Assembly (NCBI GenBank): GCA_903885375.1
Contig: CAISIK010000081.1
Location: forward strand, 1 to 64,000
Direction of reading: 5' to 3'
From: an uncultured Pseudomonadota bacterium
GTDB taxonomy: Bacteria; Myxococcota_A; UBA796; SXON01
DNA: 64,000 bases
Below, piece by piece: positions 1 through 64,000 of the stretch. Numbering within the stretch: the stretch's first letter is position 1; each line of letters starts with the position of its first letter. The notes below the pieces were generated by a model. It was not told the origin of the DNA and did not search any database. It saw nothing but the letters and a program-made list of their open reading frames with translations. Position numbers and translations under genes: made by a program.

Positions 1-264
1 CCGGGAGGCGTAGCGGGTAGCCCGCGCGCGGGGGCGGAGGACCGAGGTGCGCTCACGGGACCGCAAATACGGAAACGGCGCGGTGCGCGGCCAAGGTGGC
101 GGGGTGCGTGCTCGGTGAGAGCGTTCATCCTTCCTGTCCGCGCGCGCCGACGCCGCAGTGAACGCGGCCCTCGACTTTTGGATCGCCCCCGCGCCGCGAG
201 GGCCGGCGACGCGCGCCCACCCCGAGGTGGGGCGAACGGCCCTCGCCCAACCCGCCCAACCCGC
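1..264. other. left-edge sequence without a recognisable gene
   Basis: This stretch lies downstream of the minus-strand DUF1552 gene, which stops at 265. Reading frames that cross it give only Arg/Pro/Ala-rich translations typical of G+C-rich non-coding or antisense DNA. The segment at 236-272 is a run of cccgcccaacc-like short repeats. No RNA gene or convincing stem was seen. The 3' end of a neighbouring gene outside the window cannot be excluded. Confidence 0.4.
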
Positions 265-1596
265 TCAGCCCGACATCATCACGTCGAGGAGGCCGCCTTC
301 GAGGCTCTCGTCGCCGAAGCGGGTGATGGGCTCGCCGGTGGCGGTGCGGTGGCCGGTGGCGGTGAGGAGCGTGGCGAGGACGCGGTCGTGCGTGACGTTG
401 CCGGCATCGACGTAGCGGCCCTGGCAGAGGGTGCCATCCCCGCCGCCCGCGATGACCCAGGGAATCTGGTCGTAGCGGTGCGAGCCGGTGGACACGTCGC
501 TCACGAAGACCACCACGGAGCGGTCGAGCATGTCGGAATCGTCGAGCCGGTCGAGGAGGTAGCGGAAGACGCCGAGGTGGAGCCGGTTCACGCCGAGGTG
601 CATCTCCTGCTGGGAGGCGAACTGGCCGAGCTTGGCCTCATCGATCGAGCGGTGGCTCACACTGTGGTAGGCCGGACAAATCTGGCCGTTGATGGTGTAG
701 TTGGCGTTGTCGAGCCGGTCGCCAATCTGGAGGGTGACGGCGGAGGCCCTGCCGCTCCGCAGCACGAGCGCGATGAGGTCGCAATGGAGGCGGGCCACGT
801 CGAGGGAGAAGGCGTCGAGCGTGGAGTTGCCGGCGGAATCCTCCATGGCCGCCTCGATCTCCTCGGAGAGGCGGGCGGTCATCAGCTCGAAGTCGCGCAC
901 GCTGTCGGTGTGCTGCTCCAGGCGCACCTTGTCGGCGGCGGAGAGGCGGGGGCTGGCCGAGAGCGCCGCGAGCCGGGCGAGGATGAGCTCGTTCACGGGC
1001 GCGCGCATCTCGCTGCCGCCATCGGCCCCGGTGAGCCGACGGTAGACCGACCACGGGTCGCTCTCGGCGCCGCGGAGCTGCATCGGGCCGCGGTAGGAGA
1101 GCACCTCTTCGCCGTAGTCATCCCGCCGGCCGGCGTAGAGCGTGAGCGGCTCGCCGTTGTTCACGTTGCTCTGGCGGGCCACCCAGTTGTCGATGGACTC
1201 GCCGAGGGCGTAGGTCATCACCGAGTCGGTGGATGGGCTGACCCGCGCGGCCGTGAGGAGCTGGTTGCCGCCCCCGGAGTGGGCCTCATGGGTGGCGGCG
1301 AAGGGGAAGCGCGTGCCGCGCACGAGCAGGAGCCGGTCGGCGTAGTCGGCCAGCTCGGAGATGCCGCGGTCGGCATCCCGCTCGCGGAGGAGCGACGACG
1401 TGAGCGCGCCGAGCTGGGTGGGCCAGAAGCGCTCGGGCTCCTCCCCATCGGCCTGCGCCACCCCGCTCGCGGCCCGGACCACCACCAGCGGATGCCCCGA
1501 CGCCTCGCCCGCGCAGCCCTGGAGCGAGCCGAGAAACGGGAGGGGGAGCGCGGCTGCGGAAGCCCGCAAGAAGTCGCGCCGGGTGGCGGATCGCAT
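265..1596 (-). CDS. DUF1552 family secreted protein, Tat signal
   Basis: A 443-residue protein that opens with a twin-arginine-type signal (TRRDFLRASAAALPLPFLG) and continues with the DUF1552 pattern: an early segment on a rejected or resolved ceremony-like GTRF motif, THEAHSGGGN near residue 105, and a C-terminal part resembling alkaline phosphatase/sulfatase-like folds (VVVFVSDVSTGSHRYDQIPWVIAGG). The family function is unknown; it is common in Planctomycetes and Myxococcota, nearly always beside a DUF1592-type protein, as here, where the partner starts divergently 36 bp away. Export through Tat suggests that it folds, perhaps with a metal, before leaving the cytoplasm. The ATG at 1596 is chosen because the signal follows at once. 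Identification as DUF1552 is firm; the function is not inferred. Confidence 0.88.
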   Translation of the reverse strand: MRSATRRDFLRASAAALPLPFLGSLQGCAGEASGHPLVVVRAASGVAQADGEEPERFWPTQLGALTSSLLRERDADRGISELADYADRLLLVRGTRFPFAATHEAHSGGGNQLLTAARVSPSTDSVMTYALGESIDNWVARQSNVNNGEPLTLYAGRRDDYGEEVLSYRGPMQLRGAESDPWSVYRRLTGADGGSEMRAPVNELILARLAALSASPRLSAADKVRLEQHTDSVRDFELMTARLSEEIEAAMEDSAGNSTLDAFSLDVARLHCDLIALVLRSGRASAVTLQIGDRLDNANYTINGQICPAYHSVSHRSIDEAKLGQFASQQEMHLGVNRLHLGVFRYLLDRLDDSDMLDRSVVVFVSDVSTGSHRYDQIPWVIAGGGDGTLCQGRYVDAGNVTHDRVLATLLTATGHRTATGEPITRFGDESLEGGLLDVMMSG

Positions 1597-1616
1597 GGCA
1601 GAGTCTAACCGTCACC

Positions 1617-1624
1617 GATTAGGT
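1617..1624 (+). promoter_or_regulatory. putative -10 box for a leaderless GTG start
   Basis: GATTAGGT ends 7 nt before the GTG at 1632. An in-frame TAG at 1620-1622 lies inside it, so the gene cannot start upstream. The distance matches a -10 element whose transcript would begin at or next to the start codon. No good -35 box was seen. Confidence 0.35.
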
Positions 1625-1631
1625 CCGCGCC

Positions 1632-3230
1632 GTGCTGCTCTTCCTCACGCTCGCCTGCGAGTCGGCCGAAGCCCCGGCATCGGCTTCGCCCGCGCGGCTC
1701 GTGCGGCTCACCCACAGCCAGTGGGAGCGCACCACCGCCGATCTGCTCGGCCTCACCGAGCCCACCGGCTTCTCCGAAGGCTTCGTCCCCGACGCCACCA
1801 CCTCCACCTTCGACAACGACGCCGAAGGTCTCACGGTGAGCGACACGCTCTGGCAGCAGTACCAGTCCGCCGCCGAGAGCCTCGCCGAGCGCGTGGTGGG
1901 CGACAACGCGCTGTACGCCGCGCTGGTGCCCACGCCCCGCACCTCGCCCGAGGCCGGCTGGGCCGAGCGGGATGCCTGGCTGGCCAGCTTCGGTCGCCGT
2001 GCGTTTCGTCGCCCGCTCACCGGCGCCGAACTGGAGTCGTTCAAGGCCATCTTCGAGCGGGGCGCCGCCGCCTACGACTCGGGCGATGCTTTCACGGATG
2101 GCGTGCGCGCCAGCCTCGTGGCCTTCCTGCAGTCGCCCGACTTCGTGTACCGGGTGGAGGGGCTCGATGCCGCGGTCCACCAGACCGAGCTCGACGACTG
2201 GGCGCTCGCCGCCCGCCTCTCCTACGGGCTGTGGAACACCATGCCCGACGAGGCCCTGTTCGAAGCCGCCGAGGCAGGCTTCACGGAGGCCACCCTCGCG
2301 GAGCAGGTGGCGCGCCTGCTTGCCGCGCCCGAAGCGCACGACACGTTCCTGGACCTGCACCGGCAGCTCCTCCACGTGGACAGCTACCGCAACATCCCGC
2401 GCGAGTTCGTTTCGTACGAGGACTACTCGCTCACCGAGTCGGGCGCGATGGAGGCTGAGGTGTACGCCTTCACCGACCACGTGGTCTTCGGGGGCGGCAC
2501 CATCGCCGACCTCTTCACCAGCCGGGAAACCTTCGTGGATGCCCAGGTGGCCGCCCGGTACGGCATCGAGGGTGTGGAGGGCGTGGGCGCCGACGCACTC
2601 ACCCCCGTGCAGCTCGACCCCACGCAGCGCGCCGGCCTCCTCACGATGCCGGGGTTCCTGAAGTGGGAGGCGAGCGAAACGGAGGAGAACCTCATCCGGC
2701 GCGGCGCCTTCGTGAACGAGACCTTCCTGTGCGCCAGCCTGCCGCCCCCCCCCTCCACGGCCACGCCCCTGCCCGAGCCGGAGCCGGGCGGCTCGCTGCG
2801 CGAGCGGATCGAGGCGCACACCTCGGGCTGCGGCGGCAGCTGCCACAACGAGCTCATCAACCCCGTCGGCTACGCCTTCGGCAACTACGACGAGAACGGC
2901 GAGTGGCAGACCTACGAGGTGCCGGCGCTGGTGGGCGGCCTCTTCGGCGATGCCCCCATCGATGCGAGCGCGGCGTACACCTTCGAGGATGGCGTGGTGC
3001 CGTTCCAGAACGCGGTGGAGCTGGCCGAGGTGATGGCCGCCCGCCCGGAGGTGCACCGCTGTTACGCCTCGCACCTCCTCGCCTGGCTCGAATCGCGCAC
3101 CCCCGACGGCGAGGATGAGGCCCGCATAGAAGCGCTGGCCGAGGCCTCGATGGGCGGGCGCTCCGTGCTGGGGCTCGTGAACGACATCATCACGGACCCG
3201 GCTTTTCGGGGGCTCGCGGCCACGGAGTGA
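1632..3230 (+). CDS. DUF1592/DUF1588 family secreted lipoprotein
   Basis: A 532-residue protein of the DUF1587-DUF1595-DUF1592-DUF1588-DUF1585 family. By eye the order is DUF1587 around 20-85 (LTHSQWERTTADLLGL), DUF1595 around 115-175 (FGRRAFRRPLTGAELESF), DUF1592 around 190-320, DUF1588 around 330-430 and DUF1585 to the end. DUF1588 usually holds a CxxCH haem-like motif; here the sequence is CGGSCH, i.e. CxxxCH. The signal is very short: nine residues up to Cys9 (LTLAC), with no positive charge. The GTG start is forced by an in-frame TAG at 1620-1622. It lies divergently next to its usual DUF1552 partner. The biochemical role of the family is unknown. Confidence 0.88.
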   Translation: MLLFLTLACESAEAPASASPARLVRLTHSQWERTTADLLGLTEPTGFSEGFVPDATTSTFDNDAEGLTVSDTLWQQYQSAAESLAERVVGDNALYAALVPTPRTSPEAGWAERDAWLASFGRRAFRRPLTGAELESFKAIFERGAAAYDSGDAFTDGVRASLVAFLQSPDFVYRVEGLDAAVHQTELDDWALAARLSYGLWNTMPDEALFEAAEAGFTEATLAEQVARLLAAPEAHDTFLDLHRQLLHVDSYRNIPREFVSYEDYSLTESGAMEAEVYAFTDHVVFGGGTIADLFTSRETFVDAQVAARYGIEGVEGVGADALTPVQLDPTQRAGLLTMPGFLKWEASETEENLIRRGAFVNETFLCASLPPPPSTATPLPEPEPGGSLRERIEAHTSGCGGSCHNELINPVGYAFGNYDENGEWQTYEVPALVGGLFGDAPIDASAAYTFEDGVVPFQNAVELAEVMAARPEVHRCYASHLLAWLESRTPDGEDEARIEALAEASMGGRSVLGLVNDIITDPAFRGLAATE

Positions 3231-3275
3231 GTGCGGGGGGCGCCCCCGGATTACGCCCCCGGGCGAGGAGCCAAC

Positions 3276-4502
3276 GTGAGCCAATCCCCCCGTGCCGCCC
3301 AGGGAGCCACCTTCGCAGTGGTGGTGCTCACCTCCATGAACCTGCTGAACTACCTCGACCGCTTCGTGCCGAGCGCGGTGAAGGAGCTCTTCAAGGAGGA
3401 CCTCGGGCTCACCGACGCGCAGACGAGCTGGCCGCTGACCGCGTTCATCGTGGTCTACATGATCACGAGCCCCATGTTCGGGGCGCTCGCCGACCGCTGG
3501 CCGCGCAAGGTGCTCATCGCGGGTGGCGTGGCGTTGTGGTCGGTCGCCACCGCGGGCGCCGCGCTGGCCACGGGGTTCTGGAGCTTCCTGTTCGCCCGCT
3601 CGCTCGTGGGCGTGGGCGAGGCGGCGTACGCCACCCTCGCGCCACCCCTCCTCTCCGACTTCTTCCCGCCGGAGCGGCGCAACCGCGTGCTCACCTTCTT
3701 CTACGTGGCCATCCCCGTGGGCGCGGCGCTGGGCTTCGGCCTCGGGGGGTTCATCGGCAAGGAGCTCGGCTGGCGCGCCGCGTTCCTCATCTGCGGCCTC
3801 CCGGGCCTGCTCGCCGCCGGGCTCGCGCTGCGCATCCAGGACCCGGGCCGCGGCGCCTGGGATGCCGCCCCCACCGGGAAGACGGCGAACTGGGCCGAGG
3901 CGCTCCGGCTCCTCGCCGCCAACCCCCGCTTCGTCTACGCCGTGGCGGGCTACACGGCGGTCACCTGGGCGGCCGGCGGCATGGCGGACTGGTTCCCGAC
4001 CTACCTCGTGCGCAACCGCGGCATGAGCCTCGCGGAGGCCGGCACGCTCATCGGCGCCGTGACCGTGGCCGGCGGCCTCGGCGGCACCGCCATGGGCGGC
4101 TGGCTGGCCGACCGCCTCGCCGGCCGCACGCGGAACGCCTACCTCGCGCTCTCCGCCGTCTCGATGGTGCCCGCCGCCGTGTTCGCCGGCCTCGCCCTCG
4201 CCGTGCCCGCCGGGCCCGGCGTGGCCGTTTGCATGTTCCTCTCGCAGTTCTTCCTGTGGTTCTACAACGGGCCCATCAACACGATCATCGCCAACGCCGT
4301 GGCCCCGGAGCTCCGCGCCCGCGCCTTCGCCGTGTCGATCTTCGCCATCCACATCCTCGGCGATGCGGTGTCGCCCACCATCATCGGGGCGATCTCCGAC
4401 AGCTCCGAGCTCCTCTACGGCGTGGCGCTCGTGCCGGTCTTCATGGCCATCGGCGCGGTGATCTGGGCCATCGGCTGGCGTCGGCTGCCGGAGCCCGCCT
4501 GA
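3276..4502 (+). CDS. MFS transporter, Spinster-like
   Basis: A major facilitator of about 408 residues and 12 predicted membrane segments. The first helix carries MNLLNYLDRFVPSAV, followed by GALADRWPRK between helices 2 and 3 (the MFS motif A region), RSLVGVGEAAYATLAPP in helix 4 and DFFPPERRNRVL. This combination is typical of the Spns/Spinster subfamily, whose animal members export sphingosine-phosphate or lysolipids; the bacterial substrate is unknown. The reading frame is open from GTG 3231, but the GTG at 3276 is preferred because GAGGAG sits 5 nt before it and the MFS homology begins soon after. It is followed after 16 bp by a lysophospholipid-type acyltransferase, so a role in lysolipid traffic is possible but is inference. 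Confidence 0.85.
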   Translation: MSQSPRAAQGATFAVVVLTSMNLLNYLDRFVPSAVKELFKEDLGLTDAQTSWPLTAFIVVYMITSPMFGALADRWPRKVLIAGGVALWSVATAGAALATGFWSFLFARSLVGVGEAAYATLAPPLLSDFFPPERRNRVLTFFYVAIPVGAALGFGLGGFIGKELGWRAAFLICGLPGLLAAGLALRIQDPGRGAWDAAPTGKTANWAEALRLLAANPRFVYAVAGYTAVTWAAGGMADWFPTYLVRNRGMSLAEAGTLIGAVTVAGGLGGTAMGGWLADRLAGRTRNAYLALSAVSMVPAAVFAGLALAVPAGPGVAVCMFLSQFFLWFYNGPINTIIANAVAPELRARAFAVSIFAIHILGDAVSPTIIGAISDSSELLYGVALVPVFMAIGAVIWAIGWRRLPEPA

Positions 4503-4518
4503 GCCGGGCGGAGCGCGC

Positions 4519-5802
4519 ATGTCCGCGTTGATCCGCGCCTGGGCCCTCGGGCTGGTGCGCCTGTTCTACCCCGTCCGCATCGTGTCGGGCCGCGAGCGGA
4601 TTCCGCAGGCGGGGCCGGTGATCGTGGTGGCGAACCACCCGAACGGCCTGCTCGACCCGCTGCTGGTGCGCCTCGCCGTGGGCCAGCCCGTGGCCTTCCT
4701 CGCCAAGAGCACGTTCTGGCAGAACCCCTTCTTCCGGGTGTGCATGGAGGCCTTCTCGGCCCTGCCCGCCTACCGCGCGCACGAGGCCGACACCTCGCGC
4801 AACGAGGAGACCTTCGCCGCCGCCGCGGCGCTCCTGCGCGCCGGCGGCTGGATGGCGCTGTTTCCGGAGGGCAAGTCGCACGACGCCACCACGCTGCAGC
4901 CGCTGAAGACGGGCGCCGCGCGGATCGCGTTCGCCGCCGTCTCTGCGGGCGCGGCGGTGCAGGTGCTCCCCGTGGGGCTCCTGTACGCGGACAAGGAGAT
5001 CTTCCGGTCCGCGGTGGTGGTGGCGGTGGGCGAGCCCTTCGCCGTGACGCCGGGTGCGCCGGAGGACCGCGACGCCGTACGCGCGCTCACGGACCAGATC
5101 GCCGAGCGCCTCGCCGACGTGGTGCTCCAGGCGGAGGACGCCACCCTCTGGCGCGCTTTCCTCGCCGTGGCCCACTGGACCGGCGCCGCCGACCTCGACG
5201 CCCGCGAGGCCCGCGCGCGCCAGCTCGCCGCGCGCTGGCGCGAGCTCCTCGCCACCGCCCCCGACACCGCCGAGTCGCTGTCCATCACCGTGCGCCGATA
5301 CGCCCGCGCGCTGGAATCGGTGGGCGTGCGCGACCCCTTCACGCTCGAAACCGCCGTGCCGGGCCACGAGCTCCGCGGCCTCGGCGCCCTCGTGCTGCTC
5401 GCGCCCGCGGCGCTCCTCGGTGCGGCGCTGGCCTGGCTGCCCTACCGCGCCGTCCGCCCCGCCGCGATCGCCCTGAGCCGCGGCCACGCCGACATCGTGG
5501 GCACGATCAAGCTCCTGCTCGGCTTCGTGGTGCTCGCCGCCACGTACTGCGCCTGGGCGGCGCTCGCGGCCGGTCTCGCGTGGGGCGCCGGCGCGCCGGC
5601 CGCGGCGGGCGCCGCCCTCGGCGCGCTCGTCCTTGGCCCCCTCTCCGGCCTCGCCGCCCTCCGCTTCGACGAGCGCCTCGCCCTGCGCCGGGAGGCGCTC
5701 CACGGCATCTCCCTCCGCCTCTTCCGCCCCCGCCTCACCCTCGCGCTGGCCGAACGTCGTCAGGAGCTCACCCGCGCGGTGCTGGCGGCGCTCGAGGGGT
5801 GA
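4519..5802 (+). CDS. PlsC-like 1-acyl-glycerol-phosphate acyltransferase family protein
   Basis: A 427-residue glycerolipid acyltransferase. NHPNGLLDP near residue 35 is the catalytic His/Asp block in the spacing seen in the Gpt2/Sct1-like branch, and FPEGKSHD near residue 115 is the substrate-binding block. The C-terminal half adds hydrophobic segments (around 285-310 and 330-365) that simple PlsC proteins lack. The reaction should be transfer of an acyl chain to glycerol-3-phosphate or lysophosphatidate at the inner membrane. It lies 16 bp after the Spinster-like transporter and is probably cotranscribed with it. Whether it acts at sn-1 or sn-2 cannot be read from the sequence. Confidence 0.83.
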   Translation: MSALIRAWALGLVRLFYPVRIVSGRERIPQAGPVIVVANHPNGLLDPLLVRLAVGQPVAFLAKSTFWQNPFFRVCMEAFSALPAYRAHEADTSRNEETFAAAAALLRAGGWMALFPEGKSHDATTLQPLKTGAARIAFAAVSAGAAVQVLPVGLLYADKEIFRSAVVVAVGEPFAVTPGAPEDRDAVRALTDQIAERLADVVLQAEDATLWRAFLAVAHWTGAADLDAREARARQLAARWRELLATAPDTAESLSITVRRYARALESVGVRDPFTLETAVPGHELRGLGALVLLAPAALLGAALAWLPYRAVRPAAIALSRGHADIVGTIKLLLGFVVLAATYCAWAALAAGLAWGAGAPAAAGAALGALVLGPLSGLAALRFDERLALRREALHGISLRLFRPRLTLALAERRQELTRAVLAALEG

Positions 5803-5806
5803 CGGC

Positions 5807-5814
5807 GCTACCTT
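5807..5814 (+). promoter_or_regulatory. putative -10 box for a leaderless GTG start
   Basis: GCTACCTT ends exactly 6 nt before the GTG at 5821 and lies just after the stop of the preceding acyltransferase gene. There is no Shine-Dalgarno other than the spacer GCGGGG. The same box and spacing occur before 25432, 30410, 54516 and, on the minus strand, 60555. Confidence 0.4.
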
Positions 5815-5820
5815 GCGGGG

Positions 5821-7323
5821 GTGCTCCTCCTCTGCGCCCTCGTTCACGCCGGCGAAGTCTCGATCCCGCTGACCGGCACGGTTCCCGACGACGGCCTCGA
5901 TCACTTCTTCCTCCCTTTCGAGGTGCCGGCCGGCATCGAGGAGCTCGAGGTGCGGCACGCGGCCGGCGAAGGCGACAACGTGCTCGACTGGGGGCTCGAC
6001 GGCCCCGACGGCTTCGTGGGCTGGGGCGGCGGCAACACCGAGCCCGCCGTGGTGAACGCCGAGGCGGCCAGCCGCAGCTACCTCCCCACGCCGCTCACGC
6101 CGGGCACGTGGTCGGTGGTCGTGGGCAAGGCGGGTATCGTGGAGCCCCCGGGCACGTACGCGGTGGAGGTGATCCTGCGTGACGAGGCCACGCTCCCCGC
6201 GCAGCCCGAGCGCCAGCCCTACACCGCCGCCCCCGCCCTCCGCACCGGCCCCGGCTGGTTCGCGGGCGACCTCCACGTGCACAGCCGCGAGAGCGGCGAC
6301 GCCTCGCCCACCATCGACGAGATCGCCACCTTCGCCGACAGCGTCGGCCTCGACTTCGTGGTGTTCAGCGACCACAACACCATCTCGCAGAACGAGTTCC
6401 TGGTGGATGCGCAGGGGCGGTTCCCCGACCTCCTCCTCCTGCCCGGCATCGAGTTCACCTCCTACTCCGGGCACGCCGGCGCCACCGGGGCCACCCGCTG
6501 GGTGGACCACCGGCTCGGCCAGCCGGGCGCAACCATGGAGGCCGCGGCCGCCGCCATCCACGCGCAGGAGGCCCTCCTCGTGGTGAACCACCCCACCCTC
6601 CAGCTCGGTGACGCCTGCATCGGCTGCGCCTGGGAGGCCGAGCTCGCCCCCGAGGAGATCGACGCCGTCGAGGTGCTCACCGGCGGCTGGTCGCCGGTGG
6701 GGCAGCTCTTCTTCGCAGGCACGGTGGGGCTCTGGGAGTCCTGGCTTGATGAAGGCGCGCGCATCGCGGCGGTGGGCGGCAGCGACGATCACACCGGCGG
6801 GGCCGCGCCCGGCAGCCGGGACAGCCCGCTCGGCAGCCCCACCACGATGGTGTGGGCCGAGGAGCTCTCGGCGGCAGCGCTCCTCGACGGGATGCGCGCG
6901 GGGCTCACGGTCGTAAAACTCCAGGGCCCGGACGACCCCATGGTGGAGCTGTGGCCCTCCACGGGGAGCCGCACGCTGGCCGACACGCCCGACGACATCC
7001 CCTGGACGGCCACCGTGACGGGGGGCACGGGCGCCGTTCTACAGTGGGTGGTGGATGGGGAGACGGCAGGCAGCGCGGTGGTGGACGCCGATCCCTTCCT
7101 CGACACCCGCAGCTTCGATGCATCGGCCAGCGGCTTGCGCGTTCGCGTGGTGCTCCTCGTGGACGGGGCGGAGCGCGTGGTGACGTCGTACCGGTGGCTG
7201 GAGGATGCCGCCCAGCCAACCGAAGAGGGGTGCGGGTGCGGCGGCGGCGATGAGGCGGGCGCCGGCGTGCTCGGGGCGGCGCTCCTGGCCTGGCGCCGCC
7301 GGCGCCTCGCGAGGGGGCGGTAG
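5821..7323 (+). CDS. PHP-domain phosphoesterase with MYXO-CTERM-like sorting tail
   Basis: A 500-residue secreted protein. After a short uncharged signal (LLLCALVHAG) there is a beta-rich domain to about residue 140, then a PHP metal-dependent hydrolase domain: GDLHVHS (first metal His pair), VVFSDHN, LLPGIEFT, LVVNHP and GGSDDH supply the expected metal ligands. After another beta-rich segment the protein ends with GCGCGGGDE, a hydrophobic stretch and WRRRRLARGR. This is the Cys-rich, hydrophobic, Arg-rich layout of the MYXO-CTERM surface-sorting tag of Myxococcota. Substrates of secreted PHP proteins of this kind are not known. The stop codon TAG touches a 26-bp repeat that also covers the hisD 3' end 5.5 kb away. 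Confidence 0.85.
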   Translation: MLLLCALVHAGEVSIPLTGTVPDDGLDHFFLPFEVPAGIEELEVRHAAGEGDNVLDWGLDGPDGFVGWGGGNTEPAVVNAEAASRSYLPTPLTPGTWSVVVGKAGIVEPPGTYAVEVILRDEATLPAQPERQPYTAAPALRTGPGWFAGDLHVHSRESGDASPTIDEIATFADSVGLDFVVFSDHNTISQNEFLVDAQGRFPDLLLLPGIEFTSYSGHAGATGATRWVDHRLGQPGATMEAAAAAIHAQEALLVVNHPTLQLGDACIGCAWEAELAPEEIDAVEVLTGGWSPVGQLFFAGTVGLWESWLDEGARIAAVGGSDDHTGGAAPGSRDSPLGSPTTMVWAEELSAAALLDGMRAGLTVVKLQGPDDPMVELWPSTGSRTLADTPDDIPWTATVTGGTGAVLQWVVDGETAGSAVVDADPFLDTRSFDASASGLRVRVVLLVDGAERVVTSYRWLEDAAQPTEEGCGCGGGDEAGAGVLGAALLAWRRRRLARGR

Positions 7324-7348
7324 GGCGCCGTTCGCTCGCGATCAGCCG
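7323..7348. repeat. 26-bp direct repeat, left copy (candidate attachment site)
   Basis: The 26 bp beginning GGGCGCCGTTCGCTCGCGAT recur perfectly and in the same orientation at 12850-12875. This copy begins on the last base of the PHP gene stop codon. The other copy covers the hisD stop codon. A perfect repeat at a gene 3' end on both sides of an accessory segment is the pattern left by site-specific integration, but no integrase was found. Confidence 0.7.
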
Positions 7349-9311
7349 ACCGGAAGGCGCCGGCGACCGCGCGATCGGCGAGCTCTCCGCCGATCAGGTG
7401 CGCTATCGCCACCGGGACGGTGAGCTGGTTCAGGTGCTCGTGGAGATCGCCGATGTGGCGCTGCTCCACGCTACACATCAGCACCCACGGCCCCCCCTCG
7501 ACCGCCGAGCAGGCCGATGCCCCCTTCTCGGCGGGGGCCTTCTCCTCCGCCTCTCCCTCGGTGGGGGGCGGCGCCGGCCCGTCCGCGCCATCGCAGTCCT
7601 GATCGACCCCGTCGGCGAGCAGGTCGGGGGCCCCCGGGTAGGACGCAGCATCCTCGTCGTCGCAATCCCCGTCCGGCACCCCGGTCCCGGCCTCGCCGAG
7701 GTCATCGCAGTCGAGGTCCACGCTCTCGATGAGCCAATTTTCCGGCCGGTACCCGTCGGCGTCCTCATCGCGGTAGCAGGTCTCCCGATCGTCGCAGTCC
7801 TGGTCGACTCCGTCGTCCACGGCCTCGTCCGCCCGTGGCGAGCGTGCGGGGTCGGCGTCGTCGCAGTCCCAGACTGTGTAGGTCAGGGCCTCGCCGACGC
7901 CCGCGCAGTCCTCCGTGGAAAACACCACCGCCGCATCCCTCGGCGCGTAGCCGTCCCCATCGCCGTCGGTGTCCCCGCCGTTGATCACCGCAAGTCCGAA
8001 CAGTTCCAGCCCTTCGTGGGGGCACTCGAGGATGGTCACGCCCGACTCGGTGAGTCCACGCGGCCCACCACGGTAGAAGGCGACGTTTCCGTCAGTGGCG
8101 CCCAAAGACCCGCCCGTCGCCGCGTCCGGGTACCCGTCGGCATCGACGTCACCCACGTCGAAGAGGTGGAGTGCAGCCCCGTAAGCGAACGCATCAAAGG
8201 TCTTGGCGAAGGTTCCGGCGCCGTCAGCTGACCTTCGTGTCCAGGCCCACGCAGGCGAGGGCCACCATGTCCACGGGTGCGTCGAGGCCGAGGTCGGCCC
8301 TCCCGGGACGGTACTGCAGCATGCCGCGGTCGTTGTCTCGGCCGCACAAGTCGGCCAGGCCATCGCCGTTGACATCGCCGAGCCCGCTCGGACGCCAGGC
8401 GTCCGACCCGGTGAGCAGCGTCGCGTTCCGTTGAGGTCCCGCGCTCGACCCGGCGTTCACGACCATGTCCAACGAGCAGGTGTCCATGCGAATCACGTCG
8501 TCCACACCATCTCCGTTGAGGTCCCCGCCGAACACGGCCTCGGCGCACACCCCGAAGGTTCCCAGCAATTGCGGCGTGTCGGCGTCGTCGAAGAGCACCG
8601 TGAACGGGCGTTCGCTGCCCCCCACCACGATCGGGATGACCACCTCGTCGTTTCCGTCCCCATCGAAGTCTCCCGTGAGCGCATGATCAACCGGACTGAA
8701 GTCGCCGTCCCCCACGCCGTCCACGAAGGGGATCTCCTCGAGGCCCGACCCCGTGTCCACCTTGGCTTACGCCAGCCAGTTGCCAAGGACGAACAAGTCG
8801 AGCCGGCCATCCCCGTTGAAGTCCGGGGCCGCGTGCGAGTACACATGCCCGATCATCACCCCCTCGCTGTACTCGGCGTACACCGGGTCCACCAGGACCG
8901 GGAACGTCGCGCCTTCGGTATCTACCCGGAGTCGAACGACCTCTCCAACCACCGTCCAGGACAGCGGTAGGGCGTGCCCGGCTGCGTCGTAGGCGTGGAG
9001 TTGGGGTAGGTCCAGCGTTGGTCTCCCCGACGCACCCGCGCACCGCCTTTGGCCAGCTCCACCGTGGCGCCATCGAACGCGATCTCGATCTCCACCTCCG
9101 ACGCTGCCTCCTCCACAATCCAGGTCTGGATGTCGCGCGCGGCCGTGCGCTCCACGCGCTCGTACACCGGACCCGTTCCCTGCACGGCCACGTCCACGCA
9201 CTGCCCGTCGAGGGAAACGATGACCCGCGGCTCGGGGCGGGAGGAGAGGGCCGGCGCAGGAGCGGCCGACGCGGCAGCGGGAAGCCCGACGAGCACGAGC
9301 AGCGCGCGCAT
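7349..9311 (-). pseudogene. broken FG-GAP/VCBS protein with MopE-like Asp-rich motifs
   Basis: A minus-strand gene begins at ATG 9311 with a good signal peptide (MRALLVLVGLPAAASA) and can be followed to about 7470, but not in one frame. There is a frame change near 9030, an in-frame TAA at 8767-8769 (after VLGNWLA) and another frame change near 8230. Across the breaks the protein continues sensibly: repeated D-x-D/N-x-D-G FG-GAP loops (DFNGDGRLDLF, DVNGDGLADLC, DVDADGYPD), then MopE-like DCDD motifs (VWDCDDADPARSP, DGDCDDEDAASYPGAPD). No stop codon ends the last frame; it runs on through the 26-bp repeat into the antisense of the PHP gene, so the original C terminus is missing. Decay of an imported gene, or several sequencing errors, would both explain it. 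Confidence 0.7.
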
Positions 9312-9562
9312 CCCGACGGGTGGGCGGCTCGGCCTGGGGGTGACTCGGTTGGCGCGGAGCATGCGGGATGCCTCGGGTCGGGGGGTTGCCCTTGTACTTG
9401 CCGCCAGGGACAACGAACGATCGACCCCGACCCCCGACAACTTTCTGACGACTCCGCGAGGCCCGGCGAGGCCGTGCACCCGCGGCGGCACCCGGTGAGA
9501 GATGGGTGAGAGGTTCGCGAACCCGCGTACGCAGCTACAGTCGGGGCCACTTGGAGTTGCCC

Positions 9563-11185
9563 ATGTCACCGACCCGTCCCCTCTCCCCCGCCCTCGCCCT
9601 CCTCCTCGCGGGTGGCCTGCTCCTCCCCGCCCGTGCGGAGGCCCTGAACATCTTCGTGGCCAAGCTCGACTTCCAAACCACCAGCGAGGACCTGCAAACC
9701 TTCCAGGTCACGCTCGACGGAGGGGAGCAGGGCGCAACCGCGGTGGAGGTGCGGGTGAGCTCCGACGGCGGGAGCGAAGACCTCGAGCTGACGGAGTCCA
9801 ACGCCTGGTTGCACGGCAGCGTCACGCTCGCCGCCCTCCCCGCCAAGGACACGACGCTCACGCTCACGCTCCTCGATGAGGTCAGCGCTTCGTGGATGAC
9901 CTTCTCGGGCACGCTCACGGCGGAAGGCGTGGTCACGTTCGATGCCGGCAAGGCGAGCGGCGGCTGCGTGTCGGACTCCAAGGCGGGCTGCACGGCGGAG
10001 GAGCCCGATGTGGAGGTGCTCGCGTCGGCGCTCTACCCGTCCGGCAAGGGCTACGTGCTCAGCCTCGACCTCGCGGGCGCGGACACCTACGCGGTGGCCT
10101 ACGCGGTGGTGGCGGTGACGGGCGGGGAGAAGGCGGAGGTCGGCTTCGACGCGGTGGGGTCCGTGTGGACGGCGGAGGCCACCCTCGCGCACACCGGTGT
10201 GATCGACGTGAAGGCGAAGGCGCGCGATGAGGCGGGCCGGACGCTCGCCAACGTGCACGCAGAGCTGGAAGAGCCGTGGGCCGACGATGGCGCTGGCGTG
10301 GTGGTCCTCTCCGCGGGCAAGGGCACCGGCCTCGCGATCTCGCGCTGGGATGACGACTACAAGGGGACGACGCCGTGGTCGTGGACGGGCAGCCGCGAGA
10401 TGGTCACCGTCGTCTCGGATGGCTGGACGACGACCAGCTACCCGACGCACGCGGAGGTGGAGCTCGGAGGCAGCGCCACCGCCACGATCCCCGCGAACAG
10501 CTACCACCGGCATGGGATTTCGGGCGGAAACTTGCAGATCACCGACAACGCCCGGTTCAGCATCACGGACTCTTCGATCTCCATCAGCGGCGGCAACCTC
10601 AACTTCAAGCCCCAGAGCCCCACGGACCTCGGCTCGTCCCAATGCTCGTCGGGCTACTGTGTGGCCATCGTGGAGGCCGAGAAGGGCTACGAGCTCTCGG
10701 TGAGCACCTACGGCACCACGCCCGCCAAGCTCCCCGCCAAGCAGGACTTCGACCTCGTCCTCTACGACAAGTCGGGGGCCAAGGTCGCGTCCGAGCGGGC
10801 GGCCGTCACCTTCGACCCGGCCGTCACCGCCGTGTTCGTGAGCGCGGTGGACGTGTCGGGCGATCCCATTGGCGCCGATGCGTCCGGCTCCGTACGGCTG
10901 CTCGCGCCCTCCACGAAGAAGGGCAAGTCGGGCGTCCAGGACGTGCTCACGAGCGGGACCTTCTTCGGCTCGCTCTCCCGCGATCAGGACGGCGACCTCG
11001 GCCTCGGCGGCTACGGCACCGACGAGGCGGCCACCGCCGAGAGCACCGCCAGCATCGACCTCGGCGAGCCGGTGCTGTGCGGCGGCGCAGGCTGCGACGG
11101 CGACTGGACTCCGCCGGTCGTCCTCTTCGGGCGCGGCGGAAAGGTCACCAAGATCGTCGTGAGCTCGGGTGGGTTGGACTATTAG
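9563..11185 (+). CDS. secreted protein of unknown function
   Basis: A 540-residue protein with a clear signal peptide (MSPTRPLSPALALLLAGGLL, cleavage near ARAEA). The mature part is rich in Gly, Ser, Thr and Asp and looks all-beta. There are Cys pairs near residues 134-143 and close to the C terminus. I recognise no catalytic motif, no MYXO-CTERM tail and no family. The ATG at 9563 is preferred over upstream in-frame starts because TTGGAG precedes it by 6 nt and the signal starts there; TACAGT at 9536-9541 could be the -10 box. It faces away from the broken FG-GAP gene and lies in the middle of the candidate island, so it is probably accessory. Confidence 0.6.
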   Translation: MSPTRPLSPALALLLAGGLLLPARAEALNIFVAKLDFQTTSEDLQTFQVTLDGGEQGATAVEVRVSSDGGSEDLELTESNAWLHGSVTLAALPAKDTTLTLTLLDEVSASWMTFSGTLTAEGVVTFDAGKASGGCVSDSKAGCTAEEPDVEVLASALYPSGKGYVLSLDLAGADTYAVAYAVVAVTGGEKAEVGFDAVGSVWTAEATLAHTGVIDVKAKARDEAGRTLANVHAELEEPWADDGAGVVVLSAGKGTGLAISRWDDDYKGTTPWSWTGSREMVTVVSDGWTTTSYPTHAEVELGGSATATIPANSYHRHGISGGNLQITDNARFSITDSSISISGGNLNFKPQSPTDLGSSQCSSGYCVAIVEAEKGYELSVSTYGTTPAKLPAKQDFDLVLYDKSGAKVASERAAVTFDPAVTAVFVSAVDVSGDPIGADASGSVRLLAPSTKKGKSGVQDVLTSGTFFGSLSRDQDGDLGLGGYGTDEAATAESTASIDLGEPVLCGGAGCDGDWTPPVVLFGRGGKVTKIVVSSGGLDY

Positions 11186-11302
11186 CGAAGCGATGCCCTC
11201 GCGCCTCCGAGGCCGTCGATCATGGGGTGCGCGCGTTGGTCCGGGCGGGCCTGACGGGCGCGGTCGGAGCCGGGGTCGGATGATGGCCACGACCGCCGAA
11301 AA

Positions 11303-12295
11303 TCACGCGCCGGCGACCGCTCGGTCCACCGGCGAGAAATCGAGATAGCGGCTTCGGAACCTGGGCACCCAATCCGCGTTGAGGACGTTCTGGAGCGCGT
11401 CGACGCAAGCCTCCAGGGTCAGGCGCTGAAACGGCACGGCCCCCGACCGTTCGCTCGCAACCAGGTGGTCGGAATAGGCACGGGCCACCCCCGCAACTTC
11501 CGCGTTCCCGGCCGGGTGGAGGAGTACGCTGATCCCCGTGTCGTAGGCGGAGCCCGGGTGCCGGCGGAGCGACCAGGCGAGGAGGTGATCGAGCCAGAGC
11601 TGCCAGACCCCTCGGGACCACAGCGAGGAGGCCTGCGGATCGGCGAACGCTCCGCTCTCCAACGCCAGCTCGCGATAGCGGAGTCGCAGCTGCGCCGGAA
11701 GCTTGTCGCGCATGTTCTCATGGTACTTGACCTCGATCGCCACGAAACCCGATCCGCCTGCGGGCGTGGTGTGCACGAGAAAGACGTCGAAGGCGCTGCC
11801 GTTGTCGAGGAAGGCCGGGCTCCAGCGCCCCGGCGAGTGCTCGAACCGGACGTCGACAACGCGGTCCACGCGCCCCGGCCAGAGCCGACGAGCAAACCGC
11901 GTGGCCGCTTTCAGGTCGAGCGCGAGTTCCCCGAAGAGGTTGAAGCACATCGGCTGACTCGACAGGAGGTCGGAGTGCATGCGTGTTGCGTCGATCTTGG
12001 CGCGCGGCTCTGCGAGCCTACCGTCGGCGTAGGCCGCGGCGAGTTCTGCAATACGAGGAGTCAGGAAGTTCCAGCCGGCCGCCTGCGCCTCCGGCATCGC
12101 GAGGCGAGATCCGAGCGGCGTGTCGTCGACGTTGACCCCCATGGGCCAGCCGTGCTCCTCGCGCCACAGTGCGGCTCGCAGGCGTGCCCGTCGGCGGAAG
12201 TCAGTGCCGTCGAATCCCCACTTGTCGGCGCGGTGGCGGGATGCGACTTCACGAAGACGGTCGGCGGTGGTCATCGCGCCCAATGTGACGCCCAT
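11303..12295 (-). CDS. PGN_0703-family putative restriction endonuclease (PD-(D/E)XK)
   Basis: A 330-residue protein whose middle carries SDLLSSQPMCFNLFGELA, a hallmark of the PGN_0703 family of putative restriction endonucleases. It is followed by VDVRFEHSPGRWSPAFL, then NGSAFDVFLVH and GFVAIEVKYHENMR. The Asp of SAFDV and the Glu/Lys of IEVKYHE form a D...ExK nuclease core. The family is thought to act in restriction or defence; DNA cleavage by this member is inferred. The start could be ATG 12295 or ATG 12274. The first follows the stop of the AbiEi-like remnant by only 3 nt, which suggests translational coupling to a former upstream gene. No methyltransferase partner lies in the window. 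Confidence 0.72.
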   Translation of the reverse strand: MGVTLGAMTTADRLREVASRHRADKWGFDGTDFRRRARLRAALWREEHGWPMGVNVDDTPLGSRLAMPEAQAAGWNFLTPRIAELAAAYADGRLAEPRAKIDATRMHSDLLSSQPMCFNLFGELALDLKAATRFARRLWPGRVDRVVDVRFEHSPGRWSPAFLDNGSAFDVFLVHTTPAGGSGFVAIEVKYHENMRDKLPAQLRLRYRELALESGAFADPQASSLWSRGVWQLWLDHLLAWSLRRHPGSAYDTGISVLLHPAGNAEVAGVARAYSDHLVASERSGAVPFQRLTLEACVDALQNVLNADWVPRFRSRYLDFSPVDRAVAGA

Positions 12296-12298
12296 GCC

Positions 12299-12549
12299 TC
12301 ACGCTGTCCAAGCGGAGTCAGGCCCCCCCGCCCGAGCGACCTCCCGAGCACCCGGGTAGCGCAGCATCTCCGGCAGCCAGGTGTCGTTCGGCGGCGCCCC
12401 TCGCCGCGGTGCGCCAGCGGCACGATGACGTAGAACCCCCGCCCGGGCGACAGCAGCCCCCGCCGCTTCGCCAGCAGGAGTGCCGCATGCTTGGGTGCGG
12501 GCATGGATCCCCCGAGCACGGCGAGCGCTTCCTCGCGGGTGAAGGTCAG
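12299..12549 (-). pseudogene. truncated, frameshifted AbiEi-like antitoxin
   Basis: The minus strand reads FTREEALAVLGGS, then ALLLAKRRGLLSPGRGFYVIV, then PLAHRGEG. The pattern matches the N-terminal domain of AbiEi-type antitoxins (type IV toxin-antitoxin regulators), where an RGFYVIVP block is very typical. The frame then changes at a GGGG run near 12405-12410, and in the new frame it goes on as APPNDTWLPEMLRYPGA, as expected for the family, before stopping at 12299. Only about 83 codons remain of a protein that is usually 200-300 residues long. No AbiEii toxin gene follows; the nuclease gene starts 3 nt later. Recognition is by motif only. Confidence 0.5.
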
Positions 12550-12586
12550 GCGCCCCCGCCCTGGCGGCCGTCTACGAAGTCGGCCT

Positions 12587-12631
12587 GATGCATCACCTAT
12601 GCATCACCGATGTATCAGCCGATGCGTCGCC
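12587..12631. repeat. four degenerate 11-12 bp tandem repeats
   Basis: GATGCATCACC, TATGCATCACC, GATGTATCAGCC and GATGCGTCGCC follow each other without gaps. The first two contain the palindrome TGATGCATCA or a near match. They lie just upstream of the AbiEi-like remnant on the minus strand, where an autoregulated antitoxin gene could have its operator. Four units is too few and too degenerate for CRISPR. Confidence 0.5.
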
Positions 12632-12679
12632 GAACCTCGGCCAACAACTGCTCTGCCAGCACCTCGGTGGACGCCTGAA

Positions 12680-12840
12680 TCACCGCCTCGGACCCGACGT
12701 GCGCCGCTGCTCGCGCAGCCATCCTCGGCCGTTGGCGACGTCCCCGCACCGAAGGTACGCCAGAAACTCCCGCTCCACATGGCGCGGGAGCAACCGAGCG
12801 TGCTGCGTCAGCTGACCGGCATGGCCGGGCGACCAGGCGA
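12680..12840 (-). mobile_element. possible remnant of an IS91-like transposase N terminus
   Basis: One minus-strand frame reads LLPRHVEREFLAYLRCGDVA, which resembles the start of the zinc-binding N-terminal domain of IS91/IS801-type transposases (P.hV.rEf..yLrCG). The frame is open for about 53 codons and stops at 12680; nothing of the rest of the transposase follows. The fragment directly abuts the right copy of the 26-bp repeat. A short chance match cannot be ruled out. Confidence 0.25.
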
Positions 12841-12849
12841 GCGTGCACG

Positions 12850-12875
12850 GGGCGCCGTTCGCTCGCGATCAGCCG
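12850..12875. repeat. 26-bp direct repeat, right copy over the hisD stop
   Basis: Perfect copy of the repeat at 7323-7348. Bases 12869-12871 are the hisD stop codon, so this copy is probably the original host sequence and the left one the duplicate. Duplication of a gene 3' end is usual for integrase-type insertion. Confidence 0.7.
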
Positions 12876-14137
12876 CCGTCGGCGCCTCGGAGCCGGTGCT
12901 CCGCGCTCCGGGCGTGGGCCTCGAGGCCTTCGAGCCGCGCCAGACGGGCGGCGTCATCGATCACGCCCGAGAGGTCGGCCCCGCCGGCCATGGCGAGCCA
13001 GGTGCGCACCCGCAGGAAGTGCAGCACGTTGAGCCCGCCGGTGAAGCGCGCGGCGGTGCCGGTGGGGAGCACGTGGTTGGGGCCCACGCCGTAATCGCCG
13101 AAGACCTCGGCCGAGGCGCCGCCGATGAAGAGGCCCCCGTAGTGCCGCAGCGCGCGGGCGTGCCCGGCGGCGTCGGCGGTGAGCACCTCGAGGTGCTCGG
13201 GCGCGAGCCTGTCGCACACGGCCACCGCCTCGGCGGCATCGGCGCACACCACCGCAAAGCCGTTCGCCACGGCTGCCTCGGCCACCTCGCGCGTGGGGAG
13301 CGTGGCGAGCTGCTCGCGCAGCGCGGCATCCACGCGCGCAGGCAGCGTGGCATCCCACGTCACGAGGATGGGGCGGGCGTCGGGATCGTGCTCGGCCTGG
13401 CCGAGGAGGTCGGCGGCGATGCGCCCGGGGTCGGCGCTGGCGTCGGCCAGCACCACCAGCTCGCTTGGCCCCGCGAGCATGTCGATGCCTACCTGCCCCG
13501 CCACCAGCTGCTTGGCCGCGGTGACCCAACGGTTGCCGGGGCCCACGATCACGTCCATCCGCGGCACGGGGCCGGCGCCGTACGCCATCGCGGCGATGGC
13601 GTGTGCGCCCCCCACCGCGAGCACCGCGTCCGCGCCCGCCACCCAGGCCGCCGCGAGCGTGACCCGCGCGGCGCGGGGGCTCGCCACCCACACCTCGCCC
13701 ACGCCGGCGGCACGGGCGGTGAGCGCCGTCATGAGCACGCTGGAGGGCAAGGGGTAGCGCCCGCCGGGGGCGTAGCAGCCCGCACGGTCCACGGGGGAGA
13801 GGTTGTGCCCGGCGCGGCCGCCGGGCACGGCCACGTCGATGTCGGTGAAGGCGGCGCGCTGGGCCTCCGCGAAGGCGCGGATGCGCCCGGCGGTGCGCTG
13901 CAGGAGCTCGAGGTCGGCGGGGGGCAGGGAGCGCGCCGCGGCGGCCAGCTCCTCGCGCCCGATCACGAGCGGCGCGCCGGCCGGGAGGTCGCCGAGGCGC
14001 TCGGCGTGGGCGCGCAGCGCGGCCTCACCGCCCACGCGCACCTCCTCCACGATGGTGCGGGCGGCAGCGAGCGTGGGTGCATCCACGGCGGAAAAGTTGG
14101 CGGCCTCGACGGCGAGGGGCGAAACCCGGCGGAGCAT
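12869..14137 (-). CDS. hisD: histidinol dehydrogenase
   Basis: A 422-residue HisD: last two steps of histidine synthesis, NAD-dependent oxidation of histidinol to histidine. Visible blocks include GHNLSPVDRAGCYAPGGRYP, VIVGPGNRWVTAAK, DMLAGPSELVVLAD, LLGQAEHDPDA (zinc-ligand region), LAPEHLEVLT with the catalytic Glu-His pair, and GDYGVGPNHVLPT. The ATG at 14137 lies 8 nt after the stop of the hisA-IE fusion, making hisD the last gene of the operon. The stop codon lies in the 26-bp repeat that borders the candidate island. The length is normal for the family. Confidence 0.95.
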   Translation of the reverse strand: MLRRVSPLAVEAANFSAVDAPTLAAARTIVEEVRVGGEAALRAHAERLGDLPAGAPLVIGREELAAAARSLPPADLELLQRTAGRIRAFAEAQRAAFTDIDVAVPGGRAGHNLSPVDRAGCYAPGGRYPLPSSVLMTALTARAAGVGEVWVASPRAARVTLAAAWVAGADAVLAVGGAHAIAAMAYGAGPVPRMDVIVGPGNRWVTAAKQLVAGQVGIDMLAGPSELVVLADASADPGRIAADLLGQAEHDPDARPILVTWDATLPARVDAALREQLATLPTREVAEAAVANGFAVVCADAAEAVAVCDRLAPEHLEVLTADAAGHARALRHYGGLFIGGASAEVFGDYGVGPNHVLPTGTAARFTGGLNVLHFLRVRTWLAMAGGADLSGVIDDAARLARLEGLEAHARSAEHRLRGADGG

Positions 14138-14145
14138 GGGGAACC

Positions 14146-15408
14146 TCAGGGGGTGATCTTCGCGTGGCCAGGACGCCGCGTGAGCGCGCGCGCCCGCCGG
14201 TCGAGCACGGCCTCCACGTCGGCGAGCGACCGGCCGGCCCGGGTGAGCGCGACGAGGGAGAAGTAGAGCGTGTCGGCGGCCTCGGCCACCACGTGATCGG
14301 GGTCGGTGGCGTCGGCCAGCTCCCCCGCCTCTTCGAGGAGCTTCGCGCGCAACAGCGCAGGGTCGTCGAGGAGGCGGCGCGAGTAGCTGCCGTCGGGCGC
14401 CGACTTTACCCGCTCCGCGAGCGTGTGCATCAGCGCGTCGAGGCCGCGCGCGGGGCCCCAGCAGGTGGTGCAGCCGAGGTGGCAGAAGCCCGGCCCGTGC
14501 TGGCGCACGGTGAAGCGCAGGGCGTCGCGATCGCAATCGGCCTCGACCCGCAGGAGCTCCTGGGTGTGGCCGCTCTCCAGCCCCTTCTCCCAGAGCCCGC
14601 GCCGCCGCGACCAGTACACCCCGCGGCCCGTGTCCAGGGCACGCGCGAGGCTCTCCCGGTTCGACCAGCACAGTCCGAGCGCGGTGCCGCGCTCGTCGAC
14701 CACCACGGTGGCCCACAGGCCATCGGGACGGTCCGACACCAGCGGACCGGCGAACGCATCGACCAGCGCGAGCCGGCCCGTGTAGAGCGCCATGCCCACC
14801 TGCGCGTCGGCGCCCAGCCGATCGAGCTCCGCCACCTCCTCGGCCGTGGTCACGCCGCCCGCGAAGGTGATGCGCGACGAGCCGGCCGCCGCGATCAGGG
14901 GCTGCACGCGGTCCATGGCGGTGCCGCCAAGCCGGCCCTCCTTCTCCACGAAGGTGATGAGGAAGGCCGCCACGTACGGGGAGAGCTCGCGGATGCGGTC
15001 CTCGATGCGGGCGCCGGTGCGGGTGGTCCAGCCGTGGGTGACGACCTCGCCATCGCGGGCGTCGAGCGCGGCCACGAGCCGTTCGCGCGGGAGCCGCCCG
15101 AGCAGCTCCGGGGTTGCGGCCGTGCCGAGGATGATGCGGGCGGCGCCGGCATCGAGCCAGCGGCGGGCGGTGGCTTCGTCGCGGATGCCGCCGCCCACGC
15201 GGCAGTCGTGCCGGGTGCAGAGGTCTTCGATGAGCGCCGCGTTGCTCCCGCGCCCGAGAGCCGCGTCGAGGTCGATGACGGCGATCTCGCCGACCCGACC
15301 GAAGCGGGCGGCGATGGGGCGGGGGTCGCCCGCTTCGAGCGCGAGCGTTTCGCCGCCCACGAGCTGCACCGTCTGGCCGCCCTGGAGGTCGATGGAGGGG
15401 ACGATCAT
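14146..15408 (-). CDS. hisA: HisA-HisI-HisE fusion (ProFAR isomerase / PRA-CH / PRA-PH)
   Basis: A 420-residue protein joining three histidine enzymes. Residues 1 to about 230 are the HisA barrel ([42 protein letters not shown]). Residues about 235-325 are HisI (DGLWATVVVD, ARALDTGRGVYWSRRR, GLESGHTQE, EADCDRDAL, FCHLGCTTC), with the three zinc Cys in the expected places. The last roughly 95 residues are HisE (LLEEAGELADA, VVAEAADTLYFSLVAL). HisIE fusions are common; adding HisA in front is unusual. The product would carry out steps 2, 3 and 4 of the pathway. ATG 15408 overlaps the hisF stop as ATGA. The order in the protein does not follow the reaction order (E, I, A). Confidence 0.92.
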   Translation of the reverse strand: MIVPSIDLQGGQTVQLVGGETLALEAGDPRPIAARFGRVGEIAVIDLDAALGRGSNAALIEDLCTRHDCRVGGGIRDEATARRWLDAGAARIILGTAATPELLGRLPRERLVAALDARDGEVVTHGWTTRTGARIEDRIRELSPYVAAFLITFVEKEGRLGGTAMDRVQPLIAAAGSSRITFAGGVTTAEEVAELDRLGADAQVGMALYTGRLALVDAFAGPLVSDRPDGLWATVVVDERGTALGLCWSNRESLARALDTGRGVYWSRRRGLWEKGLESGHTQELLRVEADCDRDALRFTVRQHGPGFCHLGCTTCWGPARGLDALMHTLAERVKSAPDGSYSRRLLDDPALLRAKLLEEAGELADATDPDHVVAEAADTLYFSLVALTRAGRSLADVEAVLDRRARALTRRPGHAKITP

Positions 15409-16163
15409 GTGCGCACCGGAATCCCGGCCCTGCCGAGGGCCTGCTTCAGCGTGAGCGGGGTGGTCTCCCCGTCGTGGAAGATGCTGGCGGCCAGCAGCGC
15501 ATCCGCACCGGCACGCACGGCCTGCACCATGTGCTCGGCGTGGGCCGCCCCGCCCGACGCGATGATGGGCACGCCCACTGCCGCGCGTACGGCCGCGATG
15601 AGATCGAGGTCGTAGCCCGACCGCGTGCCATCGCGGTCCCAGCTCGTGAGCAGGATTTCGCCGGCGCCGCGACGGGCCGCCTCGGCCGCCCACGCCACGG
15701 CATCGATGCCGGTGCGGTCCTTGCCGGAGCGCACCACCACCTCCCACCCGGCACCATCGCGGCGGCGGGCGGCATCCAGCGCCAGCACGGTGCACTGGGC
15801 GCCGTAGCGGGTGGCAATGGCCGTGAGCAGCGTGGGGTCCTGCACGGCCGCGGTGTTCACGCCCACCTTGTCGGCGCCGGCATCGAGCAGGCGGCCGGCG
15901 TCGGCGGCGGCGCGCACGCCCCCGCCCACCGTGAGCGGGATGCCGAGGGCGCGGCGCACCGCGCGGGTGGTCTCCACTGCGTTCCCGCGGCCCTCGGGGG
16001 TGGCCGACACGTCGAGGATCACCAGCTCGTCGCCGCCGCCGGCCTCGTAGGCGGCGGCCCGCTCCACCGGATCGCCGGCATCGCGCAAGCCCTGGAACTG
16101 CACGCCCTTCACCACGCGCCCATCGCGCACGTCGAGGCAGGGCACCATGCGGACCGTCAGCAT
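15405..16163 (-). CDS. hisF: imidazole glycerol phosphate synthase cyclase subunit
   Basis: A 252-residue HisF barrel: with HisH it makes imidazole glycerol phosphate and AICAR from PRFAR. The start [18 protein letters not shown] contains the catalytic Asp (CLD), and [18 protein letters not shown] carries the second catalytic Asp; [10 protein letters not shown] and [15 protein letters not shown] are the phosphate-binding loops. ATG 16163 lies inside the end of hisH (7-nt overlap); a second in-frame ATG at 16148 is possible. Translation is probably coupled to hisH, its complex partner. Confidence 0.95.
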
Positions 16164-16753
16164 CGTCCCGCCACCCAGCGGCCCAGCAGCTCGGCGCCCC
16201 AGGCCCCGGAGAGCTCCGGGTGGAACTGGCAGGCCAGCACCTCCCCGCGCTCGATGGAGGCCACGAAGGGGCCGCCGTGGTCGGCGGTGGCTCCGGTCCA
16301 GCCGGCGGGGATGCGGTCGAGCTTGAAGGTGTTCGCGAACCAGGCGTGCCCCGCCCGCACCCAGCGCGCGCTCGGCTCGGGCATCACGTGGTTCCACCCC
16401 ATCTGGGGGATGCGCACCTGCCCCGCAAAGCGGGTGACGGCCTCGGGCACCACGCCGATGCCGGCCTCTCCGGGGCTCTCCTCGCTGGAGGCGGCGAGGA
16501 GCTGGAGGCCGAGGCACACCGTCAGCGTGGGGCGACCGGCCCCGATGCGCTCCCGCAGCGCCTCCACGATGCCGAGCCGCCGGAGCTCGCCCATCGCGGC
16601 GCCGAACGCACCCACCCCGGGGAGCACGAGCCGATCGGCGGCGCGGATGGCCTCCGCCTCTGTGGCGAGCACGGGCTCGGCGCCCGCGCGTTCGAGCGCG
16701 GCAAGCACCGAGGCGAGGTTGGCCACGCCGGTGCGCACGACGTGCACCTTCAC
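16157..16753 (-). CDS. hisH: imidazole glycerol phosphate synthase glutaminase subunit
   Basis: A 198-residue class I glutamine amidotransferase. It starts VVRTGVANLASVLAALERAG, has the nucleophile elbow TVCLGLQLLA with the catalytic Cys, and ends with CQFHPELSG holding the His/Glu of the triad. It supplies ammonia to HisF, encoded next. The GTG start at 16753 overlaps the hisB stop as GTGA. The usual HisH block with yfvHSY is here GHAWFANTF, a mild deviation. Confidence 0.94.
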   Translation of the reverse strand: MKVHVVRTGVANLASVLAALERAGAEPVLATEAEAIRAADRLVLPGVGAFGAAMGELRRLGIVEALRERIGAGRPTLTVCLGLQLLAASSEESPGEAGIGVVPEAVTRFAGQVRIPQMGWNHVMPEPSARWVRAGHAWFANTFKLDRIPAGWTGATADHGGPFVASIERGEVLACQFHPELSGAWGAELLGRWVAGRC

Positions 16754-17340
16754 GCGAGCACGCCCTTGGTGCTCGGCACGTCGGCGTGGCCATCGAGGGC
16801 CACGGCCTGCCGCAGCGCGAGGGCCACGGCCTTGAAGGCGGCCTCGGCGCGGTGGTGGTCGTTCTCGCCGCGGAGCACATCCACGTGCAGCGTCATCTTC
16901 GCGGCGATGGCCAGCGAGCGCAGGGCATGGCCGAGGTTCTCGCACGCCACGGTGCCGAGGTGCTCGCGGCGCAGGCCGAGGTCCACTTCGGCCCAGGGGC
17001 GGCCCGAGAGGTCGATGACGGCGCGGGCGAGGGCCTCGTCGAGGGGGGCGTAGGCGGAGCCGAAGCGGCGCACGCCGCGGCGCTCGCCGAGGGCGGCGGC
17101 CAGCGCCTCGCCGAGGGTGAGCGCCACATCCTCCACGGTGTGGTGGTCGTCGATGTGGAGGTCGCCGGTGCAGGTGAGGTCGAGGTCCAGCCGCGCGTGC
17201 CGCACGAGCGCGCTGAGCATGTGGTCGTAGAACGGCAGCCCGGTCTGGATGGTGGACCGGCCGGTGCCATCGAGGTTCAGCGTGAGCGTGACGGTGGTTT
17301 CGCTGGTCACACGGCGGGTGCTGAAGGTGCGGGGCGTCAT
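16750..17340 (-). CDS. hisB: imidazoleglycerol-phosphate dehydratase
   Basis: A 196-residue monofunctional IGP dehydratase, step 6 of the pathway. Metal-binding His-rich blocks are visible: GLPFYDHMLSALVRH, HIDDHHTVEDVALTLG and NDHHRAEAAFKAVA. There is no phosphatase domain on this protein; the HAD domain sits on the preceding HisC gene instead. ATG 17340 overlaps the hisC-HAD stop as ATGA. Confidence 0.95.
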   Translation of the reverse strand: MTPRTFSTRRVTSETTVTLTLNLDGTGRSTIQTGLPFYDHMLSALVRHARLDLDLTCTGDLHIDDHHTVEDVALTLGEALAAALGERRGVRRFGSAYAPLDEALARAVIDLSGRPWAEVDLGLRREHLGTVACENLGHALRSLAIAAKMTLHVDVLRGENDHHRAEAAFKAVALALRQAVALDGHADVPSTKGVLA

Positions 17341-19085
17341 GGCAGGAGCGACTCCAGGCTCGTGGGGGAGGACAGCACGCGCGCGGCGCCCGCGCGCAAC
17401 AGGAGGGTGGTGGTGGCCACGAGCGCCTCGGCCGAATCACCCTCGGCCGGCGGGGCGTGGATGCCGATGGGCACGACACCGGCGGCCCGGGCGGCGCGCA
17501 CGTCGTCGACCGTGTCGCCGAGCATCCAGGCGTGGCGCACGCCAAGGCGCGCGAGGGCGAGGTTCACCGGGGCCGGGTCGGGCTTCGAGGCCGCCTCGCC
17601 CATCACCACGGTCACCTCGAAGAGCCCCTGCCAGCCTTCCCGCTCGATGAGCTCGTCGGCATCCCGACGCGGGCGGCCCGTGACCATCGCGATCCGGTAG
17701 CGCGCCTGAAGCCGCTCGAGCATGGCGCGGTCCACGCGGGCGCGCTCCGTGAGCTTGAGCCCGGGGGTGGCGCCCTCGCCCTGGTACAGCCGCTCGAATA
17801 CCTCGGTCACGGACGCGAGGCTCGCCTCCACGCCGTGCGCGCGCAGGAGCGAGCGCGTGAGCACCCAGTCGTTGTTGGCATCGCCGGCCGCCTTGGCGGC
17901 GGCGATCTCCTCGGCGGTGACGACCACGCCGAACGTGCGGGCCGTGGCGATGATGGCCTCGCGGTAGCTGCGCGACACCTCCACCAGCACGCCGTCCGCG
18001 TCGAACAGGAGGGCCTCCGGCGCCAGCACCGCCCGGAAGGCGTGGCGCACCCGCTCACGCTCGCCGGGCGCGCCCGGCACGTTGACGCGGATGGCATCGG
18101 CGAGCGTGGCGTGGCCGGGCCAGCCCCGCACGCCGATGCCCAGCCCCGCCATGCCCTCCACCACCCAGGCCGCCCGCGGCGTCCGCGCGAAAACAAAGTT
18201 GGCCTGCGAGCGCTGGGCATCGAGCCCGAGGCCCCGCAGGCCCTCGGTCAGCTCGTCGCGGTCGGCGCGCACCTGGGCGATGTAGGCCTCGGAGGCGTCG
18301 GCGTCGTCGGTGACCCGCGCTTCCGCGAGGAACAGGCTCGGCCCGGACACGGAGTAGGGGTTTCCGGCCACGCGCAGCGCCCCGATGGCCGCCATGGGGC
18401 CCACCGCGTAGCCCACCCGCAGCCCCGCGAGCCCCCACGCCTTCGAGAGCGTGCGGAACGCCACGGCGTTGGGGAGCTCCGCCACCACGGCGGTGAGGTC
18501 CTCGTCGGCGAACTCGATGTACGCGAGGTCCACCAGCAGGAGCACGCCGGGCAGCGCGGCGGAGAGGCGCCGGAGCGCCGCGGCCGTGATGACCTGGCCG
18601 GTCGGGTTGTTGGGGCTGACCACGGCCACCACGGAGGTGTCCGGCCGCACTGCGGCGAGCACCGCCTCGATCGGCCATTCGCCGCCCGGCCAGGCCACCT
18701 CGTGGATGGCCGCGCCGGCCCAGCGCGCGTAGCGGGCGATCATCTCGAAGGTGGGCACGGGCAGCACGATCGAGCGCCCCGGCGCGAGGTAGGCGCGGCA
18801 GGCGCGGTCGAGCGCGTCATCGCCCCCGGCGGTCACCAGCACGCGGTCGGCGGGGAGCCCGTGTCGGCGGGCGAGCGCGGCCTGCAGCGAGCGGGCGTCG
18901 GGGTAGCTGCGCACGAGCGCGTCGGGGTCGGCGCCGCGGAGGCGCTCGAACAGGTCGGGCGGCGCGGGGAGGCCGCCGATGCCGTCGAGCAGCAGGTCCA
19001 TCGGCGCGGGGTGGCGCGGCACCTGGTAGGCCACCATCCCGGCGATGGCCGGTGAAGGGGTCGGCAGCGGGCTCGGCTCGGGCAT
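17337..19085 (-). CDS. hisC: HisC aminotransferase fused to a HAD phosphatase domain
   Basis: A 582-residue fusion. Residues 1 to about 350 are a fold-type I aminotransferase of the HisC family (VSPNNPTGQV, the PLP lysine in FRTLSKAWGLAGLRVGY, NPYSVSG). From about 357 on there is a HAD subfamily-I hydrolase: LLFDADGVLVEVSRSY (nucleophile Asp), VTGRPRRDADELI, GEAASKPDPAPVN and MLGDTVDDVRAARAAG. HisC makes histidinol phosphate; the attached HAD domain is the obvious candidate for the missing histidinol-phosphate phosphatase, since no HisN, PHP-type HisK or HisB-N is in the operon. That assignment is inference. ATG 19085 shares its A with the hisG stop (TGATG). Confidence 0.9.
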   Translation of the reverse strand: MPEPSPLPTPSPAIAGMVAYQVPRHPAPMDLLLDGIGGLPAPPDLFERLRGADPDALVRSYPDARSLQAALARRHGLPADRVLVTAGGDDALDRACRAYLAPGRSIVLPVPTFEMIARYARWAGAAIHEVAWPGGEWPIEAVLAAVRPDTSVVAVVSPNNPTGQVITAAALRRLSAALPGVLLLVDLAYIEFADEDLTAVVAELPNAVAFRTLSKAWGLAGLRVGYAVGPMAAIGALRVAGNPYSVSGPSLFLAEARVTDDADASEAYIAQVRADRDELTEGLRGLGLDAQRSQANFVFARTPRAAWVVEGMAGLGIGVRGWPGHATLADAIRVNVPGAPGERERVRHAFRAVLAPEALLFDADGVLVEVSRSYREAIIATARTFGVVVTAEEIAAAKAAGDANNDWVLTRSLLRAHGVEASLASVTEVFERLYQGEGATPGLKLTERARVDRAMLERLQARYRIAMVTGRPRRDADELIEREGWQGLFEVTVVMGEAASKPDPAPVNLALARLGVRHAWMLGDTVDDVRAARAAGVVPIGIHAPPAEGDSAEALVATTTLLLRAGAARVLSSPTSLESLLP

Positions 19086-20053
19086 CAGGGGATGATCTGG
19101 CTGGGCTCGGTCACGAGGATGTCGGACCCGCCATTGCGCCGGATCACCGGGATCAGCTCGGGCACGAGCTTGCGTTGCACCGCCACCTTCACCGCAAAGC
19201 CGTGGCCGCCGTGCAGCGGCGCCACGGTGGGCACCTTCATGCACGGCAGGATCGCCACCATCCGCTCCAGGTCGTTCGCGCCCACGTTGAGCTCGAGGAT
19301 CACGCGCGACCGGGCATCCACCACCGACCGCAGGAGCATCGCGAGGTGCTCGATGCGCTCGCGACGGGCCGGATCGGCCCAGCACGCGGGGTGGGCCCAG
19401 AGGCGGGTGCTGCTGTGCAGGAGCGTGTCGAAGATTTCGAGGCCGTTGGCGACAAGCGTGGAGCCGGAGGCGGTGTTGTCCACGATGAAGTCCGCATCTT
19501 CCGGGGGGAAGACCTCGGTGGCGCCGTAGCTGCGCACCACGTCGGCGGTGAGCCCGTTCCGGGCGATCCACTGGCGGGTGAGCGACTCGTACTCGCTCGC
19601 CACGAGCCAGCTCCGGCCCGCGGGGAGCGCGCCGCCCAGGAGCAGCTCGCGGGGCGCCGCGGCCACGAGCCGCACGGGATCGAGCCCGAGGTCGAGCACC
19701 TCCACCAGCTCGGCGCCCTTCTCGGCCACCCAGTCGGCGCCGGCGAAGCCCACGTCGCGCGTGCCGTGGTGGAGCATCTCCACGATGGTCTGCGGCTTGA
19801 GGATCTTGGTCTCGAACCCGGCCAGCCCGAGGATCGGCCGATAGGCGCGCGCGCCCACCTTGAGCGGCAGGCCAGCGTCGGCGAGCAGGCGCACGACGGA
19901 GTCGTACATCCGGCCCTTGGGGATGGCGAGGTGCAGGGGCGCGACCAGGGAGGCTCCGGGGGGCCGGGTGCATATCCCGCCGGCCGCGCCGAGATGCGCG
20001 CCTGCCCCGGCCTCCCCCGAGGTTGGGTCGCGGCGCATCTCCCCTTCGCCCAT
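19085..20053 (-). CDS. hisG: ATP phosphoribosyltransferase, long form
   Basis: HisG, first step of histidine synthesis and the usual point of feedback inhibition. The homologous part starts at LHLAIPKGRMYDSVVRLLAD and runs to the end in about 290 residues. The last third is the HisG C-terminal regulatory domain (MVAILPCMKVPTVAPLHGGH), so this is the long form, which needs no HisZ. The 13-residue PRPP-loop area is seen as FIVDNTASGSTLVANG. The true start is unsettled: ATG 20053 and ATG 20038 give a non-homologous 33-38 residue leader, while a CTG at 19948 preceded by GGAG would start right before the homology. It is the first gene of the operon, divergent from the acyltransferase at 20073. Confidence 0.92.
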   Translation of the reverse strand: MGEGEMRRDPTSGEAGAGAHLGAAGGICTRPPGASLVAPLHLAIPKGRMYDSVVRLLADAGLPLKVGARAYRPILGLAGFETKILKPQTIVEMLHHGTRDVGFAGADWVAEKGAELVEVLDLGLDPVRLVAAAPRELLLGGALPAGRSWLVASEYESLTRQWIARNGLTADVVRSYGATEVFPPEDADFIVDNTASGSTLVANGLEIFDTLLHSSTRLWAHPACWADPARRERIEHLAMLLRSVVDARSRVILELNVGANDLERMVAILPCMKVPTVAPLHGGHGFAVKVAVQRKLVPELIPVIRRNGGSDILVTEPSQIIP

Positions 20054-20072
20054 CCGGTTAGTTCAGCCGGGA

Positions 20073-20993
20073 ATGCTGGCCCGCCGCCTCGTGAGCTTCC
20101 CTCTCCTCGTGGTGGCGTGCATCCTCGCGTGGGCCGCGAGCCCGCTGCTCCTCGCCGCGGCGCTCTTGATGGATGTGTTCCGGGGGCGGCTCCTCACCAC
20201 GCGCTTCCTGTGCTTCATCCTCGTCCTGCTCACTTGCGAGCTGGCCGGGGTGGTGGCGGGCATCAGCATCGGCACCGACCCGAAGCTGAACTTCGCGCTG
20301 CAGCGGGCCTGGGCGGGGCAGCTCTGGGGGTGGGCGTGCCGGCTCTACGGGCTGAAGCTGGAAGTGAGCGGCGACCGCCTGCCCCGCGGCGCGTTCGTGA
20401 GCTTCTGGCGCCACGCCAGCTACGCCGACACCGTGCTCCCCATCCTCACGATGGCGAGCCCATCGAGGTTTCCGCGCTACGTGCTCAAACGCGAGCTGTT
20501 GTGGGACCCCTGCCTCGACCTCGTGGGCAACCGGCTCCCCAACCTGTTCGTGCGGCGCGAGGGCGGCACCGAGGCCCAGCTGGCCGAGCTGGCGGCGCTC
20601 GGGTCCACCGCCGGCCCGCAAGACTTCGTGGTGCTGTACCCCGAGGGCACCCGCTTCACGCCCGAGCGCCAGGCCCGCGCGCGCGAGAAGGTCCCGCCGG
20701 AGTGGAAGGAGGCGGCGCTCGCGCTCACCCACACGCTCCCGCCGCGCCCCGCCGGCGCGCTCGCGCTCCTCGACGCGGGCCACGACGTCGTCTTCGCCGG
20801 GCACACCGGCCTCGAAGGGGCGGCGAAGCTGGGCGGGCTCCTCCGCGGCTCGGTGATCGGCTCCACGGTGCGGGTGAACTTCCGCGTGGTGCGCGCGGCC
20901 GACGTGCCGGTGGAGCGGGAGGCGCGGATCGGCTGGCTGTACGCCGAGTGGGCGCGGATCAACGAGATCGTGGCCGCGCAGGTCGGCGGGTAG
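20073..20993 (+). CDS. membrane lysophospholipid acyltransferase, AGPAT/LCLAT-like
   Basis: A 306-residue protein with hydrophobic segments near the N terminus (about 8-32 and 48-70) and the acyltransferase blocks FWRHASYADT (HX4D, catalytic His/Asp), RYVLKRELLW, GNRLPNLFVRR and VLYPEGTRFTPE. The layout resembles the eukaryote-like AGPAT/LCLAT branch more than E. coli PlsC. It should acylate a lysophospholipid at the inner membrane. ATG 20073 is used; TTAGTT at 20058-20063 may be its -10 box. It is divergent from hisG and unrelated to that operon. Confidence 0.8.
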   Translation: MLARRLVSFPLLVVACILAWAASPLLLAAALLMDVFRGRLLTTRFLCFILVLLTCELAGVVAGISIGTDPKLNFALQRAWAGQLWGWACRLYGLKLEVSGDRLPRGAFVSFWRHASYADTVLPILTMASPSRFPRYVLKRELLWDPCLDLVGNRLPNLFVRREGGTEAQLAELAALGSTAGPQDFVVLYPEGTRFTPERQARAREKVPPEWKEAALALTHTLPPRPAGALALLDAGHDVVFAGHTGLEGAAKLGGLLRGSVIGSTVRVNFRVVRAADVPVEREARIGWLYAEWARINEIVAAQVGG

Positions 20994-21307
20994 CGAACGG
21001 GGGGTGGGCGATGGCCGGTTCCCGTCCGCTCCGCGCGAGGGCGGTCGGTGGCCATCGCAGCGCCGTTGGTCGGGCCGTCCGCGGGGCGGGCGCAAGGTCC
21101 CGATTACCACGCTTCGTCCGCCTCCCGGAAGTCCTGCATCCCCTCCGCCGCGTCCGAGTCCGTGACCCCTCGCGAATCGCCCGTCGACCGCGCCGCAACG
21201 CGCCCCTGCATGCGCCCACCCCGCGACCGGGCAAACGCGCGTTGCCCAACCACCCCGGTAGAACTCCGCACCGGCGGATGGAATTCCCGAAGAGGCCAGC
21301 ACGCGAT
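20994..21307. other. intergenic segment between convergent genes
   Basis: About 310 bp between the acyltransferase and the minus-strand lipoprotein. I see no conserved reading frame, RNA gene or strong terminator stem. The composition is a little less G+C-rich towards 21240-21300 (GGAATTCCCGAAG). Confidence 0.4.
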
Positions 21308-21763
21308 CTACCCGCCCGACTCCTCCTCGCAGGTGAGCCCTTCGAGCTCGGAAACGCCCTCGAAGAACCAGCTCGCGTAGTCGTAGGAGAGCGCCCCCTC
21401 GCCGTCGCGGCCCTGGCCGAAGAGGGTGGGCTCGCAGTCGGCGTCGCAGGGGCGGACGGAGGCGGTGGTGGAGCAGCCGAGGTTGTCGGCGAGGCAGGTG
21501 ATGCAAGCGGCGGCCGTGGGGCTCGCGCCCTCCTCCACGCAGCCCGCTTCGCAGGTGGCGCGGGCGGCGTCGGGGTCGTCGAAGCTGCACGTCCAGTCGT
21601 CGGGGTTGCCGCCCTCATCGGCCGCCACGCGGGGGGCCACGTAACTTTCGGTGCAGAGCACGGTGCGGTCGCAAAGCAGCGCGCATTGTGCTTCGAGCTC
21701 GGTGGGGCCGGTGTCCGGTGCGGGGTCGGGGCAGCCGGCGAGGAGAAGGAGGAGGAGCTGCAC
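21308..21763 (-). CDS. small Cys-rich lipoprotein
   Basis: A 151-residue predicted lipoprotein: VQLLLLLLAGC gives a lipobox at Cys11 without any positive charge before it. The mature protein contains about ten further Cys in spaced pairs (CALLCDRTVLC, CEAGC, CITC, CDADC), suggesting disulfide cross-links outside the cytoplasm. No family recognised. The GTG at 21763 is chosen because the signal starts there; TACACA at 21784-21789 (minus strand) could be its -10 box. Confidence 0.6.
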   Translation of the reverse strand: MQLLLLLLAGCPDPAPDTGPTELEAQCALLCDRTVLCTESYVAPRVAADEGGNPDDWTCSFDDPDAARATCEAGCVEEGASPTAAACITCLADNLGCSTTASVRPCDADCEPTLFGQGRDGEGALSYDYASWFFEGVSELEGLTCEEESGG

Positions 21764-21834
21764 GGGCCGTCCGGGATTCCGGATGTGTAGAACCGAATTC
21801 GCTGGACCGCAAGGGCGTTCCGCCCGCGGGAAGC

Positions 21835-22755
21835 CTACGCCTCGTCGGCGCCGATCTCGCCGGAGCGCGCCCCCGCGGAGGGCGGCAGGCGCCCGAACTC
21901 GATCCCCTCCACGTCGAGGTGCACGATGACGTCGGTGTTGGGGAGCGCGGCGGCGAGCGCTTGTTCCACCTGGTGGCTCACCTCGTGGGCGCCGACGAAG
22001 GTGAGGCTGGCGGGGAGCTCCACGTGCACCTGCACGAAGCGGAAGGGGCCGGCGCGGCGGGTGCGGAGGTCGTGCCAGGCGAGCACGGGCGCCCCGAGGG
22101 CCCGGAGCGCCCGCTCCAGCTCGAGCACCTCGTCCTCGGGCAGCGGCCGGTCCATCAGCTCGTCGACCGCCTCCTTGCCGATGCCCCAGACCTCCTTCGA
22201 CATCCAGGCGCTCACCAGCAGCGAGGACACCGCATCGGCCTCGGCGCGGCCGGTGACCGCGGTGACGGCGAGCCCGAGGAGCACGGCCCCGCCCGTGAGG
22301 AGGTCCATGCGGTAGTGCACCGCGTCGGCCCCGACGACCAGCGAGCCCGACCGGCGCGCGGCCCGCGCCAGGTAGGTGGAGATCGAGAAGCTGCCGGCCA
22401 TCGAGATGAGCATGCCGATCACGGCGGGGCCGACCTTCGGCGGGGTGGCGGTGCCCGAGAGGAGCGACGCCACGGCGGACCAGACCACGCCGACCACCAC
22501 GCCGGCGAGCAGCACCGCCTGCGTGAGGCTCGCGAGCGCCTCCGCCTTGCCGTGGCCCCAGGGATGGCCCTCGTCGGGGGGCTCGGCCGCGGCCCGCACC
22601 ATGAGCAGGTTCACCCCGGAGACCACCGCATCGCCGAGGCTGTCGGCCGCGGAGGCCATGACCGCTCGCGAGCCGGAGAGCAGCGCCACCACCAGCTTGA
22701 TGGCCCCGAGAAGGAGCGTGGCCAGGATGGCGATGGCGAGCGGGTGAAGCCTCAC
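21835..22755 (-). CDS. cation diffusion facilitator (CDF) metal transporter
   Basis: A 306-residue CDF exporter. The N-terminal six-helix domain holds AADSLGDAVVSGVNLL and GADAVHYRMDLLTGG with the Asp/His metal site, and GHPWGHGKAEALASL in the loop after helix 2. The C-terminal cytosolic domain (HDLRTRRAGPFRFVQVHVEL) is the usual ferredoxin-like dimer domain. It should export Zn, Fe, Mn or a similar divalent ion by proton exchange; the ion cannot be read from the sequence. The GTG start lies 6 nt after a -10-like TAGGAC on the minus strand. Confidence 0.9.
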   Translation of the reverse strand: MRLHPLAIAILATLLLGAIKLVVALLSGSRAVMASAADSLGDAVVSGVNLLMVRAAAEPPDEGHPWGHGKAEALASLTQAVLLAGVVVGVVWSAVASLLSGTATPPKVGPAVIGMLISMAGSFSISTYLARAARRSGSLVVGADAVHYRMDLLTGGAVLLGLAVTAVTGRAEADAVSSLLVSAWMSKEVWGIGKEAVDELMDRPLPEDEVLELERALRALGAPVLAWHDLRTRRAGPFRFVQVHVELPASLTFVGAHEVSHQVEQALAAALPNTDVIVHLDVEGIEFGRLPPSAGARSGEIGADEA

Positions 22756-22761
22756 CGACCG

Positions 22762-22769
22762 GTCCTATC
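22762..22769 (-). promoter_or_regulatory. putative -10 box for a leaderless GTG start
   Basis: On the minus strand GATAGGAC ends 6 nt before the GTG at 22755 of the CDF gene. The box resembles GATTAGGT in front of the gene at 1632. No good -35 box was seen. Confidence 0.35.
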
Positions 22770-22859
22770 CCCCTCCCCGCCCGCCGCCGCGCACCGGGCC
22801 CCAAATCCTGGGGGGCATGATTGGGCATTCCTTGGCCCGGCCCGTTGCCGACCCGCGGG

Positions 22860-22930
22860 TGGTGTTTATGAGTTTGTGGCGTTCAGATATCATTTTTGAC
22901 GGATGCACTGTCTCGAAATTGAAATCCCAG
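22860..22930 (+). promoter_or_regulatory. A+T-rich upstream region, probable promoter of the DUF305 gene
   Basis: This is the most A+T-rich stretch in the window (runs such as GTTTATGAGTTTGTGG and ATATCATTTTTGACGG). TTGACG at 22896-22901 could be a -35 box with a weak A+T-rich -10 region (GAAATTGAAAT) about 14-18 bp on. It lies between the divergent CDF and DUF305 genes. Confidence 0.35.
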
Positions 22931-23006
22931 GAGCCCCTGTGCTTCGACTCGACCTGTGTGCGGAAGCCTCTCGTGTGCGCGAGCCGCGTTCACCCATGGA
23001 GATGTC

Positions 23007-23609
23007 ATGCTGCTTCTAGCCCTCGGAATGGCGTGCGGGGAGCCGATGCCCGCCGCGATGCCCCACCCCCCGATGAAGGCCGCGGAGAAGTCCACGGAAG
23101 CCAGCGCGCGGGTGCCGACGTTCGATCAGGAGTTCATCGACCGGATGGTGGCCCACCACGAGGGTGCCATCGCCATGGCCGCGGTGGGCATGGAGCGCGC
23201 CGACCACCCCGAGCTCGTCACCCTCGCCTCGCGCATGATCACGTCGCAACGCGGCGAGATCAGCCGGATGAAGGGGTGGCGCAAGCAGTGGTACGGGAGC
23301 TCGGAGGTTCCGGGCATGGACATGACCAGCCGGTACGGCGCCACCCCGGTGATGAAGGACACGCTGGGGGCGATCGAGCGGATGAAGGCCGCGGTGCCCT
23401 TCGACCTGGCCTTCCTCGACGCCATGATCCCCCACCACGCCGAAGGCGTGGCGCTCGCGCGCTCCCACCAATCGCACGCCACCCACCCGGAGGTCGAGGC
23501 GATGGCCACCGCGATCATCGAGGACCAGACGGAGGAGATCGCGCAGATGCGGGAGTGGCGGCGGGTGTGGTACCCGGCGGCACCCGAGCTCGCGAGCGCG
23601 CGGGACTGA
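23007..23609 (+). CDS. DUF305 family lipoprotein
   Basis: A 200-residue lipoprotein: MLLLALGMAC puts the lipobox Cys at position 10. Two similar halves each carry the DUF305 helix motif, MVAHHEGAIAMA near residue 48 and MIPHHAEGVALARS near 140, which resemble the His/Met-rich helices of ferritin-like copper-associated proteins. DUF305 proteins are often linked to copper or other metal handling; here the neighbour is a CDF exporter, divergent, which fits a metal-stress role (inference). ATG 23007 is supported by GGAGA just upstream; frames open earlier but without a signal. Confidence 0.82.
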   Translation: MLLLALGMACGEPMPAAMPHPPMKAAEKSTEASARVPTFDQEFIDRMVAHHEGAIAMAAVGMERADHPELVTLASRMITSQRGEISRMKGWRKQWYGSSEVPGMDMTSRYGATPVMKDTLGAIERMKAAVPFDLAFLDAMIPHHAEGVALARSHQSHATHPEVEAMATAIIEDQTEEIAQMREWRRVWYPAAPELASARD

Positions 23610-23614
23610 ACGAA

Positions 23615-23629
23615 CCAGGCGGGGCCTGG
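23615..23629. terminator. short stem-loop between convergent genes
   Basis: CCAGGC-GGG-GCCTGG is a perfect 6-bp stem with a 3-nt loop, located in the 33 bp between the stops of the DUF305 gene and the minus-strand membrane glycosyltransferase-like gene. There is no U-tract, so its terminator role is a guess from position. Confidence 0.3.
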
Positions 23630-23642
23630 CCGGCAGCCCCGG

Positions 23643-25331
23643 TCAGCGCCCGGCCGCCTTCACCAGGGCCTCGAGCGAGGTGGCCGAGCGCGCCAGGACG
23701 AGGGTGGAGGCCTGGCCAACGCCGAACTCCACCGGCCATCGCCGCAACACCTCCACCTCCGGCCCGCCGGCCCCGTCGGCGCGGCTGTACAGCGCGAAGC
23801 ACCGGCCGCGTTCGCACTCGCTCCCGGGCGTGTCCAGCCGCCCGGTGGGCACGTTGGGCACCGGGTACCCGCGCGCGGCCAGCTCGACGGCCACCATCTC
23901 CCCGCGGAGGTGCGGCTCGAGCGTGAGGAGCACCGGCGCACCCCGCCGCGCCCGTACTTCGAGCGGCCGGGACTGCGATTTCAGCCCAAGCTCCTCCGCC
24001 ACTCCCGTGAGAATCGCTTCCAGCGGCCACACGCCGTGATGGGGCAGCGGCGCGTGGGACCGCCAGCGCCTGGGCAGCCGCGTGAACAGGGTGGCAGGCA
24101 GCGCCCGGTCGCGCTCGAGGCGCGACAGGTACAGCGCGCCGTCGTCATGGAGGTCGACCGTGTCTTCCCCGGACCTTGCCCATCGCCAGGAGGCCGAGAA
24201 CGAAAGGCCGGCGAGCACGACGCCGAGGGCCAGGGCCCTCCCGACCCAACGTCGGGGGCCGGGCAGGGGGCCGGGCAGGCGAAGGGCCGCGAGCGGCAGG
24301 GTCATGAGAACCAGCAGGAAGGGCACGAGCGGGAGGAACAGGCGCGCGTGCACGTCGGGGTAGGACACCACGCCGAAGAACCCGCCCGCGGCCCCAGCCG
24401 TCAGCGGGGCAAGCAGGCCGTTCCGCCGCCACAACACCGGCAGGCACAGGAGCCCGGCAAGGCAGGCCCACGCCGCGGGCGCGAGGAGGAAACTGTCCCT
24501 AATCCACCCCAAGAAAACGAGCAGGTCGGCCCAGGTCCACACCCGCGAGGGCGTGGCGTGTACGTGCTTGAACACACTGAGGAGGTGTTCGCGACTCGCC
24601 GCGTACCACGCGCCGCCCAGGACGGCGGGCACGGTGTAGTAGACCGCAAGGTCCAGGAGGTGAAGCCGCGCCCCCTCGCGCTTGCGGAGCAACCCCCACG
24701 CCGCCCCCGCGAGCTGCGCCAGAAAGGTGGCCACCAGCCAGTACAGCGCGGAGGTGTGACTCAGGGAGGCCAGCGCCATGGCTCCCCCTCCCAGCAGCGC
24801 ACGGCGCAGGCGACCCGGCTCCTCCGGCACGGGCAGGAGCGCGTAGGCGAGGGTGAGGAAGGCGGTGGCCGAGAGCGCGAGCATCACCACCGTGCGCTGC
24901 CACCACAGCGTCGGGAAGGTGAAGCAGGCCGCGGCCGCCGCCAACCCCGCCATCCGGCCGGAGACCCGACCGACGAGGAGCCCCGACCCGATGGCGAGGA
25001 TGCCCGCGAAGAGCGCCTGGCTTTCGCGCATGACCGTCACCGACGAGCCGAACCAGCGGAAGGCCGACCAGGCCGCCCAGTGCGTGACCGGCGGGTAGGT
25101 GCTGATGTTCAGGACGATCGGTCGGTTCCACCCGTTCCGAAGCGCGCTCCAGCCGAAGGCCATCACCCCGGAGTGGAGCACGGAGTCCCCGTCGAGCTCG
25201 GGGAGGTTGTCCTCGCGCACCCAGCACACGTGGTCCCAGGCGAAGAAGCCGCCGAGGGCGAGGAGGATCGCCGCGAACGCCCACGATCGCCACGCGCCGG
25301 CCAACCCTCGGGGTGCGGTTGGTCGGGACAT
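23643..25331 (-). CDS. multi-pass membrane protein, GT-C glycosyltransferase-like
   Basis: A 562-residue protein with about 10-12 hydrophobic segments. An acidic loop after the first helix (NLPELDGDSVLHSG) and the soluble C-terminal domain of roughly 170 residues give the layout of GT-C enzymes such as the PMT/ArnT/GT39 and GT83 groups, which take sugars from polyprenyl-phosphate carriers on the periplasmic side. No specific family motif is secure, and the donor and acceptor are unknown. Two more proteins of this general kind lie at 33.2-37.3 kb. The ATG at 25331 is used. Confidence 0.6.
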   Translation of the reverse strand: MSRPTAPRGLAGAWRSWAFAAILLALGGFFAWDHVCWVREDNLPELDGDSVLHSGVMAFGWSALRNGWNRPIVLNISTYPPVTHWAAWSAFRWFGSSVTVMRESQALFAGILAIGSGLLVGRVSGRMAGLAAAAACFTFPTLWWQRTVVMLALSATAFLTLAYALLPVPEEPGRLRRALLGGGAMALASLSHTSALYWLVATFLAQLAGAAWGLLRKREGARLHLLDLAVYYTVPAVLGGAWYAASREHLLSVFKHVHATPSRVWTWADLLVFLGWIRDSFLLAPAAWACLAGLLCLPVLWRRNGLLAPLTAGAAGGFFGVVSYPDVHARLFLPLVPFLLVLMTLPLAALRLPGPLPGPRRWVGRALALGVVLAGLSFSASWRWARSGEDTVDLHDDGALYLSRLERDRALPATLFTRLPRRWRSHAPLPHHGVWPLEAILTGVAEELGLKSQSRPLEVRARRGAPVLLTLEPHLRGEMVAVELAARGYPVPNVPTGRLDTPGSECERGRCFALYSRADGAGGPEVEVLRRWPVEFGVGQASTLVLARSATSLEALVKAAGR

Positions 25332-25417
25332 CGGGGAGCGCCTCCGAAACGCCGCCCTGCGTATTCCGCCCTCCGCGCCGCACCGCGCACTTCACACCAG
25401 CCTGACCACCCGTCCAC

Positions 25418-25425
25418 GCTATGCT
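25418..25425 (+). promoter_or_regulatory. putative -10 box for a leaderless GTG start
   Basis: GCTATGCT ends exactly 6 nt before the GTG at 25432. The same octamer with the same spacing stands before 30410. Confidence 0.42.
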
Positions 25426-25431
25426 GGGTCG

Positions 25432-25932
25432 GTGCCGCTGCTCCTCGTGCTCGCCTGTGAACCCGACCATTCGGGCGATGGGCTCAGGGGTTGCCTCACC
25501 ACGGCCCGCCTCGAAGACGTGCAGATCCAGACCTGGTTCCTCTTCGGCGGCGCGGTGGATGGCGCTGCGCTGCTCGTCGTGGGCGACGAGGAGGGCCAGG
25601 AGCACGAAGCCATCGTGTCGATCGACGGGGCGCTCGTCGGCGGGGTCGTCGAAGGCTCCCTCGCGGTGGGCGGCCCGGTGCCGATGTTCCTGCCCGACGC
25701 CGGGGTGCAGGCCGTCGACCTCATGAGCGTGTACACCGGCGTGGCGAGCAGCGTGGCCGCCGGCGCCGGCCTCTCCACCCACCACCTCGAAAACGAGCGC
25801 GGCGTGCAGATCGACGTGGCGCTGTTCGAGCTGGGCGTGGGCGCGCGGGTGGCCTTCGAAGCGCTGGGCCTCACCCAGGAGGCGGCCTTCACCCCCCGCG
25901 GCGACCGCGCCGACAGCGGAGGCGCGGAGTGA
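25432..25932 (+). CDS. small lipoprotein of unknown function
   Basis: A 166-residue predicted lipoprotein. VPLLLVLAC places the lipobox Cys at position 9 with no positive charge in front. The mature part (after Cys) is mixed beta and ends in an acidic tail; no family recognised. It overlaps the next lipoprotein gene by GTGA, so the two are translationally coupled. Both proteins are outer-envelope candidates. The start is supported by the signal and by the -10-like GCTATGCT six bases upstream. Confidence 0.6.
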   Translation: MPLLLVLACEPDHSGDGLRGCLTTARLEDVQIQTWFLFGGAVDGAALLVVGDEEGQEHEAIVSIDGALVGGVVEGSLAVGGPVPMFLPDAGVQAVDLMSVYTGVASSVAAGAGLSTHHLENERGVQIDVALFELGVGARVAFEALGLTQEAAFTPRGDRADSGGAE

Positions 25933-26441
25933 GGCGCGCGCGCCGCCTCGCCGTGCTCGTGGGCCTCGCCGGCTGCACGCTCCACGACAACGACACCCCC
26001 ATCAACGATGTGATGGTGGCCGAGGCCCGCATCGTCGACGCCACCCTCGGCTCCGGCGGCATCATGGGCGGGGGCATCGGCCTCACCGGCACGCTCGAAG
26101 TCGTCGACGTCGAGGGTCGCACGCTCACCGAGTCCGTGACCCTCTCGGGCGGCATGATGGGCTTCGGCGTGACCTTCGTGGGCAGCGGCGGCGACGGAGA
26201 GGTTCCGCTCTTGCTTCCGCTCGGTGGCCCCCTCGACGGCAGCAAGCTCTTCGGCCACTACGAGGGCACCTACGAAACCGCCGCGGCCCTCGCCGGGGTG
26301 CAGACGCTGAGCATGGGCAACGACGACGGCGTGAAACTGGAGACCACCCAGTTCGCCTCGCTGTTCGGGTTCGAGCTCGCCTGGTGCACCGGCGAGCTCT
26401 TCGTCGTGCCGCCTCCCGAGGACAGCGGGTCGGAAACCTGA
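25929..26441 (+). CDS. small lipoprotein of unknown function
   Basis: A 170-residue predicted lipoprotein with a more usual signal: positively charged VRRARR, a hydrophobic core and LAGC. The mature part is Gly-rich (GSGGIMGGGIGLTGTLEV, SGGMMGFGVTF) and probably beta. No family recognised. GTG 25929 overlaps the stop of the preceding lipoprotein gene, so the pair probably works together. Confidence 0.6.
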   Translation: MRRARRLAVLVGLAGCTLHDNDTPINDVMVAEARIVDATLGSGGIMGGGIGLTGTLEVVDVEGRTLTESVTLSGGMMGFGVTFVGSGGDGEVPLLLPLGGPLDGSKLFGHYEGTYETAAALAGVQTLSMGNDDGVKLETTQFASLFGFELAWCTGELFVVPPPEDSGSET

Positions 26442-26503
26442 GGGGCGATTCGGCGCGACCGGCATCGGGGGCTTCCGGCTCGCCCCGCATCGCGGGCGCC
26501 GTC

Positions 26504-26533
26504 TTGACTGGAATCCGCCGGGTGTGGTTCACT
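26504..26533 (+). promoter_or_regulatory. candidate promoter of the tandem lipoprotein pair
   Basis: TTGACT (26504-26509), an 18-bp spacer and TTCACT (26528-26533) lie in the gap before the ATG at 26559. The -10 match is only fair. Confidence 0.3.
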
Positions 26534-26558
26534 CCCCGCCACCCACCCCGGATTTGTC

Positions 26559-27047
26559 ATGAAGCCCCTCCTTTCCCTCTCCCTGTTGGCGCTCGGTGCG
26601 TGCAGCCTCCCCACCCGAGTCACGATGTACGGCACCCCGAGTGCGGTGGACCCGACCTTCTAGAGCGTCGCGCCGGCCGAGGTGGACTACACCATCCTCG
26701 GGCCCGTCAGCGGCCAGGCGTGTGGCGATCTCCAGGACTACCTCCTCGCCTCCGGTGGGCGGCAAACGTGGTCCGGGCCGGTGCACCCCCAGGTGCTGGA
26801 AGCGGCCCGCTACGACGCTCTGCAGAAGAACCCTGAAGCCGACAACCTGATGTACGTTCGCGCCAAGGTCGAGAACGACGGGTACAAACAGTGCGTCACC
26901 GTCACCGGCAAGGCCTACCGGGTCGAACGCATCCGGGCCGGCGGCGGCGCGGCCGGGGCGCCGACCTACTCGTCAACCCGCACGGCAACCCCCTCCCCGC
27001 CTCCCGCGCCTCCCGCGCCCCCCGTGCCCGCCACGAGCACGCCGTGA
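26559..27047 (+). pseudogene. lipoprotein gene interrupted by an in-frame TAG
   Basis: The frame starts MKPLLSLSLLALGACSL, a good lipoprotein signal, but after 34 codons meets TAG at 26661-26663. The same frame then continues for about 128 codons with sequence clearly related to the next gene: PAEVDYTILGPVSGQAC, LEAARYDALQKNPEADNL and QCVTVTGKAYRVERI. A Pro/Ala-rich tail ends the protein. With a sense codon at the TAG this would be an intact 162-residue lipoprotein. The stop may be a real nonsense mutation or a sequencing error. Its end overlaps the next gene by GTGA. Confidence 0.6.
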
Positions 27048-27919
27048 CCGTGCGCGCCTTGACGCTTGCCGCGGGCGCAGCCACGCTCGCGGGCTGCGCA
27101 AAACCCGTGCCCCCCACGTGGATCACGCCAGCCTCGCCACCCGTTTTCCCGGATTCCATCTACCCGGCGGAGGTGGACTACCAGCTCCTGGGCCTCGTGG
27201 AGGGCCACGCGTGCATGGAGGAGGCCGACCTCGAGCGGTACGGCGCCGTTGCCGTGCCAGCCGAGCCCGGCGGCGGGCATCCGGCCGTGGTCCAGGCGGC
27301 CCGATACGAAGCGCTCGCAAAGATCGCCGACGCCGACTCCCTGACCTCGATCCGCTCGCGGGTCAGCTGGGAGGGCTCGCAGCAGTGCGTGGACGTGACG
27401 GGACGGGCCTACCGCGTCACGGCGATCCGCAGTGTTGCGGGCGCCACGCCAACTCCCGGCCTCACTGCGCTGGTTACCCTGACGGATCGGGGCGCGCCGG
27501 GCGCGCGGACGGCCGCCAGCGCCCGCGCGGGCACGCCGCCCGGCAAGATGCTGAGCCGTGGCGTCGTGACCATGAGCGTACCCACCGACAGCCGCGGAAT
27601 GGCGTTCACGACCGGCTGGACGAAGCAGCTGGGGCACGTTGCCCTCGAGTTCGGCTGCCAGGCCGACACCGACGGGGAGATCATCTCGCCGATGGCGGGG
27701 CTCCTCGGCGGCGTGGCTTACGGGCGGGCGTACACCTACGGCGCGGCCCGCGTGGGCTACTCCCTCGGGGACACCGATGGCCCCATCCTTGAGATGGCCC
27801 TGGGCAACGACCTCCTTTGGGAACACTGGGGCGCCCGCGTCGAAACGGCGCTGGCGCTCCCCCTTGAGGGCGATTCGCCGCAGTTTCGGGTGTCCGCCGG
27901 GCCCACGTTCCATTACTGA
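27044..27919 (+). CDS. lipoprotein, two-domain paralogue of its upstream neighbour
   Basis: A 291-residue lipoprotein (AAGAATLAGC). Residues about 30-140 repeat the domain of the upstream gene: YPAEVDYQLLGLVEGHAC, VVQAARYEALAKIADADSL and QCVDVTGRAYRVTAI. The C-terminal roughly 140 residues, absent from the neighbour, look like a small outer-membrane-type beta domain ending in Tyr (FRVSAGPTFHY). Function unknown. The shared domain is reminiscent of small envelope lipoproteins in which a metal-binding or YbjQ-like fold is suspected, but I cannot assign it. The GTG at 27044 overlaps the upstream stop. Confidence 0.65.
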   Translation: MTVRALTLAAGAATLAGCAKPVPPTWITPASPPVFPDSIYPAEVDYQLLGLVEGHACMEEADLERYGAVAVPAEPGGGHPAVVQAARYEALAKIADADSLTSIRSRVSWEGSQQCVDVTGRAYRVTAIRSVAGATPTPGLTALVTLTDRGAPGARTAASARAGTPPGKMLSRGVVTMSVPTDSRGMAFTTGWTKQLGHVALEFGCQADTDGEIISPMAGLLGGVAYGRAYTYGAARVGYSLGDTDGPILEMALGNDLLWEHWGARVETALALPLEGDSPQFRVSAGPTFHY

Positions 27920-27924
27920 GGCGG

Positions 27925-28296
27925 ATGCCCCACCCAAGCGCCGTCTGGTCGAACCACGTCTCCGTCCCCGGAACCCCCGTGGGCTTCACCCTGCGCACCA
28001 CGGTGCCGGGAAACCCGGATGGCGTCGAAGTGATGCTCGAACAGTGGGAGGCCGGCTCGGCCGAGCCGCCGCACTCCCACCCCGGGGATGACATGACGGT
28101 GGTGGTAGAGGGCCGCATGGTCATCCAGTTCTTCACCCGGCAGGGGGGCGCGCTCGTGCCCGACGGCGAGCCGGTCACGCTCGCCGCCGGCCAGACCGGC
28201 TATGTGGCCGCGGGCCGCATTCACGATGCGCGCTACGTGGAGCCCTGCAAGCTCGTGTACGTGCACGATCGTGCCTTCGGCTTCACGGCCGAGTAG
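27925..28296 (+). CDS. cupin-domain protein
   Basis: A 123-residue single-domain cupin. EPPHSHPGDDMTVVVEGRMV carries the first cupin motif with its His ligands, and AAGQTGYVAAGRIHDARYVE the second. Such proteins bind a divalent metal and act as sensors, isomerases or dioxygenases; the role here is unknown. It lies 5 bp after the lipoprotein gene and may be cotranscribed. No signal peptide, so it is cytoplasmic. Confidence 0.75.
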   Translation: MPHPSAVWSNHVSVPGTPVGFTLRTTVPGNPDGVEVMLEQWEAGSAEPPHSHPGDDMTVVVEGRMVIQFFTRQGGALVPDGEPVTLAAGQTGYVAAGRIHDARYVEPCKLVYVHDRAFGFTAE

Positions 28297-28317
28297 GTCG
28301 CACGAACCCGGGCTCCG

Positions 28318-28890
28318 TCAGTCCGCCTTGGGCCAGTTCACGCCCAGGCTTGCGCCCACCCGGAAGTCGCCCGTCTCGCTGGGGATGTAGGTCACGGCGA
28401 TCGGGAGCTGCAGCTTGCCAACGGCCGGCACGAACGCCACGGCGGCTACCATGTGCACCCAGCTGCCGTCGGTGCTGGGCGAGACGTTGGCGCCCACGCC
28501 CGCCTTGAAGGTGTCGAACAGCGAGAGGCCGATGAGGGTGCTGGCCGAGGGCAGGGCCACCCCCTGGTTCAGGCCCAGGAGCGTCACGTTGGGGACGATC
28601 ATGAAGTCGAGTCCCTCGCCGCTCGCCACCTTGATCTCCGCCTCGTAGCCGATGGAGAAGAGGTTGGGCGAGCGGAGGTATCCGGACTTCTCGGCCTGGT
28701 TGGCGTACACGTACCCGGCGCGGAAGCCGTGCCGCACGCCATCGAACCCGGACGGGCTCTTCCGGGCGTACATACCAGAGAATCGCGACGAGCTGCTGTC
28801 GTCGGCGGTCGACTCCTCGCCCGTGGGCACGATGAGCGACTCGGCGTTGGCAACGTTGAGGGACAAGGTGGCGATCAGGGTGGTGAGCAT
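28318..28890 (-). CDS. secreted protein, possible outer-membrane beta-barrel
   Basis: A 190-residue protein with a signal peptide (MLTTLIATLSLNVANAES) lacking n-region positive charge. The mature part alternates hydrophobic and polar residues (RHGFRAGYVYANQAEKSGYL, VGASLGVNW), consistent with an 8-stranded barrel or a porin-like fold. No family recognised. GGAG stands 6 nt before ATG 28890. The 5' leader contains an inverted repeat. Confidence 0.6.
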   Translation of the reverse strand: MLTTLIATLSLNVANAESLIVPTGEESTADDSSSSRFSGMYARKSPSGFDGVRHGFRAGYVYANQAEKSGYLRSPNLFSIGYEAEIKVASGEGLDFMIVPNVTLLGLNQGVALPSASTLIGLSLFDTFKAGVGANVSPSTDGSWVHMVAAVAFVPAVGKLQLPIAVTYIPSETGDFRVGASLGVNWPKAD

Positions 28891-28901
28891 CTTGAACTCC
28901 T

Positions 28902-28919
28902 TGCAGGTTGGTTCCTGCA
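28902..28919 (-). promoter_or_regulatory. hairpin in the 5' leader of the beta-barrel gene
   Basis: TGCAGG-TTGGTT-CCTGCA forms a 6-bp stem with a 6-nt loop, ending 12 nt before the ATG at 28890 and just upstream of GGAG. A second, longer pair AGGTTG/CAACCT (28905-28910 and 28924-28929) overlaps it, so two alternative folds exist. A control of translation or stability is possible; upstream TAGGTT and TTTCAA could be the promoter. Confidence 0.35.
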
Positions 28920-29018
28920 CCCTCAACCTACGGCACGCCCCGCCGGTTGAAACCCCCCCTGTATGAAGCGCGTCTGAGGGCGTTCGTCCTGCTTTCCCTC
29001 CGACAACGTCGTCGTATG

Positions 29019-29048
29019 ATGACAAGCGCGGGCGCGAGCGACTATGCT
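29019..29048 (+). promoter_or_regulatory. promoter of the thioredoxin-like lipoprotein gene
   Basis: ATGACA (29019-29024), an 18-bp spacer and TATGCT (29043-29048). The -10 hexamer is the same TATGCT seen before 25432 and 30410, but here a Shine-Dalgarno (GAGGAC) and a GTG start at 29071 follow, giving a short leader. Confidence 0.45.
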
Positions 29049-29070
29049 CTCCCACCCCGAGGACGCTCCC

Positions 29071-29583
29071 GTGCGCATTCGTCCGATCTTGGCAACGAGC
29101 CTGCTGGCCGCCTTCGCCTGCACCGGCCCCACCGCTGCCAACGCACCCGCGGGAAGCGCCCCGTCCGCCGCGTCCGCGGGGGCCATCGCCTCCCAGGGGT
29201 TCGATTGGGTCGACGCCACGAAGTCGGCGGGGCCGCTGGCTTCGCAGCTGGTCGCTGCGGCCAGGGCGGCCACCGCTTCGGGTCGCCAGCCGATCGCCTA
29301 CCTGCACGCGGACTGGTGCCCGCCGTGCAACGCGATCGACGCGACCATCCACGATCCGCAGATGGCCGCGGCGTTCGCGGGCACCTACGTGCTCCGGATC
29401 GACCACGACGCCTTCACCACCGAGCTCGCGGGCGTCGGACTCGATGTCGGCGCGCTCCCCACGCTCGTCAAGCTCGACGACGAGGGCCGCTCCACCGGCG
29501 CGACGATCGATGGCGGCGCCTGGGGCGACAACGTACCCGAGAACATGGCGCCGCCTCTCCGGGCGTTCTTCACGCAGGGGTGA
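29071..29583 (+). CDS. thioredoxin-fold lipoprotein
   Basis: A 170-residue predicted lipoprotein: VRIRPILATSLLAAFACTG gives a lipobox (AAFAC). After an Ala/Ser-rich linker comes a thioredoxin fold with the active site YLHADWCPPCNAID, then RIDHDAF and the cis-Pro segment GALPTLVKLDDEG. It is probably a periplasmic thiol-disulfide reductase or a DsbD-gamma-like domain. The frame is open from ATG 29044, but that ATG lies within the probable -10 box; GTG 29071 has GAGGAC in front and starts the signal. Confidence 0.75.
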   Translation: MRIRPILATSLLAAFACTGPTAANAPAGSAPSAASAGAIASQGFDWVDATKSAGPLASQLVAAARAATASGRQPIAYLHADWCPPCNAIDATIHDPQMAAAFAGTYVLRIDHDAFTTELAGVGLDVGALPTLVKLDDEGRSTGATIDGGAWGDNVPENMAPPLRAFFTQG

Positions 29584-29622
29584 ACCGCCGCCCCGACGAT
29601 GCGGGCGCCGGCGATCGGCCCC

Positions 29623-30318
29623 TCACCTCAGGATGAAGCCTCGGTGGGGCTCCGGCCCCTCTTCCGAGCGGTCGTCCCGCGCCCAGCGCGCCACCGTGTC
29701 TTCCGTGGAGATCACCACCGCGAGGAGGATCACCGCCGCCCGCTCGGGGTTGCCCCCGGCGCCCGGCGCCACGGTGACCCGACCGGGCGACAAACGCTCC
29801 ACGGCGGCCACCGCAGCCTCGCCGCGACGGAGCACGGCCCCGGCGTTGAGCGGGAGCGCAGGCCCAGCCGCATCGTGAGCGGGCGCGAAGGCGAAGGTCT
29901 CGCCCCCCACCGACACCGTCCCCACCACCGTCTTGTCCGCTGCGCGGTGCCAGGAGAGGACCACGCCTTCCCCGGTGCATTCCACCTGCCCGCCCGCGTA
30001 CCGGCGAGAGTCCTCGAACCCTGTCTGCATCTGCGCAGCCAGCTCGCAGGCCACCTCCAACGCACCCCCGTCGGGGGACACAACCACCAACGTGAACGGC
30101 TCGGTCCGCGACGCGGGCGTGCTGATCAGGTAGTCCGACCGCGCCTGCGTCGCAAAACCCCGCGGCTTCGGGGCCACCTGGTAGTCCCCGATGGTGTAGC
30201 CGGCCCGGAGATCCCCGCGGCCGCCGACGGGAAGGACCGCGCCGCCATCGAGGGCGGAGGGCAAGGCCATGTGCATCGGTGCGCAGGACGTCATCAGCGA
30301 AAGCAGCGGTGCGACCAT
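29623..30318 (-). CDS. secreted or lipoprotein of unknown function
   Basis: A 231-residue protein starting MVAPLLSLMTSC, a short uncharged lipobox signal with Cys at 12. The rest is beta-rich with a Cys in VACELAAQMQ and one in GQVECTGEG. No family recognised. The start at 30318 is supported by GGAGGT, the best Shine-Dalgarno seen in the window, 4 nt before the ATG. Confidence 0.6.
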   Translation of the reverse strand: MVAPLLSLMTSCAPMHMALPSALDGGAVLPVGGRGDLRAGYTIGDYQVAPKPRGFATQARSDYLISTPASRTEPFTLVVVSPDGGALEVACELAAQMQTGFEDSRRYAGGQVECTGEGVVLSWHRAADKTVVGTVSVGGETFAFAPAHDAAGPALPLNAGAVLRRGEAAVAAVERLSPGRVTVAPGAGGNPERAAVILLAVVISTEDTVARWARDDRSEEGPEPHRGFILR

Positions 30319-30377
30319 GCAGACCTCCCTTCGGCGTTCTGGCGCCCCCCTATTCGAGGCGGCCATCGCCCGCCCCC

Positions 30378-30403
30378 CTTGACCCGTCAAGATCGGCTAT
30401 GCT
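30378..30403 (+). promoter_or_regulatory. palindrome plus -10 box before the NlpC/P60-like gene
   Basis: CTTGAC-CC-GTCAAG (30378-30391) is a perfect palindrome with a 2-nt centre. GCTATGCT (30396-30403) follows and ends exactly 6 nt before the GTG at 30410. TTGACC within the palindrome is too close (13 bp) to be a normal -35 box, so the palindrome may be an operator. Confidence 0.4.
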
Positions 30404-30409
30404 CGCCCC

Positions 30410-31102
30410 GTGTGGATTCTCTTCGCCCTCGGCTGCGCCAGCGGCCTCCGCTTCCCCGGGCCGCTCGACCACCTCGGGCGGGGCGCCGAGGAGACGGTTG
30501 CGCAGTACCTCGCCCGCCAGGGCCGCTCCGAGCGCCCCACGCCCGAGGCCCCTCGGTCCGGCCCCGAAGCCGCGCGCAGGGTGGCCGCCGCCGCCCAGAC
30601 CTTCGTGGGCGACCGCACCATCCTCGTGCGCGGCGAGACTTTCCGCTTCGACTGCTCCGGCCTCGTGGAGGCCGCCCACGCCGCCGCGAGCTGCCCGCAG
30701 GCAGGCAGCTCCGCCATGCTGCACGACCTCGCCCACGCCGAGGGCGTCTTCCACCGCCGCAAGCTCCCCACCGTGGGCGACGTCGCCTTCTTCAGCGACA
30801 CCTACGACCGCGACAACGACGGCCGCCTCAACGACGAGCTCACCCACTCCGCCGTGGTCACGCGCGTCGACGCAGACGGCACGATCGAGATGGTGCACGT
30901 GAGCAGCCAGGGCGTGGTGCATCTGCACATGAACCTCAAACGTCCGCACGACGCCGTGGATGAAGCCGGCGGAACGTTGAACGACGCCCTCCGCGCCCGC
31001 AAGGCCCGCGACCCGGGCGGCACCCGCTACCTGGCCGGAGAGCTCTGGGTGGGCTTCGGCTCGCTGTGGGCAATCCAAGCGGACAGGTCGAAGAGCAGCT
31101 AA
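30410..31102 (+). CDS. NlpC/P60-like lipoprotein
   Basis: A 230-residue predicted lipoprotein: MWILFALGC puts the Cys at position 9 with no charge before it. The catalytic Cys is in RFDCSGLVEAAH and the His in ELTHSAVVTRV, the arrangement of NlpC/P60 peptidases that cut stem peptides of peptidoglycan. VHVSSQGVVHLHMNL supplies a third polar residue. Secretion and lipidation place it in the envelope. Transcription probably starts at or near the GTG. Confidence 0.7.
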   Translation: MWILFALGCASGLRFPGPLDHLGRGAEETVAQYLARQGRSERPTPEAPRSGPEAARRVAAAAQTFVGDRTILVRGETFRFDCSGLVEAAHAAASCPQAGSSAMLHDLAHAEGVFHRRKLPTVGDVAFFSDTYDRDNDGRLNDELTHSAVVTRVDADGTIEMVHVSSQGVVHLHMNLKRPHDAVDEAGGTLNDALRARKARDPGGTRYLAGELWVGFGSLWAIQADRSKSS

Positions 31103-31126
31103 GCTGGGGCCGCTCTTGGAATCCGC

Positions 31127-33079
31127 ATGCGGCACGCCCCCTGGCTCACCCTGCTCGCCCTCGCCTGTGTAAACGACAACGAACTCGCCGGCGCGAAGGA
31201 TCCGGATGCGGAGTTCGACACGAGCTCCGACTGGGAGCCGCCCGACACCGACTCCGGCAACTTCACGCCGACCGACGAGGAGTGCAACGGCGTGGATGAC
31301 GACGGCGATGGCGAGGTCGATGAAGGCTTCCCCGATCAGGACAACAACGGCCGGGCCGACTGTGAAGACATCGAGTGCCCCGTCCTCGACCTCGGCGATG
31401 CCGGCACGGTGGTCATCCCCGACGAGTGCGCCGGGAGCAGCGGCGGCGGCGGCACCGAGGTGACCGACGACCCGTGGGACGCCAAGGTGAAGTGGACGTG
31501 GGGCGCCGGCAAGAGCTCCTGGATGACCCCCGTCATCGGCAACCTCGATGATGACAACGGCGATGGCCGCGTCGATGACAGCGACTCCCCCGACGTGGTG
31601 GTGTCCTTGAGCGACAACACCATCGTGGCCATCGATGGGGCCACCGGCTCCACCAAGTGGACCTACACGGGCGCCAACGGCTACGGCGGCACCTCCATCG
31701 CCGATGTCGACGGCGATGGCGACCCGGAGGTCGTGGCCTCCAACTCCTCGAAGAAGACCATCGTGATCAGCGGCGATGGCCGCCTCGAGTGGACCGCCAC
31801 CGACATGCTGGTGTCGCTCAACTACGTGCTCCACAACATCGCGGATGTGGACAACGACGGCAAGCCCGAGATCATCTACGACTCGCACGTGATGAACGGC
31901 GAGGATGGCTCCACCGACTTCACCATGTCGGTCGGCAGCTCGGGCGGGAGCTGGGCCTACCGCCTCCCTGCCATCGGCGATGTGGACCTCGACGGCGATC
32001 AGGAGATCGCCAACGAAGGCTGCCTCTACGACAGCGATGGCAGCGAGCTCTGGTGCTCCGGCGAGAAAGGCACCTACGGCTTCTGGCCGATCATGATCCA
32101 GGCCGACAGCGATCCCGAGGCCGAGATCGGCTTCGTCGGCGCCCAGTGGACCCTCTGGGATCACGACGGCAGCAACATCTACCGCAAGTCCTACACCTCC
32201 GCGCAGGCCCAGCCCGGCCCCCCCTGCGCCGGCGACTTCGATGGCGATGGCACCGCGGAGGTGGCCTGGCCCTCGTACCAGAACTTCGTGGCCTACGAGC
32301 TCGATGGCACCCAGATGTGGTCCGTCCCGATGGACGACACCTCCGGCCTCGCCGGCTGCTCCGCCTACGACCTCAACAACGACGGCGCCCTCGAAATCCT
32401 CTTCGCCGACCAGAGCACCTTCACCATCTTCGATGGCAGCACGGGCCGCGAGCTCTTCGTGGACACGCACTCCTCCCCCACCATCTTCGAGTACCCCACA
32501 GTGGCCGACCTCGATGCCGATGGGCACGCGGAGATCGTCGTGGCGCACTACGGCTCCGCGTCCGCCATCACCGCCTACGAGCACGGCGGCAGCGGCTGGC
32601 CGGCCGCCGGCAGCACCTGGAACGTGCACGACTTCGCCATCACCAACGTGAACTCCGACGGCAGCATCCCCGCGAGCCCCGACCCCAGCTGGCTGAAGTA
32701 CAACGTCTACCGGGCGCGCGTGGCGGCCGACGACCCGAGCACCCCCGACCTGTACCCGGTCATCACCGACGTGTGCGTGGCCGACTGCGACTACGGCCCG
32801 GTGTCCGTGGCCGTGCAGATCGTGAACCAGGGCGGCTCCGACAGCGGCGGCACCGAGCAGCTCGTGCTCTACAGCGACATGGACAGCGGCCTCCGCGAGG
32901 TCTCCCGCACCACCATCGGCGTCGTGCCCGCCGGCACCAAGGACTACGCCGTGGAGATCGAGCTCCTCCCGGCCGACATCGGCAAGTTCGGCTGGCGCGC
33001 GGTGATCGAGAGCAGCTCGGTCAGCGAGTGCGACGAGGACAACAACTACGACACCTGGGTCGATACCGTCTGTCCCTAG
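31127..33079 (+). CDS. FG-GAP/VCBS-repeat lipoprotein with MopE-like motif and CARDB domain
   Basis: A 650-residue lipoprotein (WLTLLALAC). A MopE-like acidic segment CNGVDDDGDGEVDEG (about residue 46) precedes seven or so FG-GAP-type blades with calcium-loop signatures (DVDGDGDPE, DVDNDGKPE, DVDLDGDQE, DFDGDGTAE, DLDADGHAE), forming a beta-propeller like integrin alpha. The last roughly 110 residues look like a CARDB/immunoglobulin domain ending ECDEDNNYDTWVDTVCP. Such proteins are surface-exposed, calcium-stabilised and often adhesive; the ligand is unknown. A strong stem-loop follows the stop. Confidence 0.8.
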   Translation: MRHAPWLTLLALACVNDNELAGAKDPDAEFDTSSDWEPPDTDSGNFTPTDEECNGVDDDGDGEVDEGFPDQDNNGRADCEDIECPVLDLGDAGTVVIPDECAGSSGGGGTEVTDDPWDAKVKWTWGAGKSSWMTPVIGNLDDDNGDGRVDDSDSPDVVVSLSDNTIVAIDGATGSTKWTYTGANGYGGTSIADVDGDGDPEVVASNSSKKTIVISGDGRLEWTATDMLVSLNYVLHNIADVDNDGKPEIIYDSHVMNGEDGSTDFTMSVGSSGGSWAYRLPAIGDVDLDGDQEIANEGCLYDSDGSELWCSGEKGTYGFWPIMIQADSDPEAEIGFVGAQWTLWDHDGSNIYRKSYTSAQAQPGPPCAGDFDGDGTAEVAWPSYQNFVAYELDGTQMWSVPMDDTSGLAGCSAYDLNNDGALEILFADQSTFTIFDGSTGRELFVDTHSSPTIFEYPTVADLDADGHAEIVVAHYGSASAITAYEHGGSGWPAAGSTWNVHDFAITNVNSDGSIPASPDPSWLKYNVYRARVAADDPSTPDLYPVITDVCVADCDYGPVSVAVQIVNQGGSDSGGTEQLVLYSDMDSGLREVSRTTIGVVPAGTKDYAVEIELLPADIGKFGWRAVIESSSVSECDEDNNYDTWVDTVCP

Positions 33080-33089
33080 CGGATCGGGG

Positions 33090-33136
33090 CGGTGCGCCGC
33101 GCCCGGCAGCTCGTCGGGCGTCCCTGCGGCGCACCG
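33090..33136. terminator. strong stem-loop between convergent genes
   Basis: CGGTGCGCCGC (33090-33100) pairs perfectly over 11 bp with GCGGCGCACCG (33126-33136); an inner GCCCG/CGGGC pair (33101-33105 and 33115-33119) extends it. It sits between the stop of the FG-GAP gene and the end of the minus-strand membrane gene, so it could end both transcripts. There is no U-tract. Confidence 0.5.
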
Positions 33137-33160
33137 CGGCGCCGCCGGTGTGCGCGCCGC

Positions 33161-34645
33161 TCAGGGGTGCGGGGCCGCCGCCGAGGGGGTGGGGAAGAGC
33201 ACGGAGTCGCCGGTGCCGCCCTTGCGCCGCTCGCCGATCATCTGGCGGGTGCAGCCATCCTGCAGGCGCCCGGAACGCGCGGCGAGCACCGTGGAGGCCG
33301 GGGCCTCGTCGCCGAGGTGGCGCACCTCGAGGAAGTGGTTGACGCCGAGCGGCGGCAGGAGCCGCGAGCCGAGGAGCAGGAACCACCCCACCAGCGCGGC
33401 CTCCCGCCAGGGGAACCGCCGCGGCCCCTCCCCGGCGCCTGACAGCGCCGCCGCCGCCACCCCCACGAGCACCGGCAGCCCGGCCAGGCCGGAGCCGAGG
33501 TAGCGCGGGTGGGCGATGATGGCCGCGGCCTGCGCCACCATCACCGCGTAGGGCGCCACCGAAGCGAGGAGGGCGCCCAGCCGCAGCGGCGCACGCAACA
33601 GCGCGCCCGCCGCGACGAGCCCTGCCGCCGCCGCGAGCGGCACGAGCGGCATCAGGTTCCGGGTACGGCCCTCCATCGCGGCCCGCGCCGTGCGCACCCC
33701 GGGCGGGATGGCCTCGCTGATCTCCCGGAGCGCCGCGAAGGTGGAGGGGAGCGTGCCGATCGGGGTGCGGCCCCACACGAACCCGCCCCCCACCGGGGGG
33801 TAGGTGAACTCGGCCTGCAGGCCCGCGCTCCGCACCGCCTCGTCGGCGTAGAACCACGCCTGCGCCTCCATCCCCTGCGCCCGCGCCGGGTAGGCGAACT
33901 GGCCGGCGTACCACGAGGCCTCAAAGGCCACGAACAGCGCGAGGGCGGCCACCACGCGGGTGCGCCAGCTCGCGCGCACCACCCCCACGCCGAGCAGGAA
34001 GAGCGGCGCCGGCGCCCAGAGGAGCCCGCGCACGTCGAGGAGCGGCAGGAGCGCGCAGGCCACCGCCCCGCCCACGAAGAACGGCGCCCGCGGCCAGCGC
34101 ACCGCCGCCACCGCGAGGCCGGTGGCCAGGGCCGTGCACCCCACCAGCGCGGGGTAGAACGTGACGGTGCGGGTCATCGTGACCACGGGCGGCACAAAGC
34201 CGATGGAGATCACCGCCGCGATGCCCGCGGCCCGCGAGTGGAGCGCCCGGGCCCACAGGTAGGTGCCGAGGTGCAGAAGCAGCACGCCGGGCAGCGTGGA
34301 GCCGAGCCAGAGGGCATCGAGCACGCCCACCGACGACACGAGCTGCCCCGGCAGCCAGGCCGCGAAGCGCGAGCGCGAGGTGGCCACCTCCTCCACCGCG
34401 CCGCGCCCCATGTCGATCGCGGCGTGGCAGTACTGCGTGAAGTCACTCGCGGTGAGCACCGCCGGCGAGAGGAACCAGCCGCCCACCTGCGCCACGTTCC
34501 AGGTTCCCACCGCGAGCGCCGCGAGCACACCCGCCGCCTCGGCCAGTCGGGGGTGCCGCGCCTCGGCCTCCCCCTTCGGCAGCACGCGGAGCACGACCAG
34601 CACGAGCAGCGGCGCGGCAGCCTGGAGCCATACGGAGGAGGACAA
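33161..34645 (-). CDS. multi-pass membrane protein, GT-C glycosyltransferase-like
   Basis: A 494-residue protein with roughly 11-13 hydrophobic segments. A polar loop after the early helices (TASDFTQYCHAAIDMGRG) and a longer loop near residue 260 resemble mannosyl- or arabinosyl-type GT-C enzymes. The C terminus is soluble. It is the last gene of a minus-strand set that starts at 38392, 18 nt after the epimerase gene. A TTG at 34645 is the only start before the first helix; GTG codons follow within the helix. The substrate is not known. Confidence 0.55.
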   Translation of the reverse strand: MSSSVWLQAAAPLLVLVVLRVLPKGEAEARHPRLAEAAGVLAALAVGTWNVAQVGGWFLSPAVLTASDFTQYCHAAIDMGRGAVEEVATSRSRFAAWLPGQLVSSVGVLDALWLGSTLPGVLLLHLGTYLWARALHSRAAGIAAVISIGFVPPVVTMTRTVTFYPALVGCTALATGLAVAAVRWPRAPFFVGGAVACALLPLLDVRGLLWAPAPLFLLGVGVVRASWRTRVVAALALFVAFEASWYAGQFAYPARAQGMEAQAWFYADEAVRSAGLQAEFTYPPVGGGFVWGRTPIGTLPSTFAALREISEAIPPGVRTARAAMEGRTRNLMPLVPLAAAAGLVAAGALLRAPLRLGALLASVAPYAVMVAQAAAIIAHPRYLGSGLAGLPVLVGVAAAALSGAGEGPRRFPWREAALVGWFLLLGSRLLPPLGVNHFLEVRHLGDEAPASTVLAARSGRLQDGCTRQMIGERRKGGTGDSVLFPTPSAAAPHP

Positions 34646-34663
34646 GCGAACTCGTAAGCAGCT

Positions 34664-35647
34664 TCAACTCAGGTATCCATGCGCGCGGAACCAGTTCAGC
34701 GCGCGCGCAACGCTCACGGCGAGCGGGGTCGCCGGCACACCGAGCTCGCGCCGCGCCCGCTCCCCGCTCCGGTGCCGCGCCTCGCGCATCCCGGCGAGCA
34801 CGTACTCGTCGAGGCCGGCGAACCGCGCGGGGGAGCGGCGCACCAGCGGGCGGGCGAGGAGCCCCGCCGCGCGCAAGAGCGTGGCGGGGGCGGCGATCGC
34901 GGGGGCGCGGCGGCCTGCCCAGGCGGCCGCGAGCGCCATCACCTCCCGGTACGCCACGTTGTGCGAGCCCAGCAGGTACCGCCGCCCGGGCGCACCCCGG
35001 TCCATCGCGAGGAGGTGGCCGATCGCGCAGTCCTCCGCGTCCACGAAACACTTGCCGCCCGGCGGGTAGAAGGGCACCGGCCGGCGTGCCACCTGGAGGA
35101 GCAGGGTGCCGCTCGTGGGGCGGATGTCCCAGGCGCCGAGCACGAAGTCGGGGTTCACCACGGGGTGGTTCGCCCCCCGCGCCAACGCCTCCCCCGCCAG
35201 CTTGGTGTCGTGGTACTCGCGGCACACCCCGCGCGGGCCGTACACGGCCTCCGGGTCGAGCGGGCTGTCCTCGTCGCCCGGCGCCGCGAGCGGTCCGTAC
35301 CCCACCGTGATGCTCGAGGAGCAGTAGACCATCCGCGGCACGCGCGCCCGCGCCATGGCCTCGAGGAGCGCCTCGGTGGCGTGCACGTGCACGCGCTGCA
35401 TGATGGCGAACGCACCCGGTCCGGGAAGGAAGGCGCCGGCCACGTGGAAGACCCCCGCGCACCCCGCCATGGCCTCGGTGAGCCCGGCCACGTCGAGCAG
35501 ATCGACGGTCCGAACCTCGCGCGCCACGCCCTCGGTGCAGAGGTTCGGCTGGCGCACCACGCACACCACCTCATCGCCGCGGGCGAGGAGCTGCCGGAGC
35601 ACGTTCGCCCCAAGAAAACCCGTGGCACCGGTGAGGAGGTAGCGCAT
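34664..35647 (-). CDS. NAD(P)-dependent epimerase / dihydroflavonol-4-reductase-like SDR
   Basis: A 327-residue extended short-chain dehydrogenase. The nucleotide-binding motif is LLTGATGFLGANVLRQLL at the N terminus; VYCSSSITVGYGPLA is the active-site Ser/Thr strand and EYHDTKLAGE carries the catalytic Tyr and Lys. The branch is closest to HpnA/dihydroflavonol reductase-like proteins. The preceding gene ends 4 nt upstream, so it is cotranscribed with membrane glycosyltransferase-like genes and may make or reduce the sugar or lipid they use (inference). Confidence 0.82.
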   Translation of the reverse strand: MRYLLTGATGFLGANVLRQLLARGDEVVCVVRQPNLCTEGVAREVRTVDLLDVAGLTEAMAGCAGVFHVAGAFLPGPGAFAIMQRVHVHATEALLEAMARARVPRMVYCSSSITVGYGPLAAPGDEDSPLDPEAVYGPRGVCREYHDTKLAGEALARGANHPVVNPDFVLGAWDIRPTSGTLLLQVARRPVPFYPPGGKCFVDAEDCAIGHLLAMDRGAPGRRYLLGSHNVAYREVMALAAAWAGRRAPAIAAPATLLRAAGLLARPLVRRSPARFAGLDEYVLAGMREARHRSGERARRELGVPATPLAVSVARALNWFRAHGYLS

Positions 35648-35651
35648 CCCG

Positions 35652-37304
35652 CTACTTCGGGGGACCGTTGCGCTCGGGCGAGGGCGGATTGGTCATGCCC
35701 TCCACCCGGTACACCACGAACGCCCCGCCGGCGCGCGTGGGCACGCGGGCCGCCTCCACCACCGCGTGACTCCTCAACCACGCTTGCACCGGCCCGTCCC
35801 CCGGGCTCCGCTCCAGGGCGATGAGCACGCGAAAGCCCCGGGGCGGCCAGTCCCCGTCGAAGAGGGGGCCCACGAAGACCTCGCCCGCGCTGCCGCCGCC
35901 GCGGAGGCTCACCGTCGACCAGTCCCACCGGCACCCGAGGCTGGCCGCGGGCAGCATGAGGTGGCCGAAGCCGGGCGAGTTCGGGTCGGCCGAAGGCAGG
36001 TACCCCACGGTGCCCGTGGGCCCCTGCACCTCGCGCAGCGCCGCCACGGCCTCGAGGAGGTGCCACTCGGAGGGCTGGAAGTCGGAGGGGGCGAACGACC
36101 CCGCCGGCTGCGGCCAGTGCGCGCTCCGCAAGGCCGCCACGCCGTGCGCGTAGCTCGGCGACGGCCCCACCTCGCCCGGCCCGAAGCGCTGCGCGCTCGT
36201 CCACACCCGCGGCACCATCGCGCCGGCCACCACGAGCGGCAGCAGCCAACCCCGCCCGAGCGGCACCATCGCGGCGCAGGCGAGCACGAAGCCGGGGAAG
36301 AGGTAGCGGTCCACCTGCTGCGAGGTGCGCGAGAGGATCACCATCCCCACCAGCGCTCCCACCCCCACCACCGCCATGCCGAAGCGGCTCTCGCGCCGCC
36401 AGAAGCCCAGGACGAGGGCGAGGACGAGGAGCGCCACGCCGGGCGCGCTCAGCGCCTCCCAGAGCGTGGCCACGTAGTACACGCGCGCCTCGAGCGAATC
36501 CACGTCGCGCAGGCTGGCGGCGTTCCCCTGCATCGCGCCCGCATCGAGCGAGGTGAAGAGGTAGCGGCGGACGGCGCCGAAGTGGGTGGCGTACCACAGG
36601 CCCGCCACGGCCATGAAGGCGAGCACGGCCGCGCCGAGGCCGAGCCACTGGGCGCGGGCGCTGCCCCGGGACCGTTTCGTCTGCCAGAGGAGGCCCACCC
36701 CCACCACGAGGCACGGACCCACGAGGAAGATGGGCGCGGTGTACTTGGTGCCGAAGGCGAGCCCCATCCAGGCGCCGAAGGCCAGGGCGGAGCGCCGGCG
36801 CGTGAGCGCATCGCTGCCCGCCACGTGGCTCACCGCCTGCAGCACCGCCGCGGCGACGCTGAGATCGCGCGAGTACTGCTCGACGCTGCTCCAGGTGAAG
36901 GGGCTGCCCACGACCGCGAGCCAGGCGAGCAGGCCGCCGAGCCGCCGGTCGGTGAGCCGCAACGACAGCCGTTGGAGCGCATCGAAGATGGCGAGCAGCG
37001 TGAGCCCCATGCAGAGCGCCGCCGAGAGCGGCCAGCTCCCCACGAGCACGGTGGTGGCGGTGCCGAGGGCGGCGCCGAAGGGCGGCTGCGGCGCAAGCAG
37101 CGCCCACCACGCGGAGAGGGCGAGGCCGACGTCACCTTCGCGGATGAGCTGCCCGAGGCGCAGCTCCACCCCGAGCAGGTGCGGCGCGTCGGCGCCACCG
37201 ATGCGGCCGGCGCGGGCGATCTGGCCCGCCACGCCGGCCGCGCCGAGCACGCCCAACGCCCAGGCGCCGAGCCGAACCAGCCTCGCCCGATCGGGGAGCG
37301 TCAT
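35652..37304 (-). CDS. multi-pass membrane protein, GT-C glycosyltransferase-like
   Basis: A 550-residue protein with about 11 hydrophobic segments followed by a soluble domain of about 160 residues (from near residue 390). The early acidic loop GADAPHLLGVELRLGQLI and the SVEQYSRDLSVAAAVLQ helix fit a GT-C enzyme using a polyprenyl-linked donor. ATG 37304 overlaps the stop of the flippase-like gene (ATGA), and the epimerase starts 4 nt after its stop. Substrate unknown. Confidence 0.55.
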   Translation of the reverse strand: MTLPDRARLVRLGAWALGVLGAAGVAGQIARAGRIGGADAPHLLGVELRLGQLIREGDVGLALSAWWALLAPQPPFGAALGTATTVLVGSWPLSAALCMGLTLLAIFDALQRLSLRLTDRRLGGLLAWLAVVGSPFTWSSVEQYSRDLSVAAAVLQAVSHVAGSDALTRRRSALAFGAWMGLAFGTKYTAPIFLVGPCLVVGVGLLWQTKRSRGSARAQWLGLGAAVLAFMAVAGLWYATHFGAVRRYLFTSLDAGAMQGNAASLRDVDSLEARVYYVATLWEALSAPGVALLVLALVLGFWRRESRFGMAVVGVGALVGMVILSRTSQQVDRYLFPGFVLACAAMVPLGRGWLLPLVVAGAMVPRVWTSAQRFGPGEVGPSPSYAHGVAALRSAHWPQPAGSFAPSDFQPSEWHLLEAVAALREVQGPTGTVGYLPSADPNSPGFGHLMLPAASLGCRWDWSTVSLRGGGSAGEVFVGPLFDGDWPPRGFRVLIALERSPGDGPVQAWLRSHAVVEAARVPTRAGGAFVVYRVEGMTNPPSPERNGPPK

Positions 37305-38392
37305 GGCGCGGCGGCCCCGCGCGCGTCGAGGTCGGCCGCGAGCGTGCCCGCGAGCGCCAGCTCCCGCTCGGCCGGATCGTCGGGCAGCGTGGCGATGAGC
37401 CAGGACATGGCCGGGATGCCGAGGAGGAGCGTGGCGAGGTGTACGCTGCGGAGCGCGAGGGCAGCGAAGACCGCATCACTCGTGGTGCCCTCCGCGTAGA
37501 GCGGAAAGAGCAGCACCACCAGCACCTCCACCGCGCCGAGCCCGCCGGGCACGAACAGCCCCGCCACGCTCGCCACCGCCGTGAGCGCCTGCATGAACAG
37601 CGTGCCGAGCGGCGCCGCCTCGAACCCCACCGCGCGCAGGGTGAGGAGCGCCGATCCGGTGAGCACGAGCAGGTTCAGGACGCTCAGCGCCGCGGCCTCC
37701 GCCCAGCGCGAAAGCGGCAACTCCCCCACCGCGGCAAAGCACCGCGCCCACCAGCGCAGGCGACTGCCGAGCCGGTCGGCGTGGCGCGCGAGCGGCGGCA
37801 CGGCGGCGAGCCGGTCCGCGAAGCGTGCCGCGAGCCCGGCCACGGCCACGGGGCGCAGGAGCAGCACGAACAGCCCCACGGCGAGGAGCCCCGTGGCGAA
37901 GGCCAGCGGGGTCACGGCCATGGCCACGTTCTCGGGCAGGCGGTCGGCCACGAGCGGCCAAAGCGCGAGGGTCACGAGCCCGAAGATCGCCAGCGCGAGC
38001 ACGCGCGCGAGCAGCGCAGCGGCCAGCGCGGAGGGCATCGGCACGCCGTAGCGCTGCCGCAGCGCCCAGGCGGCGCCGAGCTCGGCCACCGGCCCGGGCA
38101 GCGCGAGGTGCACCGCATTGCTGCCGAGCACGATGAAGGCGAAGCCGGCCAGCGGCGGGCGCGGCGAGGCCGGCACGAGCGCACGCAGCCGGAGGGTCTG
38201 CACCCCGATCGAGAGGCACCACGCGAGGAGCGCGAGCGCCATCCACCCCGGCGAGATGGCCCGCAGCCGCTCGGCGGCCCGCGCCCCATCGAGGAAGCGC
38301 AGGATGGCGAAGCCCACCACCACGAACCCCACGAGGGACATCGCGGCCGCGAGCAGTGCTCGCAGCCGCGGGTGACGCACCATCGGGTTCAC
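37301..38392 (-). CDS. lysylphosphatidylglycerol synthase TM-region / AglD-like flippase family protein
   Basis: A 363-residue membrane protein of the UPF0104/LPG-synthase TM family. The hallmark is FVPGGLGAVEVLVVLLF near residue 290, with VLGSNAVHLALPGPVAELGAAWALR in the first third split over two helices. Members work as flippases or as membrane partners in lipid and glycan export. It is the first gene of the minus-strand set with two GT-C-like proteins and an epimerase, so a lipid-linked sugar flippase role is plausible. ATG 38392 or ATG 38383 may be the start. Confidence 0.75.
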   Translation of the reverse strand: MNPMVRHPRLRALLAAAMSLVGFVVVGFAILRFLDGARAAERLRAISPGWMALALLAWCLSIGVQTLRLRALVPASPRPPLAGFAFIVLGSNAVHLALPGPVAELGAAWALRQRYGVPMPSALAAALLARVLALAIFGLVTLALWPLVADRLPENVAMAVTPLAFATGLLAVGLFVLLLRPVAVAGLAARFADRLAAVPPLARHADRLGSRLRWWARCFAAVGELPLSRWAEAAALSVLNLLVLTGSALLTLRAVGFEAAPLGTLFMQALTAVASVAGLFVPGGLGAVEVLVVLLFPLYAEGTTSDAVFAALALRSVHLATLLLGIPAMSWLIATLPDDPAERELALAGTLAADLDARGAAAP

Positions 38393-38471
38393 TCGGACAC
38401 CACCGCGACTCTACACCCCCACCCTCCCCGCTCGCAAGCTTGCGGGCGCGCCCGTGATAGCCGAAGCCACG

Positions 38472-39602
38472 ATGCCCCCGGTCCCCCGCCCCTCGTCGCG
38501 CCCCGCCCGCCGCATCCTCTTCGCGTTTGTCGTGCTGCTGGCGGTCTTCGGTGTGGCCGAGGCCGGCGCGCGGCTCGGCGGTGCGTACCTGTTCCCACAG
38601 CACCGCGCGCTCGATGCGATGCCCGGCGAGCCCGTGCCCGGCGAGCCGAACATGGTGGTCGACGCGGTCACCGGCTGGCGGCCCCGCACCGGCAAGCAGG
38701 CCTCGTTCGGCATTCCCGGCGGCACCACGGTGAACAGTCGGGGCATGCGCGGCCCCGAGGTGGCGGTGCCCAAGCCGGCCGGTGAACGGCGCGTGCTCTT
38801 CGTGGGCGACTCCACGGTTTTCGGGGTGCTGGTGGCCGATGGTGAGATCTTCCCGCGCCGGGTGGAAACCGCCCTCCAGGCGATCGACCCGAAGGTGAAG
38901 GTGCTCGACGGCGCTGCGCCCGGGTGGTCCTCCTTCCAGGCCCGCCGGGCGCTCGAGGAGCGCCTCCTGGCGCTGGAGCCCGATCTGCTCGTCGTGGCCA
39001 CCCTCTGGAGCGACACGCAGGGCGGCGAGCTGGCCGACTCCGTGCGCTTCCGGCCGCTCCTCCCCTTCCTCAGCGGCAGCGCCGCCTACCTGCTCACGCG
39101 CGAGTGGCTCAACCAGGTGCGCTTCGGCAGCCAGACCGAGAGCGTCACGGTCGACCTGATGCCCCCCCAACGCGAGCGCGCCGGCAAGCGCCCCGGCCAG
39201 GGCCCGCCCCCGCCGGGAACCCCCGGCCCGCAGGCCGGGCCGAAGCTCCCCCCGCCCGGCCCCGTCGTGCTGCGCGTGCCGCTCGCCGACTACCGTGCGA
39301 ACCTGTCCTGGATGGCCGAGGCCATGCGCAAACGCGGCGGCGAGGTCGCCTTCCTCGTGCTCCCCTGCGTCAACGACCCCGGCGCCGGCAAGGTGGGCGA
39401 CTTCCGCGACGAGTACCGCGCCGCCATGCGCGAGATGGCCGCCTCCCTCGGCGCCCCGCTGGCCGATGCGCCGCCCGTCTTCGCCTCCGCCTCGCCCAAC
39501 GAATTCTTCGACGACGTCCACCCCACCCGTGAGGGCCACGCGCGCCTCGCCGAGGTGGTCACCGCCGCGCTCACGCCGTGGGCGCGCGGCGCTGCGCGCT
39601 GA
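38472..39602 (+). CDS. membrane-anchored SGNH/GDSL hydrolase
   Basis: A 376-residue protein: Arg-rich N terminus, one hydrophobic segment (about 14-34), then an SGNH hydrolase domain. VLFVGDSTVFGVLV carries the nucleophile Ser, WSDTQGG lies in block III, and FDDVHPTREGHARL holds the Asp and His at the C-terminal end. A Pro/Gly-rich insert of about 35 residues lies in the middle. Likely an O-acetyl esterase or transferase acting on an envelope glycan. ATG 38472 is preferred to GTG 38454; GATAGC (38456-38461) may be the -10 box. It is divergent from the glycosyl-transfer gene set. Its last 32 bp overlap the convergent HAD gene. Confidence 0.78.
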   Translation: MPPVPRPSSRPARRILFAFVVLLAVFGVAEAGARLGGAYLFPQHRALDAMPGEPVPGEPNMVVDAVTGWRPRTGKQASFGIPGGTTVNSRGMRGPEVAVPKPAGERRVLFVGDSTVFGVLVADGEIFPRRVETALQAIDPKVKVLDGAAPGWSSFQARRALEERLLALEPDLLVVATLWSDTQGGELADSVRFRPLLPFLSGSAAYLLTREWLNQVRFGSQTESVTVDLMPPQRERAGKRPGQGPPPPGTPGPQAGPKLPPPGPVVLRVPLADYRANLSWMAEAMRKRGGEVAFLVLPCVNDPGAGKVGDFRDEYRAAMREMAASLGAPLADAPPVFASASPNEFFDDVHPTREGHARLAEVVTAALTPWARGAAR

Positions 39603-40209
39603 CCTCCGCCGTGATGCCCTCGGGCCCCTCCACCCGCACGGCCCGCCATCCCCTCCCCCGCGCGACCTCGATGTTGTGCGCGTTGTCGTCGAAGAAGAGG
39701 AGGTCCGCGGGCGCCACGCCGAGCGCCGCCTCCACGCCGGCGAAGGCGCCCGGGTCGGGCTTGAGCACGCCCGTTTCGTAGGAGAGGAAGCAGCGGTCGA
39801 AGACCGACTCGAACTCCGCGCGGAGCACGCCCCAGTGCAGCGGGTTGGTGTTCGAGAGCAGCACCACCGGCACGCCGAGCCGGCGCGCGCCCTCCACCGC
39901 GGCCCGCGCGCCCGGGAAGGGCTGCGCCGGCCAGGCCGCCAGCGCGCGCACGAAGCGGTCCGCGTCGACCCCCGGCGCGCAGAGCTCGGCCACGGCGGCC
40001 TCCGCCAGCTCGGACAGGCTGGCCGTCCCCAGCTCGAACCCCCGGTACGCCGGGTGCTGGAGCACGAACCGCCACCACGCCGCGGCGTCCGTCCGGGTGT
40101 CGAAGACCTCGCCGAAAACCTGGTGGTTGAACTGCACGAGCACGCCGCCGAGGTCGATCACCACCGCGCCTGGCCGCCCCCGAACCGCCGCCTCCTCAGA
40201 AGGGCGCAT
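39571..40209 (-). CDS. HAD-IA phosphatase, YihX-like
   Basis: A 212-residue HAD hydrolase. AVVIDLGGVLVQFNH holds the nucleophile in the D-x-G form seen in YihX-type sugar phosphatases; VVLLSNTNPLHWG is motif II, GVLKPDPGAF motif III and LLFFDDNAHNIEVARGRGW motif IV. The NTN-H and DDNAHN details match the YihX (alpha-glucose-1-phosphate phosphatase) branch closely. The gene overlaps the C39-like gene by 14 nt at its start and the SGNH gene by 32 nt at its end. Confidence 0.82.
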   Translation of the reverse strand: MRPSEEAAVRGRPGAVVIDLGGVLVQFNHQVFGEVFDTRTDAAAWWRFVLQHPAYRGFELGTASLSELAEAAVAELCAPGVDADRFVRALAAWPAQPFPGARAAVEGARRLGVPVVLLSNTNPLHWGVLRAEFESVFDRCFLSYETGVLKPDPGAFAGVEAALGVAPADLLFFDDNAHNIEVARGRGWRAVRVEGPEGITAEVSAQRRAPTA

Positions 40210-41113
40210 CTGCCGCCGTGGACCACCAGATGTCGCCGTCGGTGCTCATCTCCGCATCCCACGCGCCGCCGAGGGGGTACGCGATGTGGTCGGCTTCGCC
40301 GCAGCCGTAGCAGTTGTACCAGTCTCCGGCGGGGTCGTTCACGATCCAGTCGGTGTCGGTGTAGCCCACGATCACCGCGATGTGGCCGGAGCCTGTCCAG
40401 TAGCCGTGCACCACCACGGGGCGTCCGTCGTCGAGATGGTCGCGCAGGTCGGACCGCGTGGCCCAGGTGCCGTACTCCGCGTAGAGGCCCTCGGCCTCGT
40501 AGAGCGCGGCGAGCCCCGAGGGCGACTGGCCCTGCGCCTTGCCGTAGCGCCCGTACAGCACGTCGGGGGTGACGCTCCCGGAGTGCCAGAAGTCCACCAG
40601 CATGGCGGCGGAGGTGATGCCGCAGGTGCTGCCGGGCTCGTGGGCGTTGTCGTACTGGTAGAAGTAGGGCACGTCGAGGCTCACGCCCTCGGGCTCCACC
40701 TCCATCTCGATGCGGTCGCTGGCCACGACATCGCCGGAGGCGTCGAGGCCGGTGAGCGTGATCACCCGCGTGTAGCCGGTGCCGGTGAACTCCCGCTCCA
40801 GCACCGACTCGCCGAGGTCCTCGAACTCGCCGATCGCGTAGCCATCGGCATCGAGCTTGGCGCGCGCCACGCCTTCGAGGCGCACGCGGAAGGTGACGGG
40901 GTTGGGCAACACCGCGCCATCCGCCGGGGAGAGGATTTCCACCATGGGGGCAGCCGTCGCTTCGCCGGTGTCGGTGTCGACCGGTTCGTCCCCCGCCGTG
41001 TCAACCGGGGCCGTGTCCGCCGCGCCGGAGTCGGACTCACGCGGGGCGCCGCCGGCCTGGGCGGCCTTCCGGTCCTCCATCTCGCCGCACGCGAGCAACA
41101 CCAGCAACACCAT
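40196..41113 (-). CDS. lipoprotein with C39-like cysteine peptidase domain
   Basis: A 305-residue predicted lipoprotein: MVLLVLLAC puts the Cys at 9 with no positive charge. After an acidic Thr/Asp-rich linker and an Ig-like stretch (EILSPADGAVLPNPVTFRV) there is a Peptidase_C39_2-like domain: PYFYQYDNA, STCGITSAAMLVDFW with the catalytic Cys, SGHIAVIVGYT with the His and WIVNDPAGDW with the Asp/Asn. It is likely a secreted cysteine peptidase or bacteriocin-type processing domain without a transporter. GGAG lies 6 nt before ATG 41113. Confidence 0.75.
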   Translation of the reverse strand: MVLLVLLACGEMEDRKAAQAGGAPRESDSGAADTAPVDTAGDEPVDTDTGEATAAPMVEILSPADGAVLPNPVTFRVRLEGVARAKLDADGYAIGEFEDLGESVLEREFTGTGYTRVITLTGLDASGDVVASDRIEMEVEPEGVSLDVPYFYQYDNAHEPGSTCGITSAAMLVDFWHSGSVTPDVLYGRYGKAQGQSPSGLAALYEAEGLYAEYGTWATRSDLRDHLDDGRPVVVHGYWTGSGHIAVIVGYTDTDWIVNDPAGDWYNCYGCGEADHIAYPLGGAWDAEMSTDGDIWWSTAADAPF

Positions 41114-41174
41114 CCCGGACTCCAGAACGCGCGCCTGATATCCTCTCCCGCACGCCCCGGACCCCGCTGGCCCC

Positions 41175-41495
41175 ATGACCGATCTCGTCGTCGTGAACGT
41201 GACCGCCCCGAACCTCGCCACCGCCGAACGGCTGGCCCGCACGCTCGTGGAGGAGTCGCTCGCGGCCTGCTGCACGCTCGTTCCGGCCGTGCGCTCCATC
41301 TACCGTTGGCAAGGCGCCGTGCACGAGGACATCGAGGTGCTGCTCGTGATCAAGACGCGCGCTGCGCTGATGCCCGCCCTCGCCGCGCGGGTGGGCGCGC
41401 TGCACCCCTACACGCTCCCCGAAGTGATCGCCGTGCCCGTGGTGGCCGGCAGCGAAGCCTACCTCGCGTGGGTGCGGGCCGAAACTGGCGGCTGA
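41175..41495 (+). CDS. cutA: divalent-cation tolerance protein CutA
   Basis: A 106-residue CutA1 protein: ARTLVEESLAACCTLVP, SIYRWQGAVHEDIEVLLVIKT and HPYTLPEVIAVPV are the family blocks. CutA1 is a small trimeric cytoplasmic protein related in fold to PII and linked to copper tolerance in E. coli, although its exact role is unclear. Length is normal. It is divergent from the C39-like lipoprotein, 61 bp apart. Confidence 0.94.
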   Translation: MTDLVVVNVTAPNLATAERLARTLVEESLAACCTLVPAVRSIYRWQGAVHEDIEVLLVIKTRAALMPALAARVGALHPYTLPEVIAVPVVAGSEAYLAWVRAETGG

Positions 41496-41512
41496 GCGCC
41501 CGGGGGTGGGCC

Positions 41513-43186
41513 CTACTCGTCGCAATACGAGGTGTGCACCCACCAGGTGGTGTCGCCCACATCGGTGTCGTCGCACGCCGCGGTGATCAGCAGGTCCACC
41601 TCGCCGCTGCCATCCACGTCCATGGTGTAGGCCTCGGGGCGCAGGTACGACGCGTCGCAATTGTCGGACACGGAGAGCGCGTAGAACGGCGTCGTTCCGC
41701 GCGCGCCGTAGGTGGCGGGCAGGGACCACGACCGGCCGTCGGGCTCGAACCCGCCGTCCTGACCAGCGTGAAGGGTCCACGAGGTGTCGCCTACGCTGTC
41801 GTCGTCACAGTCGGTGGTGATCACGAGGTCGGACCGGCCATCCCCATCGAGGTCGGTCACCGCGGACTCGGGGCGCGCGTAGGCGGCATCGCAGTTGTCG
41901 GAGCCTGCGAGCGAGTAGAAGGGCTGGGTGCCCCGCGCGCCGTACTTCGCGGGGAGCTCCCAGGCCGTGGCCTCCTCCGCGAAGCCCGAGCCTTCGTTAC
42001 GATGGACCCACCACTCGGTGTCGCCCACCCTGTCGTCGTCGCACGCCAGGAGCACGAGGAGGTCGGTCTTGCCGTTGCCATCGAGGTCGGCGAGCGCGGA
42101 CTCGGGACGGAGGTAGCTCGTGTCGCAGTTGTCGGAGTTCGCAAGGCTGTAGAAGGGGGCGGTCCCCCTCGCGCCGTAGCTGGCGGGCAGCGTCCAGTCG
42201 GTGGGCTCCTCGGCGAAGCCCGAGCCGGTGTTCGGGTGCACCACCCAGCGCGTGTCGCCCACGTCGGACTCGTTGCACACCGCGGTGAGCACGAGGTCCA
42301 CCCGGCCATCGCCATCCAGATCGGCGATGGTGGACTCGGGGCGCAGGTAGCTGGCGTCGCAGTTGTCGGAGTTGGCCAGGCTGTAGAACGGCGTGGTGCC
42401 GGACTTTCCGTAGCTGGTGGGCAGCGCCCAGTCGGTGGCCTCGTCGGCAAAACCGGCGCCCGTGCCGAGGTGCACGAGCCACCGGGTGTCGCCCACATCG
42501 GCATCCTCGCAGCTCTGGAGGATGACGAGGTCGAGCTTGCCGTCGCCGTCGAGGTCCGTCACCGCCGACTCGGGGCGAAGGTAGCTCGCGTCGCAATTGT
42601 CGGAGTTGGCGAGCGAATAGAACGGCGTCGTGCCCTTCTTGCCGTAGCTGGCCGGCAGCGACCACGAGGCGGCGTCGATCTCGTAGCCATCGCGGCCGCC
42701 TGCGTGTACGAGCCAGTGGTCATCGCCCACCGTGGCATCGTCGCAGCTCAGGAGGATGACCAGGTCGGGCACACCATCGCCCGTGAGGTCGAGCAGCGCG
42801 GACTCGGGCCGCTGGTAGCTGGAGTCGCAATTGTCCGAGTTCGCCACGGAGTAGAATGGCGTGGTGCCCCGCGCGCCGTAGCTGGCCGGGAGCGAGAGCT
42901 CGCGCACCTCGTCGTTGAACCCGGTGCGCACGCAGGTGCCCGGGTCGCAGTCGTCGTCCACGCCGTTTCCCTGCACCTCGGTAGCGTCGGGGTGAACGTC
43001 GGCGTTGTCGTCGTCGCAGTCCACGTCTTCCGCGTACCCATCCTCATCGTCGTCCACCGCCGGCGGATCGCCGCCGCCGGTCTCACCCCCGCCGAACAGC
43101 CCTCCACCCGCGGTGTCGTCGAGCACGCCGGTGCAGCCCAGCAGGAGGGCTGCGGCGGGGAGGCCGAATGCGAGGAGGGTGCGCAT
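41513..43186 (-). CDS. lipoprotein with MopE-like motif and six 78-residue repeats
   Basis: A 557-residue lipoprotein (PAAALLLGC). Residues 44-85 form a MopE-like Ca-binding segment (DVDCDDDNADVHPDATE). Residues 99 to 557 are six tandem units, each 78 residues except the last (69). The units share LPASYG, GTTPFYSLANSDNCD-SYLRPES, an FG-GAP-like DLDGDG loop, one Cys at about position 50 and VGDT-W-VH. This predicts a six-bladed propeller with one calcium loop per blade and a Cys pair (NCD and SC) per blade, possibly disulfides. The motif NSDNCD-SYLRPES is not one I recognise from known FG-GAP families. Probably surface-exposed. Confidence 0.75.
   Translation of the reverse strand: MRTLLAFGLPAAALLLGCTGVLDDTAGGGLFGGGETGGGDPPAVDDDEDGYAEDVDCDDDNADVHPDATEVQGNGVDDDCDPGTCVRTGFNDEVRELSLPASYGARGTTPFYSVANSDNCDSSYQRPESALLDLTGDGVPDLVILLSCDDATVGDDHWLVHAGGRDGYEIDAASWSLPASYGKKGTTPFYSLANSDNCDASYLRPESAVTDLDGDGKLDLVILQSCEDADVGDTRWLVHLGTGAGFADEATDWALPTSYGKSGTTPFYSLANSDNCDASYLRPESTIADLDGDGRVDLVLTAVCNESDVGDTRWVVHPNTGSGFAEEPTDWTLPASYGARGTAPFYSLANSDNCDTSYLRPESALADLDGNGKTDLLVLLACDDDRVGDTEWWVHRNEGSGFAEEATAWELPAKYGARGTQPFYSLAGSDNCDAAYARPESAVTDLDGDGRSDLVITTDCDDDSVGDTSWTLHAGQDGGFEPDGRSWSLPATYGARGTTPFYALSVSDNCDASYLRPEAYTMDVDGSGEVDLLITAACDDTDVGDTTWWVHTSYCDE
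41516..42892 (-). repeat. six tandem 234-bp coding repeats
   Basis: On the minus strand, five full 234-bp units and one of 207 bp, from codon 99 of the lipoprotein gene to just before its stop. Units 2 and 3 and units 4 and 5 look most alike, suggesting recent duplications. Confidence 0.75.
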
Positions 43187-43272
43187 GGAACGTCCGGAGA
43201 GACGCACAGTTAACCCGCAGGCCGCGGGCCTCGGCCCATCCACCCCGGCGCCGGGGTATACCGGCCCGGCCG

Positions 43273-44013
43273 ATGGAAAACGCCCTCGCCGCACTCGGCC
43301 GCTTCGGGCTGTTCTCGGCTCGCGTGGCCGCACGTGTGGTCACCCCGCCCTGGAACCCGCGCGACTTCTTCGTGCACACGTGGACGGTCACGGTGCGCTG
43401 CGTCGGCCCGGTCATGGCGGTCACCTTCCCCTTCGGCATGGTCATCGGCCTGCAGGGGCTCGCGATCTTCGAGATGTTCGGCGCCCAACGCCTCCTCCCC
43501 AGCCTCGTGGCCGTGGCCGTGCTCCGCGAGCTCTCCCCCGTGCTCGCCAGCGTGCTCGTGGCCGCCCAGGCCGGCAGCTCCTTCGCCGCCGAGCTCGGCA
43601 GCATGCGCATCAAGGAGGAGCTCGACGCCACCGAGATCATGGCGGTCGACAGCCTCCGCTGGCACGTGGTGCCGCGGGTGATGGCGCTGATCGTGGCCTG
43701 CCCCATCCTCAACACGCTCGGCGATGTGGCGGGCCTCGCCGGCGGCTACACCATGAGCGTGCTCATCCAGGGCGAGCCCGGCGGCATCTTCATGGCCAAC
43801 CTGTGGAGCTTCGTCAGCCTCGCCGACCTCGGCTTCGGCCTCGTGAAGACCGCCATCTTCGGCGCCATCATCGGAACGGTGGCCTGCTACCACGGCTATT
43901 TCACCACCGGGGGGGCGGCGGGCGTGGGACAGGCCGTGAACGACACCGTGGTGCGGGCCACCCTCGCCTTCTTCGCCACCAACTACGTCCTCACCTCGGC
44001 GATGTTCGGATGA
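43273..44013 (+). CDS. mlaE: MlaE-type ABC permease, first of two
   Basis: A 246-residue permease of the MlaE/YrbE family. FGMVIGLQGLAIFEMFG and LRELSPVLASVLVAAQAGSS carry the family core helices, and GSMRIKEELDATEIMAVDSLR is the cytoplasmic EExxA-like coupling motif that docks on the ATPase. With an MlaF ATPase and an MCE-domain MlaD it moves phospholipids between inner and outer membrane. ATG 43273; TATACC at 43257-43262 may be the -10 box. The next gene, also MlaE-like, starts inside its stop (ATGA). Confidence 0.88.
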   Translation: MENALAALGRFGLFSARVAARVVTPPWNPRDFFVHTWTVTVRCVGPVMAVTFPFGMVIGLQGLAIFEMFGAQRLLPSLVAVAVLRELSPVLASVLVAAQAGSSFAAELGSMRIKEELDATEIMAVDSLRWHVVPRVMALIVACPILNTLGDVAGLAGGYTMSVLIQGEPGGIFMANLWSFVSLADLGFGLVKTAIFGAIIGTVACYHGYFTTGGAAGVGQAVNDTVVRATLAFFATNYVLTSAMFG

Positions 44014-44747
44014 GCGCGCTCGCCTGGCTCGGCGGACTCGCGTATTTTGCGTGGGACTGGTTCCGCTCCAGCCTCCGGGCTCGCCCCCCGGCAGGGCGTA
44101 CCATCGAGGAGGCCTACCGCATCGGCGTGCAGTCCCTGCCCGTGCTGCTCGTGATCAGCGTTTTCGTGGGCACAAACCTCGCGCTTCAGGGCTACAAGGC
44201 CTTCACCCCGCTCGGCGGGCAGCGACTCGTGGGCATGTTCGTGGCGATGGCCGGCGTGCGGGAGCTGGCGCCGCTCATCGCCGCCGCCATGGTGGCCGCC
44301 AAGGCCGGCACCGAGATGGCCTCGCAGATCGCCGTGATGCGCACCCGCGAGCAGATCGACGCGCTCGAGGTCATGGCGGTGAACCCCTACTGGTTCCTCG
44401 TCACCCCACGGCTGTACGGCATCCTGCTGGTGATGCCGGCGCTCAGCCTCATCGCGGTGAGCGTGACCGTCCTCGCCTCGCTCGGCGTGAGCGTGTTCCA
44501 ACTTGGCATGAACCCCGCCACGTTCATCGAATTCGCCCGCAGCAGCATCAACATGGGCGACATCGTCGCGGGAAGCCTCAAGGCGGTCATCTTCGCGATC
44601 ATCATTTGTTTCGTGAGTTGTTACTGCGGTTTCGTGTCGGAAAAGGGTCCGGAGGGCGTGGGGCGTGCCACCAACCGGGCCGTGGTGGTCAGTTGCATCA
44701 CCTGCGTGATTTTCAACACCCTGGTCTCGCAGGTGCTCTATGGATGA
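44010..44747 (+). CDS. mlaE: MlaE-type ABC permease, second of two
   Basis: A 245-residue MlaE-family permease distinct from the one just upstream. LPVLLVISVFVGTNLALQG, AGVRELAPLIAAAMVAAKAG and QIAVMRTREQIDALEVMAVN are the matching blocks. It starts at ATG 44010 in the stop of the first permease and ends 8 nt inside the ATPase gene. In E. coli MlaE is a homodimer; two adjacent different copies suggest a heterodimer as with YrbE pairs of mycobacterial Mce loci. Confidence 0.88.
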   Translation: MSALAWLGGLAYFAWDWFRSSLRARPPAGRTIEEAYRIGVQSLPVLLVISVFVGTNLALQGYKAFTPLGGQRLVGMFVAMAGVRELAPLIAAAMVAAKAGTEMASQIAVMRTREQIDALEVMAVNPYWFLVTPRLYGILLVMPALSLIAVSVTVLASLGVSVFQLGMNPATFIEFARSSINMGDIVAGSLKAVIFAIIICFVSCYCGFVSEKGPEGVGRATNRAVVVSCITCVIFNTLVSQVLYG

Positions 44748-45537
44748 ACTCGAGCCTCCCATCCGGCTGGTGAACGTACACAAACGGTTCGGCGCGCTCA
44801 CCGTGCTCGATGGCGTCAGCTTCGACATTCCCCGGGGCAGAACCACCGCCATCATCGGCCCCTCCGGCACCGGGAAGAGCGTGATGCTCAAGCACATCGT
44901 CGGCCTCATCCGGCCCGACGAGGGCGAGGTGCGGGTGTTTGGGACGGACATGGCCCGGGCGGGCGAGGACAAGGTCTACGCCGTTCGGAAGCGCCTCGGC
45001 ATGCTGTTCCAGGATGGCGCCCTCTTCGACTCGCTCTCCACCGGCGAAAACATCGAATTCCCCCTGCGCCAGCACCACCCCGAGCTCAGCGCTGAAGAAC
45101 GCCGCGAGCGCGTGGAGGAGGCGCTCGCGATGGTGGAATTGCCCGGCCTCTACGACCGTCCCACCCCTGCCCTCTCCGGCGGCCAACGCAAGCGCGTGGG
45201 CCTCGCCCGCGCCATCATCACCCGCCCCGAGCTGGTGCTGTTCGACGAGCCGAATTCCGGCCTCGACCCGATGACCTCCGATGCCATCGACGCCCTGATC
45301 GGCCACCTCAAGGCCACCCTCGGCGTCACCTTCGTGGTGATTTCGCACGACATCGTGGGCACCGTGAACGTGGCCGACCACATCGCCATGCTCTACCAGG
45401 GCAAGCTCGTTGCCTGGGGCTCCACCGCGGAGGTCACCCGCTCGGAGCACCCCATCGTGCGCCGCTTCCTCGGCCGCAACCTGATCCTGCCCGAGCCGGG
45501 CGGCGAAGGCGTGGCGTCGTTGCCCCGGATGGGGTGA
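44740..45537 (+). CDS. mlaF: MlaF-like ABC ATPase
   Basis: A 265-residue ATPase of the Mla/Mce transport family. Walker A is GPSGTGKS (40-47), the signature LSGGQRKRVGLARA (from 145), Walker B LVLFDE (165-170), and the His switch VISHDIVG. It energises lipid transport together with the two MlaE-type permeases whose genes overlap it. ATG 44740 lies 8 nt before the permease stop. A C-terminal tail of about 30 residues follows the switch region. Confidence 0.93.
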   Translation: MDELEPPIRLVNVHKRFGALTVLDGVSFDIPRGRTTAIIGPSGTGKSVMLKHIVGLIRPDEGEVRVFGTDMARAGEDKVYAVRKRLGMLFQDGALFDSLSTGENIEFPLRQHHPELSAEERRERVEEALAMVELPGLYDRPTPALSGGQRKRVGLARAIITRPELVLFDEPNSGLDPMTSDAIDALIGHLKATLGVTFVVISHDIVGTVNVADHIAMLYQGKLVAWGSTAEVTRSEHPIVRRFLGRNLILPEPGGEGVASLPRMG

Positions 45538-45618
45538 GGAGGAAGGGGAAAAGCGGGCACCTCGGGGGGCGCCGGCTCGCCGCGACCTCCCGGTCGCCCT
45601 TGGGGCGGGCGCGTGGCC

Positions 45619-47337
45619 TCAAGCCCGCTGGAGGAACTGCCCCGCCACGAGGTGCTCGACGGCCTCGTGAACGGCGCCGGCATCGAGCCGCGCCGTGAGC
45701 CCAAGCTGCTTCACCGCGCGCGCCACGGGCGTAGGCGCGGCAAAGGCACCGAGCGTGGAGAGGAGGAGCTGCGCGGTTTCGCCCTGCTCAAGGGTAGGGT
45801 CCACCGCGCGCCGGGCGCCCACGGTCGGCGCGCACACGATCTCGGCGCCGTTCACCGAGCGGACCACGGTGACCGGCTCGGCCGCCAACCCCGGCGCCAC
45901 GCGCTCCGGCCCGAGCCAGGCGCCGAGGCTGTACCGCCGCGTGGAGGGCGCGGTGTTGAGGAGCCTCGTGGTGCCGTCGACCCTGCTCTTTCGCGCTCGG
46001 GCGCGGGCCTTCGCGTCCATCAAACCGCCTACGTGGTCGGCGGTGCGCTGCGCCTCCGCTTCGAGCGCCGCATCGGCGAAGCGCACCATTGGCACATCGT
46101 CGGCGCCGGGCTCGCGCCGCTCGAAGTAGGCGCGGAACTCCTCGAAAGTGCGCGCTTCGGTGCGCATGTCGAAGCGTTCGGGCTGGTCGGTGACCAGGGC
46201 ACCCGGCTGCGCTTCGAGCCGCTGGTAGCCGAGCACGCAGTCGAGGCGCAGCACCCGCTCCACCAGCCGCACCTCCTCGCGGAGCGTGGCGGCGTTGGCC
46301 GAAGGAAGCCCCGCGATCCCGGCGATCTCGATGTCGAGCGTGTCGTAGCGGCGGCACTCCTCCACCAGCTTGAAGATGTCCGCATCGGAAGCGCAGTCCT
46401 TGAGGATGCCCCGCCCGATGAGGCCCAGGCGCTGCTGCTCCGAGAAACAACCCACGTCGATCACCACGTGCACTTGCGAAAACGCGCGCGCCAGCGCATC
46501 GATCAGGCCAACCTGCGGTACGCCCCACAGGAAATAGGTGCACGAGTGGCCGGAGAGGTCCACACCCGCCCAGCCGCTCTGGAGGAAGTCCACCGAGCTG
46601 CCCGAGAAGTCGTACCGCAGCTGCCAGGTGCGGGGTGCGATCTCCACGTGATCGCGCTGCACGCTCTCGGGCGCGCGCAGGAATGGGTTCACCCGCCCGA
46701 AGTCGGACTGCTGGTTCTTGCGGGCGCCCGCGCAATACATGCAGCTCTCCGCGCAGCCTTTTCCCGGCGCCACCCACCCCGAGAAGGCGTGGCGGTCGCG
46801 CTGGCTCAGGAAGATGTCGTCGAAGTGCGAGTAGTAGGCCTCGTCGCTGTTGCGGAGGCCCTGCACGTACGTGAGCTTCGGCCTGGGGCCGTGGCGCCCG
46901 GCGCGACCCACATGGTTCGGCGGCTCGGGCTCTCCCCGACACAGCGCGAGCAGGGGCGCTTCGCCATCGCCGAGCACGATGTCGTCGATACAATCGAAGG
47001 CGAGGAGCTCGCGCCACCAGTGCGTGGCGGAGTTGCCGCCGAGCACGATGCGGAGGGTTGGGTCGATCTTCCGCAGCGCGCGCGCCATCGCCAGCGCGCG
47101 GTGCACGTGATGGAACCACTTCAGGCTGATGCCCACGAGCCGCGGGCGCACGCGCGCCACCAGCGCGGCCAGCGAGCGGGCCATGTCCTTCTCGAGGACA
47201 TCGTCATCCTGGAGGCGAACGTAGGCCTCGATGCCGCCGCGGCGCAAGTAGCCCGCGAGGTACAGGATCCCGCAGGTGGCTTCGCCGGTGCCCGCGCCGA
47301 GGAGCAGCACGGGGGACAGCTCGGGGGGGTGGCTCAT
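45619..47337 (-). CDS. radical SAM protein with N-terminal B12-binding-like domain
   Basis: A 572-residue protein. Residues about 8-140 form a Rossmann-like domain (GILYLAGYLRRGGIEAYV, VGISLKWFHH, LGGNSATHWWRELL, DDIVLGDGEAPLL) as in cobalamin-binding radical SAM enzymes, although the DxHxxG cobalamin motif is not obvious. GCAESCMYCAG (Cys 195, 199, 202) is the CxxxCxxC iron-sulfur motif. A C-terminal domain of roughly 130 residues with an ARARARKSRVDGTTRLL segment follows. The substrate cannot be inferred. The gene is antisense between mlaF and mlaD and splits that gene set. ATG 47337 is used. Confidence 0.75.
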   Translation of the reverse strand: MSHPPELSPVLLLGAGTGEATCGILYLAGYLRRGGIEAYVRLQDDDVLEKDMARSLAALVARVRPRLVGISLKWFHHVHRALAMARALRKIDPTLRIVLGGNSATHWWRELLAFDCIDDIVLGDGEAPLLALCRGEPEPPNHVGRAGRHGPRPKLTYVQGLRNSDEAYYSHFDDIFLSQRDRHAFSGWVAPGKGCAESCMYCAGARKNQQSDFGRVNPFLRAPESVQRDHVEIAPRTWQLRYDFSGSSVDFLQSGWAGVDLSGHSCTYFLWGVPQVGLIDALARAFSQVHVVIDVGCFSEQQRLGLIGRGILKDCASDADIFKLVEECRRYDTLDIEIAGIAGLPSANAATLREEVRLVERVLRLDCVLGYQRLEAQPGALVTDQPERFDMRTEARTFEEFRAYFERREPGADDVPMVRFADAALEAEAQRTADHVGGLMDAKARARARKSRVDGTTRLLNTAPSTRRYSLGAWLGPERVAPGLAAEPVTVVRSVNGAEIVCAPTVGARRAVDPTLEQGETAQLLLSTLGAFAAPTPVARAVKQLGLTARLDAGAVHEAVEHLVAGQFLQRA

Positions 47338-47440
47338 GCGCCGGCCATGCGCACCCCTACCTCGTAGAACGGCCTGCCGCGATGGCGCGCGGCGCCCCGC
47401 CGACGAGCGACCGGGCCCACGCCATCGCCCACCCATCGTG

Positions 47441-47446
47441 TTAGCC
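47441..47446 (+). promoter_or_regulatory. putative -10 box for a leaderless GTG start
   Basis: TTAGCC ends 7 nt before the GTG at 47454 of the mlaD gene. No Shine-Dalgarno is visible. Confidence 0.3.
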
Positions 47447-47453
47447 CCCGGCC

Positions 47454-48386
47454 GTGTCTCGTCGATACGAAGTCGGAGTGGGCCTCCTGGTCGTGGGTGC
47501 GGCGGGCCTCCTCGCGTTCATGGCCCTCCAGATCGGGGCGCTCCGGGGGCTCGGCAACACCATCCAGGTGAAGGCGGCGTTCAGCGATGCGGCCGGGCTC
47601 TCCGAGGGCGCGGTGGTGTCGGTGTCGGGCGTGAGCGTGGGCCGGGTCGAGAGCCTGAAGGTGGAGAGCGGGGGCGCGATGGCGGTCCTCTCCATCGATG
47701 AGTCGGCAGGGCTCCGCGAGGATGTGCGGGTCGCCATCCGGGCGCGCTCCGTGCTCGGCGAGAAGTATGTGGAGCTCACCCCGATGAGCGACAGTGCGGC
47801 CCCCCTGAAGGATGGCGGCAAGCTGGTGTCGGTGGGGCAGGCGGTGGAGATCGACCAGCTCGTCACCTCGCTCGGCCCGCTGGTCGATGCGCTCGACCCC
47901 GAGGCGCTCGCCATCCTCACGGATGCGCTCAAGGACGACCCGGCCCGCGCCACCCGCATGCTCGATGATGCCGAGCGCCTCCTGCACAACGCGGCGGTGG
48001 CCTCCGATGCCCTGCCCGAGATCGTGGAGAAGGCCAAGTCCACGCTCGCGAGCGTGGAGGCCACCTCCGATCAGGCCCGGCCGGTGATCACCCACGCCGA
48101 CGGCGCGCTCAGCCGGGTGGAAGGCACCGTCACCCGCGCCGACGAGCTCCTCGCCAGCGTGAGCCCCGCCGAGGTGGATGCCCTGTTCGACGACCTGGGC
48201 GCCGCCGCGAAAGAAGGCCGCGTGGTCATCGAGAAGGTGAACCGCAACAGCGGCAAGGTGGAGCGGCTGCTCGACAAGGCCGACAGCTTCTCCCGCAAGG
48301 ACTGGCTCCGCATCACGCAGGAGGAGGGCATCCTCATCCGCCTGAGCCCGCGGGACGCCGCCACCGTCCTCGCCACCGGCAAGTAG
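47454..48386 (+). CDS. mlaD: MlaD/MCE-domain lipid-transport protein
   Basis: A 310-residue protein: one N-terminal membrane segment (YEVGVGLLVVGAAGLLAF), then an MCE domain from about 38 to 115 (SDAAGLSEGAVVSVSGVSVG, SVLGEKYVELTP), then a long helical tail with heptad-like spacing. MCE domains form hexameric rings that carry phospholipids. The matching permeases and ATPase are at 43.3-45.5 kb, with a radical SAM gene in between. No MlaC or MlaB gene is in the window. GTG 47454 is the start. Confidence 0.85.
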   Translation: MSRRYEVGVGLLVVGAAGLLAFMALQIGALRGLGNTIQVKAAFSDAAGLSEGAVVSVSGVSVGRVESLKVESGGAMAVLSIDESAGLREDVRVAIRARSVLGEKYVELTPMSDSAAPLKDGGKLVSVGQAVEIDQLVTSLGPLVDALDPEALAILTDALKDDPARATRMLDDAERLLHNAAVASDALPEIVEKAKSTLASVEATSDQARPVITHADGALSRVEGTVTRADELLASVSPAEVDALFDDLGAAAKEGRVVIEKVNRNSGKVERLLDKADSFSRKDWLRITQEEGILIRLSPRDAATVLATGK

Positions 48387-48392
48387 GGCCGC

Positions 48393-50918
48393 GTGCCGCC
48401 TCCCCGGCTCGACACGCGCATTCCCGAGACCGGCTTTTCCCACCCCGACGAAGCGCTCGATGCGTTCCTCGGTTGGGTGACCGACTCGGGGCTCACGCTC
48501 TACCCGCACCAGGAAGAGGCCATCCTCGCCATCTTCGCGGGCAACCACGTGGTGCTGGACACCCCCACGGGCTCTGGCAAATCGCTCGTGGCCATCGCCC
48601 AGCACTTCAAGAGCTTCTGCGACCTCGGCAAGAGCTGGTACACCGCGCCGATCAAGGCGTTGGTTTCGGAGAAGTTCTTTGCGCTCTGCCAGATTTTCGG
48701 CGCCGAGCACGTGGGCATGATGACGGGGGATGGCAGCGTGAACCGCGACGCCCCCATCCTGTGCTGCACCGCCGAGGTGCTCGCCAACGTGGCCCTCCGC
48801 GAGGGGGAGAAGACGGCCGCGCATAGCGTGGTGATGGACGAGTTCCACTACTACGGCGACCGCGACCGAGGCATGGCCTGGCAGATTCCCCTGCTCACGC
48901 TGCCCCACACCCGTTTCGTGCTGATGTCGGCCACCCTCGGCGACACTCGCACCATCCGGGAGGACCTCCAGAAACGAACGGGCCGCCAGGTGGACGAGGT
49001 GAGCGGCGTTCATCGGCCCGTGCCGCTGGTGTACACGTGGAGCACGAGCCCGCTCACGGAGGTGGTGAACCACCTCGTCCGCACCGGCCAGAGCCCCGTC
49101 TACCTCGTGCACTTCGCGCAGAACGACGCCACCGAGCAGGCGCAGGCGCTGATGAGCACCGACTGGTGCAGCAAGGAGGAGAAGCGGGCGATCGCCGATG
49201 CGATGGCGGGGTTCTCCTTCCACAGTCCCTTCGGCGCCACGCTGCGGCGCTACCTCGCGCACGGCATCGGCCTCCACCACGCCGGGCTCCTGCCGCGCTA
49301 CCGCCTCCTCGTGGAGCGGCTCGCGCAAAAGGGACTCCTGAAGCTCATCTGCGGGACGGACACGCTCGGTGTGGGCATCAACGTGCCCATCCGCACCGTC
49401 CTCTTCACGAAACTGTGCAAGTTCGACGGAAAGAAGGTCGACATCCTGAAGGTGCGTGATTTTCGCCAGATCGCCGGTCGTGCGGGACGCGCGGGTTTCG
49501 ACACCACGGGCAACGTGGTGGTGCAGGCGCCCGAGCACACCATCGAGAACATGCGGAACGAGGTGCGGATCACCGACCCCAAGAAGCTCCGCAAGCTGGT
49601 GAAAGCCAAGCCGCCCGAGCGCGGGTACAAACACTGGGACGAGACCACGTTCGTGGCGTTGCGGGACCGTCCGCCCGAGCCGCTCGTGCCCCATTTCGTG
49701 GTCGACCACGGCCGCCTCCTCTCGCTCATGCAGCACGCCGACGAGCACGAGGGGGATGCCCAGGCCGGCGCGCGGCGCTTCCTCGAGCTCATCGATGCCT
49801 GCCACCTCCCCGCCGCCGAACGTGATGCGCTCCGGGGGGCGGTGAACGTCTTCCTCCAGGACCTCCTCGCCTCCGGAGTGGCCCGCCTCGAGGGCGAGGC
49901 CGTGCGCCTCGAACCCACGCTCCAGCACGACTTCAGCCTGCACCACTCGCTCTCGTTGTTCCTCGTGGGCGCCATCGGCAACCTCGACCCCGCCTCCCCC
50001 ACCCGCGCCCACGACATCCTCACCTGGATCGAGGCCATCCTCGAGGACCCGCGGGTGGTGCTCCAGAAGCAGACCGACCGCGCCAAGACCGAGAAGATGG
50101 GCGAGCTCAAGGCGGCTGGCGTGCCCTTCGAGGAGCGCATCGCCGCGCTCGAGGGCATCACCTACCCCCAGCCCTTCGCCGACCAGATCATCCCCGCCTA
50201 CACCCACTACGTGGAGGGACACCCCTGGATGAAGGGGGTGGGCATCCGACCCAAATCCGTGGCGCGGGAAATGGCCGAAGCCTGGATGGGTTTCCCCGAG
50301 TACGTGCACGACCTCGGCCTGCAGCGCAGCGAAGGCGTGCTGCTCCGCTACCTCTCGGATGTGTACAAGGCGCTCGTGCAGAACGTGCCGGCCGAGCTCC
50401 AGGACGACGCCACCGCCGAGCTCACCGCATGGCTGCGCGCGCTCATCGGCCGCGTGGACTCCTCGCTGGTGACCGAGTGGGAGGCCATGCTGGCCGGCGC
50501 CGACCACGTGGCCGAACCCCCGCCGGTGGACATCTCGGCCAACCGCAAGGTCTTCAACGCGCGGGTGCGCGCCGAAATGCACAACCTCGTCCGGGCGCTG
50601 GCCCGACGGGATCCCGACGAGTTCATCGCAGGCTTGCGCGGGGCGGAGGGCGTGTGGTCCACGGGCGACCTCGACGCGATGGTGGCCCCCTGCCTCGAAG
50701 AGCTCGGCGAGGTGCGCTTCGACCACGCCGCTCGCCTCTCGCACCGCACCGTCCTTCAGCCCGTGGGGCCGCACCAGTGGGTCGTGCGACAGTCGCTGCT
50801 CGGCGTGAACGACGACGAGGAGGAGGGCGGGAGCTGGGAGATCGAGGCGAGGATCGATCTGCGGGCCGATACCAACCCGGAGGGCCCGATCGTGGAGCTG
50901 GTCAGCATCCGGGGGTGA
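48393..50918 (+). CDS. Ski2-like DEAD/DEAH helicase with DUF3516-like C terminus
   Basis: An 841-residue superfamily 2 helicase. Motif I is DTPTGSGKS (56-64), motif II DEFHYYGDRDRG (DEFH at 149-152), motif III LMSATLGD, and motif VI QIAGRAGRAGF. HHAGLLPRYR and CGTDTLGVGINVPIRTVLF are typical of the Ski2/Mtr4 branch. From about residue 430 the remainder matches DUF3516-type helical extensions. ATP-dependent RNA (or DNA) unwinding is expected, perhaps in RNA processing; the partner is unknown. It starts 7 nt after mlaD and is probably cotranscribed. Confidence 0.86.
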   Translation: MPPPRLDTRIPETGFSHPDEALDAFLGWVTDSGLTLYPHQEEAILAIFAGNHVVLDTPTGSGKSLVAIAQHFKSFCDLGKSWYTAPIKALVSEKFFALCQIFGAEHVGMMTGDGSVNRDAPILCCTAEVLANVALREGEKTAAHSVVMDEFHYYGDRDRGMAWQIPLLTLPHTRFVLMSATLGDTRTIREDLQKRTGRQVDEVSGVHRPVPLVYTWSTSPLTEVVNHLVRTGQSPVYLVHFAQNDATEQAQALMSTDWCSKEEKRAIADAMAGFSFHSPFGATLRRYLAHGIGLHHAGLLPRYRLLVERLAQKGLLKLICGTDTLGVGINVPIRTVLFTKLCKFDGKKVDILKVRDFRQIAGRAGRAGFDTTGNVVVQAPEHTIENMRNEVRITDPKKLRKLVKAKPPERGYKHWDETTFVALRDRPPEPLVPHFVVDHGRLLSLMQHADEHEGDAQAGARRFLELIDACHLPAAERDALRGAVNVFLQDLLASGVARLEGEAVRLEPTLQHDFSLHHSLSLFLVGAIGNLDPASPTRAHDILTWIEAILEDPRVVLQKQTDRAKTEKMGELKAAGVPFEERIAALEGITYPQPFADQIIPAYTHYVEGHPWMKGVGIRPKSVAREMAEAWMGFPEYVHDLGLQRSEGVLLRYLSDVYKALVQNVPAELQDDATAELTAWLRALIGRVDSSLVTEWEAMLAGADHVAEPPPVDISANRKVFNARVRAEMHNLVRALARRDPDEFIAGLRGAEGVWSTGDLDAMVAPCLEELGEVRFDHAARLSHRTVLQPVGPHQWVVRQSLLGVNDDEEEGGSWEIEARIDLRADTNPEGPIVELVSIRG

Positions 50919-50942
50919 GTGACGCCCGTTACAAGGCAGGCC

Positions 50943-51626
50943 GTGCCCGACCGCATCCTGCTCATCGAAGACGATCCCTCCATCCTCCGGGGCCTGGAGC
51001 TGAACCTCAGCCTCGATGGGTACGAGGTCCGGGCCGCGCTCGATGGCCCGTCCGGCGTGCGCACCGCCACCGAGTGGAAGCCCGACCTCGTGCTGCTCGA
51101 CATCATGCTCCCAGGCATGAACGGCTACGAGGTGTGCCGCGAGCTGCGAAAGCGGCAGCTCACCATGCCGATCATCATCCTCAGCGCCAAGATGAGCGAG
51201 CCCGACAAGGTGATGGGGCTCGACATGGGCGCCGACGACTTCGTCACCAAACCCTTCGGGCTCTCGGAGCTGCTGGCCCGGATCAAGGCCAACCTCCGTC
51301 GCAGCCGCCCGGCCGCCGCCCCGCTCCTGCGCTTCGGCGATGTTGTGGCCGACTTCACTGCCGGCGAGGTGCGCCGCGCTGGCGAGGTGGTCGACCTCAC
51401 CGCCAAGGAGCTCCAGCTCCTGCAGTACCTCGCGAAGAACGACGGCCGCGTCGTCACCCGCCAGATGATCCTCGATGCGGTTTGGGGCCACGGCTACTTC
51501 GGCACCGAGCGCACGGTGGACAACTTCATCACCCGCCTGCGACAAAAGCTCGACGCCGAGGAGCCCGCACACTTCTTCACCGTGCGCGGAATGGGCTATC
51601 GCTTCCGCGTGGAGCCCTCCCGATGA
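50943..51626 (+). CDS. OmpR/PhoB-family response regulator
   Basis: A 227-residue two-component regulator. The receiver has the acidic pair in LLIEDDPS, the phosphoacceptor Asp53 in LLDIMLPG, and Lys103 in VTKPFG. From about 130 comes a winged-helix DNA-binding domain (LTAKELQLLQYLAKN, GTERTVDNFITRLRQKL). GTG 50943 is preferred to GTG 50919 because AAGGCAGG stands before it and the homology begins at once. No histidine kinase gene is near, so it is an orphan within this window. The next gene overlaps by ATGA. Confidence 0.9.
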   Translation: MPDRILLIEDDPSILRGLELNLSLDGYEVRAALDGPSGVRTATEWKPDLVLLDIMLPGMNGYEVCRELRKRQLTMPIIILSAKMSEPDKVMGLDMGADDFVTKPFGLSELLARIKANLRRSRPAAAPLLRFGDVVADFTAGEVRRAGEVVDLTAKELQLLQYLAKNDGRVVTRQMILDAVWGHGYFGTERTVDNFITRLRQKLDAEEPAHFFTVRGMGYRFRVEPSR

Positions 51627-52747
51627 AGCGCTACGCCGTGTTGTTCCTGCTCACCGGGTGCCCGAAGGCGCCGGAGGATGTCCGCACCGTCAAGGTCGCC
51701 GCGCCGGCTTCCACGGAGCCCGCCGCCCCGCTCCTGCCGCCGCGCGCCGAGCCCCGCTCCAGCTGGCGGGCCGGCTACACCCAGGCCGAGCCGGTGCTCC
51801 GCAAGGTGGAGGATGCGTGGGGGTTCACGCTCGGCGGCCCCATCACCTCCCCCATCGTGGCCGATGCGTCGCAAGTCTACGCCACTGCCAACGACACCGT
51901 GTACGCCTTCTCGGCCGACGGCAAGCGCCTGTGGCAGACCCGGCTGGTCGGCGCTCACGGTGTCGTCGCCACCGGCGGCTCCGTCGTGGCCGGGGGCGTG
52001 GATGGCCGCGTCCACTTCATGGACCGGACCACCGGACGCGACTCGAGCGTCACGGAGCGCGGCGGTTCCCTCGTCGGCTGGCCCGTGGCCATCGATGGCG
52101 GCTGGGCCTGGATCACCGCGGAAGGCACCGTCGTCACCAACACCGGCTGGCTCGTGACCACGGGCACCCGTCCGATCGGGCGGCCCGCCTCCGACGAGAG
52201 CTTCGTCTACCTCGTGACCGCCGACCGCCGCGTGCTCGTGGTGGGGGCAAAGGGCGTGGAGTGGGAGGCGCCGTTGCCCGCAGACCCGGTCGACGGGCCC
52301 GCCCTCGACGAGGACAACGTCTACGTGAGCTTCGCCGCGAAGGACGGCAAACCCGGGGGGGTTATCGCGATCGGGCGCTGGGGGCCGATGATGGGCAAGG
52401 AGCGCTGGCGCTTCGTCAGCGAATTCGAACCGCTGGCGGCCGTGGGGGCCGACACCGGCATGGTGTACTCCCCCGACAAGGACGGCAACGTCTACGCCCT
52501 CGACGTCTTCACCGGCGAGCTGCGGTGGAAGTCGGAGGGCTTCGGCGAGTTCACCACGCAGCCGCTGGTCACCCGCGGCAGCATCTACGTGGGCAACAGT
52601 GATGGCCGCCTGAGCCGGATCGACACCTATGACGGCGGTCGTGCGTGGGCGGCCAACCTCGGCTCCCCGGTCACGGGACAACCCACGATCGTGGACGGAA
52701 AGATCGTGGTGGGCCTGGCCAACGGCCGGATCGTGGGGCTGCAGTAG
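51623..52747 (+). CDS. lipoprotein with PQQ-type beta-propeller
   Basis: A 374-residue lipoprotein (KRYAVLFLLTGC). Repeated blades such as VYAFSADGKRLWQTRLVG, VYALDVFTGELRWKSEGFG and IDTYDGGRAWAANL follow the PQQ/BamB-like pattern ending in an aromatic W. The fold resembles BamB of the outer-membrane assembly machine, but a direct BamB role is not shown; the N-terminal linker with PAAPLLPPR is unusual. ATG 51623 overlaps the regulator stop, so the two are made together. Confidence 0.72.
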   Translation: MKRYAVLFLLTGCPKAPEDVRTVKVAAPASTEPAAPLLPPRAEPRSSWRAGYTQAEPVLRKVEDAWGFTLGGPITSPIVADASQVYATANDTVYAFSADGKRLWQTRLVGAHGVVATGGSVVAGGVDGRVHFMDRTTGRDSSVTERGGSLVGWPVAIDGGWAWITAEGTVVTNTGWLVTTGTRPIGRPASDESFVYLVTADRRVLVVGAKGVEWEAPLPADPVDGPALDEDNVYVSFAAKDGKPGGVIAIGRWGPMMGKERWRFVSEFEPLAAVGADTGMVYSPDKDGNVYALDVFTGELRWKSEGFGEFTTQPLVTRGSIYVGNSDGRLSRIDTYDGGRAWAANLGSPVTGQPTIVDGKIVVGLANGRIVGLQ

Positions 52748-52772
52748 GGGGCTGCGGCAGGGGGCCCTCCCG

Positions 52773-54395
52773 CTACGGTGCGACGTCGAGGGAGAGGTGC
52801 TCGCGTTTGGACAGGTCGGCAGCCCCGAGCTGCCGGAGGGCGGCGAGGCCAGCTTCGCTGTAGGTCACCCGGTAGAAGCCCGCGCCGGTGGCGTTGCCGA
52901 GCACCCAGGCCGGGCAGCCCTCCATCGGAACGAGCGTCGAGTCGCGGAGGAGGACGACCTTCGTCTCTTGCCCGGCCACACGGAAAAATACGGGCAACGG
53001 ACCGGCAGGCGCGCTGGCCGCGCCGCGTACAACCGTGAGCGATACCCCGGGCTCGGAGCCGCCGCAGCGCCAGCCCACGGTGACCGTGGGCGTGCCCGCC
53101 TCCTCGAGCAGACCGGCGAGCACCTCGGCCACGGGCAGGTCGGGCCAGGCGGCGGCGAGGTGGGCCAGGAAGCTGGGGGTGTCCGAGTGCCCGTCGATGC
53201 GCGCGGCGACGCATTTCCGAAGCACCACTTGCAGCGAGTCGAACCCGCTCGGCACGAGGCTTCGCCATGCGTCCAGCATGGCGAAGAGCGCGCCGGCTCC
53301 CCACTGCTGCCGAGGCGTGAACACCACCGTGTCGGAGGGGAAGGACGTCACGTGCACCGGCCCCGGCGTGCCCGTTCCCAGCCCCGGCTGCCAGATATCG
53401 GCAGCCAACTCCGCGGTGGGGGCCGTGGAACCCCAGTACGCAGGACCTTCGGAGAGCCAGATGTCCGCCCAGCTCGACGGCGACACCCTGTCCCCGAACC
53501 AGAAGTGGAGCAGCTCGTGGCGCAAGACCATGTGCAACCAGAAGCCGAGGGAGTTGGAGCCCAGCACCACGAGGCCCGGGTTCTCCATGGCCCCGAACCG
53601 CCCCCCGACGGGAGCGACCACCACGTCGAGCTTCGGCCAGGGCAACGGCGCATCCATCCAGTCCTCCGCCCATTTCACCGCCGGGCCCACCTGACCGAGG
53701 ACCGACTTGAGCACGGCTGGCGAGGTGGCGAGTACGTCGACCGTGTTCCTGGCGCGGCCAACCTCCGTCGCGGACCCCGCCACGAACGGCCCCGCCGCGA
53801 CCGCCACGAGGTAGCTCGGCAGGGGGGGAGTGCGTGTAAATCCCCACTTGTTCGTTTCGTGCGCGCGCACCAGCGTGGCCGCGGCGGTGTTGGAGGCCAC
53901 CCGGAAGGCGACGGGGGCTTCGACGTCTACCGTCCACGGATGTTTGAACCGGGGCTCGTCGAAGGAAGGAAAGGCGTCCCGGGCGTGGTTCGGTTCGAAG
54001 TGCGTGAACAGGTACCGCTGGGAGTCCGCGAAGGTGGCGAGGAAGCCCCCCGGCGCCCGCGTGGACACGGGAGCCGTGAACTCCAGGGCAAGGGTGGCGG
54101 CACCCGGCTCGATCGGGGCAGGGAGACGAATCCGGAGCGCACCCGTGGTGCCAGCGCCGCGTGTCCACCCCAGCGGCACGCCCCCTCCGCCGCGGGCGTT
54201 CTCGAGTGCTGCGGCCCGGATGCGCACCGCCTTGCCACAGTCGAGCCGCAGCTCCGCGGTGGGCTCGCCGACCGACAGCGCGTAGCGCACCCGCCCGCGC
54301 ACCGGCCCCCGTTCGCCGACCTCGAGGTGCAGCCAGGCCTCGGTGGGGGCGAGCTCCGCGCGGGCGGAGACGAGGAAGAGCACCACGGCGAACAT
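52773..54395 (-). CDS. secreted M1-family zinc aminopeptidase
   Basis: A 540-residue M1 metallopeptidase with a signal peptide (MFAVVLFLVSARA). Residues 268-272 are GAMEN, the N-terminal-amine-recognition motif, and HELLH (293-297) with Glu316 exactly 18 residues on gives the HExxH-x18-E zinc site. It is shorter than PepN-type enzymes, lacking most of the C-terminal helical domain. It should remove N-terminal residues from peptides outside the cytoplasm, maybe for scavenging. Convergent with the propeller lipoprotein, 25 bp apart. Confidence 0.88.
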   Translation of the reverse strand: MFAVVLFLVSARAELAPTEAWLHLEVGERGPVRGRVRYALSVGEPTAELRLDCGKAVRIRAAALENARGGGGVPLGWTRGAGTTGALRIRLPAPIEPGAATLALEFTAPVSTRAPGGFLATFADSQRYLFTHFEPNHARDAFPSFDEPRFKHPWTVDVEAPVAFRVASNTAAATLVRAHETNKWGFTRTPPLPSYLVAVAAGPFVAGSATEVGRARNTVDVLATSPAVLKSVLGQVGPAVKWAEDWMDAPLPWPKLDVVVAPVGGRFGAMENPGLVVLGSNSLGFWLHMVLRHELLHFWFGDRVSPSSWADIWLSEGPAYWGSTAPTAELAADIWQPGLGTGTPGPVHVTSFPSDTVVFTPRQQWGAGALFAMLDAWRSLVPSGFDSLQVVLRKCVAARIDGHSDTPSFLAHLAAAWPDLPVAEVLAGLLEEAGTPTVTVGWRCGGSEPGVSLTVVRGAASAPAGPLPVFFRVAGQETKVVLLRDSTLVPMEGCPAWVLGNATGAGFYRVTYSEAGLAALRQLGAADLSKREHLSLDVAP

Positions 54396-54501
54396 GGGCG
54401 CCCACCCTAACTGGCCGAATGCCTTCGACTCCGCCGGGCTGGACGCACGGGGCGCCCCCCGGTTTTTGCCCAATCGTCGCGCGCGGGCGGCGTTTCCCTG
54501 T

Positions 54502-54509
54502 GCTACACC
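54502..54509 (+). promoter_or_regulatory. putative -10 box for a leaderless GTG start
   Basis: GCTACACC ends exactly 6 nt before the GTG at 54516. Only GC-rich spacer lies between, with no Shine-Dalgarno. Confidence 0.42.
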
Positions 54510-54515
54510 GCGGCC

Positions 54516-55694
54516 GTGCTCACCCTCCTTCTCCTGGCGTGCCAGAACGACTCCGACCTCCAGCGCGTGCGGAAGGACCCGGAAGTCACCATCACCACCC
54601 CCACGCTCGGCGCGATCTTCCGCGCGGGTGAAGGTCCCATCATGGCCAGCGCCACGGTGGCCGACAGCTTCACCCCGCTCGGCGATCTCGAGATCACCTG
54701 GCAGCTCGATGGTTTCGAGGGCGTGGCCGAGCCCTACGACACCGGCGTGGCCGACTGGGAGCTCCCCCTCACCGATGGCGACCTCGGCGAGCACACCCTG
54801 GGCGTCACGGTGGTCGACTCCGATGGCGACAGCGCCACCGCCTCGGTCACCTTCACGTTGGCGGGCCCCCGCGGGGTGCCCACGGTGGAGATCACCAACC
54901 CCCTCGATGGCGCCAGCTTCCGCCTCGAAGACAGCATCACCTTCCAGGGTACGGCCTCCGACACCACCACCCCGGCGGGCGACCTCGTGCTCCGCTGGGA
55001 GGCGGATGGCGTGGAGCTCCCCGGCGCGATCACCCAGGATGGCGCCTCCATCCTCGTCTCCACCCTTCCGGCCGGCGCCCACACCATCACGCTCTTCGCC
55101 ACCGATCTCGACGGCGAGATCGGCCAGGACAGCATCGCCGTTCTCGTAGAGGATGTGCCCGTGGAGGCCGAGCCCGGCGACCTCGTCTTCTCCGAGATGA
55201 TGGTCGACCCCGACGCCGTGGATGACACGGTGGGCGAGTGGGTGGAGCTCTACAACACCAGCGGCAGCACCATCAACATCGGCGGCTACAGCTTCCACGA
55301 CGACGACGTGGATGCCTGGACGCTCGAAGGCGAAATCCTCGTGGCGCCCTACGACTACGTCGTCCTCTGCGCGGACATCGACCTCGCCGTGAACGGCGGC
55401 GTCCCGTGCGACGCGGGCTTCTTCCGCGACTCCACCGGCAACGGGCTGGCGCTCGCCAACGGGGAGGATGAGGTGGTGCTCTCCCGCCCCGACGGCACCG
55501 CCATCGACGGCCTCCACTACGACGAGACCTGGTACGCCCACGGCTTCGCCATCGGCGTGGATCCCGCCTGGCAGCGTTCGGGCGACAACGACGACCCCAC
55601 CCACTGGTGCGCGCAGGTCACCGTGATCACCACGAGCGGGGAGCCCGGCACCCCCGGCCAGGCCAACGATCCCTGCGAGGTCGACGAGCTCTGA
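54516..55694 (+). CDS. lipoprotein with Ig-like and lamin-tail domains
   Basis: A 392-residue lipoprotein: VLTLLLLAC puts the lipobox Cys at position 9 with no charge. Two Ig-like repeats (about 25-110 and 112-210, starting PEVTITTPTLGAIF and PTVEITNPLDGASF) are followed by a lamin-tail domain (LVFSEMMVDPDAVDD, GEWVELYNTSGSTINIGGY, VVLSRPDGTAIDGLHY). LTD domains in bacteria are often found in secreted nucleases or surface proteins; no nuclease motif is present here. The next gene shares one base with its stop. Confidence 0.8.
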   Translation: MLTLLLLACQNDSDLQRVRKDPEVTITTPTLGAIFRAGEGPIMASATVADSFTPLGDLEITWQLDGFEGVAEPYDTGVADWELPLTDGDLGEHTLGVTVVDSDGDSATASVTFTLAGPRGVPTVEITNPLDGASFRLEDSITFQGTASDTTTPAGDLVLRWEADGVELPGAITQDGASILVSTLPAGAHTITLFATDLDGEIGQDSIAVLVEDVPVEAEPGDLVFSEMMVDPDAVDDTVGEWVELYNTSGSTINIGGYSFHDDDVDAWTLEGEILVAPYDYVVLCADIDLAVNGGVPCDAGFFRDSTGNGLALANGEDEVVLSRPDGTAIDGLHYDETWYAHGFAIGVDPAWQRSGDNDDPTHWCAQVTVITTSGEPGTPGQANDPCEVDEL

Positions 55695-56035
55695 TGGCCT
55701 CGCCGCTCACCACCCATGTGCTCGACACGGCACGCGGCGTGCCCGCTGCCGGGATGGCCATCACCCTCGCGCGATGGGGCGCGACCGGCTGGGCGAACGT
55801 GGCCGAACGGGTCACCAACGCCGATGGCCGCGTGGTCGATCTGCTCGGTGAGGGTGAGCTCCAACGAGGGCGATGGCGGCTCGCCTTCGACGTGGCGGGC
55901 TACTACGCCCGCATGGACACCCCCTGCTTCTTTCCCGAAGCGGAGCTTGTTTTCGAGGTGACGGACCTCGGCCGCCACCACCACGTGCCGCTGCTCGTCT
56001 CGCCCTACAGCTTCAGCACCTACCGGGGCAGCTGA
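55694..56035 (+). CDS. uraH: 5-hydroxyisourate hydrolase
   Basis: A 113-residue transthyretin-related protein. It begins THVLDTARGVPAAGM and ends HHHVPLLVSPYSFSTYRGS; the terminal YRGS tetrapeptide is the hallmark that separates hydroxyisourate hydrolase from transthyretin. It hydrolyses 5-hydroxyisourate to OHCU in urate breakdown. No urate oxidase or OHCU decarboxylase gene is nearby, so it is an orphan here. ATG 55694 shares one base with the stop of the lipoprotein gene (TGATG), an odd partner for a purine enzyme. Confidence 0.93.
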   Translation: MASPLTTHVLDTARGVPAAGMAITLARWGATGWANVAERVTNADGRVVDLLGEGELQRGRWRLAFDVAGYYARMDTPCFFPEAELVFEVTDLGRHHHVPLLVSPYSFSTYRGS

Positions 56036-56193
56036 GCGCCCCTCCGATGGGGCAACCGCATCGCGATGGGGCGCCGGGGCCCCGCTCCTCGGCAAGAGCG
56101 CGAAACGGCGAGGCGGGTTCGAGGCTGGTTGTTCCACCGCCTCGACTCCGCGGACGTGGCACGACGTTTGCTTTGCACACGGTGGGGGGTCCC

Positions 56194-57138
56194 GTGCGCC
56201 GTTTCATTCCGCTCTGCTTCACCATCGCCTGTTCCGACTACGCGCTCGAAGGGGGCAGGGTGGACCCGGCGCCGCGGCCGGAGGACGATCAGCAGGTGGA
56301 CAGCGAACACGAGGACCTCTTCGAGGTGGAGGCCGTGCTCGCCGACCTCGTCTTCTTCGGCGACACCTCCTCCTCCATGGCCGAGGAGCTCGCCGAGATG
56401 GGCGCGCAGATCGAGGCCTTCACGGCGCGGCTCGAGGAGGGCGACGCCGACTGGCAGATGGTGGCCGTGACCGGCCCGACCGGCTGCAACCAGGGGGGCA
56501 TCTTCACGCCCGACACCCCCGACCTCGCCGCCGCCTTCGGCGCCGGCATCGCCACCCCGCCGGGCGAGGACGAGGTGGACGAGTGGGGGCTCCACAACAC
56601 CACTACCGCGCTCGAGAACACCGACGAAGGTGAGTGCAACGCGGGGCTCCTCCGCGAGAACGCCAACGTGCAGGTGATCGTGCTGTCCGACGAGGCCGAC
56701 CACTCGCCGGGCTGGGACCTCGGCGATGCCGGCTACCAGGCCGCCTACGTGGCCCGCATGCGCGAGGCCGTGGGCACCGGCGGCTCGTTCTCGCTGTCGG
56801 CCGTGACCGGCGACGACCCCACCGGCTGCGTGGCCGCGAGCGGCGCCACCGCCGAGCGTGGCGCCGGCTACCTCGAAGCCGCCGCCGCCACCGACGGGAG
56901 CTTCGTGTCGATCTGCGGCGAGTGGGCCGGCGGCCTCGCGCTCATCGCCGAGTCGGCCGCGAGCCAGCGCACCTTCACGCTCAGCACCGACCCCCTCCCC
57001 GAGACGCTCTCGGTGGCCGTGAACCGCGAGGTCCGCACCACATGGAGCTTCGACCCCTCCACGCGCTCGCTCCACTTCTCGGCCAACGGGCCCCGCGCCG
57101 GCGATGTCGTGAGCATCCGCTACGAGGCCGCGCCCTAA
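56194..57138 (+). CDS. lipoprotein with VWA-like domain
   Basis: A 314-residue predicted lipoprotein (RRFIPLCFTIAC). The mature part opens with acidic residues, then LVFFGDTSSSMAEELAEM, where DTSSS matches the DxSxS MIDAS metal site of VWA domains, with NVQVIVLSDEADHS as a later strand. A terminal Ig-like stretch follows. Such proteins bind ligands through Mg. GTG 56194 is chosen because GGGGGGT precedes it and the signal starts there. The last four bases overlap the convergent PA14 gene. Confidence 0.72.
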   Translation: MRRFIPLCFTIACSDYALEGGRVDPAPRPEDDQQVDSEHEDLFEVEAVLADLVFFGDTSSSMAEELAEMGAQIEAFTARLEEGDADWQMVAVTGPTGCNQGGIFTPDTPDLAAAFGAGIATPPGEDEVDEWGLHNTTTALENTDEGECNAGLLRENANVQVIVLSDEADHSPGWDLGDAGYQAAYVARMREAVGTGGSFSLSAVTGDDPTGCVAASGATAERGAGYLEAAAATDGSFVSICGEWAGGLALIAESAASQRTFTLSTDPLPETLSVAVNREVRTTWSFDPSTRSLHFSANGPRAGDVVSIRYEAAP

Positions 57139-57758
57139 GGGCATGCATGGATGCCGACGGCATCTGAATTCCAGCGGAACCAGAAGCCGCTCCCGCTGGT
57201 GTGCCGCTCGGCCATGTAGAGGTCGAGCTGGTGGCGGCCGGCGGTGAGCGCGGTCACGAAGGTCGTGGCCTCGACGGCGTGAACGCCCGGCAGGGCGCCG
57301 GCAATCGTGCCGTCGATGTAGGCCCAACCATCGTCGTCGCTGCCGAGCTCGAACGCGACCACCACGTCCTCCACCACATCGAGCGTCGCCACCCAGTGCA
57401 CCGCGAAGTATTGTGGATCACCCGGCAGGCCCGTGTTCACGGGCCACCACTCCTCGCCGAATTCGAGGCCGGGATCCACCTGCCGGAACGCGAAGTAGGC
57501 AGGATCCCACCAGTCGTGGTTGGCGGGGACATCGCCGGTGCGGTCGCCCTCGTCGAGCTCCACCTCGGGGTGGTCGGCGGGGAGGTTGAAGTAGTCCGCG
57601 TAGTAGCCGGCGTCGCAGTCCGCCAGGTCCGGCTCGTCGGCGGAGTCGTCGGCGCGGGCGTGCAGCGGCGGGGTGTCCTCCTCGGGCGGCTCCGAGACCG
57701 TCGCGGAAGGGACGCCGAGCTCGTAGTCGGAGCACGCAAGGAGGCAGGCGAGGAGCAT
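57135..57758 (-). CDS. lipoprotein with PA14-like domain
   Basis: About 207 residues from ATG 57758 (MLLACLLAC, lipobox Cys at 9), or a little more from ATG 57806; neither start has a Shine-Dalgarno. The mature part resembles PA14: GYYADYFNLPADHPEVELDE, HWVATLDVVEDVVVAFELGS, DDDGWAYIDGTI, AGRHQLDLYMAERHTSG. PA14 domains bind carbohydrates on secreted proteins. Final Cys near the C terminus could pair with the one at DCDAGYY. Confidence 0.7.
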   Translation of the reverse strand: MLLACLLACSDYELGVPSATVSEPPEEDTPPLHARADDSADEPDLADCDAGYYADYFNLPADHPEVELDEGDRTGDVPANHDWWDPAYFAFRQVDPGLEFGEEWWPVNTGLPGDPQYFAVHWVATLDVVEDVVVAFELGSDDDGWAYIDGTIAGALPGVHAVEATTFVTALTAGRHQLDLYMAERHTSGSGFWFRWNSDAVGIHACP

Positions 57759-57862
57759 GCGGAGGGGCAATGCAAGGGCCGTGCCGCTCAAGCACCCCGA
57801 TTCCATGCGGATCGTGAGCGGAGGTGGGGCACGCTTGCCCCGGCCGTGGTGGGCCGCTGCCC

Positions 57863-58333
57863 CTACAGGCCGTCCAGCCCGGCGCGGTCGATCACGAGCC
57901 GCGTCGGGGCGATCGCCGGAACGGGCAGCGGCACCGTGCCGGCAGCCAGCGCCGCGGCCAGCTGCCGCTCGCCTTCTGCCGCAGTGACCGTTTCGGGGAG
58001 GGTCTCCGCCCCGAAGTACACGGCCACCTCGCGCCCGAGCGGGCCCGGCACCACCACCACGATCCGCCCGGCCTCCACGTCGCGGCGCAGCACCTCCGCG
58101 GGCGAGGCACCCACGTAGAGCACGGGCTGCGGACCGTTGCGGAGCACCAGCCAGGCGGGGTCCACGTCGACGACGAGCACCGTGCCGCCGCGCACCTCGG
58201 GGTGCTCCGCGGACCAGTCCGAGCGGTAGGCGGCGCCGAGGGAGAAGGGCGTGGCGGAGAGGATGCCGCGCACGGGCGAGGGCTCGCCGGCGGTGGCCGC
58301 TTGCAAGAGGAGCACGAAGGCGAACCAGTTCAT
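57863..58333 (-). CDS. small secreted protein of unknown function
   Basis: A 156-residue protein with a signal peptide (MNWFAFVLLLQAATAGEPSP). No family recognised; the mature part is Val/Leu-rich and probably beta-alpha (TVLVVDVDPAWLVL, RDVEAGRIVVVVPG). ATG 58333 overlaps the stop of the alpha/beta hydrolase gene (ATGA), so it is produced with that enzyme and may act with it. Confidence 0.55.
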   Translation of the reverse strand: MNWFAFVLLLQAATAGEPSPVRGILSATPFSLGAAYRSDWSAEHPEVRGGTVLVVDVDPAWLVLRNGPQPVLYVGASPAEVLRRDVEAGRIVVVVPGPLGREVAVYFGAETLPETVTAAEGERQLAAALAAGTVPLPVPAIAPTRLVIDRAGLDGL

Positions 58334-60555
58334 CGAGCAAACTCCACGCTGTCGAGACCCACCGCGCCCGAGGCGGCGCCGTGCGCCTCGCCGAACTCCA
58401 GCCGCACCTCGGCGAGCCGCCCGAGGTCGAGCGCCGAGCCCACCGTGAAGTCGGCGAGGTTCACGCGCACGGTCACGAACTCGTTGGCCCAGCCGCGCCC
58501 CGTCCCGCTCCCGAGGCGCGGGTAGGGGAAGGGCACGAGGGCATGGTCCGCCACGTCGACCGTCGACTCCACGCCCGCCTCGTCCACCAGCGTCACACCG
58601 AAGCCCATCGCCCCGCCCCAGTTGTCGGTTTCGGGGTGGCGGCTGCGCTGGGCCACGGAAAGGGAGAGGGTCGTCCACCCCGTGCTGTCGGCGAGGGTCT
58701 CGGGCACCTCCACCGCCCAGAAGGGGGCGCTGCCTTCGCTCCAGGAGAACACCGTCCCCCGGGCCTCATCGCCGGGCACGCCGTTGTGGGTCATGGCGTT
58801 CATGGGGTCGTCGTCCGACCAGCCCAGCTCCTTGTCGCGGTCGCGCAGCTGATCTTCGAGGAGGCCATCGGCCGTGCACTCCACCGCGGTGCCGGCGCTG
58901 GAAACGTCGGTGTCGGGTTCGGCCTGGAAGTCGTCGAGCACGCCATCGCCCGCGGTAGCGGCGTTGCGCCATCCGGTGGCCACGAGGTCGGTGCTCGCGA
59001 AAGAGAGGGGGACAAAGCCGCTGTACTCGTTGCGGAAAAGGTCGAGGAGGGCATCCTCCCCATCGAGCCAGGCGCGCGCGGTGGCGAGCAGGTAGGCGCG
59101 GGCCACGACCTGGGCCTCCTCGCGGCCGATGAGCGAGGGGCCCTGGCCCTCCTGCATCCCGCAGCAGTTGAAGTCGTTGTGCGAGGCGCCGTGCACGTAG
59201 GCGGCCGCCTTCGGGCCGGTGCCCTTCTCCCAGATGCGGAAGAACTGCACGATGGGGGAGTCCACGCCGCCCGTCACGTCGCCATCGGCGGTGCCGGCGA
59301 GGAGCAGGTAGGGGCGGTCGTGGGGGTCGGACTGCTCGAGCGGCAGGAAAACGGTGGGGGCGATGCTCGCGAGGCCGCGGATGTCCTCGGCGGCGTAGTT
59401 GTCGGGCACGAACTCGCCGTCCACCAGCCGGTCGAGGGCGCGCACTACCCCCTCCCCTCCCCGCGAGTGGCCAATCCATGCGATACGCGTGCTGTCCACG
59501 AGGCCCACAAGCGCGCCGCCACCGGGCTCGTCGAGGTGGCCGAGCAGCCAGTCGGTGTTGGTGAGCGTGGTGGTGCTGGCCGTTTCGATGCCCGGCTCGG
59601 TGTTGTTCTCGTGCGCCATCACCACGAAGCCCCAGCTCGCGAGGTGCTCGCCGAGGTAGTCGTACCAGATGTACTCGTGCCCGTTGCCGTGGGAGATCAC
59701 CACGAGCGGGCGCGGCCCAAGCGCGGCGAGGTCGGCCGGCCACCACACACGCTCGCCGAGGAAGCGTCCGCCGCTCACATCGTCGGTCTCCACCACGTGC
59801 GGACCGGGGGCCGTGAGGTCGCCGATCACCGAGAACCCGACCGCGCCGAAGCCCTGGATGAGGTCGTCGGGGCCGAGGAGCCCATCCCGGTCCTGGTCGA
59901 CCACCACGTCGTACTCAGCCAGCGCAGCCTCGCCGGCCGACGGCGCGCCGAGCTCCAGTGGGATGAGCTCGCCCTCCTCGATGACGCCCTCCACCGGAGT
60001 GCCGGCCACACCCACCAGCTCGGCGTCGGCCGCCCACGCCTCCGCGGAGCGGTGCGCCACGAGGAAGGCATCGAAGGGGAGGCCGATCCGGTCGGGGTAG
60101 CGGGCGGGATCGAGGCCGAGCATCACCGCCTCGCCGTCGAGGAAGCTCGTGGCCGACTGCCAGCCGGGCGAGAGCGTGCGGGGCCGCCCCACGAGCGGCG
60201 CTGGCGCCACGCCGCGCACATCCACCACGGTGCCGCAGCCCTTGCCCGCCGAGAAGATCACGCGCCCTTCGCCGCGACCGGTCGCGCGCAGGTACACCTC
60301 GGCCGGCGCCTCCACCTCGGTGAGCGCCTCGCCCGCCGCGTTCACCACCTCGAACGGCCCGGAGGCACTCACCACGAGCCGACCCGAACCGCCCAGCCCA
60401 ACGGCGTGGGTGCGAACGAGGCCGACGGCGCCTGTTTCGAGCGTGATCGGCACGCCTTCGGGGGCGTACGTCTCCACCTCGGGAGCGCACACGGTGGCCG
60501 AATCTTCGGGCGGCGGACAGCCGAGCAACGAGCCGAGCAGCAGGGGAGCGAGCAC
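58330..60555 (-). CDS. secreted alpha/beta hydrolase lipoprotein
   Basis: A 741-residue lipoprotein (VLAPLLLGSLLGC). The central part, about 230-480, is an alpha/beta hydrolase: LVVISHGNGHEY is the oxyanion region, IAWIGHSRGGEGVVRAL holds the nucleophile Ser, and YLLLAGTADGDVTGG with AYVHGASHNDFNC the acid and His. The branch resembles the chlorophyllase/dienelactone-like PET-hydrolase-like group. An Ig-like stretch precedes it, and a beta domain of about 200 residues with a carbohydrate-binding look follows. Frames open upstream of GTG 60555, but the signal starts there and a -10-like box stands 5 nt before. Confidence 0.75.
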   Translation of the reverse strand: MLAPLLLGSLLGCPPPEDSATVCAPEVETYAPEGVPITLETGAVGLVRTHAVGLGGSGRLVVSASGPFEVVNAAGEALTEVEAPAEVYLRATGRGEGRVIFSAGKGCGTVVDVRGVAPAPLVGRPRTLSPGWQSATSFLDGEAVMLGLDPARYPDRIGLPFDAFLVAHRSAEAWAADAELVGVAGTPVEGVIEEGELIPLELGAPSAGEAALAEYDVVVDQDRDGLLGPDDLIQGFGAVGFSVIGDLTAPGPHVVETDDVSGGRFLGERVWWPADLAALGPRPLVVISHGNGHEYIWYDYLGEHLASWGFVVMAHENNTEPGIETASTTTLTNTDWLLGHLDEPGGGALVGLVDSTRIAWIGHSRGGEGVVRALDRLVDGEFVPDNYAAEDIRGLASIAPTVFLPLEQSDPHDRPYLLLAGTADGDVTGGVDSPIVQFFRIWEKGTGPKAAAYVHGASHNDFNCCGMQEGQGPSLIGREEAQVVARAYLLATARAWLDGEDALLDLFRNEYSGFVPLSFASTDLVATGWRNAATAGDGVLDDFQAEPDTDVSSAGTAVECTADGLLEDQLRDRDKELGWSDDDPMNAMTHNGVPGDEARGTVFSWSEGSAPFWAVEVPETLADSTGWTTLSLSVAQRSRHPETDNWGGAMGFGVTLVDEAGVESTVDVADHALVPFPYPRLGSGTGRGWANEFVTVRVNLADFTVGSALDLGRLAEVRLEFGEAHGAASGAVGLDSVEFAR

Positions 60556-60560
60556 GCGGG

Positions 60561-60568
60561 AGTGTAGC
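60561..60568 (-). promoter_or_regulatory. putative -10 box for a leaderless GTG start
   Basis: On the minus strand GCTACACT ends 5 nt before the GTG at 60555 of the hydrolase lipoprotein. It lies in the 50 bp between that gene and the upstream glycosyltransferase. Confidence 0.4.
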
Positions 60569-60605
60569 CCGACAACCCGGCCGATCGTGGCGCGATCGCG
60601 CCGGC

Positions 60606-61712
60606 TCAACGCTCGCGGACCACCTGCTCGTACAGCGCCTCCAGCTCCCCGATCACGCTCGACCAGCCGTACTGCGCGGCCTTGGTTCGAGCGGCCCGCT
60701 CCCGCTCCGCCCGGTCCGCGTGGTCGCGTGCCGCCGCGATGGTGGCCGCGGCGCGGTCGGGGTCGGCGAACGAGGTCAGCGCCCCGCTCCCGCCCTCCAC
60801 GAAGTAGCGGAACGCCCGGTTGTCGTTGAGCACCGGGAAGAGTCCGGCGCCCATCGTCTCCACCACGGAGATGCCGAAGCTCTCGTACTCGGCCGGCCAG
60901 AGCCCGAGGTCGGCGGTACGCACCGCCTCGAACATCGTGGCCTCCGGCACCTTGCCCTCGAACACCACCCGGTCGGCGAGGCCGAGCGCATCACGCTCTG
61001 CCGAGAGGCGCGCCACGAGGCCGGGCACGACCTCCGGGCCGATCACTCGCGCCCGAAACGGCCGCGCATCGCGGTCGCGCAGCGCGGCCAGCGTGCGGAG
61101 GAGGTTGCCGAGGCCCTTGTGCACGTCCACCCGGCCGAGCGTGACGAACTCGCCGGCCACCGGCTCCCGATGGAGCGCCTGCCAGGGCGCGAGATCCACG
61201 GCGTTGCGGATCACCCGACCCCGCGAGGTGAGCTTGCGGAACAGCTCCTCGTCCTGATCGGAGGTGTAGACCAGCGCATCCACCCCGCGAACCAGCATCC
61301 GCGTCATCGTCTGGAACCAGACCTGCTTGGCGCGGGTGGCGAAGCCCGTGTGGAAGAAGCCGCCGTGCGTGCTCAGCACCACCGGGCGACGGTGCAGGGG
61401 GCGCGTGGCCACCAGCCAGTCGGCGAGGAAGTCCACCGCGTGAACGTGCACCACGTCGGCATCGTGGAGCTCGCGCAGCACGGTCGGGGCAATCGGGTAG
61501 CGGGTGCTCCCATGAAAGGGGATGCGCCGGATGGGGATGCCGTTGTGCACCTCCTCCGCGGGCAGCGCGCGCCCATCCTCGAAGGCGCGGTCGAGCGTGA
61601 CCACCCGCACCGAGTGCCCCCGGGCCGCCAACGCCTCGCCGAGCCACTGCACGTGGCGCTCGATGCCACCGATGTTGGGCCAGTACACCCGGGCCACGAG
61701 GAGGATGCGCAT
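60606..61712 (-). CDS. GT4 family glycosyltransferase
   Basis: A 368-residue GT-B glycosyltransferase. The N-terminal domain begins MRILLVARVYWPNIGGIERH; the C-terminal domain holds GRVDVHKGLGNLLRTL and the EX7E nucleotide-sugar motif in EYESFGISVVE. Cytoplasmic, using a nucleotide sugar to extend a lipid-linked glycan or make a glycolipid. It is divergent from an O-antigen-ligase-like gene, consistent with a polysaccharide role. ATG 61712 is preceded directly by GAGGGG. Confidence 0.9.
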   Translation of the reverse strand: MRILLVARVYWPNIGGIERHVQWLGEALAARGHSVRVVTLDRAFEDGRALPAEEVHNGIPIRRIPFHGSTRYPIAPTVLRELHDADVVHVHAVDFLADWLVATRPLHRRPVVLSTHGGFFHTGFATRAKQVWFQTMTRMLVRGVDALVYTSDQDEELFRKLTSRGRVIRNAVDLAPWQALHREPVAGEFVTLGRVDVHKGLGNLLRTLAALRDRDARPFRARVIGPEVVPGLVARLSAERDALGLADRVVFEGKVPEATMFEAVRTADLGLWPAEYESFGISVVETMGAGLFPVLNDNRAFRYFVEGGSGALTSFADPDRAAATIAAARDHADRAERERAARTKAAQYGWSSVIGELEALYEQVVRER

Positions 61713-61856
61713 CCCCCTCGGGGTAACCCACCGTCGGGACCCGCCGCCCGGACGGCCAGCCTCCCGGAGCGCGGTTAGGGAGCCCGTCTGGCGCTCGACC
61801 GTCCATCCCCCTTCGCCGACTTCGGCAGCGACCCGAGCCGGCAGTTCATCATCCCC

Positions 61857-63293
61857 GTGCTCATCACGGTTCCGATGGCGCTCGCGCTCGCGTTCGGCGG
61901 GCCGCAGCACATGGCGGCGCTCGCGATCATCGGCGTGGGCGGAGGGCTCTTCCTCGCCAACCCCAAGGCCTTCATCCTCGTTTTCCTCACGCTCATCGCG
62001 ATGCGGAACTTCATCGCGGGCGGCGATCGCATCGCCATCAGCGGGTTCGACTTCGATCTCGGCGGCCTCGTGAACGTGCTGGCCACGGGCATCGGCTTCG
62101 TCTACTTCCTCGTGCTCTGGAAGAACCCCTTCCGCGGCCGCTCCCTCACGGTCTCTTACGGCGCCTTCCTCCTGCTCTTCGCGGTGAGCATCGCCTGGGC
62201 CGACGAGGACCGCTGGTCGACCCGCTTCGTGAGCCGGCTCGCCGCGCCCTTCTTCACCTACCTCATCATCTCCGACATGCTCGACCGGCGGATGGTGAAG
62301 CAGGTCATCACGGCGATCTACGCCAGCAGTGCTGTGCCCATCGTGTACGGCTTCTACCAGTGGGGCACCGGCCAGGGAAACGACATCACCGAAGGCTACG
62401 TGCGGGTGAACTCGAGCTTCTTCCACCCCGCCCACTTCTCGATGTACCTGACCTTCCTGTTCTGCCTCGCCTACGCCGAGTTCCTCGACGAGACCAAGCA
62501 GAACCGCGGGCTGCGCCTCCTCTACCTCCTCGCGCTCGTGTCCCTCGAGATCAGCACGTACACCCGGATCAGTTGGGTGGCGATGCTGATCTGCTGGGTG
62601 TACCTGAGCTGGATCTACAAGAAGCGCTCCTACCTCCTCGCGGGCACGGCCTTCGGCGCGTTCGGCCTGCTGGCCTTCGGCAGCGGCATCCTCGCCCGCA
62701 TGACCGACGCCGCCTCGGTCTTCGAAGCCAACGCCGAGCTCTACGACCTCAACACCTCCGTCGGCTGGCGCTTGTACTTCTGGGATGAGCTCACCCGCCG
62801 CTTCTGGGAGCACCCCTGGCTCGGCCACGGCGCGGGCAGCTCCGTGATGCTGGGCGTCGAGCTCTTCGGGCAGGAGGCGGCCCCCCACAACGGCTACCTG
62901 CGGGTGGCCTACGAAACGGGCGCCGCGGGCGTGGTCCTGTTCGCCTGGGTGCTCGGCACCATGATGTGGCAGGGCTTCCGGCTCATCCGGAAGCAGCGCA
63001 CGGGCAACCTCTCCTTCGTGAGCCACGTGTACGTCACGATGACGCTCACCTACGTGCTGCTCAACGCCACCGACAACATCCTCGAATACTACGAGGTGGC
63101 CATCTACCAGTGGGCCATCCTCTCGCTCGTGGAGTTCAACAACGTCCGCGCCGCGCGCGCCGGCATCATCGAGGAGGCCACCTTCGAGGAGGCCGTGGAG
63201 CTCGACGAGGAGGAGGTGGCCGCGCTGGCCGCCGAGGTAGCCGCGGAGGAGGAGGAGGCGGCCGGGGAGGCGGCGCAGCTCGCCCGGAGGTGA
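61857..63293 (+). CDS. O-antigen ligase / Wzy-like membrane protein
   Basis: A roughly 478-residue protein with about 11 hydrophobic segments and a large periplasmic loop in the second half with WDELTRRFWEHPWLGHGAGS, the typical motif of O-antigen ligases and Wzy polymerases (Wzy_C). The C-terminal tail is strongly acidic (runs of Glu from about residue 440). It probably joins or polymerises surface polysaccharide. The first standard start is GTG 61857, but codons back to CTG 61788 (LALDRPSPFADFGSDPSRQF) look coding after an in-frame TAG at 61776, so the true start may be upstream. Confidence 0.82.
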   Translation: MLITVPMALALAFGGPQHMAALAIIGVGGGLFLANPKAFILVFLTLIAMRNFIAGGDRIAISGFDFDLGGLVNVLATGIGFVYFLVLWKNPFRGRSLTVSYGAFLLLFAVSIAWADEDRWSTRFVSRLAAPFFTYLIISDMLDRRMVKQVITAIYASSAVPIVYGFYQWGTGQGNDITEGYVRVNSSFFHPAHFSMYLTFLFCLAYAEFLDETKQNRGLRLLYLLALVSLEISTYTRISWVAMLICWVYLSWIYKKRSYLLAGTAFGAFGLLAFGSGILARMTDAASVFEANAELYDLNTSVGWRLYFWDELTRRFWEHPWLGHGAGSSVMLGVELFGQEAAPHNGYLRVAYETGAAGVVLFAWVLGTMMWQGFRLIRKQRTGNLSFVSHVYVTMTLTYVLLNATDNILEYYEVAIYQWAILSLVEFNNVRAARAGIIEEATFEEAVELDEEEVAALAAEVAAEEEEAAGEAAQLARR

Positions 63294-63321
63294 GTGGGGG
63301 CGTTGCGCCGCGACCGCCTCT

Positions 63322-64000
63322 TCACGCCGGCAGCAGCGCATCCACGAACGCGACCGGATCGAAGTCCCGCAGGTCCTCGATCTTCTCGCCCACGCCCACG
63401 AGCTTCACCGGCAGGCCGAACTCCGCGGCGATGGCCACCACCACGCCGCCCTTCGCGGTGCCGTCGAGCTTGGTGAGCACCACGCCGGTCACGCCGGCCA
63501 CGTCCTTGAAGAGACGGGCCTGCGAGAGCGCGTTCTGGCCCATCGTGGCGTCGAGCACCAGCAGCACCTCGTGGGGGGCGCCCGGAACGACCTTGCCCAC
63601 CACGCGCCGAACCTTGCCCAGCTCGTCCATCAGCGCCTTCTGCGCCTGGAGGCGGCCCGCGGTGTCGCACAGCACCACGTCGAACTTGCGGGCCACGGCC
63701 ACCTCGCACGCCTGGTGGGAGACGGCGGCGGGGTCCGCCCCTTCCTGCTGCGCCACGATCTCGACGCCAGCGCGCTCCGACCACACCTTGAGCTGCTCGA
63801 TGGCGCCAGCGCGGAAGGTGTCGCCCGCACCGAGGATGACCCGCCGCCCCTGCCCCTTGAGCCGCGCCGCGAGCTTGCCGATGGTCGTGGTCTTGCCGCT
63901 CCCGTTCACACCGACGACCAGCACCACGTGGGGCGAAGGGCCGATCACGAGCCGGCTGTCGACCGACTGGAGACGGCGGAGCATGGCCGCGCGCAAGGCC
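63322..64000 (-). CDS. ftsY: signal recognition particle receptor FtsY, C-terminal part
   Basis: The NG GTPase domain of Fts[18 protein letters not shown] is the G1 P-loop, [17 protein letters not shown] the insertion-box region, [21 protein letters not shown]3, [20 protein letters not shown]4, and [14 protein letters not shown] the closing motif. FtsY docks ribosome-SRP complexes at the membrane. The gene is on the minus strand and its 5' end is outside the window; a TTG at 63996 is not the real start. The stop is at 63322. Confidence 0.95.

Follow-up and report, generated by a model that had tools for sequence, protein, structure and literature searches.

Between a PHP-domain gene and hisD, the genome examined here carries 5.5 kb of accessory, scarred DNA bounded by two copies of a perfect 26-bp direct repeat. 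The stretch looks like an old insertion scar. We favour, at a probability of about 0.5, a lineage-specific insertion that would have duplicated a short convergent junction between the two genes and later decayed. Stepwise build-up of the locus is a strong rival to a single insertion, and integrase-mediated integration at an attachment site in hisD is not supported.

The 26-bp repeat and its two gene ends

The segment lies in a 64-kb window, by which we mean the whole stretch of DNA analysed, taken from a draft genome of 6.01 Mb in 224 contigs that is 90% complete. The two repeat copies are identical, share the plus strand and start 5527 bp apart. An earlier note on this DNA had placed them at 7323–7348 and 12850–12875, with the PHP stop at the start of the left copy and the hisD stop inside the right one; both the coordinates and the placement were borne out, the two genes ending at 7321–7323 and 12869. 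The pair is the longest exact direct repeat of the window, the next seven measuring 18 bp, and order-5 Markov simulations (n = 40) yielded maximum direct repeats of 16–21 bp. Allowing up to three mismatches, we found no third site in the window and none in 100 shuffles. At the same tolerance, the entire genome holds just the two copies in the window, and a search of 71 genomes of the class, its own included, found the 26-mer in none of the other 70. Because neither its own genome nor those 70 contain a further site, a dispersed, REP-like repeat, which had been named as the finding that would overturn the island, is ruled out for the genomes searched. A stretch at 11447–11474, inside a nuclease gene of the segment, is partially similar to the 26-mer, probably by chance. 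Repeats this long do occasionally arise in genomes, as control probes at three of 56 other hisD loci returned repeats of 38 bp (L162), 32 bp (L122) and 30 bp (L138).

The earlier note had gone on to propose that the hisD 3′ end was the target of a tyrosine integrase and the repeat its attachment core. This part of the proposal is not supported. The genome contains seven Phage_integrase matches, none of them on this contig; an inverted-repeat (dyad) core in the 26-mer does not exceed background, with 901 of 2000 random window 26-mers scoring as high; and the right copy overlaps hisD by 7 of its 26 bases, stop codon included. The 26-mer, absent from the 70 class genomes, has no comparable counterpart at the other hisD ends tested either. 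We collected 80 public hisD loci, dropped 24 with less than 4 kb downstream and tested 56 (42 + 14). Across the ~4–10 kb downstream of these, beyond which an island would escape, repeats of the hisD end reached at most 14 bp and never surpassed the best of the locus's own control probes, a control that is lenient since it takes the best of several. In five relatives whose sequence after hisD was examined further, the hisD-end repeats were 10–14 bp. An exact match to the 20-bp core of the repeat was not found in viral contigs.

Contents of the segment

The features of the segment and its flanks are collected in the table. Broken and defence-type genes, which the earlier note had described here, are indeed present: the FG-GAP/MopE gene, the PD-(D/E)XK nuclease gene, and the AbiE and IS91 fragments.

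Features of the repeat-bounded segment and the genes on either side (positions in the window)
Feature	Position	Strand	Basis or remark
PHP-domain gene, CehA/McbA-family metallohydrolase (left flank)	5821–7323	+	domain and family matches
26-bp repeat, left copy	7323–7348	+	overlaps the PHP stop codon (7321–7323) by a single base, its first
~130 bp between left copy and recognizable FG-GAP/MopE gene	7349–7475		weak matches only
FG-GAP/MopE gene, broken	7476–9311	−	Pfam FG-GAP and MopE repeats in pieces
Intact ORF, 559 aa	9506–11185	+	signal-peptide-like start (by eye); no confident family
PD-(D/E)XK nuclease gene (Pfam PDDEXK_13, REase-ARP)	11303–12295	−	open throughout
AbiEi-like antitoxin fragment, two frames, both ends missing	12325–12585	−	PADLOC E 8e-4; similarity to protein on contig C48
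AbiEii-like nucleotidyltransferase toxin gene, tail	12575–12723	−	protein match 12618–12701
IS91/ISCR-family transposase gene, N-terminal-part fragment	12728–12813	−	relatives at protein and DNA level
36-bp stretch, transposase fragment to right copy	12814–12849		no assignment
26-bp repeat, right copy	12850–12875	+	last 7 bases (12869–12875) within hisD, stop codon included
hisD, histidinol dehydrogenase (right flank)	12869–14137	−	domain match and relatives

Read by eye, the FG-GAP/MopE gene changes frame at least twice and contains an in-frame stop, at 8767–8769. No stop codon closes it ahead of the left copy; the last frame runs open to 6789, and NCBIfam found no family in 6789–8375. By eye, the gene's tail looks like the beginning of a MYXO-CTERM motif, of which NCBIfam reported none. 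Searches of the ~130 bp beside the left copy, more extensive for the plus reading than for the minus one and made at DNA level too, returned weak matches alone, which we set aside as chance. The intact 559-aa ORF has DNA relatives at ~66–70% in, among others, G007, G008, G013 and contig C69 of its own genome. Its nuclease neighbour matches PDDEXK_13 at E 9.6e-86 (Pfam) and is patchily distributed: matches occur in 12 of 71 genomes including its own, at 34–43% identity and several of them partial, while a search of the genus's ten other genomes gave none. Because PADLOC gave no match for the nuclease, a role in defence is something we infer.

The right edge of the segment is made of smaller debris. 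The AbiEi-like piece, which has no match in Pfam or NCBIfam, is 76% identical over 50 residues and 70% over 23 to a protein on C48, another contig of this genome. The AbiEii-like tail matches at 71% over 28 residues and has a longer relative on the same contig, whose Pfam AbiEii match (E 0.013) falls below the cut-off. Both pieces are related to AbiE (type IV) toxin–antitoxin systems, of which C48 carries a fuller cassette; unlike such systems, the segment holds fragments alone and no intact antitoxin or toxin gene, and the C48 proteins lie below the curated Pfam cut-offs. An ARAGORN call of tRNA-Ser at 12416–12486, considered as an attachment site, is taken as false because it falls within the AbiEi-like fragment and no Rfam hit reaches the gathering score in 5500–15000.

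The adjoining fragment matches the N-terminal part of IS91/ISCR transposases, at 65% over 37 residues to G019 and at 86% DNA identity over 86 bp. In profile libraries the match is weak (ISCR model, E 0.038; no Pfam match), and most of the plasmid matches among those listed, at E 0.1, are annotated as IS91 family. Further copies of the transposase lie close to the ends of contigs C191 and C46 of this genome. Unlike a full IS91/ISCR element, the segment contains neither a complete transposase gene nor a recognized element end, and the DNA-level match is confined to 12728–12813.

Base composition sets the segment apart weakly. GC content is 0.70 in 7501–12500 versus 0.75 on either side, a weak contrast because genes at 1–4 kb of the window are similarly low (0.70–0.73). 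The nuclease gene has a GC3 of 0.83, under most window ORFs, with other ORFs at 0.75–0.81; at 0.92, the 559-aa ORF is host-like. We also scanned 20 other ORFs of the window (Pfam, E 1e-5). Six had no family, and hits in the rest were to enzymes, transporters, FG-GAP and other domains; no transposase or integrase was among them. The sole defence-named match in that scan was a secondary AAA_21 hit in an ABC transporter at 44740–45537.

The PHP–hisD junction in related genomes

Ten of 22 family genomes, this one included, have a hisD match. Identity is 81–85% in G014, G004, G017 and G005, 64% in G009 and 41–44% in four others. Our comparison of the sequence after hisD covered the five relatives with the closest genes; G010, G013, G015 and G016, with divergent hisD, were left out. 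In all five, DNA similarity covers the his cluster and breaks off no more than 40 bases from the hisD stop, at 12869 (G014 and G004), 12892 (G017), 12900 (G005) or 12908 (G009). The right copy closes on sequence native to hisD: at that gene's end G014 carries the same seven bases as the window, TCAGCCG, and G004 carries TCAGC, and in both the similarity to the window begins at this point. Farther downstream, the five relatives show no DNA similarity among themselves or to the segment. The next gene encodes a MopE-motif protein in G014 and G004 and a transporter in G005 (AI-2E) and G009 (GDT1); in G017 it has no Pfam family. We take the MopE-motif neighbours as chance, since MopE motifs are common across the family and the stretches lack mutual DNA similarity. 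Conservation of the same content between PHP and hisD across the lineage, which the earlier note had set against an island, was not seen after hisD in these five relatives.

The PHP side tells a similar story. Good relatives of the PHP gene occur only in G001 (58%) and G009 (50%), and in the 14–15 kb around them DNA similarity to the window is limited to the gene itself. None of the 80 public hisD loci has a PHP gene beside hisD (E 1e-3; flanks of up to 10 kb, many shorter). Since PHP was not found near hisD in any compared relative, the PHP–hisD junction is peculiar to this genome among those compared. The MFS and acyltransferase genes to the left of PHP do have relatives in the family, and in G017, G004, G014 and G005 relatives of one or the other lie off the contig that carries hisD. 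The 10 kb downstream of hisD in the relatives contain no DNA match to the MFS–acyltransferase–PHP block.

Origin of the segment

If a single insertion produced the scar, the ancestral locus would have been a compact convergent junction of one PHP base, an 18-bp spacer and seven hisD bases, and both 26-bp copies would derive from that one junction, duplicated on entry of the DNA. A single duplicated junction explains simply why one copy begins at the PHP stop while the other reaches seven bases into hisD, and it leaves PHP and hisD both whole. We infer the ancestral junction, since no relative shows a PHP–hisD junction, whether empty or filled. As agent, attachment-site recombination by a recombinase since lost or acting in trans seems somewhat more likely than fill-in and end joining at a staggered break; the target duplications of DDE transposases are usually shorter than 26 bp. 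Later decay would have trimmed a toxin–antitoxin cassette, reduced an IS91-type transposase to a fragment and broken the FG-GAP/MopE gene.

Several observations argue for insertion. The repeat exceeds anything in shuffles or simulations, is private to this genome among those searched and has both copies at undamaged gene ends; to these we add the patchy nuclease, the toxin–antitoxin and IS91 debris, and a segment GC of 0.70 against 0.75. Against insertion stand the weakness of that GC contrast, the host-like GC3 of the 559-aa ORF with its relatives in the family, the MopE-motif genes beside hisD in G014 and G004, which we read as chance, and the 30–38 bp repeats among control probes at three of the 56 other loci.

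The most serious competitor, to which we give less than even odds, involves no single insertion. Here the his cluster would have been joined to the MFS–acyltransferase–PHP block by rearrangement, debris would have gathered stepwise, and the second repeat copy would have arisen through repair, by template switching or end joining. Such a history accords with the MFS or acyltransferase relatives that lie on non-hisD contigs in four genomes, and with post-hisD sequence that differs among all five relatives and for 10 kb lacks a match to the block. It also accords with the mixed truncated fragments at the right edge and, on the left, the gene that lacks an end of its own; given such fragments and unassigned sequence at both inner edges, a build-up in several steps fits as well as a single event. 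Rearrangement by itself, however, gives no reason for the left copy to start precisely at the PHP stop, and a junction formed that way could still have received an insertion afterwards.

A narrower form of the insertion reading, its share counted within the probability given above, is a decayed or mobilized island that a tyrosine integrase would have placed at the hisD 3′ end, using the 26 bp as attachment core. The length of the repeat and its position at a gene 3′ end are in keeping with this, as are the accessory and defence-type cargo, the seven tyrosine recombinase matches elsewhere in the genome and the existence of small integrase-less islands such as H47. The idea is nevertheless rather unlikely given a contig without a Phage_integrase match, so few of the repeat's bases in hisD, a dyad at background, no such repeat within 4–10 kb of 56 other hisD ends and no exact core in viral contigs. 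What stands of the integrated island proposed earlier is a real repeat, private among the genomes searched, with accessory genes and mobile-element debris inside; the integrase target at hisD is not supported. That the junction is a true attachment site for a recombinase encoded elsewhere, and the segment a parasitic, integrase-less defence island with a PDDEXK_13 nuclease and 26-bp ends, strikes us as improbable.

Delivery of the segment by IS91/ISCR-type transposition would fit the transposase fragment 37 bp from the right copy and the other copies near contig ends, but is very improbable, as the fragment alone survives, the 26 bp do not by eye resemble the transposase's upstream sequence in five other aligned copies, and IS91-type elements are not known to duplicate their target. 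An assembly artefact joining unrelated pieces is just as implausible: the draft has many contigs and no relative shows the PHP–hisD adjacency, but the 26-mer is present just twice in the genome and assemblies commonly finish with k-mers longer than 26 bp.

Two known kinds of island offer comparison. The microcin H47 island of E. coli spans 13 kb, has no integrase and carries extensive imperfect direct repeats; its excision and integration have been detected, and according to the later study none of the recombination functions tested is needed for excision (PMC3191183, PMC5426353). Like it, the present locus is a small accessory segment between direct repeats without a recombinase gene of its own; unlike it, the repeat is a perfect 26 bp and the cargo is partly broken. 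Islands of the second kind rely on a tyrosine integrase and an attachment site at a gene 3′ end, as SGI1 variants do at trmE (PMC8409611). The segment resembles these in its direct repeats, one of them at a gene 3′ end, and in its accessory cargo, and differs in that we found no integrase, no empty site and scant gene overlap. Our literature search, in the parts of papers it covered, found no description of an island at hisD, though one may still exist in print, and a search on REase-ARP returned nothing. Where hisD was met, in passages of one paper, it served only as a typing gene.

Were the repeat a working attachment site, the locus, which gives no sign of movement here, would be a further integrase-less island, and its target a new one. 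The segment is a further example of accessory and defence-type genes accumulating and decaying between housekeeping genes.

A fuller AbiE-like cassette elsewhere in the genome

The AbiE-like debris of the window is a decayed relative of a cassette on another contig of the same genome (C48, locus L185). This cassette comprises AbiEi-like and AbiEii-like genes, is fuller than its counterpart in the window and is preceded upstream by a 347-aa gene. A PDDEXK_13 nuclease relative was found in the family genome G008, and the 7 kb searched around it yielded no match to the AbiE-like queries. ARAGORN predicted a tRNA-Ser within the AbiEi-like fragment of the window, which we regard as probably a false call.

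Features by contig and position
Feature	Contig	Position
DUF1552 gene and adjoining gene with DUF1587/1592/1588/1595/1585 domains	window	265-3230
Predicted tRNA-Ser	window	12416-12486
hisD	window	12869-14137
PDDEXK_13 nuclease relative (L188)	G008:C171	2826-3779
IS91-family transposase match	own C191	55-156
IS91-family transposase match	own C46	6-104

IS91-family matches and a DUF gene pair

Because transposase matches on two of the genome's own contigs sit at contig ends, IS91-family elements may be a cause of assembly breaks. Separately, the window holds an adjoining pair of DUF-domain genes.

Patchy hisD in the family

Matches to hisD were patchy (10 of 22 family genomes, own included) and formed two groups by identity, 64-100% versus 41-44%. 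Six genomes given as >90% complete had no hisD match (G003, G007, G008, G019, G020 and G021). Histidine synthesis has possibly been lost or replaced within the family.
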